Below, one piece after another: positions 1-41,098 of a stretch of DNA of 41,098 nucleotides (position 1 is the stretch's first letter; each line of letters begins with the position of its first letter). Under the pieces are notes generated by a model. That model worked only from the letters and a program-made list of their open reading frames with translations. It did not search any database and was not told the DNA's origin. The position numbers were made by a program, and so were the translations under genes. Origin of the DNA: an uncultured SAR86 cluster bacterium (GTDB lineage: Bacteria > Pseudomonadota > Gammaproteobacteria > Magnimaribacterales > Magnimaribacteraceae); NCBI GenBank assembly GCA_902514295.1, contig CABXQE010000010.1, forward strand, positions 1-41,098. The letters run 5' to 3'.

Positions 1-490
1 CTCCGTGAAGCTCAACTCCGTCAAAACCAGCTTTCTCAGCTCTCACTGCAGCTTCGATAAAATCATCCCTCAATTGATGAACTTCACTTAAGCTCAAAGC
101 TCGTGCAGAAAATTCTTCATTTGCAGAAGGGCAAACTGGATCTTCGCCAATTAATTCTTTAGGTGATCTCATTCCAGCGTGATGCAGTTGCGCAATTGCT
201 ACGCTGTTATAAGATTTAATTTCATTGGCTAACCTGGTTAAACCTTCTAAATGATTGTCAGAAAAAAATCCTAACTGGCCTGGAAACCCTTTTCCTATTG
301 CTTGCACATGAGCTGCACAAGTCATAGTTAATCCAAACCCACCTTTTGATCTCATGGTAAGCCAATGAAATTCTTCTTCAGACATTACTCCGTCTTCATG
401 ACTTTGGCTATTAGTAAGCGGAGCCAACATGAATCTATTCTTCATGTCTGGACCTCTATCGAACGCTAAAGGGCTTAAAGCTTTAGTCAT
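1..490 (-). CDS. NADH:flavin oxidoreductase, Old Yellow Enzyme family (3' end beyond window)
   Basis: Translating the minus strand from the ATG at 488-490 gives an open frame of about 163 residues to the window edge, so only the N-terminal part of the gene is present. The start reads MTKALSPLAFDRG, and further on come NRFMLAPLTNSQ, a GGFGLTMTCAAHVQ segment, IAQLHHAGMRS and GFDGVELHGA. These are the flavin-binding barrel strands and the strand-4/5 signatures of the OYE family (2-enoate or enone reductases using FMN). The start overlaps the end of the upstream DsbA-fold gene by 8 bases, so the two are probably co-transcribed. The substrate cannot be told. The missing C-terminus leaves open whether it is a short OYE or a longer 2,4-dienoyl-CoA reductase-like protein with an Fe-S domain. 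Confidence 0.85.
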   Translation of the reverse strand, partial: MTKALSPLAFDRGPDMKNRFMLAPLTNSQSHEDGVMSEEEFHWLTMRSKGGFGLTMTCAAHVQAIGKGFPGQLGFFSDNHLEGLTRLANEIKSYNSVAIAQLHHAGMRSPKELIGEDPVCPSANEEFSARALSLSEVHQLRDDFIEAAVRAEKAGFDGVELHG

Positions 491-1085
491 TTAACAGCTC
501 CTCTACTTCCCATAATTTATCTTTTCCAAAAAACATTTCATCTCCCACAAAAAATGTAGGTATACCAAAAACGCCTCTTTCCACAGCGGCTTCAGTATTT
601 GAAATTAATTTTGTTTTAATATCTGGATCTTGCATTTGTTCCATCAGTTTATTCGCGTCAAGTCCAGATTCTTCAAAAGCTGCCTTAATTACTTCAGGGT
701 CATCCATTTTCTTAGGTTCCTCCCACATATGCACAAGAACTTTGTCTATATAGTCTTCTAAATATCCATCGTTTTCTGCAGCGATAGCGCCTCTAATAAT
801 CTGCAAGCTCATAACAGGAAAATGTGGATTCATCTGAAATGAATGAAGATTATGTCTTTCAATAAACCTCTGCATTTCTATATTTTGGTATTCATTTTTG
901 TTCTTAACTCCAAAGAATTGTTCCATGGGAGGCTTATTATTGGTTCCTTTAAAAATACCACCCAACAAAACTGGTATGTAATTAATTTCGGCTCCTGTTC
1001 TTTCCTTAATAGATAGCATTACCTTATGACTTAAGTAAGCGTTAGGGCTTGCAAAATCAAAATAAAAATCAACTTTCTTGCTCAT
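483..1085 (-). CDS. DsbA-fold 2-hydroxychromene-2-carboxylate isomerase-like protein
   Basis: This is a 200-residue thioredoxin-fold protein of the DsbA/HCCA-isomerase family. The N-terminus VDFYFDFASPNAYLSH is the family's beta strand plus SPxAY helix. It carries Ser where disulfide oxidoreductases have CxxC, which points to a glutathione-S-transferase kappa-like isomerase rather than a redox protein. The cis-Pro loop is seen as VFGIPTFFVGDEMFFGKD near the C-terminus. An upstream in-frame ATG at 1106 would add seven residues, but AGGAGA sits at normal distance before the ATG at 1085, so I chose that start. The gene overlaps the esterase gene by 17 bases and the OYE gene by 8, so the three are probably translated together. 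The physiological substrate is unknown; an aromatic or enone degradation role would fit the OYE neighbour (inference). Confidence 0.85.
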   Translation of the reverse strand: MSKKVDFYFDFASPNAYLSHKVMLSIKERTGAEINYIPVLLGGIFKGTNNKPPMEQFFGVKNKNEYQNIEMQRFIERHNLHSFQMNPHFPVMSLQIIRGAIAAENDGYLEDYIDKVLVHMWEEPKKMDDPEVIKAAFEESGLDANKLMEQMQDPDIKTKLISNTEAAVERGVFGIPTFFVGDEMFFGKDKLWEVEELLND

Positions 1086-2943
1086 TGTCTTCTCCTGTTC
1101 TTTCAATCATTTTAAGAATATCTGAATAATCCAATGATAAACAATACCCTGCTTCAAAACCATTAAATGATTTTTCAGGAATATCTCCACCATAAGATAA
1201 AGAAAATAAAGTTTGACACTTTTCGTCTTTAGTCATCCTTGTATCTTCTCTTAAATCTTCCATCATAGAATCTATGGTAACTTCAGAATTTACCATAATC
1301 AGTCCTTGATCATTTTCTGAATCCAAGATCATGTACTTTGTATTCTCCGACCATGAGTTCCACTGAGGTAGGTCTTTTGATCTCCCTTTACCTGGATTTC
1401 CTGTATAAGCAAAGTGAGCCCAGTAAGACATCATCTGATCGGATAATTTTTTTACGCTATCGGAATCTTCAACGACTAGATTTTTTACTAACGTGTTGTC
1501 TAATCCTGCAGGGAATAGAAAAAGAAGTTCCATGGCGTGAGCAGATCCAAGCAATAAACCAAAATCCAATCCTTGAACCGTGGGTAATTCATCCCAGTCA
1601 AATCTATAAACAAAAGTATCGTATTGACTGGAAGCAATTAAATCTCTCGCAGGGGAGTCCGCAGCCCTTTGTTTCCAAGAATCAGAGGAGTATTGATTAA
1701 CTGCATTATAAAAATCTGGCCTGGGAATCTCTAAGGGGAGCTCTGTAATGCCGGCCCAGGAAAGAGCGGTGGCAACAACCCCTTCTCCTTCTCCCCATTT
1801 AACAAATTCTGGGTTTCTCATATTAAAAAGTTTCGTTTCATACCTATTAGTACCAAGAATAATGGGAACACGAGGCATGTTGTTATTAGTAAACGATTCA
1901 TAAATGCCCTTTTCTCCCATTACATGACCATCATTAAAAACTCTAGTCATCCCTCCTTTTTTAGGCCTGGCTTCAAAGTAAGCTGTTAGTAACTCTTCAG
2001 ATTTTTTGCTTCTTAAATATACTTCCAATTCTTGTAAAGACATAGAATCTTGTAGGTTTTTGGCACCATTAATGTCGTTTGCTTTTTCATCATTTATTAA
2101 AAGTCTATTTATAACTTCTTTAGAACTCTGTATATCTGAAGTGCCGTCTTCAGGATAATAAGACTCAGCGTCTTCAATTAAAGAATGTGAAACTATTCCG
2201 CTTTGAACAATTGCTTTATGAAATAAACCTGTTGCTATTGGAGAAGCATACAAAGCTGCTACATTATGCCCACCAGCAGACTCCCCAAAGATTGTTACAT
2301 TATTTGCGTCTCCTCCGAAATAACCAATATTCTCTTTTATCCATTTAAGGGCCATTACGTTGTCCAAAGTGCCAAAATTTCCTGAACTGTCCTCTATACT
2401 TGAATTGCCTTGCCTAAGCGCAGGGTGTCTGAACCAACCTAAATTGGACATTCGATACTGAACCGTAACAACAATAACTTCATGTTGGGAGACTAAATCA
2501 GTTGGGTAATAGGTATCGGCTGAACCTATCGTATTACCTCCACCATGAATCCACATCATGACTGGTACATTTTTCTCTTTTAATTGTTCAGGAGACCAAG
2601 CAGGAGACCAAACGTTTAAATATAAACAATCTTCTGATCCAACCCAGCCTCCTACATTTCCAGTCATAATGCCTTCTCTTTGAAAACAGACTTCAGAAAA
2701 TTTAGAAGCTTCAAATCTTGAACCAAACTTTTGAGGTTGAATAGGAGCTTTCCATCTTAAATCTCCTACTGGTGGTTCAGCAAATGGGATACCTAACCAA
2801 GCATACGTGTCATCTTCCCTCTCAACCCCAATAATCTCTCCTTGATTAGTTATTCTTACTGAATCATTGGGCAATGATTTCCCACAACCCCCTAATATTA
2901 GAATTAATAAGAGAGCTATGTATATGTGTTTTTTTATGGACAA
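1069..2943 (-). CDS. type B carboxylesterase, predicted lipoprotein
   Basis: This 624-residue alpha/beta-hydrolase belongs to the carboxylesterase type B family. Residues 1-20 form a lipoprotein signal ending in LGGC, so the protein is probably exported and lipid-anchored at Cys20. SEDCLYLNVWSP (about 103-114) is the family signature, MWIHGGG (about 130-136) the oxyanion loop and GESAGG (about 220-225) the nucleophile elbow with Ser222. The acidic residue is likely the Glu of NRYETKLF and the histidine that of GSAHAMELLFLF, so the triad is complete. The start codon is TTG (2941-2943), supported by AAGGAGA seven bases upstream. The gene diverges from the acyl-CoA dehydrogenase and heads the minus-strand group with the isomerase and the OYE gene. 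The ester substrate is not predictable. Confidence 0.9.
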   Translation of the reverse strand: MSIKKHIYIALLLILILGGCGKSLPNDSVRITNQGEIIGVEREDDTYAWLGIPFAEPPVGDLRWKAPIQPQKFGSRFEASKFSEVCFQREGIMTGNVGGWVGSEDCLYLNVWSPAWSPEQLKEKNVPVMMWIHGGGNTIGSADTYYPTDLVSQHEVIVVTVQYRMSNLGWFRHPALRQGNSSIEDSSGNFGTLDNVMALKWIKENIGYFGGDANNVTIFGESAGGHNVAALYASPIATGLFHKAIVQSGIVSHSLIEDAESYYPEDGTSDIQSSKEVINRLLINDEKANDINGAKNLQDSMSLQELEVYLRSKKSEELLTAYFEARPKKGGMTRVFNDGHVMGEKGIYESFTNNNMPRVPIILGTNRYETKLFNMRNPEFVKWGEGEGVVATALSWAGITELPLEIPRPDFYNAVNQYSSDSWKQRAADSPARDLIASSQYDTFVYRFDWDELPTVQGLDFGLLLGSAHAMELLFLFPAGLDNTLVKNLVVEDSDSVKKLSDQMMSYWAHFAYTGNPGKGRSKDLPQWNSWSENTKYMILDSENDQGLIMVNSEVTIDSMMEDLREDTRMTKDEKCQTLFSLSYGGDIPEKSFNGFEAGYCLSLDYSDILKMIERTGEDNEQES

Positions 2944-3094
2944 TTAATTATCTCCTTATCTTTTTGCCATACTTGAGATACTGCTTGTATATATAAACAT
3001 AAAAGGAATTACTTTTTAACCTCTTTTAAAGCTTGCATGCAATTGATATGTCTAATAAATTAGAGCGCTAAAGTTTTTATTAAGGAGAGGAAGT

Positions 3095-4309
3095 ATGCAA
3101 ATTGCACCAATACCTACTTTATCAGATGAGATAAATGACATACGTTTAAGAACGGCTGACATAGTAGCCAATAGAATTATCCCCAATGAGGGAACGATTT
3201 ATGCCGGGGGAGATAAATCAAAGAAGCTTAGAAAAGAAATTAACGAAGAGGTTAAAAAGCAAGGATTATGGGCCCCTCATTTACCTGAAGAATATGGCGG
3301 AATGGGAAATGGCTTCCTAGTGCATGCATACATGAATGAGATATTAGCCTGGTCTCCTCTTGGCAACAGACTTTTTGGAGTTATTGCTCCTAACTCAGGT
3401 AATCAAAAGATATTGGTTAAATATGGAACTGAAGAACAGAAGAAAAAATGGCTTATGCCTTTGATTAATCAAGAGATGGAATCTGGATTCTCTATGACTG
3501 AACCTGATTCGGCTGGATCAGATCCAAGATCACTTACAACAACTGCCGTTAAAGAAGGTGATGAGTGGGTAATTAATGGTCATAAGATTATGACTTCAAA
3601 TGGACAAAGAGCTGATTTCTTGGTCGTTATGTGCAAGACAGAAGATGATGAAGGCGGTGAAGCTAATCAAAAAATGACTCAAATAATAGTGCCAACCGAC
3701 ACTCCTGGAGTGAATAGAATAAGATCTGTTCCTATATGGGGCCATACTGGTGGCGACCACATGGAAATTAAATATGAAAACGTTAGAGTGCCATTAGAAA
3801 ATGCTCTTGGAGCTAGAGGATCTGGCCACCAAGCAGCTCAGGATAGGCTTGGTGCAGGAAGGGTTTATCACTGCATGAATACTATCGGTCAAATGTGGAG
3901 AGCTTTTGACATTATGGTTAAGTATTCTACCCAAAGGGAAGTTCATGGCGGAAAACTAGAAAGCAAACAATTCATTCAAGGCTTTATTGCTGATTCTTAT
4001 ATGGATATACAAGCTTCAAGACTAATGACTATTCATTGTGCTGAAGTAATGGATAAAGAAGGTGATGCAAGGGTTGATATCTCTGCAATTAAAGTATTTG
4101 TACCTCTAGCAGGTGGAAGAGTTGTGGATAGAGCAATTCAGATCCATGGCTGGAGAGGAGTGTCTGGAGACACACCTCTTGCTGGAATGTTCCAAGGATT
4201 CAGGACTTTAAGACTGGCTGATGGCCCAGATGAAGTCCACAGAATACTTATTGCCAAAGAAATCCTTAAGAAATACCACGACGGCCTTTCTTGGGATTTT
4301 GGAGTTTAA
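3095..4309 (+). CDS. acyl-CoA dehydrogenase, ACAD10/11-like
   Basis: A 404-residue FAD-dependent acyl-CoA dehydrogenase with the complete fold: helical N-domain (about 1-120), middle beta domain with GFSMTEPDSAGSDP (about 130-145) and HKIMTSNG, and C-terminal helical domain. The C-terminal IQIHGWRGVSGDTPLAG and LRLADGPDEVHR segments resemble the ACAD10/ACAD11 subgroup. The position that holds the catalytic Glu in MCAD-type enzymes (YEG) reads ADG here, so the base may be Asp or located elsewhere. The start has a strong AAGGAGAGG 5-10 bases upstream. The gene is transcribed away from the esterase across a 151-base divergent region, where I see AT-rich sequence but no convincing promoter. Its stop overlaps the convergent thioesterase gene by 4 bases. 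The role is presumably beta-oxidation or branched acyl-CoA catabolism. Confidence 0.93.
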   Translation: MQIAPIPTLSDEINDIRLRTADIVANRIIPNEGTIYAGGDKSKKLRKEINEEVKKQGLWAPHLPEEYGGMGNGFLVHAYMNEILAWSPLGNRLFGVIAPNSGNQKILVKYGTEEQKKKWLMPLINQEMESGFSMTEPDSAGSDPRSLTTTAVKEGDEWVINGHKIMTSNGQRADFLVVMCKTEDDEGGEANQKMTQIIVPTDTPGVNRIRSVPIWGHTGGDHMEIKYENVRVPLENALGARGSGHQAAQDRLGAGRVYHCMNTIGQMWRAFDIMVKYSTQREVHGGKLESKQFIQGFIADSYMDIQASRLMTIHCAEVMDKEGDARVDISAIKVFVPLAGGRVVDRAIQIHGWRGVSGDTPLAGMFQGFRTLRLADGPDEVHRILIAKEILKKYHDGLSWDFGV

Positions 4310-4728
4310 GGTTTACTGAACGGTATAAGTTTCACCGTAGAAGTAGAAGTGGCAACTAAAGAGTTGCCTTGAAATAACTTACTTGCCATAAAGGCAGTAC
4401 TTTTTCCTAACTGCACAACTTCAGCTATGCAGTTAAGTTTACCAGGCTTAGATGGAGCTAAAAAACTTACATTAATATCTAATGTCAAGGGCGAAACTTT
4501 AAAATCAAAAAGTCCCATTAGTAAGTGGGCCATGGGAGCATCTAACATGCCTGTAACAAACCCTCCTTGAACAACCTGCCCTTCTGAATGAGTAAATTCA
4601 TATTTTGCCTCAAATTCCATTTCTATAGAGGGAGGCTCGGAGCAAAAGCTAATAACCTTCATTCCTAATGTCTCTGTGCAAGGTGCGTTATTAGATTTAA
4701 AGGCCTCAAGTCTTTCTTGATCATTCAT
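4306..4728 (-). CDS. hotdog-fold thioesterase, PaaI-like
   Basis: A 140-residue single hotdog-domain protein. The central helix segment GQVVQGGFVTGMLDAPMA matches the HGGxxxxxxD catalytic motif of the PaaI/YbgC-like acyl-CoA thioesterases, except that the usual His is Gln. The Gly-Gly and the Asp (of MLDAP) are kept. Strand LDINVSFLAPSKPGKLNCIAEV is the typical 'NV.FL.P...G.L...A.V' family signature. The ATG at 4728 is preceded by AGGAA. It is convergent with and overlaps the acyl-CoA dehydrogenase by 4 bases, a neighbour that fits acyl-CoA metabolism. Its own upstream region (4729-5211) contains the stem-loop array described separately, which would be its 5' leader if transcribed from the minus strand. 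Confidence 0.85.
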   Translation of the reverse strand: MNDQERLEAFKSNNAPCTETLGMKVISFCSEPPSIEMEFEAKYEFTHSEGQVVQGGFVTGMLDAPMAHLLMGLFDFKVSPLTLDINVSFLAPSKPGKLNCIAEVVQLGKSTAFMASKLFQGNSLVATSTSTVKLIPFSKP

Positions 4729-4917
4729 ATTTAAATTCCTTTTACTTAAGTTTACCTATAGATAGATTATTTATGAAGATTTTAAATGGTGGAAGATGAA
4801 ACTTTAGCTGCGCCCAACCAAAATTATTTATAAGCTCCATCTTCCATGGAGGTGCAGGATACAGCTTAAATCTAGCTTGTGCAGCTTAAAATGGGTGTTA
4901 GCCGCATCCTGCAATAA

Positions 4918-4972
4918 ACTGAGAAAGTTTACCTTTGAGAGGTTTTCTGGGGAGAATTACACGTCTCTCAGT
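4918..4972. repeat. three-helix element, copy 1
   Basis: The outer 7-bp stem is actgaga/tctcagt. Inside it, acctttgagaggt (4931-4943) folds as ACCT/AGGT around a 5-base loop. It is followed by ttctggggagaa (4945-4956), which folds as TTCT/AGAA around GGGG. The inner part matches copy 2 at 4976-5048 in order and sequence, including the identical 13-mer ttctggggagaat. Confidence 0.55.
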
Positions 4973-4975
4973 CTA

Positions 4976-5048
4976 AATCAATATTAAGAGAAGTAACCTT
5001 TTAGGGGTCTTATTCTGGGGAGAATCTGGAAATCCCTTAATATTGATT
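4976..5048. repeat. three-helix element, copy 2
   Basis: The outer stem is a perfect 13-bp inverted repeat. The inner hairpin acctttaggggt-type (4996-5008, read ACCTTTTAGGGGT) is the same length as in copy 1. It keeps pairing through a T-A to T-G change at its fourth pair. The second hairpin, attctggggagaat (5012-5025), is one pair longer than in copy 1. The outer stems of the two copies share no sequence, so the design rather than the sequence is conserved there. Confidence 0.55.
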
Positions 5049-5171
5049 ACAATCATATACAACTATAAATATTTTGTATAGTACTAAAGTAAAAAAAATT
5101 AATCCTTTATTTAGCCATTAGAACTCTTAAATAACTAAATCGACGAACGAGAAATTTATTTCAATGAAAAG

Positions 5172-5198
5172 AAAAAAGGGGCTTAAGCCCCTTTTTTT
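5172..5198 (-). terminator. rho-independent terminator (bidirectional form)
   Basis: GGGGC-ttaa-GCCCC is flanked by A6 on the left and T7 on the right. Read on the minus strand this is a strong GC stem followed by a T run, 14 bases after the stop codon of the secreted-protein gene at 5212. The symmetry means it could also act on plus-strand transcripts leaving the stem-loop array. Confidence 0.8.
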
Positions 5199-5211
5199 AA
5201 TTTACTAGAGA

Positions 5212-5928
5212 TTAATTTGCAGAAAATGTTTGTTCACATTCTTCAAAGTTATCAGAGAGAATTGTTCCCCCTACGGCTTGAAGAGATAACCACTCATCTG
5301 CCCATGAAGCTTCTCCATCAAAATACTCATCAAAGAGCTTTCCAAAAGAAGACGCGTCTGGTGTAGCACTTCTTACCATTAAGGTCTGGGCTTCATGTGT
5401 TCCTCCACCGATTGGAATAAAGACTCCATTAAAGAAATCTGAATGACCTGCCTCAATGATTGCCTTTTCTAGAGCAGTCATAGCGTCCACAAAGTCTTGA
5501 AGCTTATCCGTGGGTACGTTGACCCTTTGAACTCTCTCATAGCCTGGATCTAGTCTCCAAGGTTTTGCAGCTTTCCATGTAACTCCATATTTAGGCTCTC
5601 TCAGCTGAGCAAAACTTGCAGGAGCTTGTTGTGGATCATATTTTAATGAACCTACTAAGGCTGCTTCAACACTCGGAAAAGCACTCCACACCATCATTTG
5701 TCCAGCATATTCATTTCCTGATCTTGTGATACAAACACCCGCATCAGTAGCGCCTGTAGCAGAAAAGGCAGAAGTGTTAGATTTAAGAGTGTCTACATAC
5801 TTATCAATATCGGGTGCAGCCAACATTAAAGTTGTAAAGGCCCCATCAGTCGTTCCTCTATTTAAGGGTTCATCGGAATAAATTCCAAATGAGAGGAATA
5901 AACCTATAGTTATTATTAATTTATTCAT
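5212..5928 (-). CDS. secreted protein of unknown function with two probable dimeric alpha/beta barrel-like repeats
   Basis: A 238-residue protein with an N-terminal signal peptide (MNKLIITIGLFLSFGIYS). I chose the ATG at 5928 because AAAGGA lies eight bases upstream and the hydrophobic signal then starts at residue 1. An upstream ATG at 5970 would bury it. The mature part has two similar halves, each beginning with a strand and a helix (TTLMLAAPDIDKYVDTL, and RVQRVNVPTDKLQDFVDAM), and ending in QTLMV or QMMVWS strands. This pattern recalls antibiotic-biosynthesis-monooxygenase-type barrels. Two cysteines (VCITR and the C-terminal EECEQTF) could form a disulfide after export. I do not recognise the family by name. 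It lies just after another small barrel-like gene and ends in the terminator at 5172. Confidence 0.7.
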   Translation of the reverse strand: MNKLIITIGLFLSFGIYSDEPLNRGTTDGAFTTLMLAAPDIDKYVDTLKSNTSAFSATGATDAGVCITRSGNEYAGQMMVWSAFPSVEAALVGSLKYDPQQAPASFAQLREPKYGVTWKAAKPWRLDPGYERVQRVNVPTDKLQDFVDAMTALEKAIIEAGHSDFFNGVFIPIGGGTHEAQTLMVRSATPDASSFGKLFDEYFDGEASWADEWLSLQAVGGTILSDNFEECEQTFSAN

Positions 5929-5950
5929 ATTTTTTTCCTTTGTTAAAAAA

Positions 5951-6268
5951 TCATCTATTAATTTCGTCAAAATAAACAGTGGTGCCTAAATTTTTAAGAT
6001 CAGGGTGATGCTCTCCTATAAATTTAATAGCTCCTTCCCACCATTCAGATCCGAACATAGCATCAGAAAACTTTCCATAAGCCTCTTGAGAATCAAATTC
6101 TATTGAATAATAGACTTGTTCCATATTCCCACCAGTGCTGGCTCTCCATAATCTTGGATTCTTCGCACCCATAGATTCATGTATAGGTCCTGATTGCCTT
6201 GAACCCTCAATCAAAATCTCCAATGCCTTGGGAGTTCCTTCCCAGGTAGTTACAGCTTGTATTGTCAT
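5951..6268 (-). CDS. small cytosolic protein, probable dimeric alpha/beta barrel
   Basis: A 105-residue protein without signal peptide or membrane segment. Its layout is strand (MTIQAVTTWEG), helix (TPKALEILIEGSR), strand (VYYSIEFDSQEAYGKFSDAM), helix and strand (TTVYFDEINR). This is the ferredoxin-like beta-alpha-beta-beta-alpha-beta plan of dimeric alpha/beta barrel proteins. The start is backed by a textbook TAGGAGGA six bases before the ATG. The secreted protein follows after 22 bases and may share its ancestry and transcript. The function is unknown, and there are no obvious catalytic residues or cofactor motifs. Confidence 0.7.
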   Translation of the reverse strand: MTIQAVTTWEGTPKALEILIEGSRQSGPIHESMGAKNPRLWRASTGGNMEQVYYSIEFDSQEAYGKFSDAMFGSEWWEGAIKFIGEHHPDLKNLGTTVYFDEINR

Positions 6269-6333
6269 TTTTTCCTCCTATAAATACTGCAGATAGACTT
6301 ACTATATATTAGTTTTTAAGAGAATTGTGAGAA

Positions 6334-6410
6334 TGGTCGGGACGGCTGGATTTGAACCAGCGACCACCACACCCCCAGTGTGGTGCGCTACCAGACTGCG
6401 CCACGCCCCG
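6334..6410 (-). tRNA. tRNA-Pro (anticodon GGG)
   Basis: A 77-base cloverleaf is readable on the minus strand. The acceptor CGGGGCG pairs with the 3' CGTCCCG before encoded ACCA, and the D-arm is GCGCAGTCTGGTAGCGC. The anticodon stem CCACA/TGTGG encloses the loop CTGGGGG, so the anticodon is GGG. The T-arm is CTGGTTCAAATCCAG. The CCA end is encoded. It begins one base after the stop codon of the MerR-like gene, the position this tRNA holds in many gammaproteobacteria, so it is likely processed from the operon transcript. Confidence 0.97.
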
Positions 6411-6411
6411 A

Positions 6412-6738
6412 TTATTTAATAGTTTTTAAAAGTTTTTCCAGGTCTTCTACAATCTTTCCAGAAGAATCGCTTATAGAGTTATTATTCTTAGTTGAACTTA
6501 AATTTCTTTTTACACCTGAAATCGTTAGTCCTTCTTCGTAAAGAAGAGCTTGAATCTTTCTTATCATCTCAATATCTTTTTTTTGATAATATCGTCTGTT
6601 TCCTTTTCTTGTAATTGGCTTTAATCCCTTAAACTCATTTTCCCAGAATCTTAAGGTATGCGTCTTAACTGAACACAACTCAGATACCTCACTTATGGAG
6701 TAATATTTTTTATCTGAAAACGAAATTTCTTTAGCCAT
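6412..6738 (-). CDS. MerR-family transcriptional regulator (pheST-ihfA-linked type)
   Basis: A 108-residue protein with an N-terminal winged-helix MerR domain: [25 protein letters not shown] (about 12-36, shown here as one DNA-binding helix-turn-helix unit), followed by [14 protein letters not shown] and [19 protein letters not shown]. The C-terminal tail is short and Ser/Asn-rich, without a metal-binding loop or effector domain. It overlaps ihfA by 8 bases and precedes tRNA-Pro by one base. The arrangement pheT-ihfA-merR-tRNA-Pro matches the uncharacterised MerR-like gene found after ihfA in Pseudomonas and relatives. Its target is not known. Confidence 0.93.
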
Positions 6739-7027
6739 TCTGAGAAGCTATCTTCTTTCTCAATTTATTTCCGGCCCTAAAAGTAACAACCCTTCTAGCG
6801 GAGATAGTTACTTCTTCTCCTGTTTTAGGATTTCTACCTGGTCTAGATTTCTTATCTATTAATTCAAAATTACCAAAGCCAGATAATTTTACCTCTTCAT
6901 TGTTTTCTAGAGATTTCTTAATTTCATCAAAGAAATCTTCTATTAGCTTTTTCGACTCACTTTTATTTAAGCCTAATTGTGCATGAAGATACTCAACTAT
7001 ATCTGCTTTAGTTATTGTCTTTTCCAT
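6731..7027 (-). CDS. ihfA: integration host factor subunit alpha
   Basis: A 98-residue HU/IHF-fold DNA-bending protein. The DNA-binding arm signature reads [20 protein letters not shown] (about 62-81), and the N-terminus [20 protein letters not shown] matches IHF-alpha rather than HU. Position directly downstream of pheT is the classic ihfA location and separates it from ihfB and hupB. The ATG overlaps the pheT stop by one base, and the 3' end overlaps the MerR-like gene by 8 bases. IHF acts as an alpha/beta heterodimer; the beta subunit is not in this window. Confidence 0.95.
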
Positions 7028-9057
7028 TAATTCCTTAAATCCCCATCCAACTCTTTCTTAACCGAGTTTACAATCTTTTCAACTACCTTATCAATGTCTG
7101 AATCTAATAAAGTTCCCTTAGAAGATTGCCAAGTCAAAGAGATTGCTATGCTTTTTCTGTCGTCATCAACTCCCTTCCCTTCATAAACATCAAATAAATG
7201 AAGATTATTTAAGTCCTTTCCTCCTTTATCCTTAATTAGGACGTTTAATTCATGACTTGTTATGTCTTTATCTATAACAAAAGCTAGATCTCTTTGAATA
7301 GAGGGGAATTTGGAGAATTTAGTAAATTTTTGTAATGATTTTATTTTTAGTGCCTCTATATCTAAAGAGAACAGGAAAACATCCTCCTTAAGCCCTAGCT
7401 TTCCTAAGATATTAGGAGATAAAGCCCCTAAAAGTCCTATCTCTTTAGAGCCGTTATAAATAGTAGATGAAATGCCTGGATGAAGGAAATCAGAAGATTT
7501 AGGGTCGAAGTTAATAGTAACGTCAAAGCTAGATAGGATCTTCTCAATAATGCCCTTAGCATCATAGAAATTAACTTTTCTCGGTTTATCTAACCAGTGA
7601 TTAGAAGAAACATCTCCATAGATTAGACCGGAGACTCTTGTTCTTTCCGAAGGTTTTTTAGATTTCTTATGGCTAAAAATTGATCCAATCTCAAACAATT
7701 TCTGAGATTCCAATCCATTGTTTAGATTGTGAATAAAAGTGTTGATCAAGCCTGGAAATAAACTAGACCTCATGTATCTCATATTCTGAGAAATAGGATT
7801 TTCTACCTCTACCAATTTCTTAGATTCTCCAAAAACCATTTCGTCATCTTCGCTTATAAAAGAATAATTGATTACCTCACTAAATCCTTGGGATACTAAA
7901 GAAGCTGAGATAATTTTTTCTTTTGACTCTGATTTTATTTTTAGTTTAGGTTCAAGTGATACGGTCGGTAATGAATCATAACCCTCCAATCTTGCTAATT
8001 CTTCTATTAGATCTGCCTCTATTTCAATATCGTATCTCCACGATGGAGAGGTAAGATCTAATTTTCCTGATGAACCTTTAGGATTCATTCCTAAACCTTT
8101 TAGATATTTCTTAGCTTTTAAGCTGGTTATATTAGTGCCAAGAATTTTATTGGTTCTATCAAGATCTAATGAGATCTTTTTTGCTTTAGGAACTTCTTTT
8201 GTTAATTTACTTTCTTGGATTATTCCAAATTCTCCACCTACCGTTTCACAAAGAATTTCACTCGCTTTTTCAACTGCAAGTTCTTGGATTTCATAATCCA
8301 CTCCTCTTTCAAATCTTATCGAAGCATCTGTCTGGAAACCGAACCTTCTAGCTCTGCCTCTAATGACTGAAGGCTTAAAGAAAGCACTTTCTAAGAAAAT
8401 AGACTTAGTGTTGGCAGTGACACAGGTATTCTTCCCTCCCATGATCCCTGCAAGAGCTATTGATTCCTTTTCATCAGAAATAACCAAGCAATCTGGACTT
8501 AAGTTAATTTCTTGGTCGTCAAGTAGTATTAGACTCTCGCCTTTTTTAGCTTTCCTTACATTAATGTTTCCTTCTAGCTTATCTCTATCAAACGCATGAA
8601 GAGGCTGACCTAGTTCTAAAAGAATATAGTTGGTAATGTCTACCACAGGGTCAATAAGCTTTTGATCGCTTAAAGCTAATCTTTCAGCGACTAAAGGAAG
8701 CGTTTTTGTTTTAAGGTTTATATTTTTTATGGACCTTCCGACGTATATTGGAGCTTCCTTACATACTTTAATTCTTAAGTCTTCTTTAAAAGAGCTTTCA
8801 ATAGATTTAAAAGCAGGACGCCTTAACTTTAGATTATTGATAACTGCTAGCTCTCTTGCAACTCCATAAACACTGAAGCAATCTCCACGATTAGGAGTTA
8901 TATCTAATTTTATAATTGAATCTTTTCCGGTTATTTTTGAATTAAAAGAATCATAACCATCGACTTCAACACCCGCCATTGTGAGTTGAAAACAAAGATC
9001 TTCTGTTGAAATATTTAGATCTAAAAAGTCTTTAAGCCAATTTCTACTAAATTGCAT
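7027..9057 (-). CDS. pheT: phenylalanine--tRNA ligase beta subunit, lacking the B2 tRNA-binding-like domain
   Basis: The beta chain of the (alpha-beta)2 PheRS that charges tRNA-Phe. It is 676 residues long against about 795 in E. coli. The N-terminus [14 protein letters not shown] and [11 protein letters not shown] align with E. coli PheT. Then only about 16 residues separate this from [10 protein letters not shown] (about 51-60), which in E. coli lies near residue 160. The intervening EMAP/OB-fold (B2) domain is therefore absent. The B3/B4 part ([20 protein letters not shown]), B5 and the catalytic-like core follow, and the C-terminal FDX-ACB domain ([15 protein letters not shown], about 585 onward) is intact. 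B3/B4 carries editing in the family, so editing may persist. The frame is continuous with no sign of a frameshift. It starts 1 base after pheS and overlaps ihfA by one base. Confidence 0.95.
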
Positions 9058-9058
9058 A

Positions 9059-10063
9059 TCAAAATTGTTTTAAGAATCTATAGTCATTTTCAAAGAAAAG
9101 GCGTAAATCAGGAATGTCGTACTTCAGCATCGCCATTCTTTCAACTCCTAACCCAAAAGCAAAACCACTATACTTTTTAGCGTCAACTCCGACCATTTCT
9201 AGTACATTGGGATGAACCATTCCGCAACCAAGCACTTCAAGCCAACTTTTGTTCCACTTTATATCTACTTCGGCAGATGGCTCCGTAAAAGGAAAGTAAG
9301 ATGGTCTAAATCTTAGCTCTACCTCTCTTCCAAAGAAGTCTTCTAAAAAATCATTTAATAAACCTTTTAGTTGAGCAAATGAAGCACCTTCTTCGACCAC
9401 AAGCCCTTCTATCTGATGAAACATAGGCGTATGAGTTAAATCGGAGTCTTTTCTGAATACTTTTCCAGGACAAATTATCCTGTGAGGAGGATTTTTATTC
9501 TCCATGGTTCTAATTTGTACTGGAGAAGTGTGTGTCCTTAAAAGACCAGATTCCTTTAGATAAAAAGTATCGTGCATATCTTTTGCAGGATGATCTTCAG
9601 GCACATTTAAAGCTTCGAAATTATAATAGTCTGTTTCTGTTTCAGGTCCCGATTCAATCCCAAATCCAATAGATTCAAAGAAGTCGCTAATCTCATTGAT
9701 TGTTTGAGTCACCGGATGTAAAGACCCATCTGCTTTAGAAGCCGATGGCAAACTTATATCAATCTTTTGATTGCCTAACCGTAATTCGTTTTCAGCCTTA
9801 GAAAGTTCGGAAGTCTTATCCTTATAGGAATTATCAATATCTGATTTTAATTGATTAAGAAGCATGCCAGCTTCTTTCCTTTTTTCCTGAGGCAAACTTC
9901 CTAAAGATTTAAGTAGCAGATTTACTTCTCCACTCTTACCTAAATAAGATTTATAAGTTTTTTCTAACGAGCCTTTATCGTTAGAAGAATTTATAAGCGC
10001 AGAAGACTCTGATTTGAGTGTTGAGATTTTTTGTTTTAAAGATTTTAAATCCACTATATGCAA
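9059..10063 (-). CDS. pheS: phenylalanine--tRNA ligase alpha subunit
   Basis: A 334-residue class II synthetase subunit that carries the aminoacylation site. The N-terminal coiled coil (about 1-90) contacts tRNA. The motif-2 and motif-3 regions are clear: LLRTHTSPVQIRTM, VFRKDSDLTHTPMFHQIEGL and the C-terminal GFAFGLGVERMAMLKY. The length equals the usual 327-340. The most upstream in-frame initiator is TTG (10061-10063), but no clear Shine-Dalgarno precedes it. A GTG nine bases further in (residue 4) is an alternative, so the exact start is unsure. A 9-bp palindrome that contains TATAAT on both strands lies 14 bases upstream. The gene sits in the usual place between rplT and pheT. Confidence 0.95.
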   Translation of the reverse strand: MHIVDLKSLKQKISTLKSESSALINSSNDKGSLEKTYKSYLGKSGEVNLLLKSLGSLPQEKRKEAGMLLNQLKSDIDNSYKDKTSELSKAENELRLGNQKIDISLPSASKADGSLHPVTQTINEISDFFESIGFGIESGPETETDYYNFEALNVPEDHPAKDMHDTFYLKESGLLRTHTSPVQIRTMENKNPPHRIICPGKVFRKDSDLTHTPMFHQIEGLVVEEGASFAQLKGLLNDFLEDFFGREVELRFRPSYFPFTEPSAEVDIKWNKSWLEVLGCGMVHPNVLEMVGVDAKKYSGFAFGLGVERMAMLKYDIPDLRLFFENDYRFLKQF

Positions 10064-10077
10064 TAACTTAATATAGC

Positions 10078-10096
10078 CATTATAGTCACTATAATG
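10078..10096. promoter_or_regulatory. palindrome in the rplT-pheS gap
   Basis: CATTATAGT-C-ACTATAATG is a perfect 9-bp inverted repeat with a one-base centre, in the 60-base gap between rplT and pheS. Each arm is a TATAAT -10-like hexamer with a preceding C-A, so it could be a pheST promoter or an operator. A stem this AT-rich is not followed by a T run, so a terminator is unlikely. I see no good -35 partner on the minus strand. Confidence 0.35.
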
Positions 10097-10123
10097 CTCT
10101 AAGTGCTTATCTTAATTAAGATT

Positions 10124-10483
10124 TTATGCAGCTAATTGTGACTTGGCTTCTTCAGCAATCTTGCTAAAGGCCTCTTTGTCGTTGACTGCGATGTTTGCTA
10201 AGGTCTTTCTGTCTAGATCTATACTTGCTTTCTTTAGTCCTGCAATCAACTTACTGTAAGTCAGTCCGTTTTCTCTAGCGGCTGCATTAATTCTAACAAT
10301 CCATAAAGATCTAAAAACTCGTTTCTTTACTCTTCTGTCTCTATAAGCGTATTGCCCAGCACGCATAACAGCCTGTTTAGCTACTTTATAAGTACGACTT
10401 CTAGCACCTCTATAACCTTTAGCCTGCTTTAAAACTTTTTTATGTCTAGCTTTAGCTTGAACGCCTCTTTTTACTCTTGCCAT
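10124..10483 (-). CDS. rplT: 50S ribosomal protein L20
   Basis: A 119-residue basic protein of normal length. The N-terminus [19 protein letters not shown] and [20 protein letters not shown] are the L20 hallmarks. L20 binds 23S rRNA early in large-subunit assembly, and in E. coli it represses its own operon by binding the rpmI leader. The start is the ATG at 10483, ten bases after the rpmI stop, so the two are probably translationally coupled. Confidence 0.98.
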
Positions 10484-10492
10484 ATCTTTTCT

Positions 10493-10690
10493 CTATGTGT
10501 TTGTTTTAAGCATTCTATCAACTAACTTCTGATCACCTTTTGCAATCTTTGTTGTGCCTCTTAACTGTCTTTTTCTTTTAGTCGTCATCTTAGTCAAGAT
10601 GTGGCTCTTGTTAGATTTTTTTCTTTTTAGACCGTTTCCAGTTTTCTTAAACCTTTTACTCGCTCCGCTATGTACTTTAAGTTTGCTCAT
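10493..10690 (-). CDS. rpmI: 50S ribosomal protein L35
   Basis: A 65-residue, very basic protein of the standard L35 length. Typical features are the Lys-rich N-terminus [18 protein letters not shown], the central [17 protein letters not shown] and the C-terminal VDRMLKT. It lies five bases after the infC stop and ten before rplT, in the conserved infC-rpmI-rplT order. Confidence 0.98.
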
Positions 10691-10695
10691 AATTA

Positions 10696-11235
10696 TTATT
10701 TCTTATTAGGGGCCATCAGCATAACAAGCTGCCTTCCTTCGAGAGTAGGGAATTGTTCTACATTAGCCATATTCTCTAAGTCAGACTCAACTCTTTTTAA
10801 TAGTTCCATTCCAATCTCTTGATGTGCCATTTCTCTTCCTCTAAATCTGAGAGTTATTTTTGCTTTATCTCCATTTTCTATAAAGTTTTTAATCTTATTT
10901 ACCTTTATATCGTAATCGTTCTTTTCCGTTACAGGTCTAAATTTAATTTCTTTAATCTGTTGTCTCTTTTGTTTTTTCTTCGAAGCACCTTTCTTCTTCT
11001 TTGCATCGAAGATGTGTTTCCCGTGATTTAATAGTCTACAGGATAATGGATCGCCTTCTTTTGCCATCTGCACCAGATCTAACGAAGCTTTTTCAGCTTC
11101 AGAGAGTGCATCAGATAAACTAAAGATTCCTAACTGCTCTCCTGATTCACTTATCAATCTAATCTTGTCTGCCTTGATTTCATCATTAATAGGCAGCCTC
11201 TTTTCAGATTTTTTGAAAGATTTTCTTTGTGCTAT
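10696..11235 (-). CDS. infC: translation initiation factor IF-3 with apparent AUA start
   Basis: IF-3 keeps 30S subunits free and checks the start codon in the P site. From 11235 the frame gives 179 residues, against 180 in E. coli. It reads [22 protein letters not shown], then the N-domain [20 protein letters not shown], the linker with [15 protein letters not shown], and the C-domain [16 protein letters not shown] and [18 protein letters not shown]. No ATG, GTG or TTG exists upstream of residue 27 of this frame. The only short alternative (TTG at 11157) would delete most of the N-domain entry. AGGAGA lies six bases before ATA at 11233-11235, and a stop codon precedes it three codons upstream. 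Rare start codons are known for infC (AUU in E. coli), where IF-3 represses itself. It follows thrS by 19 bases. Confidence 0.93.
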
Positions 11236-11254
11236 TTGATTCTCCTATTAATTA

Positions 11255-13180
11255 TTATTCCTTGGCATTAATCTTCTTTTTAAGAATACCCATAAACTCT
11301 TTTATGGACATTTCACCTAAGTCCTCACCACCCCTTGCTCTTACTGAAACCGTTTCATTTTCCTTTTCCTTGTCTCCTACAACAAGAAGAAAAGGTGTCT
11401 TCTGCATAGAGTGGTCGCGAATTTTATAAGCGATCTTCTCTTTCCTCAAGTCACTTTGTGCTCTAAATCCATTTTTTTGCAGTAAATCACGTATTTTTTC
11501 ACTATATTCGCCCTGTTTATCAGTAATATTCAATATTTGTGCTTGAATTGGCGAAAGCCAAACCGGAAAAGAGCCTCCGTGATGTTCAATTAAAATGCCA
11601 ATAAATCTTTCAAAAGACCCTAAAATTGCTCTGTGGATCATTACTGGTTGACGCTTTTCTCCGTCATCGCCTACATATGTTGAACCTAGACGCTCAGGAA
11701 GAATGAAATCGGCTTGGAAAGTTCCGCATTGCCATTCTCGGCCCAAAGCATCTGTTAAAACAAAATCTAACTTAGGGCCATAGAAAGCTCCTTCGCCTTC
11801 CGAAATTTCGTATTTAAGATCCAGATTTTTTATTGCCTCTTCTAGTGCTAGCTCAGCTTTATCCCAAACTTCATCAGACCCTACCCTGACATCAGGTCGA
11901 GTTGAAAGCTTAATCTCAAATTCTTTAAAACCTAATTCTGAATAAATTACAGATAAAAGTTCTATAAAACTTTTTGTCTCCGCTTCAATTTGTTCTTCCG
12001 TACAAAAAATATGACCGTCATCTTGAGTAAAAGCCCTTACTCTCATCAATCCATGTAAAGTTCCGGAAGCTTCATATCTATGACAGGAGCCAAACTCAGC
12101 AAAACGGATGGGTAAATCTCTATAGGACTTTAAACCTTGATTATAGACCTGAACATGACAAGGACAGTTCATTGGTTTTAAAGCATTGGTCCTTTTTTCA
12201 TTTGCATGCTCTTCATCAATCTCTGTAATAAACATATTTTCTCTATATTTATCCCAATGACCAGACTCCTCCCAAAGTTTTCTATCTACCACTTCAGGTG
12301 TATTAATCTCTTCATAATCAGACTCTATTTGTTTAATTCTCATAAAGTCTTCCAAGGCTCTATACACTGTCCAACCTTTTGGATGCCAAAAAACCATACC
12401 AGGAGCTTCTTCTTGAAAATGAAAGAGATCAAGTTGTCTTCCTAACTTTCTATGGTCTCTTTTCTCAGCCTCTTCTAATTGAACTAAGTGACTTTCTAAG
12501 TCTTTCGTACTTTGCCAAGCAGTGCCATAAATTCTTTGCAGCATCTCATTCTTAGAATCTCCACGCCAATAAGCACCTGAAACTTTTGTTAATTTAAAAG
12601 CTCTTAAGTGTTTAGTATTGGTAACGTGCGGCCCTCTACACATATCTATATATTCTTCATGATGATACAAAGCAATTATTTCTTCATCTGGAATTTCTTC
12701 AGCTAAAGTTACCTTGTAAGGCTCACCTCTATCCTTAAAAGTTTTAACTGCTTTTTTTCTAGAAACAACCTCTCTAACAACTTTGTAATCCGTTTTTGCT
12801 AAATTAAGCATGCGATCTTCTATAGCCTGAAGATCATTATCATTTAAGGCTTTATCTAGCTGAATATCATAATAAAAGCCATTGTCTATGACAGGCCCTA
12901 TCGCTAACTTAACTTCAGGATAAAGCTGTTTAAGAGAATGTGCTAACAAATGTGCACAAGAATGCCTTACTATTTCAATACCTTCATCATCCTTGGATGT
13001 AATTATTTCTACCTTTGCATCTTTTTTAATAATCTCAGAAGCATCTACAAGAACGCCATTTATTCGGCCTGCCACGGTTGCTTTAGCTAGACCAGGGCCA
13101 ATGTCCATAGCCAAATCTTCTACGGATATAGGTTTATCAAATTTTCTTTTGGATTTATCAGGAAGCGTAATTTCAAGCAT
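11255..13180 (-). CDS. thrS: threonine--tRNA ligase
   Basis: A 641-residue class II synthetase matching the 642-residue E. coli enzyme. The domain order is TGS (1-62, [14 protein letters not shown]), the N2 editing domain with [11 protein letters not shown] (the HxxxH motif, about 73-83) and CRGPHV, the catalytic core, and the C-terminal anticodon-binding domain (about 540-641). In the core, motif 2 spans [20 protein letters not shown] and the Zn-site cysteine is in [11 protein letters not shown]. The ATG at 13180 has only a weak GAG upstream. A good promoter lies 40-70 bases upstream, and infC follows after 19 bases, so thrS probably leads the translation operon. Confidence 0.97.
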
Positions 13181-13221
13181 ACTCAGTGGTGACCTATACT
13201 AAAGGACACATGTTTTGTTTA

Positions 13222-13250
13222 ATTTTATTGATTGTTATAAGTAAAAGCAA
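13222..13250 (-). promoter_or_regulatory. sigma70-like promoter of thrS operon
   Basis: On the minus strand TTGCTT (13245-13250) is followed by exactly 17 bases and TAAAAT (13222-13227), in the 73-base gap between pdxH and thrS. Transcription would start near 13215, giving a leader of about 35 bases. That is much shorter than the structured E. coli thrS operator, so ThrS autoregulation of that type is not evident. Confidence 0.6.
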
Positions 13251-13253
13251 TGT

Positions 13254-13856
13254 TTAAGGGGATATGAGAGATTTCTCCCAACCTTCTTCATTTAAAATAA
13301 AAAGCTCTCTTTTGTGCAGCCTGTTTTCTTGATTTGTCCAGAATTCAAATAAATTGGGTTTAAGAATAAATCCACCCCATCTATTGGGTCTCTTTATGTC
13401 CTTGCCTTCGTTATCGGATTCAACCTGCTTAGCCTTTTTTAACAAGTCTTCATATGATTCTAAAGTCTCACTTTGTTTTGAGGTCAAAGCTGAAATTTGA
13501 GACCCTCTAGGTCTGGAGTAGAAATAATCATCTGACTCTTGTTTACTGACTTTTGTACAAACCCCCTCAATTCGAATCTGCTTATTGGTTTTAGCCCACC
13601 AAAAATTTATAGCCGCTTTGTTATTATTAATGATCTCTTGTCCTTTTTTCCCATCGTAATCTGTAAAAAAGACAAGCCCTTCATCTGAAAGCCTCTTTAA
13701 AAGAACCATCCTTGAAGAAGGTTGCCCTTCTGGACTAACTGAAGCTAGGCTTAAGGCATGAGGTAACCCAACTCCTTTCTCTTTTGCTTCTTGTATCCAG
13801 TCATGAGTTCTTAAAATAGGCTCCTTAGAAGCGTCTATTAATTGATATAAATCCAT
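13254..13856 (-). CDS. pdxH: pyridoxamine/pyridoxine 5'-phosphate oxidase
   Basis: A 200-residue FMN enzyme that oxidises pyridoxamine or pyridoxine phosphate to the active cofactor PLP. Family signatures are SRMVLLKRLSDEGLVFFTDYDGKKG (FMN-binding strand pair, first Arg about 49), IRIEGVCTKVSKQESDDYFYSRPRGSQ (as in the PdxH N-terminal barrel) and the C-terminal PNRWGGFILKP with FEFWTNQENRLHKRE. The length is slightly below the E. coli 218 because of a short N-terminus. The ATG at 13856 directly abuts the stop of the DoxX gene at 13857, so the two are probably coupled. PLP is needed by the several DegT enzymes encoded further right, but no regulatory link is visible. Confidence 0.95.
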   Translation of the reverse strand: MDLYQLIDASKEPILRTHDWIQEAKEKGVGLPHALSLASVSPEGQPSSRMVLLKRLSDEGLVFFTDYDGKKGQEIINNNKAAINFWWAKTNKQIRIEGVCTKVSKQESDDYFYSRPRGSQISALTSKQSETLESYEDLLKKAKQVESDNEGKDIKRPNRWGGFILKPNLFEFWTNQENRLHKRELFILNEEGWEKSLISP

Positions 13857-14297
13857 TTATTTCTTAGCTGAAACCCAATAATCTAAACTTAAATATTTTC
13901 CACCACCCAGGCAAGCTAAAAGAAAAAGCATTAATCCGTAAATTGCTGCAAATTCAATTCCGTTTGCTTCATGAGGCCAACCATTGTCGTAATGAACTAA
14001 GTAACCAGCAAAAAACATGATTACTAAAAGGGGAACTGAAGCCCACCTTACGAAAAGTCCTATTAACAAAAGAGCTGCCCCTCCTGCCTCAAAAATAATA
14101 ACCAGCCAACTAACAATTTCAGGAAAAGGAACTCCTAAAGTTCCTAAATAACCAGAAAATTTATCAACGGTGTCGATCTTACCAATGCCTGCGTACCACA
14201 GAACAAAGAAAAGATAGAGTCTTAATAAGAATAGCCCAACAAAGTCAAAAGCTTGTAGGCCTTCTAAAAGCTTATGTATTTTTGTTATAAGTGACAT
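13857..14297 (-). CDS. DoxX-family inner-membrane protein
   Basis: A 146-residue protein with four predicted transmembrane segments, at about 18-38 (VGLFLLRLYLFFVLWYAGI), 60-82 (IVSWLVIIFEAGGAALLLIG), 86-105 and 118-136. The sequence YAGIGKIDTVDKFSGYLGTLGVPFP follows the DoxX pattern of a first helix, a conserved Gly-Lys turn and a re-entrant GxPxP region. Members are often linked to redox or sulfur metabolism, but the function here is not established. It abuts pdxH and follows the ketoacyl synthase gene by 10 bases. Confidence 0.85.
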   Translation of the reverse strand: MSLITKIHKLLEGLQAFDFVGLFLLRLYLFFVLWYAGIGKIDTVDKFSGYLGTLGVPFPEIVSWLVIIFEAGGAALLLIGLFVRWASVPLLVIMFFAGYLVHYDNGWPHEANGIEFAAIYGLMLFLLACLGGGKYLSLDYWVSAKK

Positions 14298-14307
14298 ACA
14301 AATAAAA

Positions 14308-15426
14308 TTATAACTTTCTCAAGACTACACTTCCAACAGAATAGCCTGCTCCAAAAGAACAGATCACTCCCACTTCTCCTGCATTAATATCAGAATTATT
14401 CTTATGAAAAGCTATTATTGAACCCGCAGAACTTGTATTTGCGTATTCGTTTAAAACGATAGGCATTTCTTTTTCACTTGCGTCTCTGCCTAAGATTCGT
14501 TTTGATATTGACTCATTCATATTTAAATTAGCTTGATGCAACCAAAGTCTGGACAAATCGGAAACTTCTAAGTTCAATTCCTCAAGATGAGTTTTTATGT
14601 GCCCTTCTACCATCGGCACAACATCTTTATACACCTTTCTTCCATTTTGGATAAATAGCTTATCCGGAGCTTCGCTATTTGAATCCTCAGGCTTATTTAA
14701 GAATCCAAAATTATTTCTGATGTTGTTAGAAAATTTAGTCTTTAGTTTAGTTCCCAGTATCTCAAAAGCGTTAGATTGAGGATTTCCAGTATCCTTTTCT
14801 AATAAAACTGAAGTGCATGCATCTCCGAATATAAAGTGTCCGTCTCGGTCTCTAAAGTTTAGATGACCGGTACAGATATCAGGGTTAACGACCAAAATTC
14901 TTTCTGCAACTCCACTCAGTATATCGTTATATGCGTTTTGAATAGCAAAAGTTGAAGAAGAACAAGCTACATTCATATCATAAGCATAGCCTTCTATATT
15001 TAAAGACTCTTGGACCTCTATAGCAATAGCAGGATAAGCTCTTTGAAGATTTGCACAACCGCAAATAACTGCATCTATATCATCAGCAGATCTTCCTGCT
15101 TTTTCCATGGCTTGCTTGCAAGCATCTACAGCTATTTCAGCTTGAATTGAGATCTCTTCATCAGACCTCTCTTTAAGACTAGGTCTCATCCTTTTAGGGT
15201 CTAAGATACCGTCTTTATCCAAAACAAATCTTTGCTCAATACCCGAGACCTTTTTTATAAAGTCCGAGTCAGAATGAACTAAAGCCATTAAGTCACCCGA
15301 TTTTATGGCTTCCTCATTTTCTAAGTTGTAGCTATCCACATATTTGTTGTAGCTTTCAACCAACTCATCATTCGAGATGCTCTGAGAAGGCGTGTAAAGA
15401 CCCGAACCTGTAATTAAAACTGACAT
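14308..15426 (-). CDS. beta-ketoacyl-ACP synthase III-like (FabH family)
   Basis: A 372-residue thiolase-fold condensing enzyme. The catalytic triad is visible as Cys155 in NVACSSSTF, His in WLHQANLNMNE (about 295) and Asn in NEYANTSSAGS (about 328). The N-terminus MSVLITGSGLYTPSQSISN is that of KAS III. It is longer than typical FabH (about 317) because of an insertion around residues 30-85 (DKDGILDPKRMRPSLKER). That marks a FabH-like subgroup seen in gammaproteobacteria, whose role may be priming of special acyl chains rather than housekeeping. It lies 10 bases from the DoxX gene. The substrate cannot be read from sequence. Confidence 0.88.
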   Translation of the reverse strand: MSVLITGSGLYTPSQSISNDELVESYNKYVDSYNLENEEAIKSGDLMALVHSDSDFIKKVSGIEQRFVLDKDGILDPKRMRPSLKERSDEEISIQAEIAVDACKQAMEKAGRSADDIDAVICGCANLQRAYPAIAIEVQESLNIEGYAYDMNVACSSSTFAIQNAYNDILSGVAERILVVNPDICTGHLNFRDRDGHFIFGDACTSVLLEKDTGNPQSNAFEILGTKLKTKFSNNIRNNFGFLNKPEDSNSEAPDKLFIQNGRKVYKDVVPMVEGHIKTHLEELNLEVSDLSRLWLHQANLNMNESISKRILGRDASEKEMPIVLNEYANTSSAGSIIAFHKNNSDINAGEVGVICSFGAGYSVGSVVLRKL

Positions 15427-15474
15427 ATTTTCATAATAAGTTAAAAAATTAAATAAATCTTAAATTCTTATGCT

Positions 15475-16203
15475 TTAATTTCTCTGTTTTTCAATTTCCT
15501 CATAGGCTTGTTGAATCTGTATAAATTTTTCTTTTGCCTTTTCAAGTAACTCTTCGGGTAATCCTTTAGAAATCAATGTGTCTGGATGAAATTCTCTACG
15601 TTTTTTCTGATATTCTTTCTTTATATCTGATAAAGACATATCCCTAGATACTCCCAGAATTAAATATGCATCAGATGCTTGATTATTAAATTTTGTCTTG
15701 AGCTCTTCAAATAAATCAGAACGTAGGTTAAAAATATTGGGAACTTCTTTAAGAAGCCGTTCTTCTGAAGAGTGTAAAACTCCATCAGCCATAGCAAGTT
15801 CAAATAAGAGCTCATAGAACATAATCAAGGAATTCTTATTTTGAGATAGAAGAGAAGCTAATTGGGTTGCATAATCTTGAAATGAATAAGAATCGTCTTT
15901 CGCTTGGTTAAATATTTGTATAGCAAACAATCTCTGCTCAGAAGGGAAGTTAAATCGATCTTTCATAAATGAGTCTACTTTATCAACCTCTTCTCTGCTC
16001 ACAACACCATCCGCCTTGGCTATTTTGGCTAAGCAAGCGAATAAGGCAGTGAAAAAAGCAGCTTGGTTTCTTTGATTTGAAGAAAAAGATTGTCTTCCTT
16101 GAGACCCTAGTTTTGAACCTATAACAGCCCCCAAAATACCACCCAAAGGGCCTCCTATAGCGAAGCCAAGCATTCCACCTAAAGCTGAATTTAAAAAACT
16201 CAT
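15475..16203 (-). CDS. DjlA-like membrane-anchored J-domain co-chaperone
   Basis: A 242-residue protein with three parts. The glycine-rich N-terminal membrane segment (about 5-32, LGGMLGFAIGGPLGGILGAV) resembles the DjlA transmembrane helix. The TerB-like central domain (about 45-160) contains AKADGVVSREEVDKV and AMADGVLHSSEERLL. The C-terminal J domain (about 172-240) has LGVSRDMSLSDIKKEYQKKR and the HPD tripeptide that activates DnaK. This is the DjlA architecture, slightly shorter than E. coli DjlA (271). It is transcribed divergently from the Zn-ribbon gene across 67 bases. J-domain activity is well supported; the physiological role is inferred from the family. Confidence 0.9.
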   Translation of the reverse strand: MSFLNSALGGMLGFAIGGPLGGILGAVIGSKLGSQGRQSFSSNQRNQAAFFTALFACLAKIAKADGVVSREEVDKVDSFMKDRFNFPSEQRLFAIQIFNQAKDDSYSFQDYATQLASLLSQNKNSLIMFYELLFELAMADGVLHSSEERLLKEVPNIFNLRSDLFEELKTKFNNQASDAYLILGVSRDMSLSDIKKEYQKKRREFHPDTLISKGLPEELLEKAKEKFIQIQQAYEEIEKQRN

Positions 16204-16270
16204 AATGATAGCTATTGTAAAGAAGTTAAATTTATATAAAACTACTACTTATTAGTTTAAAGGGGAGAAA

Positions 16271-16678
16271 ATGAGTTTACCTGTTGTTGATTATTTAAAG
16301 TTGCCTGAAGGCGAAGACCCATACTTAGAAGGACATAAATGCACTAAATGCAATTCTATATTTCTTGGGGAGAGAAATGTCTGTTCTAACTGCTTTTCTA
16401 GAGAAAGCATGGAACCCATAAAACTAAACAACAAAGGAAAGCTTTATTCTTATTCTATTGTTTTCAGGTCTTTCCCTGGAATAGATGTTCCGTATATCTC
16501 TGCAATAGTTGATCTAGAAGGTGGAGGCACAGTTAAAGGAAATCTAATTAACTGCGATCCTGACCCTGATAAAATTAAATTTGATATGCCAGTTGAAGTT
16601 GTATTCGATGATGCCTTAGGAAGGAAAGATTCTGAAGGAAACTCTTATATTAGCTATTTCTTTAAACCAATTTCTTAA
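16271..16678 (+). CDS. Zn-ribbon/OB-fold protein (DUF35 type), thiolase partner
   Basis: A 135-residue protein with a rubredoxin-like zinc ribbon, C24-x2-C27 and C38-x2-C41 (CTKCNSIF, CSNC), followed by an OB-fold (GKLYSYSIVFRSFPG and PYISAIVDLEGGGTVKGN). Proteins of this DUF35 type form complexes with thiolase-like enzymes and act as acyl-CoA binding or assembly subunits. The next gene, 10 bases downstream, is exactly such a thiolase-fold protein. Start: AAAGGGGAG six bases before the ATG. The pair is probably a single functional complex. Confidence 0.9.
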   Translation: MSLPVVDYLKLPEGEDPYLEGHKCTKCNSIFLGERNVCSNCFSRESMEPIKLNNKGKLYSYSIVFRSFPGIDVPYISAIVDLEGGGTVKGNLINCDPDPDKIKFDMPVEVVFDDALGRKDSEGNSYISYFFKPIS

Positions 16679-16688
16679 GGAGAATAAA

Positions 16689-17828
16689 ATGAGTGATGTA
16701 TATGTATTAGGTGTTGACATGATTAAGTTTGGGAGGTTTCCAGACAGAACCGTTCCTGACTTGGGTGCTGAAGCGGCCCTACTTGCGTTGGATGATGCTG
16801 GATTAACCATTGATAAAATGGAAGCTTTTTATTGTGGTAATTTAGGTCAAGCTAACGCAATGGTCGGTCAGCGAATTCTTCAAGAAATAGGCCAAACAGG
16901 AATTCCTGTAGTGAATTGCTCTAACGCGTGTGCCACAGGTGCAACTGCATTTAGAGAGGCCTGGACTTCCATTAAAGCAGGTTTATATGATGTAGTTTTA
17001 GCTGTAGGAGTTGAACAAATGGGAACGGGTTTATTGGGCGGTTCAGGAGGAGGAGCTGGAATTCCGAAAGAAGGTCTTTTAGGTTCCGGGACCATGCCAG
17101 CAGTTTTTGCTGAAGCAGGAATGGAGCATTCTAGGCAATACGGAACAACTTTTGAGCAATTTGCTAAAATTTCTGTAAAGAATCATCACCATTCAACTAT
17201 GAATCCTAAAGCAAGATATCAGATAGAAACACCTTTGGATGAAGTAATGAATGCTGAAATGATTTCTTATCCAAACACTAAGCTTATGTGTTCTGTGAAT
17301 GTGGATGGTGCAGCGGCAGCAGTTCTAGTTTCCGAAAAGAAAGCAAAAGAATTAGGAATGGGAAGATCTGTTAGAGTAAAGGCATCCATATTAACAAGCG
17401 ATCCTTATCAGGAAAGAGATTTAGTCATGCCTGATGTAAATTCTTGTACCAGGAAAGCAGCTAAAGAAGCTTATGAAATGGCTGGCCTGGGCGCCGAAGA
17501 CATTGATTTAGTTGAGTTACATGACTGTTTTGCAACTGCAGAAATGCTTCATTACGAAAACTTAGGTCTTTGTGAGGATGGAGAAGCCGGAAGATTAATT
17601 GACGAAGGTGAGGTGGAATTAGGTGGAAGGGTTCCTGTAAATGTTTCTGGGGGTCTTTTGTCTAAAGGTCATCCTCTAGGGGCGACAGGTATTGCTAATA
17701 TATATGAAGTTTGCACGCATCTCCGTGGAGAAGCTGGAGAGAGACAAGTAGAAGGAGCTAAGATAGGCCTAACTCACGTGATAGGCTTAGGAAGCGCTTG
17801 TGGAATTCACATCTTAGAAAAGGCTTAA
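16689..17828 (+). CDS. thiolase-family protein (SCP-x/acetyl-CoA acetyltransferase-like)
   Basis: A 379-residue thiolase-fold enzyme. The nucleophile region is NCSNACATGATAF with Cys81. ELHDCFATAEM (about 278-288) replaces the canonical NEAF motif, as in sterol-carrier-protein-x-type thiolases. SGGLLSKGHPLGATG carries the catalytic His, and C371 in GLGSACG is the second cysteine. The HDCF variant and the DUF35 partner upstream mark the lipid-transfer-protein thiolase group, which catalyse thiolytic or retro-aldol cleavage of acyl-CoA side chains. Start: AAGGAG eight bases upstream. It follows the Zn-ribbon gene by 10 bases and precedes the phosphodiesterase by 9. Confidence 0.92.
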   Translation: MSDVYVLGVDMIKFGRFPDRTVPDLGAEAALLALDDAGLTIDKMEAFYCGNLGQANAMVGQRILQEIGQTGIPVVNCSNACATGATAFREAWTSIKAGLYDVVLAVGVEQMGTGLLGGSGGGAGIPKEGLLGSGTMPAVFAEAGMEHSRQYGTTFEQFAKISVKNHHHSTMNPKARYQIETPLDEVMNAEMISYPNTKLMCSVNVDGAAAAVLVSEKKAKELGMGRSVRVKASILTSDPYQERDLVMPDVNSCTRKAAKEAYEMAGLGAEDIDLVELHDCFATAEMLHYENLGLCEDGEAGRLIDEGEVELGGRVPVNVSGGLLSKGHPLGATGIANIYEVCTHLRGEAGERQVEGAKIGLTHVIGLGSACGIHILEKA

Positions 17829-17837
17829 TTAATATCT

Positions 17838-18329
17838 ATGCTTGTAGGTGTCGTTAGCGATACTCACAATAATATTAAAAATATTGAAAATATTATTAAT
17901 ATTTTCAATAAAGAGAAAGTTAATTTAGTTATCCATACTGGTGATATTAGTAAAGCTAAAACTTTACGTTTATTCTCTTATCTAAATTGTCCAATGACTG
18001 GTGTATTTGGTAACAATGACAGAACCGAAGAAGGGCTTAAAGAGGTTTGCTATGAATATAATTTTAACTTCCAAGAACCTCCTCTTTCATTATCTCTTGA
18101 AGGAAAGGAGATAGCAGTATTCCATGAGCCGGAACTAATAGATAGCTATATTAAGGAGCACGTAGATGTTCAATTGATAGTTCATGGCCACACTCATAGA
18201 TATAGAGAAGAAACCCTTAATAACATCATAATTTTTAACCCTGGTGAATCTGCAGGATCTTTAAAAGGGAAAAATGCTCTTGGTATAATCGATATAAGTA
18301 ATCTAAAAATTAGGAGAATCTTCTTTTAA
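17838..18329 (+). CDS. YfcE/MJ0936-type metallophosphoesterase
   Basis: A 163-residue calcineurin-like phosphodiesterase of the small MJ0936/YfcE group. The metal-binding motifs are in order: GVVSDTHNN (D-x-H, about 4-12), HTGDIS (GD-x, about 34-39), GNND (about 56-59), a His in AVFHEP (about 94) and the C-terminal HGHTHR (about 115-120). Members hydrolyse phosphodiesters with two divalent metals. The in vivo substrate is unknown. It follows the thiolase gene by 9 bases. Its 3' end overlaps the convergent small membrane protein gene by 20 bases, and no terminator is visible. Confidence 0.92.
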   Translation: MLVGVVSDTHNNIKNIENIINIFNKEKVNLVIHTGDISKAKTLRLFSYLNCPMTGVFGNNDRTEEGLKEVCYEYNFNFQEPPLSLSLEGKEIAVFHEPELIDSYIKEHVDVQLIVHGHTHRYREETLNNIIIFNPGESAGSLKGKNALGIIDISNLKIRRIFF

Positions 18330-18600
18330 TAGAGAAGGCTAATAATAAAATAAAACAGACAGATGGAATTGTTAATGCTAACGGCCTTAAAACTCTTAAA
18401 GAATAATCTTGCTCTAGAAATATATTAAATAAAAAGGAGAAAAAAGCAGGTGCGTAGTCTTGTGATCCTGTCTCTATTTGAGCTGGGGTTAATAAAATAA
18501 CCAGAAAGAGACAGAAAGGTAGCAAATTAGACTTCTTAAAATAAAAATTAAGCAAGTAACTAAAAAACAGAGCGAAAGTAATATAAAAGAGCCAGAACAT
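18310..18600 (-). CDS. small membrane protein of unknown function
   Basis: A 96-residue hydrophobic protein with three likely transmembrane helices, at about 2-20 (FWLFYITFALFFSYLLNF), 25-41 (LLPFCLFLVILLTP) and 73-91 (LALTIPSVCFILLLAF). A conserved-looking periplasmic loop contains TPAQIETGSQDYAPAFF. The polar loop motif and the tight linkage to rnd (2-base gap) argue for a real gene, despite the 20-base convergent overlap with the phosphodiesterase. I do not recognise a family with a known role. Confidence 0.7.
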   Translation of the reverse strand: MFWLFYITFALFFSYLLNFYFKKSNLLPFCLFLVILLTPAQIETGSQDYAPAFFSFLFNIFLEQDYSLRVLRPLALTIPSVCFILLLAFSIKRRFS

Positions 18601-18602
18601 TT

Positions 18603-19439
18603 CTAGTAATTTAAGAGAAGTTTATTAATCGGGTCGCTAATTAGCTCCCTTCTCCAGCTTGTTATGTCTTTAAAAGTTTTTTCAGAGCCTTCACTAAGGG
18701 CCAACCTAATAAATACTTTTTGATTTTTCTTAGAAAAAAATAAAGTTGGGTTGATTTGCTCTGTCTCAGCAATATTAAGCACAATATCATTAAATGTATT
18801 TAATAAATTTCTTTCTTCTAATTTAGTTAGATTACATGCTATTTCTTCAATGTTCCCTAACGGATTAAATGTAGTAGAAATTAGCAACTCTAAGTCTTCA
18901 TCGTGCCAATCTAGCTTATTGGATTCAATTAATGCTTGTTCTTGTTCAATAAAGAGATGAATTAAGTACTCTACGTCGGAAGCAGCATAACTTAACTGAG
19001 AATCTGATAGTGGCCTTCTTATCCAGTTTGATCTGGTCTCTTTCTTATCTAAAGTTATGCCTAATCTCTCTTCTACTAACCCTTGATAGCCAATGGAATA
19101 CTGCCCATCTAAAAATGCATTGGCTAACTGGGTATCAAATAAATTTTTCATTACTTTTCCTGTCCAAGAATAAATCGCTTCTAAATCTTCTTTACAGGAA
19201 TGAAATATTTTAGTGACGGAATCTGAGAATAAGAAGCTACAGTTATCTTTCGGGTCATTTATAAGAATAGTGTCCACAAGATAAATGTCTTCAGCGTCGT
19301 TAATTTGAAGCAGAGCTAATCTCATGTTATCTTTAGAAGTCCTCCTAAATTCTGTATCAACTCCAACATAGGGCTTTAATAGAAGTTCATTATTTAAATA
19401 ATTAAGATCTTCTAAAGTTTCTATTAAATTAAAATTCAT
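18603..19439 (-). CDS. rnd: ribonuclease D-like 3'-5' exoribonuclease
   Basis: A 278-residue DEDD-family exonuclease. The acidic active site is seen as GVDTEFRR (Asp28 and Glu30), HSCKEDLEAI (Asp in motif II, about 92-101) and the motif III YAASDVEYL (about 151-159). The family trims tRNA 3' ends and other small structured RNAs. The protein is about 100 residues shorter than E. coli RNase D. After the nuclease domain there is room for one degenerate HRDC domain (about 205-278) rather than two. It overlaps the WecA-like gene by 4 bases and is followed after 2 bases by the membrane protein gene. Confidence 0.92.
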   Translation of the reverse strand: MNFNLIETLEDLNYLNNELLLKPYVGVDTEFRRTSKDNMRLALLQINDAEDIYLVDTILINDPKDNCSFLFSDSVTKIFHSCKEDLEAIYSWTGKVMKNLFDTQLANAFLDGQYSIGYQGLVEERLGITLDKKETRSNWIRRPLSDSQLSYAASDVEYLIHLFIEQEQALIESNKLDWHDEDLELLISTTFNPLGNIEEIACNLTKLEERNLLNTFNDIVLNIAETEQINPTLFFSKKNQKVFIRLALSEGSEKTFKDITSWRRELISDPINKLLLNY

Positions 19440-20488
19440 AATCCTTTCTTATGATTACTAATAAGAGGATATTTAACTAAAAGGTAATAAAAGAACCAGA
19501 TAGTCAGAAAGCCGTAGAACTGTTTGGATTCTGGTATTAAATTTATATTAGCATAAATACCAAAACCAGAAGAAATAACAGAGATCATTAAAAATATTAG
19601 CAAGACCGTCTCTTTCTTCAAACCAAAATCTAACAACATGTGATGAATATGAGTTCTATCAGCAATGAACATAGATTTTCTGTTCCAAAGCCTACTCAAG
19701 AAAGTAGACAAGGCATCAATAAGAGGTAGCATAATGAACCAAAGCGCCGTTACAGGTTGAAAAAGTTTCGTTTCTTCTTGAGACAAGATTATTAAAGTCC
19801 AAGCCGCTAAAAATCCTATCCATGTAGAACCTGAATCTCCTAGAAATATTTTCTGTTTCTTTCCTAGTAAACCAAGGTTAAAAAATAAAAAAACTAGAGC
19901 AATAATAGCAGTAAAGAATAAAACTCCTTGTGCACTATTTAAATAAGTAATTGTAGAGATTGCTGTACATAAAATTAGAAATATAATACCTACTAACCCA
20001 TCCATGCCGTCTATCATATTGAATGCATTGCATACCCCGACAACCATAAAGATTGTTAAAGGAATGCCTGCTGCTCCAAGGTAAAAGCTTCCAAAGCCAA
20101 GTAGATCTCCTAAATTAAGAAGATGGATATCTGTAATAATTATTACTAACCAGCTCGCGAAGATTTGAAATATTAGTCTGACAGAGGTTGGTAAAGGTTT
20201 TATATCATCCCATAAGCCAAGTAATAAAATTATAGGAGAAATTAAAAAAACTTGCCTTACTTCTTGTGTGCCAATAACCCCTTCTGGAGAAAATTCAGGA
20301 TATATAAAAGCAGTAATAAATAAAAACGATGCAAAAAAAGAGAAACCCCCGCTCAACGGAATTTCACCTTTATGAATCTTTCTTATCCCATCTGGCTTAT
20401 CAACTATCTCTAGACGTCTGAAGAGCATAGAGATACAAAAAAATAATACTAAAGATACAAAACATACCAGCAAGTAAGATTTTATCAT
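19436..20488 (-). CDS. WecA/MraY-superfamily undecaprenyl-phosphate phosphoglycosyl transferase
   Basis: A 350-residue polytopic membrane protein, about 10-11 predicted helices, of the glycosyltransferase family 4-like MraY/WecA superfamily. It transfers a sugar-1-phosphate from a UDP-sugar to undecaprenyl phosphate at the inner membrane. Active-site loops are visible: LLGLWDDIKPLPTS (DDxxP type), NAFNMIDGMDGLVG (the WecA NxxNxxDGxDGL motif), IFLGDSGSTWIGFL, and the cytoplasmic RTHIHHMLLDFG with the HIHH motif of the WecA branch. The sugar may be GlcNAc-1-P (inference). The ATG at 20488 is fused to an octamer repeat tract, with no Shine-Dalgarno. A separate promoter precedes it. It overlaps rnd by 4 bases and borders the polysaccharide locus. 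Confidence 0.92.
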   Translation of the reverse strand: MIKSYLLVCFVSLVLFFCISMLFRRLEIVDKPDGIRKIHKGEIPLSGGFSFFASFLFITAFIYPEFSPEGVIGTQEVRQVFLISPIILLLGLWDDIKPLPTSVRLIFQIFASWLVIIITDIHLLNLGDLLGFGSFYLGAAGIPLTIFMVVGVCNAFNMIDGMDGLVGIIFLILCTAISTITYLNSAQGVLFFTAIIALVFLFFNLGLLGKKQKIFLGDSGSTWIGFLAAWTLIILSQEETKLFQPVTALWFIMLPLIDALSTFLSRLWNRKSMFIADRTHIHHMLLDFGLKKETVLLIFLMISVISSGFGIYANINLIPESKQFYGFLTIWFFYYLLVKYPLISNHKKGL

Positions 20489-20535
20489 TTTACGATTTTA
20501 CGATTTTACGATTTTACGATTTTACGATTTTACGA
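20488..20535 (-). repeat. six tandem octamers TCGTAAAA in the wecA-like leader
   Basis: Six perfect back-to-back copies of TTTTACGA (plus strand) span 48 bases and end at the start codon. The last T is the third base of the CAT complement. The unit length is not a multiple of three and the tract contains no Shine-Dalgarno-like GGA. With the promoter just upstream, the tract makes up essentially the whole 5' untranslated leader. Confidence 0.95.
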
Positions 20536-20542
20536 TTTTTAG

Positions 20543-20570
20543 TTTATAACTCTACTGCACTTTAAAGCAA
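20543..20570 (-). promoter_or_regulatory. sigma70-like promoter of the WecA-like gene
   Basis: On the minus strand TTGCTT (20565-20570), a 16-base spacer and TATAAA (20543-20548). The start point would fall near 20536, the first base of the octamer tract. The TTGCTT box is the same as at the thrS promoter. Confidence 0.6.
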
Positions 20571-20648
20571 GAAAGAAGTTACCCTCTAAGAGAAAGTTAG
20601 CAGACAGCTTCAACTGCGATGAAATATTTATGTAATTGGGTGTAATTA

Positions 20649-21374
20649 TTATTGATAACCATTAAATACGCTAACAATAACCGTTGGATTATGGCGCCAT
20701 AATCTAAACAAGATTAAATCCAGCGGATAAATCATGTAATTATCTAAAACATACCCTACAAAACCTAATCTAGTTCCAAATGAAAAACTTGAGATTACAC
20801 CAAACTCAGCTTGTCTAGTTGCTTTTTTGAATTCTGAATTTTTAAAAAAGCGCCATTGATTTTTTCGAGCTCCAAATCTGGATAAAATACTTTCAAAAAA
20901 TGATTTGCCATTATCAATTGATATCAATAGCCCTTCCCGCTTCACTGTCCTTGATATTAAATTGTCAATAAACTCAGATACATCAGACTTAGAGCTACTA
21001 TTTTTCCGGAAGAGACCCCCTAGGACACTCTTCATAATAACGATATCAAAATCACCTTCTACGCTAGTAGCATCTATTTGTTTTAAAACGTATTTCGACT
21101 TTAAATGGCACTTCTGACGAACTAAAGAAAGGTATCTCTCTACTTCTATCCTTTGTTCATCGTCGTAGTATGAGATTACTATTTCGCTGGCCAAGCCATC
21201 GAAAATTATACCAACCATACTGTGGCCACTAGCACCAATTTCAAGTATCCGATCAAGCCTATTTGGAAATGAAAAATTTGCTACCTTTAACGCATGCGAC
21301 CAACTCTTAAAGTTCCAACCAAAAGCTAAGCGAACTAGCTCTGTATTATTTAAATTATCAATCAAACGACACAT
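20649..21374 (-). CDS. SAM-dependent methyltransferase-like protein
   Basis: A 241-residue class I methyltransferase-like protein. Motif I is DRILEIGASGHSMVG (about 40-54), with the E-x-G-x-x-G nucleotide loop. VISYYDDEQRIEVERYL gives the motif II acidic end, and FDIVIMKSVLGGLFR (about 108-122) the motif IV position. The C-terminal half is hydrophobic in places (GFVGYVLDNYMIYPLDLILF) and could touch the membrane. It lies 25 bases after the initiating sugar transferase. The 160 bases between it and the WecA-like gene hold only that gene's promoter and repeats, so it is the last gene of the polysaccharide transcript. Methylation of a sugar or chain end is a reasonable guess, not shown. Confidence 0.75.
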   Translation of the reverse strand: MCRLIDNLNNTELVRLAFGWNFKSWSHALKVANFSFPNRLDRILEIGASGHSMVGIIFDGLASEIVISYYDDEQRIEVERYLSLVRQKCHLKSKYVLKQIDATSVEGDFDIVIMKSVLGGLFRKNSSSKSDVSEFIDNLISRTVKREGLLISIDNGKSFFESILSRFGARKNQWRFFKNSEFKKATRQAEFGVISSFSFGTRLGFVGYVLDNYMIYPLDLILFRLWRHNPTVIVSVFNGYQ

Positions 21375-21398
21375 CTACTATCTTTAAAAAAGGGCTTT

Positions 21399-22079
21399 TT
21401 AGTGAGGAAAATTTAAATCATTCTTCAGTTCAGCTGGAGGCACAGGCAGGGTCTTTAATAGCCTCCAGATCAAATCTGACTTAGGAAATAATACAACCCA
21501 AATTGTGAGGAATATTAAAGAAAAATACACAATCAAATTTTGCTTTCCCACATACCAGGCCTCGACATCCCCTTTGTACGGGCCAATTATATTGTCATAA
21601 AAATCAATAGTTCCACTATGGCCCTCAAGAATATCCTCCTCACCACGAAACACTATCGGACCTATTCCAGAAAGGCCTGGCTTAACCTGAACGATAATAT
21701 CCTGGGATTTGATCGGGAAAGCATCGAAGCATCTAGGCGTCTGGGGTCTTGGCCCAATCAAACTCATATGGCCTAGGATTACATTAAGCAATTGGGGCAA
21801 TTCATTGATTTTAGTTTTCCTCAAAATTGCTCCAACAGGTAGTACTCTTGGATCATTTTTCATTGTGACGGTTCCAGTTCCAATACTAGGACTATCTTTC
21901 AACATAGTTGCAAATTTATAGAGTTTGAACATTTTTCTATTTTTACCTACACGCTCTTGGAGAAAAAAAACCTCACCTTCACCTGAAAGTTTAAGTAGCA
22001 ACATAATGGGAACAAATAGAGGTAAAAGGACGACAAGCGTTATTCCCGAGAATACTATGTCGAAAAATCTAATCAACAT
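21399..22079 (-). CDS. initiating sugar-1-phosphate transferase, monotopic PglC/WcaJ type
   Basis: A 226-residue monotopic phosphoglycosyl transferase. The N-terminal re-entrant hydrophobic helix (about 5-30, FFDIVFSGITLVVLLPLFVP) is followed by FFLQERVGKNRKMFKLYKFATM and the catalytic region LRKTKINELPQLLNVILGHMSLIGPRPQ. The catalytic Asp-Glu dyad of PglC (DE in DELPQ) is NE here. The C-terminus extends past the usual PglC end with a second hydrophobic segment (about 180-200, LIVYFSLIFLTIWVVLF). The enzyme loads a sugar phosphate from UDP-sugar onto undecaprenyl phosphate. Its start overlaps the dehydratase stop by one base, which ties it to that enzyme and the DegT gene as a sugar-supply and initiation module. 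Confidence 0.9.
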   Translation of the reverse strand: MLIRFFDIVFSGITLVVLLPLFVPIMLLLKLSGEGEVFFLQERVGKNRKMFKLYKFATMLKDSPSIGTGTVTMKNDPRVLPVGAILRKTKINELPQLLNVILGHMSLIGPRPQTPRCFDAFPIKSQDIIVQVKPGLSGIGPIVFRGEEDILEGHSGTIDFYDNIIGPYKGDVEAWYVGKQNLIVYFSLIFLTIWVVLFPKSDLIWRLLKTLPVPPAELKNDLNFPH

Positions 22080-23278
22080 TACATCCTCTGGTCAAGATAT
22101 TTGCCCGTCTCTTTGTGCGCAAACTCAGGCAATAAATCAAAAAATAAGTTGACGATATCTTCTTTGTTCCAGACCCCTTCTTCTATTAGAATATTAACAC
22201 CAGAGTAGAAATTATCTAATTTTTGCTCATCGTAGATAGGCTGATTCTTTATAACACCAACTCCTTCGAACCGACTCATGTCTACGTCTTCTTTATCAGT
22301 AAAGAATTCTTCGAAGTCCTTTTCTCCTGTTGTGTCACTATTAAAAAAATAGCAGGGCCATTGTTTCTTCGTGATGAGCTCGGCACTTCGATCTCGAGCC
22401 TCATCTTCACTAACACAATGAAAGGGCTCATACCCCATTTGCTGTAAATAGCGCTCAGCGATATCAGAAAATGTGATCAAATGAAGGTTCTCACTCAACT
22501 TAGGGAAAAATATATCCCTATTCTCTCCAAGAAGTCCCGACATAAGACAAAGCTCACCAGATTCTTGAGAAGTCACAAAATATCGAAGCACATCATTAGG
22601 CGCAGAGAAAGGCTGCCTTTTAGCAAAACGCTGATTAAAACCATGCAATAAAGAGCCATCCGAAAATGCAACATTCGCGAAACGAGCCATTGAGATTATC
22701 ATGCTTTCACTCTCACGCATCAAAAACATTTCCATAATTCGTTTGCTAGCGCCCATCATATTTACTGGATTTGCAGCTTTATCAGTAGAAACACAAAAAT
22801 ACTTTTTGGCTCCGTATTTTTTTGCCATTCTCAGAGTTTTAATAGTATTGAAAATATTGACCGTTAGCATACGCATTAATGTGAACGGATCTTTCTCGCT
22901 TCGAACATGTTTAAGAGCTGATAGGTTAAAAACATAATCATACCGCCCCTCTGAAGAGATGAGAGCTTCAAATTCTTTACTGCCACAATCAACCGCAAAT
23001 GTTCTAAAATCACCTTTAATGTAGCCAATGGTGCTACGAATATCTCGTACCAGTTCAACCATATTATTTTCACTAATATCAACAACGTGAAGTGCTGTGG
23101 GGCTCCGCTTAAAAATCTCTTTAGTCACTGCTTGCCCAATAGAACCAGCACCTCCAATTACCAAAAAACGGCTACCCTTCACCAATGACGATAAATCATC
23201 AGAAAGGCCAACAACATCAGCACTAAAAAGCGTTGATGTGCGACCTATTAGATCTAGAATTCTAGTTTCTTCACTCAC
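22079..23278 (-). CDS. WbpM/CapD-like NDP-N-acetylhexosamine 4,6-dehydratase
   Basis: A 399-residue Rossmann-fold SDR of the polysaccharide synthesis dehydratase family, lacking the membrane domain that full-size WbpM/CapD has. The nucleotide loop is VIGGAGSIGQAV (about 37-48), NLSALKHVRSEKDP follows, and the active site STDKAANPVNMMGASK has Met instead of the usual Tyr three residues before the Lys pair. That corresponds to the SMK triad known for WbpM. It would make a 4-keto-6-deoxy UDP-hexosamine. The start is GTG (23276-23278). It overlaps the upstream DegT gene by 4 bases and the sugar transferase by 1 base. The local sequence reads visibly less AT-rich than its neighbours (estimate by eye). 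Confidence 0.88.
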   Translation of the reverse strand: MSEETRILDLIGRTSTLFSADVVGLSDDLSSLVKGSRFLVIGGAGSIGQAVTKEIFKRSPTALHVVDISENNMVELVRDIRSTIGYIKGDFRTFAVDCGSKEFEALISSEGRYDYVFNLSALKHVRSEKDPFTLMRMLTVNIFNTIKTLRMAKKYGAKKYFCVSTDKAANPVNMMGASKRIMEMFLMRESESMIISMARFANVAFSDGSLLHGFNQRFAKRQPFSAPNDVLRYFVTSQESGELCLMSGLLGENRDIFFPKLSENLHLITFSDIAERYLQQMGYEPFHCVSEDEARDRSAELITKKQWPCYFFNSDTTGEKDFEEFFTDKEDVDMSRFEGVGVIKNQPIYDEQKLDNFYSGVNILIEEGVWNKEDIVNLFFDLLPEFAHKETGKYLDQRM

Positions 23279-24411
23279 CCTAAAGCCTCTAAAAGCGCAT
23301 CACAAACCTTATCAACCTCATCTTCAGTCATAGTAGGGAATAGAGGAAGCGTCAGCTGACGACTACAGATATCAGCTGTAATAGGTGAATCATTTGGACA
23401 AAACTGACCTTGATAGGCTGTGAAATCCCAAAAAGGCGGGTAATGTATGCTCGACTGAATTTTCTTCTCTTTTAATTCCTCAATGACTGCTACCCGATCT
23501 ACGTGACCTGGAATTAATACTGGTAAAATATGGTATACCGAACCCAATGATGGTGGCTGATTATCAAATGGAATCTTAACTGACGAACCACGTAAATTAG
23601 ATCTGTAACGTTCAGTAAGTTGCCCTCTCCTAAAGTTAGCAGCAGGAAGTTTATCTAGCTGTACAGAACCAATAGCAGCGCGCATTTCATCCATACGATA
23701 ATTCAAACCTGGCATTGCAACATCATAGGTAATCGCCCTACCTTTGTGTCTATCCAATGTGAGTGTTGTCATTCCATGGCAACGTAAAAGCTGTAATTTG
23801 ATATTCAACTCAGCATTAGTTGTGGATATCATTCCACCTTCACCTATAGATAGATTTTTATTACTAAAAAATGAGAAACAGCCAACGTCACCAAAGGTGC
23901 CACATGCCTTCCCATTAACAATTGCGCCAGGCGCATGCGCCACATCTTCAATTAGTCCAATTCCACGTTCACGACATAGCTGACTTATTTCTACGATATC
24001 TCTACAAGGAAATCCTGCATAGTGGACTACAATAATAGCCTTTGTTCGCGGTGTTATTTGTTTCTCAATGGTCTCAACTGACATATTCCAATCCTTTAAA
24101 GATGTGCAGTCGGCCAAGACTGGGGTTGCACCGACCAAATTTACTACATTCACATCAGCCACGAAGGTTAGAGAAGGAATTATTACCTCATCACCTCGAC
24201 CAACTTCTAAGGCCAATAGGCCCATATGTAAGGCTGCAGTGCAATTTGCTACGGCACTACAAAATACATCACCGCCCAGAAATTGACTAAATTGAGTTTC
24301 AAAATTAGTGACTTTTTCACCCATTGCCAGCCATCCACCTGCCACAACCGATGAAACGGCATCAATTTCACGTTGATCAAAATTTAACTTAAACAGTTGA
24401 ATATCCCACAT
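23275..24411 (-). CDS. DegT/DnrJ/EryC1/StrS aminotransferase (PglE-like)
   Basis: A 378-residue PLP-dependent sugar aminotransferase, fold type I. GGWLAMGEKVTNFE (about 25-38) is the N-terminal family signature. GLIEDVAHAPGA (about 152-163) carries the PLP pyridine-binding Asp, and FFSNKNLSIGEGGMI has the internal aldimine Lys185. Members of the PglE group transfer an amino group from glutamate to a 4-keto-6-deoxy hexosamine, which is the expected product of the adjacent dehydratase. The genes overlap by 4 bases, so the two enzymes probably act in sequence, giving a 4-amino-4,6-dideoxy sugar. It abuts the GT4 gene (shared base 24411). Confidence 0.92.
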   Translation of the reverse strand: MWDIQLFKLNFDQREIDAVSSVVAGGWLAMGEKVTNFETQFSQFLGGDVFCSAVANCTAALHMGLLALEVGRGDEVIIPSLTFVADVNVVNLVGATPVLADCTSLKDWNMSVETIEKQITPRTKAIIVVHYAGFPCRDIVEISQLCRERGIGLIEDVAHAPGAIVNGKACGTFGDVGCFSFFSNKNLSIGEGGMISTTNAELNIKLQLLRCHGMTTLTLDRHKGRAITYDVAMPGLNYRMDEMRAAIGSVQLDKLPAANFRRGQLTERYRSNLRGSSVKIPFDNQPPSLGSVYHILPVLIPGHVDRVAVIEELKEKKIQSSIHYPPFWDFTAYQGQFCPNDSPITADICSRQLTLPLFPTMTEDEVDKVCDALLEALG

Positions 24412-25637
24412 TACTTAAAGGCCTCTACAAATTTTTTTGCCAAAATGTCATAACTATAGTTTTGTAACACGTATTCTTTCCCGCGTTGTCCCATAATTTT
24501 TCTCTCCGATTGTCCAATGGAATCCATGTAAAGAATAGTTGAGGCTAGCGCTTCAGGGTTACTAGGGGCTACAGAGCAGCCGCAATCGGCTTCTTTAACA
24601 GGATCATTACCTGCTTCAATAGCAGAAATAACTGGAATTTCAGCCATCATATAATCTGCTATTTTATTAGGTGAGATTCCATGCTTATAAATAGGTCTAT
24701 TTTTAGCGCCAATAAATCCAACATCCACTGATCTTAATAATTTCGGCATAAACGATTTTGGGATACTTTCGCACATCGAAATATTATCTAATTTCTTAGT
24801 TTCAACTAAGTCCTTGAGCTCTGATTTTAGGTGACCCTCACCCACCAGCAGGAAACTAATATTTTCGTTTCTTAATAACTCGGCTGCATTGATCAAATTC
24901 TCTAACTCATTAGGCACACCATGTGCTCCTGCGTAACATACAATCAAGTGCTCTTTCGATCTCATATCAGAAATTACAGCCCTTATTTTTTGGGGAAGCA
25001 AAGCTTCATTCTCAGACCAATCATTGACCACAATACCATTAGGAACAATAGTTAGATTTGAGATGTCGAAACCTAATTTGGAGCAATGCTCATGAATTGC
25101 AGGTAGCATTGATACTACTCTGTCAGCTGATGAATACACTGCCCTCTCGGCGAGACCCGCAAAAATAACCAAAGGATTAAATCTTGATAATCCCGCAATT
25201 TCAGTAAGAGATTGTGGCCAAACATCATGCAACTCAAATATTAGGCGAGCATCGCAAATTTTAGCCAGGTATTTAGCTGGCCAAATATCCATAGGGTAAG
25301 TGCTGGAGGCAATCACTACATCGGGCTGAGATTTTTTTAAGATTTTTTTCTGATAAAAAAATAATCCGAATAAAAACTGCATGACGTTTAAGAGACGACC
25401 AAATCCATTGCCATTATATTTAACACCTTTGATCCAGAGATAATCCAGTCCGTCCACTTTTTCAGAGGTTAATGCTCCATTAATAATCGGCTGACACGAC
25501 CTTAGGTGGCTAAAAGAAGAACCAATAATTGTTATGTTATGACCCATCTCTTTCCAACTCATACCTAAATAATATGGTCTAAATTCCATGCCCATACTTT
25601 TGGAGCCAGCATAATGATCAATATACAAAATATTCAT
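24411..25637 (-). CDS. GT4-family glycosyltransferase (WbuB/WcaL-like)
   Basis: A 408-residue GT-B glycosyltransferase with a GT4 C-terminal domain. The N-terminus MNILYIDHYAGSKSMGMEFRPYYLG is the acceptor-binding half, with DVVIASSTYPMDIWPAKYLAK. The C-terminal half shows VPNGIVVNDW (about 200-209), the nucleotide site VCYAGAHGVPNELENLINA and the E-x7-E-like region VGFIGAKNRPIYKHGISPNKIADYMM. This head pattern (DHYAG, GxEFRPYYLG) is typical of WbuB-like retaining transferases that add amino-sugar residues. It lies between the DegT gene and the LpxD-like gene, 12 bases from the latter. The donor and acceptor cannot be told. Confidence 0.9.
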   Translation of the reverse strand: MNILYIDHYAGSKSMGMEFRPYYLGMSWKEMGHNITIIGSSFSHLRSCQPIINGALTSEKVDGLDYLWIKGVKYNGNGFGRLLNVMQFLFGLFFYQKKILKKSQPDVVIASSTYPMDIWPAKYLAKICDARLIFELHDVWPQSLTEIAGLSRFNPLVIFAGLAERAVYSSADRVVSMLPAIHEHCSKLGFDISNLTIVPNGIVVNDWSENEALLPQKIRAVISDMRSKEHLIVCYAGAHGVPNELENLINAAELLRNENISFLLVGEGHLKSELKDLVETKKLDNISMCESIPKSFMPKLLRSVDVGFIGAKNRPIYKHGISPNKIADYMMAEIPVISAIEAGNDPVKEADCGCSVAPSNPEALASTILYMDSIGQSERKIMGQRGKEYVLQNYSYDILAKKFVEAFK

Positions 25638-25649
25638 GAAATAAGTCTT

Positions 25650-26483
25650 TTATTTTTTTCTCAATAACTTAGCTGGCGATCCAGCCACTATGCTATTAGC
25701 CTCTACATCCTTCCTTACCACAGAGCCAATACCAACAAGAGAATTATTCCCAATTTTAATTTTTTCCGTAACAGAACAATTGGGCCCCATCCACACATTT
25801 TTGCCAATAACAACTCCTCCGCTCAGCTCAGTGCATGCTGTCAGAATACTATTCCTCCCAATAACACAATTGTGTGCAATATGTACCAAATTATCAGTTT
25901 TTACACCTGACTCGATCAAAGTATCGCCAAGACCCCCTCTGCATACGCTATTTAGCGCTCCAATCTCTACGTTATCTCCTATAACTACATTGCCTAAATG
26001 TGGAAATCTTATCCAGCTATCATCAATATCTTGCTCAAAGCCAAACCCTTGAGCCCCAATTACCGTATTTGCTCGAATCATGCAACGTTCGCCTATAATG
26101 GAACCAGTATGAATCACAACATTATGCTCTATCAAACAATCAGCTCCAATTACTACTCCAGGCTCTATCACGGCTGACTTGGCTATATGAGCGCTAGAAT
26201 GAATATCTGAATCTTTATAACTAAGATCGAGATAGTCCATATCAATCAAATAAGTTAAGGCTTTGCAGAAATCTAAACGAGGATTATCACTGATCAGGAG
26301 TGTTTCCACATCTTCCATTTCTGGTCCAATAACTACACCTAAAAGGCCGCCGTCCAATTTAGATGTGGAGAATTTAAGTACATTAGATTTTTCGGAACTA
26401 ATATTTCCTAAACTCAAAAGTGATTGATTAGGATCACCTTTAAGTATTAATGAAAGTACATCTGCTAGTTCACAAGCTAGCAT
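25650..26483 (-). CDS. LpxD-like left-handed beta-helix acyltransferase
   Basis: A 277-residue hexapeptide-repeat acyltransferase resembling LpxD. An N-terminal uridine-binding-like domain (about 1-105, LGNISSEKSNVLKFSTSKL and LLISDNPRLDFCKAL) precedes many hexapeptide rungs (SAVIEPGVVIGADCLIEHNV). The catalytic-type His is in VHIAHNCVIGRNS, as in LpxD, and GFGFEQD echoes LpxD GFGF. True LpxD makes lipid A and is about 340 residues, usually beside fabZ and lpxA. Here it sits in a sugar locus, so it more likely acylates an amino sugar of the surface polysaccharide (inference). The start is doubtful. The ATG at 26483 sits only a base or two from GGAT. An in-frame ATT 27 bases upstream, with AAGGAAAG before it, would better complete the N-terminal strand. 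Confidence 0.85.
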   Translation of the reverse strand: MLACELADVLSLILKGDPNQSLLSLGNISSEKSNVLKFSTSKLDGGLLGVVIGPEMEDVETLLISDNPRLDFCKALTYLIDMDYLDLSYKDSDIHSSAHIAKSAVIEPGVVIGADCLIEHNVVIHTGSIIGERCMIRANTVIGAQGFGFEQDIDDSWIRFPHLGNVVIGDNVEIGALNSVCRGGLGDTLIESGVKTDNLVHIAHNCVIGRNSILTACTELSGGVVIGKNVWMGPNCSVTEKIKIGNNSLVGIGSVVRKDVEANSIVAGSPAKLLRKK

Positions 26484-26552
26484 ATCCTTTTTAAAAAAAA
26501 CGTTAATAGACTCTTTCCTTAGTGATCATTCTTGCGGATTTAAGAACTACGA

Positions 26553-27188
26553 TTATAAAAACAACCTAATGACTTCAAAACACTCTGCGTAGGTTGATCC
26601 AGCTTGGACCCCTCGAGTTGTTGCCAATGAAAACGTGAAATCCTTAGATAGATATCTACGGTGCCTTTGCGATTCATAACATTTAAGAGCGATAAATTTT
26701 TGTTGCAAGTGGCGCTCTTCGAGCTCAACAAAACATTTGGTATCCAAAGATAAATTATTCCAAATTAGCTCGTATCCCAAAATGGTGATATTTTTGAATG
26801 CTCGGAGGGATTCCTGCGCAATCGTAGCATGATCTTGGTGAATATCATTAAGTGACGGCGTCAGCACTAAATCGAACTCATTACACTCTCTCAGCTTGAT
26901 TAAATCTTCTAGAATATTTTGTCTGTGGTAACCCAACTGACGAACTTGATAGTCATAAATAATCAAATTCTCATCTTTTAGTCCAAGAACTTTCATTGCC
27001 GCCTTAACTTCAGTCTTTAAAATATCTCCAGGAAGCCCTTCCGGAACTGATTCTGACGCAGTAGAGAATGCTGCATAGGTAACTTTAGAGCCAGATTCAA
27101 TTAACTTTGCTATTGTTCCACCTGCACCTAATTCACCATCGTCAGTGTGAGGTGCAAGGACTAAAACATTTTTAAAGTTACTGATCAT
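26553..27188 (-). CDS. PIG-L/LmbE-family deacetylase
   Basis: A 211-residue zinc-dependent deacetylase. The metal-binding motifs are complete: APHTDDGELGAGGTIAKL (AHPDD variant, about 12-29) and DIHQDHATIA (HxxH-type, about 113-122). N-de-acetylases of this family act on GlcNAc-containing lipids, bacillithiol and mycothiol intermediates, and nucleotide-sugar or lipid-linked N-acetyl sugars in O-antigen loci. It lies 10 bases after the fused amidotransferase gene and may supply a free amine for it or for the LpxD-like acyltransferase (inference). The 70 bases between it and the LpxD-like gene hold only that gene's possible start region. Confidence 0.9.
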   Translation of the reverse strand: MISNFKNVLVLAPHTDDGELGAGGTIAKLIESGSKVTYAAFSTASESVPEGLPGDILKTEVKAAMKVLGLKDENLIIYDYQVRQLGYHRQNILEDLIKLRECNEFDLVLTPSLNDIHQDHATIAQESLRAFKNITILGYELIWNNLSLDTKCFVELEERHLQQKFIALKCYESQRHRRYLSKDFTFSLATTRGVQAGSTYAECFEVIRLFL

Positions 27189-27197
27189 TAGAATATC

Positions 27198-29012
27198 TTA
27201 ATAAAGTTTTGGTATATTGTTAATCACTTTAATAGCTCCTTTAAAATCAATATCTATAGCATCCAAATACCATTGTATCCCTTCGTATCTTGGAACATTT
27301 TCAGCATTAGCTTTCTCTAAAGCTTCTTTCCGACTAATATCACCTTCACGAATTTGATTACTCCTAAAAGTATCATGTTCAGAAAAGCCTGCTACTGTGT
27401 AGTAAATGTAATTATAAAAAGCCGCTGTCCCATCACCTATTCTCCAACTTGTGGGAGTATCTTTTGCCCATTCCCAGTTATATTGAGCCAAATCATTATC
27501 CACTTCTTTCTCATTCCAAGCTTTATAATCATATAAATGGAAATAATCTGTCCGTTTATTTATGCTTCTCCAATATTCGCCAGAGTAAGTGTCAAAAAGT
27601 GAAGAGTTAAAGTAAGACGGGCTCAATATAAATTCTTTAAATCTCTTCGAATGATAAGCCATTTGACTTGACCACCCGCTATTATAAACCGCTTTATTTT
27701 CAAATGATGGTGGTACCCCTAAAAATCCAGCTTTAAAATGAGTCGTTTCAAGAGGATTAGTACCCCATATATTTAGGCTTATGTTAGTCTGCTCTCTAAC
27801 TTTTTGGCAATATTTAAAAAAGTGTTTATCGCCTGCAGTCAATATACTTACCATACCCAAATGGGGATTCTTTAGCCACGCGGATAAATTCTTCTTTATA
27901 TTCTCACGCTTCCTCTTGATGTTTGCAGCAACAATAATATTTTCTACCTCAAGAGCAGAACACATTCGACTGATATTTCTTCGCCCAAGATCGGTAACCA
28001 TCCCCCAATCATAGGTATACGCTATTGGCTTCATTTTGAGTTCTTTTACTATCAGATGAAGACTGTGACAGCTATCCCTACCCCCAGAAAAAGGCACGAT
28101 ACAGTCTCTTTCCCCATTTCGCCGATATTGCTCCACCAAATTCTCAAGCTCTGAAAATGGTTTAGTCTGATTTCTAACAACATAATTTTCACAATAATTA
28201 CAGACGCCTTTCTCATTAAACCGAATATACGGCATAGTCTCCGGAAGAATACATTTACTGCACCGTTGTAAGTTTGGGGAATGAAACTCTAAGAGCTGAT
28301 CTTTTTCTGAATTATGAATAAATTTAGGGAGTAAAGCATCTCGACTAACCAGTGCTACTTCTTTCTCCACTATCTCTTCGTAATGACTATCCAGAGAGAA
28401 GAGTTTACAGCCAAACACCTGCTCTATCTCACCAATATTATTGCTAGAAAGCGGGTGTAATTCAGACGATATATATGTATTCCCTGAATCTCTACCAGTG
28501 TACAAGCTACCATTATTGGAAACCAACATTAAGATATTAAGATGAGGAGCGATAATAATCGCAGATATAACTCCCTCACATAGACTCAGTACTTTAGATA
28601 CCCCGAAATCAATATCATCCTCCGTTTTGATGTATTTACTGAGCAAAGCTGGGATAATTTCAGTATCGATCTCTAATTGTCGATCAAGAGATTCAGATTC
28701 CCATAATTCATCAACATTAGTTATTATCCCATTATGAACGACAATAAACTCATCTCTTACAATAGGTTGATTGTCGTAAACACCATTCGTTGCTAAACGA
28801 CTATGACCGACAACTAATTCCGATTTATAGGGAGCTACCTCCTTCATTAATCGCTGAATTTTGTAATCAGCTCGATCAATATTTAATCGTCCATCTTGAG
28901 CATATGCTAAACCACTAGAATCTGTACCTCTCTGAGCAGCATGGATTGCGAGTTTTTTTAACATAAGTTTGTTGTTATCAGTCTTGGATATAATTCCGAA
29001 AATACCACACAT
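27198..29012 (-). CDS. fusion of class II glutaminase and WbpG/PseA-like N-acetyl-sugar amidotransferase
   Basis: A 604-residue, two-part enzyme. Residues 1-about 230 are a class II glutamine amidotransferase domain. MCGIFG gives the nucleophile Cys2 after Met removal, and HAAQRGTDSSGL, VGHSRLATNG and VVHNGIITN build the glutamine pocket. From residue 251 there is a zinc-like C251-x2-C254 / C271-x2-C274 unit and SGGRDS (309-314), the PP-loop that adenylates the substrate, followed by YTYDWGMVTDLGRRN. This second part is that of WbpG/PseA-type N-acetyl-sugar amidotransferases, which make acetamidino sugars. Those usually take ammonia from separate HisH-like and HisF-like proteins; here a glutaminase is fused. 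The start ATG has AGGAA upstream. It follows the GT4 gene by 6 bases. Confidence 0.9.
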   Translation of the reverse strand: MCGIFGIISKTDNNKLMLKKLAIHAAQRGTDSSGLAYAQDGRLNIDRADYKIQRLMKEVAPYKSELVVGHSRLATNGVYDNQPIVRDEFIVVHNGIITNVDELWESESLDRQLEIDTEIIPALLSKYIKTEDDIDFGVSKVLSLCEGVISAIIIAPHLNILMLVSNNGSLYTGRDSGNTYISSELHPLSSNNIGEIEQVFGCKLFSLDSHYEEIVEKEVALVSRDALLPKFIHNSEKDQLLEFHSPNLQRCSKCILPETMPYIRFNEKGVCNYCENYVVRNQTKPFSELENLVEQYRRNGERDCIVPFSGGRDSCHSLHLIVKELKMKPIAYTYDWGMVTDLGRRNISRMCSALEVENIIVAANIKRKRENIKKNLSAWLKNPHLGMVSILTAGDKHFFKYCQKVREQTNISLNIWGTNPLETTHFKAGFLGVPPSFENKAVYNSGWSSQMAYHSKRFKEFILSPSYFNSSLFDTYSGEYWRSINKRTDYFHLYDYKAWNEKEVDNDLAQYNWEWAKDTPTSWRIGDGTAAFYNYIYYTVAGFSEHDTFRSNQIREGDISRKEALEKANAENVPRYEGIQWYLDAIDIDFKGAIKVINNIPKLY

Positions 29013-29018
29013 ATTATT

Positions 29019-30164
29019 TTATTCCTCTATTTCATCTATGAGCTCTGAATACAGCTTATTTAAGGTCACTTTCTGGGCATCCCAACTCAAAGCATATAAG
29101 TTACTAGATTCTGGTTTTCTGATGGGCTTCTCATGCTCAAATTTAAGGACACAGTTATACAGACTTTCAAAATCAACATCACAGCACTCCCCTAAATTAT
29201 GTTTTTTTACAGTCTCTGATATATCAGGAAAATTTGATGCTAAAACATGAATTCCAGAAAAAGCATATTCAAATAACTTATTTGGTAAACAGTAATAATC
29301 ACTTAGAGAAATATTCTCAACAAGAGCTAATCCGACGTTTGCACTGCGAGTTATTGGTACAACAGATTCATGAGGGACACTATCATGAACATGAACATTG
29401 TCATGCTCTTTTGCCACCCTGAGTAATTCTCCTTTCATTTCACCATCTCCAAGAAAGACAATATGAGATTGGATGTCGGTGTTTCGGAAAACTTTTATTA
29501 TCAGTTCAATACCGCGCCCCTGCGTAAAAATCCCATTATAGATAAATATCAAAGAGTCTTTTGAGATGGAAAACATATCTCTTAAATACTCTTCATTATT
29601 ATCTTGCAAGTCTATAACCGGCGCATTCAAAACTATTTCTGACTTCTTAAAACCTACTTTTTTATTGTACCAAGATTGAATTGAAGGACTAACTACGATG
29701 AGTCTATCAATATATCTCCAAGATTTTCTTTCAACAAACAATGTTATCTTGCCTGCTAACTTAGATAAACCGTTTCTTTCTGATTCAAGCTCATGAGCGT
29801 CATAAATTATCCTAGCTCCAGTAGCAAATTTAAGAGCTAATCCAAGAGGTAACACGGGAGTGTCATGACAATGAATAATCCGTGGATTTAACTTTTTGGC
29901 TCTGCGAAACATTTTGAAGGTTATCTCAAGGACGACCAATATGTTTTTAAGTATCTCAGGCAGAATTGTGAATCGTCTAGAAACAAGTTCAATTGAATCA
30001 ATTTTAGAATCAAAAGAACTCGATTCCGTTCTTAATTCTGAAATACCACTCGCAACTCCTATGCCAGATACAGTACGCTGAGCGTTAGAAACCGCAGACA
30101 TCTCTTTTAAAATTCTAGAGTCACTATTAATGTCTGTTTGGGATAAATGAAGAATATTTAACAT
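29019..30164 (-). CDS. GT4-family glycosyltransferase
   Basis: A 381-residue GT-B glycosyltransferase. The N-terminus LNILHLSQTDINSDSRILKEM is the acceptor half. IHCHDTPVLPLGLALKFATG is the usual hinge region, and IYNGIFTQGRGIELIIKVF begins the nucleotide-sugar-binding half (about residue 205). The retaining-GT4 acidic region is within VGLALVENISLSDYYCLPNKLFEYAFSG (first Glu about 287, second about 302), close to the E-x7-E motif. The gene sits between the fused amidotransferase (6 bases) and the polymerase (3 bases). The linkage made is unknown. Confidence 0.9.
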   Translation of the reverse strand: MLNILHLSQTDINSDSRILKEMSAVSNAQRTVSGIGVASGISELRTESSSFDSKIDSIELVSRRFTILPEILKNILVVLEITFKMFRRAKKLNPRIIHCHDTPVLPLGLALKFATGARIIYDAHELESERNGLSKLAGKITLFVERKSWRYIDRLIVVSPSIQSWYNKKVGFKKSEIVLNAPVIDLQDNNEEYLRDMFSISKDSLIFIYNGIFTQGRGIELIIKVFRNTDIQSHIVFLGDGEMKGELLRVAKEHDNVHVHDSVPHESVVPITRSANVGLALVENISLSDYYCLPNKLFEYAFSGIHVLASNFPDISETVKKHNLGECCDVDFESLYNCVLKFEHEKPIRKPESSNLYALSWDAQKVTLNKLYSELIDEIEE

Positions 30165-30167
30165 AAC

Positions 30168-31274
30168 TCAATCAGCTCTCTGAGTTGCCTTAAAAATATA
30201 CCACCATAAGAATATGCTCATATATGTAAAACCGAATCTCCAATTGTAAAAGTAGATCATCAAAACAAGTAAGACTGCTAATCTCTGATAGTTTAGCCAC
30301 AGAATATTTTTAATAAGTGCATAAATCAAAATAGAAATTAAACAAAGTGATAATATTAATCCATAATACTCAATGCTGTGGATGAAGGTGCTTTCAGCAC
30401 CCCATGCAAACAACTTAGCACAGTATTCCCCCCGCCCAAAAAGCAACTGACTCAGCGAATATTCGCTAATACATCCATAGTGCAAATCGTGCACGTACCC
30501 TCGAACCGTATAAGTACTACTACTTAAATCTAACATCGACGTGTATCTTTCAATACCGTAACTAGCGAACGCTTGCTGAAATACCGGTATCAAGAAAAAT
30601 ACTGATGTGACAAAAAATAAAACTGAGTACTTATTAATCAACTTATATTTATCTTTATAAAAATTAAAGACAGTGAGCATTAAAAGAAAGCCCGACAAAA
30701 GTGCAGCAGCTCTCACACCTGATAACAATGCCGAAAAAAATATAATCAAGAGAACAAATCTATCTTTCGATACTAACAATGACATTGCTATTAAAAATTC
30801 CCCTTGAACCTTTGTCCAAGTAAACAGCCCCTGTCCTTGTATTATGCTGTAGGGATGTCCAGTATCCATAAGATACGAGCCACTTAACTTCTCATAAACC
30901 AAGACAAGGCCGTTGATTAGTAGAAAACAGATGAAAAACATCCTATATCTATCGGGCTCAAAGTTTCCTTGGGATATTAAAAAACCCATCACTATTAAAA
31001 GTGGAAAAATAAAATAGTCTAACTCTTGGTGCCCCAATAAATAGCCAATAAAGAAAGTGATGTATAGCAAGCTAACAAAAAAAACTACAATATAAACATC
31101 CTGTGCTTTGGAGTTTTTCAATAACAATAAGAAAGAAATTAGAAAAAGTGCTTTGGTAAGGACACTCAAACCTAGGTAAAAAAGGACATCCGAGCAAAGT
31201 ATAGCCAAGACAAGTATTGAGAATGTTAACTCTTTGAGGTTAATTTCTTTGACTGTCAACTGCATCTCTTTCAA
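30168..31274 (-). CDS. Wzy-like O-antigen polymerase
   Basis: A 368-residue polytopic membrane protein with about 10-12 hydrophobic segments and a large loop near residues 245-290 (SYGIERYTSMLDLSSSTYTVRG, LFGRGEYCAKLFAWGAESTFIHS). The helix layout and loop with a Gly/Arg-rich FGRGE and ...STFIHS...YG are those of O-antigen polymerases of the Wzy/WaaL group, which show little sequence identity. Wzy joins undecaprenyl-linked repeat units on the periplasmic side. The reading frame opens with TTG at 31274, and an ATG three codons on (31265) is an equally likely start. The frame overlaps the asparagine-synthase-like gene by 35 or 26 bases. Polymerase is the best guess from layout; ligase is the alternative. 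Confidence 0.8.
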   Translation of the reverse strand: MKEMQLTVKEINLKELTFSILVLAILCSDVLFYLGLSVLTKALFLISFLLLLKNSKAQDVYIVVFFVSLLYITFFIGYLLGHQELDYFIFPLLIVMGFLISQGNFEPDRYRMFFICFLLINGLVLVYEKLSGSYLMDTGHPYSIIQGQGLFTWTKVQGEFLIAMSLLVSKDRFVLLIIFFSALLSGVRAAALLSGFLLMLTVFNFYKDKYKLINKYSVLFFVTSVFFLIPVFQQAFASYGIERYTSMLDLSSSTYTVRGYVHDLHYGCISEYSLSQLLFGRGEYCAKLFAWGAESTFIHSIEYYGLILSLCLISILIYALIKNILWLNYQRLAVLLVLMIYFYNWRFGFTYMSIFLWWYIFKATQRAD

Positions 31275-32655
31275 CGTCTTTTCTATAGAACAAAAAATCT
31301 CTTTGGAGACCTTCTTTACGTAAGAAATCTATCATAGGTTTTTTGGGATTCCATATTTCAGACAAGCTAAATTCGCGATTAAGACAGTAGCCTAAAAAAT
31401 ATGCAGAATGAAATGGAAGAAGATATTTGTAACCACTTCCTTTCACACCTCTTTGATTTTGCATTGCGTAAACTGCATACGTATATAATCTAAGCAATAC
31501 CAAACTAGAATTATCATCTTTAATTTTCTTCAAAAAAAGCTTACACACAGTTTCATAGCTATCATGCAAATCATGATTTATGCGCCTCTTTGAATAGACG
31601 AAAGGAATAGTATTGAACATGCCAAAATAAAAGCCTCGAACGGAATAATCAATTTTTTTATCTGAAAATAACTTCAAGAGTAGATTGAGGAAAAAAAAGA
31701 TTCCTTTTAGCACCCTTCTCGAGAAATCCCATCTAAAAAAAACTAGCATAGTGTTTACTATCATAGCCTTCACTCCCCCTAGTAAACCCCAATTACTAAA
31801 TGCGCTCAAAAGAGAATCGCTTTTGACAAATCCAGGTGCAATGATTGAATCACTGTTTTGACCGCAAGCAACATAGGAACTTGTATCAACAAGATTTAAA
31901 CGCTTCATCAAATTCAAATCTATATCTTGTTCATAAATTTTATTTTCATTTGCATACAAACAATCGAGCTGGAATACATCATGCCTAAATTTTTCTTCAC
32001 CGATCATTGCATTTAATAGTCTGCGCGCATCGTCTGGAGTATTATTTCCTCCAGTCCTATCAAAATAATAGGATGCATAGCTTATATCTTTGACATTCTT
32101 GAGCAAATTAACCAACATCGCAGTGTCCACTCCTCCTGAAGATAACAGAAATGTTTTTTTAGATTCGAAATACTTGTTTACACTATTTTTCATTTTTTCT
32201 AGGGTGTATTTATTTGGTGTTTCTAGCAATAAATCAAACCAACTAGTATTTTGGATTACAGATCCATGTTCATCGAGTATAAGAACGCAGCCAGGAAGTA
32301 AAGTTATAGTCTTAATATCAAACATATTGTTTTTTGGAGCATATTTACGACCAAGACTTTCAATATTTTTTAAATACTCATCAGAATAACCAACTGTACT
32401 TATCATGTCTTCCTCAGAGTAAATTTTGGCATCACGAATAAAACTCAAGCTTGCAGCACTGGAGCTAATAAATACGTCATAAGATCCATGCTTTAGTTTT
32501 ATAATATAGTCACCGAAGAATTCAACCACAACATCTGAGAGGTTTTGTTCTCTTCCTATATTAACGGTCTCTAAATCACCATAAACTTTTACTATCATCT
32601 GAGAAGTCAGATTTGATAAAAACTCTTTTGAATCTTGAAAAAATAATTCCTCCAT
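31240..32655 (-). CDS. asparagine-synthase-like protein without active glutaminase
   Basis: A 471-residue protein with an asparagine-synthetase-type PP-loop domain (about 155-471). The ATP loop is KKTFLLSSGGVDTAMLVNLL, with SGGxD. The N-terminal 150 residues keep the strand pattern of the class II glutaminase, ending in KTITLLPGCVLILDEHGSV, but begin MEELFFQDSK with no Cys2 and no RGPD-type loops, so glutaminase activity is not expected. Ammonia would have to come from elsewhere, or the domain now serves another amide or lactam-forming reaction. SGYKYLLPFHSAYFLGYC is an Asn-synthase-like 3' segment. It starts 3 bases after the ABC stop, with AGAGG upstream. Homologues are frequent in polysaccharide loci, often amidating uronic acids, but the substrate here is unknown. 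Confidence 0.85.
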   Translation of the reverse strand: MEELFFQDSKEFLSNLTSQMIVKVYGDLETVNIGREQNLSDVVVEFFGDYIIKLKHGSYDVFISSSAASLSFIRDAKIYSEEDMISTVGYSDEYLKNIESLGRKYAPKNNMFDIKTITLLPGCVLILDEHGSVIQNTSWFDLLLETPNKYTLEKMKNSVNKYFESKKTFLLSSGGVDTAMLVNLLKNVKDISYASYYFDRTGGNNTPDDARRLLNAMIGEEKFRHDVFQLDCLYANENKIYEQDIDLNLMKRLNLVDTSSYVACGQNSDSIIAPGFVKSDSLLSAFSNWGLLGGVKAMIVNTMLVFFRWDFSRRVLKGIFFFLNLLLKLFSDKKIDYSVRGFYFGMFNTIPFVYSKRRINHDLHDSYETVCKLFLKKIKDDNSSLVLLRLYTYAVYAMQNQRGVKGSGYKYLLPFHSAYFLGYCLNREFSLSEIWNPKKPMIDFLRKEGLQRDFLFYRKDVERDAVDSQRN

Positions 32656-34410
32656 TCATTGCCTCTTCACGACTTCATCATAAGTTCCTACTTTGACCAA
32701 CTTACCTTCTTCAAGCTGATATATCCTATCGCAATGCTTCAAAGTGGTGAGTCTGTGTGCAATTGCAATCATAGTTACCTTACCTTTTAGATTGATTATT
32801 TGGTTAATAATTTCTTCTTCTGTTTTGTTATCCAAAGCACTAGTAGACTCATCCATCACTAGAACATTCCTACCATGATAAAAAGCCCTGGCAAGCGCTA
32901 CTCTTTGAGCTTGACCACCTGATATTCGCATCCCTCCTTCGCCCACGAAAGTATTAATCCCTTCCGGCAAAGTATCAACCAATCCAGCTAATGATGCTTT
33001 TAATATAGATCTCTTAATTAAATTATCGTCGATATCATCATCATTTACACCCAGTGCAATGTTATTTCGGAGGCTCGCATCTATCAAAAATACTTTTTGG
33101 GGCAAATAGGCTATCTGTCGGCGCCACTTTTCAAGTGTGCTGCTGTCTTCTAGACTCATACCATCAATTTCTATGCGCCCCTTGTTAGGTTTCAACAACC
33201 CGAGGATCAAGTCTACTAATGTGGTTTTTCCTGAACCTGATTGGCCTATAATGCCAATAGTTTCTCCTACTTTTATCGCCATCGATATATCTGTTAGGGA
33301 TTTTTGGTTTGAACTATCATGCTGATGACTAATTTTTAATAGGCTCAAGTTGCTGAACGTTAAAGATTCTTCCTGATCAAGACCAGACTCGAAGTTCGAG
33401 TCTACTTTACGACAATCAGAGCACAGTAAAGAAACTCCATTTCGCGCGTACCGAATAGCCACTATCGATGAAGCTACTAAATTGGCAATAGGTAAAATCC
33501 TGACGGAAGCTATACCAAATACTCCAAGCGTTGATAACAATATTGCTGAGGCTTCAACGGAGGGGATACTAACTAGCACTACAATCACTATGAAAAAAAT
33601 CAGTACCATCTCTAATAGAAACTTAGGCAACACAGCTAAAAGCTGCACATTTTTTACCGCCTCAGCAAAATCCTGTCCTGAGTTCTTAACCTTTTGAAAA
33701 AAATAGTTCTCCTTTCCTAAGATCCGTATTTCTTTTAAACCGCTTATTCCTTCGTTTACATGTTGCAGCATTCTTGTTGAATGATCGTTAGCTAAAATTC
33801 CGCTCTCTTTCGCACGATTTTTTGTTAATAAATCATAGGAACCCGTTATCAAAGTTAGCAAAAAGATTAACAATAACAACGCATAAATATTATAGAACGC
33901 TAAAAAAACCAATATAGACGAGGCAATAATTCCATCACTCACTAACCGCATTAAAGGCGCAAGAACTTGTTCACTGTATTGATAAGTAAGAGTCTGTATT
34001 CTATGTATGTACTCAGAACTGTTCCTTGAAGTATATTCGGAATATGACAATGACTGATAATTACTCATCAGCCTTTTTATAAGATCTAATCGCTTTTCTT
34101 GAACAAAATTTATTATTTGCTTATTCACGAAGTAGGCTACAAAAACTTTTAAAATAAAAGTAGAGGTAAGCATCAGGCCGACAAATATGAGTAAATCAAT
34201 TTGGGAATGTGGTACGTTAAAATAATCGGTTATTGGAAAAAATAATTCTCTACTATTCTCAAAATCAACTACCAGAGCAACATAAGGAGCGATAAGTCCA
34301 ATGCCTAATAGTTCTAACATGGTTTGCACTAAAAATAAAAAAAATATGAACGGGACTTTTCTCTTGTCCTCTCCGACCAGATAAAAAATATCTTTAAAAT
34401 ACTGGTTCAT
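32656..34410 (-). CDS. ABC transporter, PglK/MsbA-like flippase for lipid-linked glycans
   Basis: A 584-residue half-transporter, membrane domain first (six helices, about 1-325) and then ATPase. The ATPase carries IGIIGQSGSGKTTLVDLILG (Walker A, about 380-397), a Q-loop region LPQKVFLIDASL, the signature RISGGQAQRVALARAF, and Walker B VLVMDESTSALD with a later AIAHRLT His switch. It works as a homodimer. In surface-polysaccharide loci, PglK-type half-transporters flip undecaprenyl-pyrophosphate oligosaccharides across the inner membrane. It lies between the GT-B-like gene and the asparagine-synthase-like gene, and no Wzx-type flippase is present in the window. The start ATG at 34410 has only a weak upstream A-rich box. 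Confidence 0.93.
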   Translation of the reverse strand: MNQYFKDIFYLVGEDKRKVPFIFFLFLVQTMLELLGIGLIAPYVALVVDFENSRELFFPITDYFNVPHSQIDLLIFVGLMLTSTFILKVFVAYFVNKQIINFVQEKRLDLIKRLMSNYQSLSYSEYTSRNSSEYIHRIQTLTYQYSEQVLAPLMRLVSDGIIASSILVFLAFYNIYALLLLIFLLTLITGSYDLLTKNRAKESGILANDHSTRMLQHVNEGISGLKEIRILGKENYFFQKVKNSGQDFAEAVKNVQLLAVLPKFLLEMVLIFFIVIVVLVSIPSVEASAILLSTLGVFGIASVRILPIANLVASSIVAIRYARNGVSLLCSDCRKVDSNFESGLDQEESLTFSNLSLLKISHQHDSSNQKSLTDISMAIKVGETIGIIGQSGSGKTTLVDLILGLLKPNKGRIEIDGMSLEDSSTLEKWRRQIAYLPQKVFLIDASLRNNIALGVNDDDIDDNLIKRSILKASLAGLVDTLPEGINTFVGEGGMRISGGQAQRVALARAFYHGRNVLVMDESTSALDNKTEEEIINQIINLKGKVTMIAIAHRLTTLKHCDRIYQLEEGKLVKVGTYDEVVKRQ

Positions 34411-34419
34411 ATTCTATTT

Positions 34420-35748
34420 TTAAGTGTTGGCAAAATTATTATAAACTTCATCGACTAGCTTCTGATTCTTTGAATAAAAATCTCTCATACTCAAATAATA
34501 TCTATTTTTAACACGCAATAATTCGTCTGGCTTGTAGATATCATAATATTCAGCCCATCTCCTAAAGAATGGGACTCCATATCTACTTTTAGACATAGAG
34601 TATAGAAGATGCTGAAGTTTAGACTTTATCCTCCAGCTTAAAGAGATGTTCCATTTGCCTTTAATTGTTTTATCACTTTCGATAAGTTCTACAAAATCTT
34701 TAATGCACGACATATACCTAACATGGTTTAGGCCATCAGAGTAACCTATATAATCAGAAATAAGCTGCTCTCTGAATTTCTTTTTCTCATTAAAAGCTAG
34801 TATCGATCCTGTTTCATAAAACTCATTGATGTAAGACTGGATAGAATTGACATCGTCTTCTGTGACGCTCCCATATATAACTTCGGATGAATAATGAGTC
34901 TCATCGGTCAAAAATGAAATACTTGGCTTATCCATTAACCAGGCTTCTAAATTAGTGGATGAATTTAGATTTAGCCATAAATCACTTACGTTTATTATGT
35001 CGACAATAGAGACATCTCTGTCCATAACTTGGACATTGTCAAAATCAAGCAGCCCCTCAAATTCTAGAGAGATAGAATTCTCACCGTCACCCGGATGGTT
35101 TTTAAGAATAAATAAAATATCATTATTATTTCTGATTAAATTTTTGAGTATGTTATTTGCAATGGGCGCTCGAGCCATTAGTCTTTGGTACTTATCTTCT
35201 CCAAGCAATTCTCTTATAGACTTATTAGATTTAATATTTAGAAAATCAAATCCAGCATACCCAATAACCCTTTTATACTTATTTTTCAGCTTTGGTTTCG
35301 CTTTCTCTAAAAATTTATACTTATCAAAACCCACAGCACCGCTTACTCTAAAAGTTTCCTTTGTGTGTGGAAAATAATGTGTTGCCAGATCATATGCCCT
35401 TTGACTCCATAGCATTGAGAGAGTCTCTGAAAGCTTTTTCTGGCCTTTACCAGGACCCCACACAAACTCTTCTATACTCTCCTCTCGATACATTCCCTCG
35501 CTAACATGAGAGAAAAAAGGGAACCCGCTATCTTCCACAAGTCGAGCAATTTCGACTTGCCGTGCACCGCCGGTCGTATTAGTCATAATAACCATATCAG
35601 GATTTGTTTTTAAAATTTCTGGCAAATTGAAGATGGTCTTGTGCAAAACGTTCCAATTCAAAACCTTTTCAAAGAAATACATTAAAGGAGTATCTATATC
35701 AATATCCCGTCCTTTTGTCGACCAGCCAAGGAACAATACTGTTTTCAA
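34420..35748 (-). CDS. putative GT-B-type surface carbohydrate transferase
   Basis: A 442-residue protein without signal peptide or transmembrane segments. The N-terminal VLFLGWSTKGRDIDIDTPLM and NPDMVIMTNTTGGARQVEIARL, and the C-half GYAGFDFLNIKS, ILKNHPGDGEN and DLWLNLNSSTNLEAWLMDKPSI resemble GT-B enzymes of the CDP-glycerol glycerophosphotransferase or BFO_1060-like groups. In these a His/Asp/Asn-rich C-half binds the nucleotide. HPGD and NLNSSTNLEAWLMDKP are the best comparisons. The donor is unknown. The start is TTG (35746-35748), about 12 bases after AGGA. Immediately upstream (35754) ends the decayed GT2 remnant. It belongs to the long minus-strand polysaccharide unit, 9 bases from the ABC gene. 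Confidence 0.72.
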   Translation of the reverse strand: MKTVLFLGWSTKGRDIDIDTPLMYFFEKVLNWNVLHKTIFNLPEILKTNPDMVIMTNTTGGARQVEIARLVEDSGFPFFSHVSEGMYREESIEEFVWGPGKGQKKLSETLSMLWSQRAYDLATHYFPHTKETFRVSGAVGFDKYKFLEKAKPKLKNKYKRVIGYAGFDFLNIKSNKSIRELLGEDKYQRLMARAPIANNILKNLIRNNNDILFILKNHPGDGENSISLEFEGLLDFDNVQVMDRDVSIVDIINVSDLWLNLNSSTNLEAWLMDKPSISFLTDETHYSSEVIYGSVTEDDVNSIQSYINEFYETGSILAFNEKKKFREQLISDYIGYSDGLNHVRYMSCIKDFVELIESDKTIKGKWNISLSWRIKSKLQHLLYSMSKSRYGVPFFRRWAEYYDIYKPDELLRVKNRYYLSMRDFYSKNQKLVDEVYNNFANT

Positions 35749-35753
35749 TTTAC

Positions 35754-36107
35754 TTATTTTCCTATATTACTTAAAAGACTATATACCCATCCGAAATACC
35801 TTATAACAGCAGAAGGCCATAGGTAGGGTATTGAGATGTGGGGTTTACCAACTCTAAATGATTTAGCCGGATAATCGATCACATATCTATTAAATACATG
35901 AAATATGCTTTTCAATTTTCACCTAGTGGTCCATTACTTCTTGTGACTTTCATAAAATTCATAATCTCCTTTCCCGTAATTAAAATATTTTTTTAAGAAA
36001 AGGCTAAAATTAATGTTTTGGTACTGCAAAGCAATTGTTTTGCCTATGCCAACCAAATAATAATGCTCATGCAAAATCATTGCAATTTTTGTGTCGAATG
36101 GTATAGC
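35754..36107 (-). pseudogene. decayed C-terminal remnant of a family 2 glycosyltransferase
   Basis: Translating the minus strand directly after the DegT stop gives one continuous frame of about 118 codons that aligns without gaps to the C-terminal part of the intact GT2 encoded at 38675-39511. It reads PFDTKIAMILHEH, then NYGKGDYEFYESHKK, and later KSIFHVFNRYVIDYP and IPYLWPSAVIRYFGW. About 32 of the first 77 aligned positions are identical (by eye). Two in-frame stops break it: TAA at the Gly in KKGW and TGA three residues on (the Arg in TLRK). The N-terminal two thirds of the gene are missing. The remnant opens right at the DegT stop, in the same frame, and its own final stop (35754-35756) lies just before the next gene. 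Confidence 0.85.
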
Positions 36108-37187
36108 CTACCGAGTGAATTGCCCAATTAATTTGTTAGCTATAAATTCAACGTCATCAGTTGTTAAGTAATAATGTAGGGGCAAGCACAAAATACGTGA
36201 TGCTACTGACTCAGAGACGGGGCACTTATCTTCTTTTTTATATACTAAGTTCAAAGAAGGAGAGAAGTACTCCTTACTCGGTATGCCTGCTTGCATTAAA
36301 GCAGCGGCAATTTTAACTCTTTCTTTATGATTTTCAAGAATAATTGGAAAATAAGCACCATTTTTAAAAGATGTTTTTTTATTCCAAATTGGTAGATCAA
36401 AATAGGATTCTAATAACTGCACATAATGAGAAAAAAGAACCTGTCGCTTTTCCAAAATTTCTTCAATTCTTTCCAACATAGTTAGGCCAACAGCAGATCT
36501 ATATTCATCTAGCTTAGCGTTTATACCGGTGCCTGTTGGAGGTCCTCCATCAATGGAAAAATTTATGAGTTTTCTTGCCTTTCTGAAATCTGACCTGTTT
36601 TTAAAGACAATCGCCCCTCCTTCAAGTGTATTAAACACCTTTGTCGCATTAAAACTTAGGATAGAAGCATCGCCATATTTGCACAGCGAGTTATTATTAT
36701 ATTTTACACCGAACGCATGAGCTCCGTCATATACTATTTTTATATTATATTTTGAACTTAGATTTTTAAAGCCGTCTAGATCGCAAGGGTTTCCATAGAC
36801 ATGGGTGGCAACAATTCCATCAATGTCACTTGATTTCTGGAGATTTTCTTCGACAAGAGACACACTCAAATTGAGAGAGTTTTGATCAATATCAACAAAC
36901 TTATAAAGCTTTTTTTCCCAACTTAATGAGCTTGCTGTCGCCGCAAAACTAAATGGTGTACAGATTGCTTTTTTTATTCCCAAAGCCTTATATGCAACCT
37001 GCAGACCTAAGGTTGCATTTGAAACCAGCAACAAATTTTCAACACCCAAATAATCCTCTAGCCTAGAACTAAGCTCCTGATGTAATGGTCCAAAACTCGT
37101 ATACCATCCTCTCTCATTTACTTTTTCAAGATACCCCATTAGTATCTTCAAATTTGGATTTACGGGCTTATTTAACAGTATTGCCAT
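36108..37187 (-). CDS. DegT/DnrJ/EryC1/StrS sugar aminotransferase
   Basis: A 359-residue PLP-dependent aminotransferase. The N-terminal GWYTSFGPLHQELSSRLEDYLG is the family start. IKIVYDGAHAFGVKY (about 149-163) holds the PLP Asp, and LSFNATKVFNTLEGGAI has the aldimine Lys183 in the expected place. The best-matching type is that of the 3- or 4-amino-6-deoxyhexose transaminases (FdtB/WecE/VioA-like). It is followed without gap by the GT2 pseudogene and lies 82 bases from the RfbH-like gene. It may act after a 4,6-dehydratase or hexose epimerase not seen in this window. No strong Shine-Dalgarno is visible before the ATG at 37187; a GGTAGTT box is nearest. Confidence 0.9.
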   Translation of the reverse strand: MAILLNKPVNPNLKILMGYLEKVNERGWYTSFGPLHQELSSRLEDYLGVENLLLVSNATLGLQVAYKALGIKKAICTPFSFAATASSLSWEKKLYKFVDIDQNSLNLSVSLVEENLQKSSDIDGIVATHVYGNPCDLDGFKNLSSKYNIKIVYDGAHAFGVKYNNNSLCKYGDASILSFNATKVFNTLEGGAIVFKNRSDFRKARKLINFSIDGGPPTGTGINAKLDEYRSAVGLTMLERIEEILEKRQVLFSHYVQLLESYFDLPIWNKKTSFKNGAYFPIILENHKERVKIAAALMQAGIPSKEYFSPSLNLVYKKEDKCPVSESVASRILCLPLHYYLTTDDVEFIANKLIGQFTR

Positions 37188-37268
37188 TTAACTACCGACC
37201 AATTCCAACAAGTATTATTCATAACCATCTTTAATTAGGGGTTTAGCAAGAACTATTATTTTCGCCAA

Positions 37269-38423
37269 TTATTTACGATTAAAGTATTCTTGAATCTTAC
37301 TGCAAACATGGTCCACATCATCATTAGTCATGCCATGGTGTGCACCTAATAGGAAACCATTTTTCATAATAATATCGGAGTTTTTGAATTCATATAAATA
37401 TTTCCTGTAAGCAGGATGTCTTGTAACATTCCCTGCAAATGTAACTCTAGTTTGTATATCATTTTGCTCTAGAAACGATAAAAGATCAAAACGCTGCTCA
37501 GTTTGGAGCGGTATTGCTAACCAATTTGGTTTTATGGTGTCATCCGGTAAAGTCAAATCACCTACACCTTGTAAGTTATTCATATATCTTTCAATATTTG
37601 CTCTTCTAATAGCAGAAAATTTTTCAAAACGTTTCAACTGAACCAAACCAAAGGCAGCATTCATTTCACAAGCTTTCATGTGATAACCCAGTACGCTATA
37701 TAAAAACTTATGATCATATGGTATTCCATCAACTAAATGGTTAAACCTGTCATCCACTATTTCTGAGTCATCTCCCAATCTACCCCAATCCCTGTATTGT
37801 AGTGATCTAGTGACATATTTCTTATCATTAAACATTACCATTCCACCCATGCCACCTGCGGTAATAATGTGCGAAGCATAGAAACTGGTGGTTGAGACGT
37901 CTGTTATTTGCGTTTTTGTGATCGTGTCAGCTGAGTCCTCAATCAAGTAAACATCATCCCTACCCATTGCTTCTAGTCCGCGTTTCAACTTGACCCAATC
38001 GGGTTTGTTTCCAACAAGGTTAGGCAGCATGATTGCAGCCGTAGCGCTATTCACGGCTTCAAGTACCTGATCAATATCAGCAACGTAATCGTTCAACCCG
38101 ACGTCCACAAATACTGGATGAAATCCCAGTTGCAAGATAGGCGCAACAGTAGTTGCAAAGGTACACGCTGGTGTTATGATTTGGCTGCCATGTTTTAGAT
38201 CTAAACTAGCTATCGCAAGTAAGCATGCTGAGGAACCGGAGTTGACAAAAACACCAAACTTTTTACCAAATCTCTCAGCAATTTTTTTTTCAAATTCTAT
38301 AGATCTAGGACCTTGCCCTCCTAACCAACCTGAGTTTAATGCATCGGTTACTGCTGTAATTTCTTCCTCACCATAAGCTTCAAACTTGTATGGTGCGTAC
38401 CAAATTTTTTTTGAATTTTTCAT
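37269..38423 (-). CDS. RfbH/ColD-like PLP enzyme with His in place of the aldimine Lys
   Basis: A 384-residue protein (from ATG 38423) of the DegT fold that matches RfbH, the CDP-4-keto-6-deoxyglucose 3-dehydrase (E1). GGQGPRSIEFEKKIAERFG, VFVNSGSSACLLA, SFYASHIITAGGMGG, YRDWGR, the YDHKFLYSVLGYHMK region and TRVTFAGNVTRHP align with it throughout. His185 stands where aminotransferases have Lys, exactly as in E1 and ColD, so a dehydration rather than transamination is expected. The cysteines that hold the [2Fe-2S] cluster in E1 (CxC after DWGRD) are not present here; that stretch reads DWGRLGDDSEIVDD. A ColD-like cluster-free mechanism may therefore apply. The start at 38423 is chosen for AAGGAAA five bases upstream. 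A GTG frame start at 38468 exists but has no Shine-Dalgarno. It precedes a 3,6-dideoxysugar or keto-sugar step (inference). Confidence 0.85.
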   Translation of the reverse strand: MKNSKKIWYAPYKFEAYGEEEITAVTDALNSGWLGGQGPRSIEFEKKIAERFGKKFGVFVNSGSSACLLAIASLDLKHGSQIITPACTFATTVAPILQLGFHPVFVDVGLNDYVADIDQVLEAVNSATAAIMLPNLVGNKPDWVKLKRGLEAMGRDDVYLIEDSADTITKTQITDVSTTSFYASHIITAGGMGGMVMFNDKKYVTRSLQYRDWGRLGDDSEIVDDRFNHLVDGIPYDHKFLYSVLGYHMKACEMNAAFGLVQLKRFEKFSAIRRANIERYMNNLQGVGDLTLPDDTIKPNWLAIPLQTEQRFDLLSFLEQNDIQTRVTFAGNVTRHPAYRKYLYEFKNSDIIMKNGFLLGAHHGMTNDDVDHVCSKIQEYFNRK

Positions 38424-38674
38424 CATTTCCTTTTCTATTAATTCAACATTCCAATCTAAATAACACACTAAAAATCGACCGAAGATATGGTATGTTCTTT
38501 TGACATGCCCATCACTCCGTCTTCAAATTATATAAAAATCTGTATAATCTATCATACTATTTTTCTTTGCCCAGTAAGTTTCTTGATGTTGAAAATTTAT
38601 TGAATAATTGCAACTAAAATTTGATCTGCATTCAGGCAACCCTTTGCTACTTTAGCCATTATAAAAACAATACC
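38424..38674 (-). other. intergenic stretch with a possible decayed ORF
   Basis: This 251-base stretch holds no gene I can support. On the minus strand a frame of about 43 codons, read between stops at roughly 38644 and 38512, encodes a coding-looking string (FQHQETYWAKKN and MIDYTDFYI). It might be a gene tail left from a rearrangement. A very short frame (14 residues, MGMSKEHTISSVDF) with GGAG in front lies nearer to the RfbH-like gene. A -10-like TATAAT occurs near the left end of the GT2 gene on the minus strand. All weak. Confidence 0.3.
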
Positions 38675-39511
38675 TTAAGCTTTCATTATTATTTTTTTGA
38701 ACCAAAAATAATATCTATACGCACCTATCAGAAAAAAATATGGTATTGCAAAATATGGTGTCGAATGTTTTAAACTTAAGTAAGGATACTTTATCCAATA
38801 GGTTCTTGCGATGTGAGTTATACTTTTTACTTTCCGCAATGTACTCCAACCCTTTTTATTATTTTGATAAAATTCATAATCACCATAACCATAATTTCTG
38901 TGACGTGCTTTGAACTTTTGATAGTCGACATAACCACCTTCAAATGCCAATGTATGCCCTAGACCTACTTTTAATCCAAGCTTAGAGCAAACCTCTGCAC
39001 GCTGCGTGTCAAAACAAAAACCTTGACCAAATTCAAGATTTTCAAAAAGTGTATATATAGAAGATCTCCTCCAAAGCTGCGGACCTGCAATTATGTTTCT
39101 AGGACCCTTCCTATTATGATGGACTTCTAAAAATAGCCCATGCCCCTTTGCAAAAAAGTTTTCTGTTGATCTATATTTAAGGCTACCTTGAATTCCATCA
39201 AAATCCGAAGTTTCAAGTTCATACAATAATTTATCAAGAAAATTGTCAGGATAAACATTATCGCACTCCGCTAAAAATATAAAGCTGCCTTGAGCTTTTT
39301 CTAGTCCATACAGTGTCTGAGTTAACATTCCTTTCTCGGTGATATAAACATTTTCTGTTAGTTCTTGCGCAATTTGAACTGTATCATCAGTCGACCCGCC
39401 ATCAACGATAATAAGTTCTCGGTAAGATGAATTTTTGAGACTTATTATCAACTCGGCGATGCAGTGTGCATCATTAAGACAGATTAAAATTACAGAGATA
39501 TCTTTATGCAT
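38675..39511 (-). CDS. GT2-family glycosyltransferase
   Basis: A 278-residue GT-A fold transferase. Features are DISVILICLNDAHCIAELI (N-terminal nucleotide strand), LIIVDGGSTDDTVQIAQ (about 32-48) and FLAECDNVYPDNFLDKL in the DxD-type metal site region (about 74-90). A C-terminal half contains FCFDTQRAE, NYGYGDYEFYQNNKKGW and YFAIPYFFLIGAYRYYFW, the last segment hydrophobic enough to touch the membrane. The start is the ATG at 39511, without an obvious Shine-Dalgarno. It lies 21 bases downstream of the FAD oxidoreductase gene. The pseudogene at 35754-36107 is a broken homologue of its C-terminal part. Confidence 0.92.
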   Translation of the reverse strand: MHKDISVILICLNDAHCIAELIISLKNSSYRELIIVDGGSTDDTVQIAQELTENVYITEKGMLTQTLYGLEKAQGSFIFLAECDNVYPDNFLDKLLYELETSDFDGIQGSLKYRSTENFFAKGHGLFLEVHHNRKGPRNIIAGPQLWRRSSIYTLFENLEFGQGFCFDTQRAEVCSKLGLKVGLGHTLAFEGGYVDYQKFKARHRNYGYGDYEFYQNNKKGWSTLRKVKSITHIARTYWIKYPYLSLKHSTPYFAIPYFFLIGAYRYYFWFKKIIMKA

Positions 39512-39532
39512 GATAAAAATCGTTGAAAAACG

Positions 39533-40894
39533 CTACTGTAGTATTCCATAAAGGTCTGGGTGCATGCCAAAATCAGAATCCATACCTAGCTTCTTAGTAA
39601 GAGTATAGTTTGCTTTAATGCTATAGGAGTATAGCTCATCATACTTTTTATTGTATTCCTTCGAGCTTGGATCTAATAATTTGTGTTCGATCAAGTTGGC
39701 ACAACGAGAGGCGGCAAAAAAATCAGCGCATTCCTTTTTTGTTCCAAAACTTAATGGTTTTCTATCTGGCAACCAGTCATTTATATGTCGAATTTTATCG
39801 TCTTTAATAATTCCAACTATCTCAGATGCAATCAATGGGGCCAAAGAAAACCCAATTCTATTCCAACCTGAAGCCACTATTATGTTTGGGTTTGAACTTA
39901 AAGGTCCAAAAATAGGCCAGCCATCAAAACTTCTTGGTCTTTTTCCCATTAAAAGTGAACCACGAAAATTATAAGCATTTTTACTACCAATTATGTCTTC
40001 TTCTACGGTGTCTATTAAATACCTAATAGTTTCAAACCTATGATCATCTCGTTCGTCAAAGGGCGCTAAATAGTTTCCAGCACCAATATAATGGGTCCCA
40101 TTAGAGCGAGGAACAAGATGTACGCCACACTGAGCTCCCCCGCGATTAACTGTACGAACGACTAATTCAGAACCGAAGTTCAATGTTTCTGAATTGACCG
40201 TCAGTGCCGAGCCAACTCCTTGGTAAATAGGAATCACGTTATAATCCGATAAGAGGCTTGATGCAGCCGCCCCATTGCAAACAACATAGATTTTTGAATT
40301 TATTTTGCGTCCAGAACTTATTGTCGCAATGTTTTGATCTAACGATACGGCTTTATCATTAATCAATTCAATCATTGGAGATTTACTTAAAAAATTTGTT
40401 ACTTGTTCGAAAAATTTCACAGGACAAAATGCAAACTCTCCTTTTATAATATTTACTGCCTCCAAAGTAGTCAGATTAAGATATTCTTCCACATGGTGCT
40501 TCTCTGGGTTTGCTAAAAGGCCGTAACTAGACGCAATATCGGTTGCTTTTTTATAATTCGCTACTTCAAATGGGTTTTTCGTATCTTTGAGATAGATCAA
40601 AGTGTCACTAGCCGTCTTAGCATCATTGCCAAACATAGAAAAATAATTAGCCCAATATTCTTTCGACTTAAACCCTAATTCAAACTGCTTTTGATCTCCT
40701 AAACTATCTTCAAAATGTGCTTCAATTTCTCCAAATACTGCGTGCATGGCCCCAGCAGCTACACTAGCAGAGCCTGTCTGCGTAAATGGGCCTATAAGCG
40801 TAATTTTTTTATCTGGATAATTTTTTGTTAACTCAACAGCAGTTAACATACCCACCGCTCCGTTTCCAATTACACAAAAATCTGTCTTGTCCAT
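39533..40894 (-). CDS. FAD-dependent oxidoreductase (DAO family)
   Basis: A 453-residue flavoprotein of the D-amino-acid oxidase superfamily. The FAD-binding N-terminus FCVIGNGAVGMLTAVELT has the GxGxxG loop (about 9-16), ITLIGPFTQTGSASVAAGAM is the second FAD contact, and ASGWNRIGFSLAPLIASEI (about 345-363) is the C-terminal flavin motif. The family oxidises amines or alpha-hydroxy acids. Within a polysaccharide locus it could oxidise an amino sugar or a precursor, but that is inference, and it may also be unrelated. It has a good AAGGAC seven bases before the ATG. It is the most upstream gene of the minus-strand unit visible here. Confidence 0.88.
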   Translation of the reverse strand: MDKTDFCVIGNGAVGMLTAVELTKNYPDKKITLIGPFTQTGSASVAAGAMHAVFGEIEAHFEDSLGDQKQFELGFKSKEYWANYFSMFGNDAKTASDTLIYLKDTKNPFEVANYKKATDIASSYGLLANPEKHHVEEYLNLTTLEAVNIIKGEFAFCPVKFFEQVTNFLSKSPMIELINDKAVSLDQNIATISSGRKINSKIYVVCNGAAASSLLSDYNVIPIYQGVGSALTVNSETLNFGSELVVRTVNRGGAQCGVHLVPRSNGTHYIGAGNYLAPFDERDDHRFETIRYLIDTVEEDIIGSKNAYNFRGSLLMGKRPRSFDGWPIFGPLSSNPNIIVASGWNRIGFSLAPLIASEIVGIIKDDKIRHINDWLPDRKPLSFGTKKECADFFAASRCANLIEHKLLDPSSKEYNKKYDELYSYSIKANYTLTKKLGMDSDFGMHPDLYGILQ

Positions 40895-41098
40895 TATATT
40901 GTCCTTCGATGCATCCTGAATTTATTGATGTTGATTAATAAATGAATAATTCTCTCTAAAATTAAAGCTGCCTTTAGACAACTCCTATGCCAAAATTAAC
41001 AAATATTCAGAAAAAACCTACATTTAGTCTTAAAAAAAATTTCAAGATATTATAGCTTATCCTTATTGAGGGTATATGGTTTGTTAAGTTGAATCTTC
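40895..41098. other. right-edge leader region
   Basis: The final 204 bases are AT-rich and hold no open frame I can support. A minus-strand TATAAT (41049-41054) might be a -10 box for the polysaccharide unit, but no convincing -35 lies 15-19 bases upstream. The gene beyond the window, if any, cannot be judged. Confidence 0.3.

Follow-up and report, generated by a model that had tools for sequence, protein, structure and literature searches.

A conserved minus-strand RNA family of SAR86 bacteria, most likely a regulator acting through C-rich loops

Background

SAR86 bacteria are common in surface seawater and difficult to grow in culture. A literature search on regulatory RNAs of SAR86 returned no relevant paper. 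Within the window, which is the whole stretch of 41,098 nucleotides of SAR86 contig analyzed here, a first-pass annotation had marked positions 4835-5048 as a row of four stem-loops forming a structured RNA of no recognized class, and had named the strand as its main uncertainty. The locus raises the questions of whether such an RNA exists, which strand encodes it, how widely it is kept among relatives and what it might do.

Strand and architecture of the element

All four stem-loops are present, and so are the two three-helix copies that had been described, at about 4918-4973 and 4976-5048, with a shared inner design (ACCT..RGGT hairpins and an identical 13-mer) inside unrelated outer stems. 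Folding of 4835-5048 gave a z-score of -6.0 on the minus strand, with none of 200 shuffles as good, and of -1.5 on the plus strand, and the mean over 20 homologues was -5.5 for minus and -2.2 for plus. The minus-strand fold score and the conservation in relatives place the two copies of a small structured RNA beyond chance. The aligned homologues held 142 G·U and 9 A·C cells on the minus-strand structure, and since a plus-strand RNA would give these counts in reverse, the structure is that of a minus-strand RNA. Together with a promoter-like block that faces the same way, the counts and fold scores settle the strand as minus. The loops therefore read CCCC and CUCC, and not GGGG and GGAG as they had been drawn on the plus strand.

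The element is a structured RNA of about 260 bases, running from about 5048 to 4787 in the order unit 1, unit 2, hairpin 3, hairpin 4. The extent first given to it does contain structure, but the element continues to 4787, and the stem-loop at 4835-4851 is only a part of hairpin 4. The ends were inferred, the 5' end lying near 5046-5048 and the 3' end being placed at 4787, where the last hairpin closes. The features of the region are as follows.

4787..5048, minus strand: whole structured RNA; kept in relatives, matched by covariance models R1 and R2, folds on the minus strand
4976..5048, minus strand: unit 1; outer stem AAUCAAUAUUAAG/CUUAAUAUUGAUU around hairpins UUCU-CCCC-AGAA and ACC..GGU
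5013..5025, minus strand: C-rich loop A, copy 1 (AUUCUCCCCAGAA); exact repeat
4918..4973, minus strand: unit 2; outer stem ACUGAGA/UCUCAGU around hairpins UUCU-CCCC-AGAA and ACCU-CUC..-AGGU
4945..4957, minus strand: C-rich loop A, copy 2 (AUUCUCCCCAGAA); exact repeat
4853..4913, minus strand: hairpin 3, GCAGGAUGC..GUAUCCUGC, with CACCCA conserved inside; covariation
4787..4849, minus strand: hairpin 4, 15-bp stem with the near-invariant segment GGUUGGGCGCAGC; matched by R3, covariation within and between families
4807..4819, minus strand: GGUUGGGCGCAGC segment of hairpin 4; invariant or nearly so in family alignments
5052..5080, minus strand: promoter-like block, TATACA (-35) and TATGAT (-10), spacing 17; consensus scan
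5172..5197, minus strand: intrinsic terminator of the upstream gene 5212-5970; outside the RNA, parting that operon from it

Both units fold and are matched by R1 (unit 1 at 4980-5050, unit 2 at 4915-4981), with compensatory changes in the outer stem of unit 1. The assembly, 1.23 Mb in all, has just two copies of the 13-mer ttctggggagaat, at 4945-4957 and 5013-5025. By consensus scan alone the hexamer pair at 5080-5052 did not rise above shuffles; in the alignment, the block ACTATACA..TATATAAT is near-invariant in about 24 homologues, while the sequence flanking it is not. A U-rich tail follows hairpin 4 in about half of the homologues, the window copy being one without it, and because the U-tract is so often missing hairpin 4 does not look like a standard intrinsic terminator. 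The minus-strand proteins encoded upstream at 5212-5970 and 5951-6268 had no Pfam match at an E value of 0.001. We also considered an encoded peptide. The small minus-strand ORFs reach 28-32 amino acids, and since homologues differ near the conserved segment of hairpin 4 by frame-shifting insertions or deletions of 1-2 bases, coding does not explain the conservation.

Covariation and conserved segments

Compensatory pair changes, which the first-pass annotation had proposed to look for in relatives, were found there. In the alignment of the units 86.7% of cells were paired, with changes on both sides at 11 pairs, and covariation was 0.267 compared with 0.150 for shuffled alignments and at most 0.095 when slid. 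Hairpins 3 and 4 together were 99.1% paired with double changes at 12 pairs (covariation 0.304 vs 0.176 shuffled and at most 0.068 slid); hairpin 3 by itself has 12 pairs, 98.6% of cells paired and double changes at 5 pairs, and hairpin 4 aligned over both families that carry the RNA gave 0.406 vs 0.237, and at most 0.139 slid.

Many compensatory changes have rewritten the outer stems. The UUCUCCCC and CUCUCC of the inner loops and the GUUGGGCG of hairpin 4 have hardly changed. Members of the second SAR86 family have a wholly different outer stem and carry the two C-rich motifs in a larger loop, and those of its genus g13 lack the small stems around the motifs. The RNA shares with anti-Shine-Dalgarno C-rich-loop sRNAs the retention of C-rich motifs in loops while the stems vary. 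Fixed C-rich loops on rewritten stems, and the loss of the small stems in g13, point to the C-rich segments as putative single-stranded contact sites.

Rfam searches of the window and of six homologous loci returned only tRNAs at the gathering score, and at a loose threshold only sub-gathering matches, nearly all of them around the terminator at 5172-5197. The description of the element as an unknown structured RNA thus holds: it belongs to a real conserved structured RNA family that no Rfam entry matches.

Distribution among SAR86 and other bacteria

Matches to the intergenic region in genomes of the same family span about 180-370 bases and are 73-87% identical. Of the 35 genomes of the window's family, 26 gave a covariance-model match to the RNA, mostly at a single locus; several of the genomes without a match are incomplete. 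A second SAR86 family contributed a further 27 genomes with the RNA; four of these 27 matches are weak (E value 0.003-0.007), yet they share locus and architecture with the others. Members combine one or two enclosed C-rich units with the long 3' hairpin and, in most cases, a hairpin bearing another C-rich patch. The number of units falls from two to one between genera, several genera having one, with only one in genus g2.

No homologue was detected by the covariance models in two other SAR86 families. A search with R3 at laxer filters, made without a positive control, also gave none in those families or in the matchless genomes of the positive families. A sample of Gammaproteobacteria yielded nothing convincing, a single weak match (L140, E value 0.004) being taken as chance. 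Public contigs carrying the hairpin-4 motif have titles naming SAR86, apart from one unrelated, chance-like match in Paenarthrobacter.

Genomic context

The window copy is followed by a thioesterase gene in the same direction with no intervening terminator, and a thioesterase gene lies downstream in most genomes of this family. Elsewhere in the family the downstream gene encodes a 2-hydroxyacid dehydrogenase, a Wzz-like protein or a metallo-beta-lactamase-fold protein, and in genus g2 a convergent TPP enzyme gene faces the RNA. Because the downstream genes differ or converge, the RNA in the window's family looks like an independent gene and not like the leader of one gene, and the role first suggested for it, as leader of the thioesterase gene, finds no support as a general one.

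The second family has a different arrangement. At all loci examined there the RNA is flanked by a saccharopine-dehydrogenase-like gene on one side and a DNA photolyase gene on the other. It stops 4-6 bases short of the photolyase start codon (L141-L151), and no obvious Shine-Dalgarno sequence precedes that codon; in three genera with this arrangement there is no terminator in between either. A conserved link to one downstream gene is thus found at every second-family locus examined, and no link to one gene or pathway is found in the window's family. In the second family the RNA is probably also a photolyase leader, or only that.

Two further observations concern the surrounding DNA. At four loci (L015, L016, L017 and L022) differing genes, including a Wzz-like polysaccharide gene, lie directly downstream of the RNA, whose 3' end looks as if it marked the edge of variable DNA. 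Genome G011 (L152:1837-3099) has a phage-type integrase gene near a tRNA-like sequence and the RNA.

A putative regulator acting through C-rich loops

We give about an even chance to the proposal that the RNA is an Hfq-independent, trans-acting regulator that blocks ribosome-binding sites through its C-rich loops. The single-stranded loops UUCUCCCC and CUCUCC would pair with the purine-rich ribosome-binding sites GGGGAGAA and GGAGAG of several mRNAs, and pairing there would block translation. Two units would supply two redundant sets of seeds which, being pre-formed in loops, could pair without Hfq or ProQ, while hairpin 4, displaying GUUGGGCG, might protect the 3' end or bind a partner. Neither Hfq nor ProQ was found in the 35 genomes of the window's family, with positive controls detected in known genomes; CsrA was found in 29 of the 35.

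Suitable sites exist, given that GGAG and GGAGA are enriched before starts: in 400 kb sampled from one relative, GGAG occurred upstream of 14.7% of starts compared with 5.6% at mid-gene positions, and GGAGA at 7.9% compared with 2.3%. Complements of the hairpin 3 and hairpin 4 segments showed no enrichment at starts in the same sample. The motif GGGGAGAA preceded ATG 234 times and a reversed-pattern control 112 times, a hand-summed excess of about twofold that is expected from Shine-Dalgarno usage alone. Among the sites inspected, GGGGAGAA, the complement of the RNA loop, lies at the Shine-Dalgarno position of TonB-dependent receptor genes in three genera (L176, L177, L179, L207, L208, L215, L216 and L217; five confirmed by Pfam and three identified by a TonB-box-like start only). 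Others precede an enoyl-CoA hydratase gene in two genera and a serine hydrolase gene. Some candidate sites were chosen because their spacers recurred, and this choice, along with general Shine-Dalgarno usage, makes the candidate targets a lead and not a test; as leads from sequence, the TonB-dependent receptors and enoyl-CoA hydratase are candidate targets.

Two described sRNAs offer the nearest comparisons. The alpha-r14/NfeR1 family of Sinorhizobium and relatives carries the same C-rich anti-Shine-Dalgarno motif unpaired in several hairpins with very different stems, and silences mRNAs at the ribosome-binding site through redundant copies without Hfq (PMC10746234). These traits resemble those of the SAR86 RNA. 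We considered membership in that family and rejected it: each alpha-r14/NfeR1 hairpin has the ultraconserved motif CCUCCUCCC, whereas our alignments read UUCUCCCC and CUCUCC in the loops, and the SAR86 loops lie two together inside an enclosing stem, with a long 3' hairpin carrying GUUGGGCG after it. The alpha-r14/NfeR1 RNAs are moreover alphaproteobacterial, and the SAR86 RNA has no Rfam match. The second, sX13 of Xanthomonas, is gammaproteobacterial and Hfq-independent, and its three hairpins with CCCC or CCCCC loops act on G-rich motifs near start codons (PMC3771888). Compared by description and not by sequence, it differs in being 115 nt long, with no enclosed double-hairpin units or GUUGGGCG hairpin described. 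By analogy, the SAR86 RNA resembles both but is probably unrelated to either.

Alternative interpretations

Evidence against trans action comes from genome G007, which has receptor sites of the GGGGAGAA type and no detected RNA, from the frequent lack of a U-tract after hairpin 4, and from the second family, in which the distance of 4-6 bases to the photolyase start and the missing terminator suggest a leader. On that last reading the RNA would form the 5' part of an mRNA and act in cis: hairpin 4, lying over the start region, would serve as a switch for the translation or processing of the gene that follows, photolyase in one family and mostly thioesterase in the other. The lack of an obvious Shine-Dalgarno sequence at photolyase starts in three genera favors it, as does the codirectional thioesterase gene of the window, but the downstream gene varies within the window's family, including the convergent case of g2, and photolyase and thioesterase share no evident pathway; we regard a cis-acting role in general as unlikely, though not negligibly so. 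Rather unlikely, too, is a protein-binding or scaffold RNA (a sponge or a housekeeping ribonucleoprotein) whose invariant loops and GUUGGGCG are bound by a protein or form CCC-GGG kissing contacts in place of pairing with mRNAs. Near-invariance of the loops, including their short inner stems, and the presence of both CCCA and UGGG in most members would suit it. No partner protein is known, however, the loss of the small stems in one second-family genus fits single-stranded seeds, and member L026 has UUAGGCG for UUGGGCG, which breaks the kissing pairing. The signs of an independent gene in the window's family (a conserved promoter-like block and variable flanks) and the near-fusion to photolyase in the second could also be combined in a double role specific to SAR86: one lineage would use the RNA as a free transcript that regulates nutrient receptors through its C-rich loops, another as the leader of its photolyase mRNA, and both in bacteria without detected Hfq or ProQ. 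We hold this to be improbable.

The first-pass annotation had also offered a free plus-strand RNA with GGA motifs suited to CsrA. Such a sponge, with GGGG and UGGAG loops, would share with CsrB/RsmZ its repeated hairpins, short fixed loop motif and free-standing form, and CsrA is present in most genomes of the family; its plus-strand loops would hold GGA. The G·U and A·C counts (142 vs 9), the mean fold scores (-2.2 for plus vs -5.5 for minus) and the direction of the promoter-like block all indicate the minus strand, where the loops carry CUCC and CCCC, the complement of GGA, and this makes a CsrB-like sponge very unlikely. The size and free-standing position of the RNA would suit a divergent form of a known class (6S, tmRNA, glycine or another riboswitch), which seems to us hardly probable given the Rfam results at the gathering score. 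A divergent 6S RNA in particular was rejected: no 6S RNA (RF00013) was found in the window, and 32 of the 35 family genomes have 6S at other loci. Tandem riboswitches such as those for glycine likewise have two similar modules in a row; the SAR86 RNA differs in that it has no Rfam match and that the gene after it is not conserved across the window's family, and one unit is enough in several genera.

Implications

Judged from its sequence and that of its relatives, the SAR86 RNA is most likely a C-rich-loop regulator; it is encoded on the minus strand, having first been drawn on the plus strand. The fall from two units to one between genera makes the logic of the repeat testable by comparison. 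If the proposal is true, SAR86 would have a regulatory RNA family of its own in bacteria in which the usual chaperones Hfq and ProQ were not found, and this RNA would show how RNA regulation works without them.
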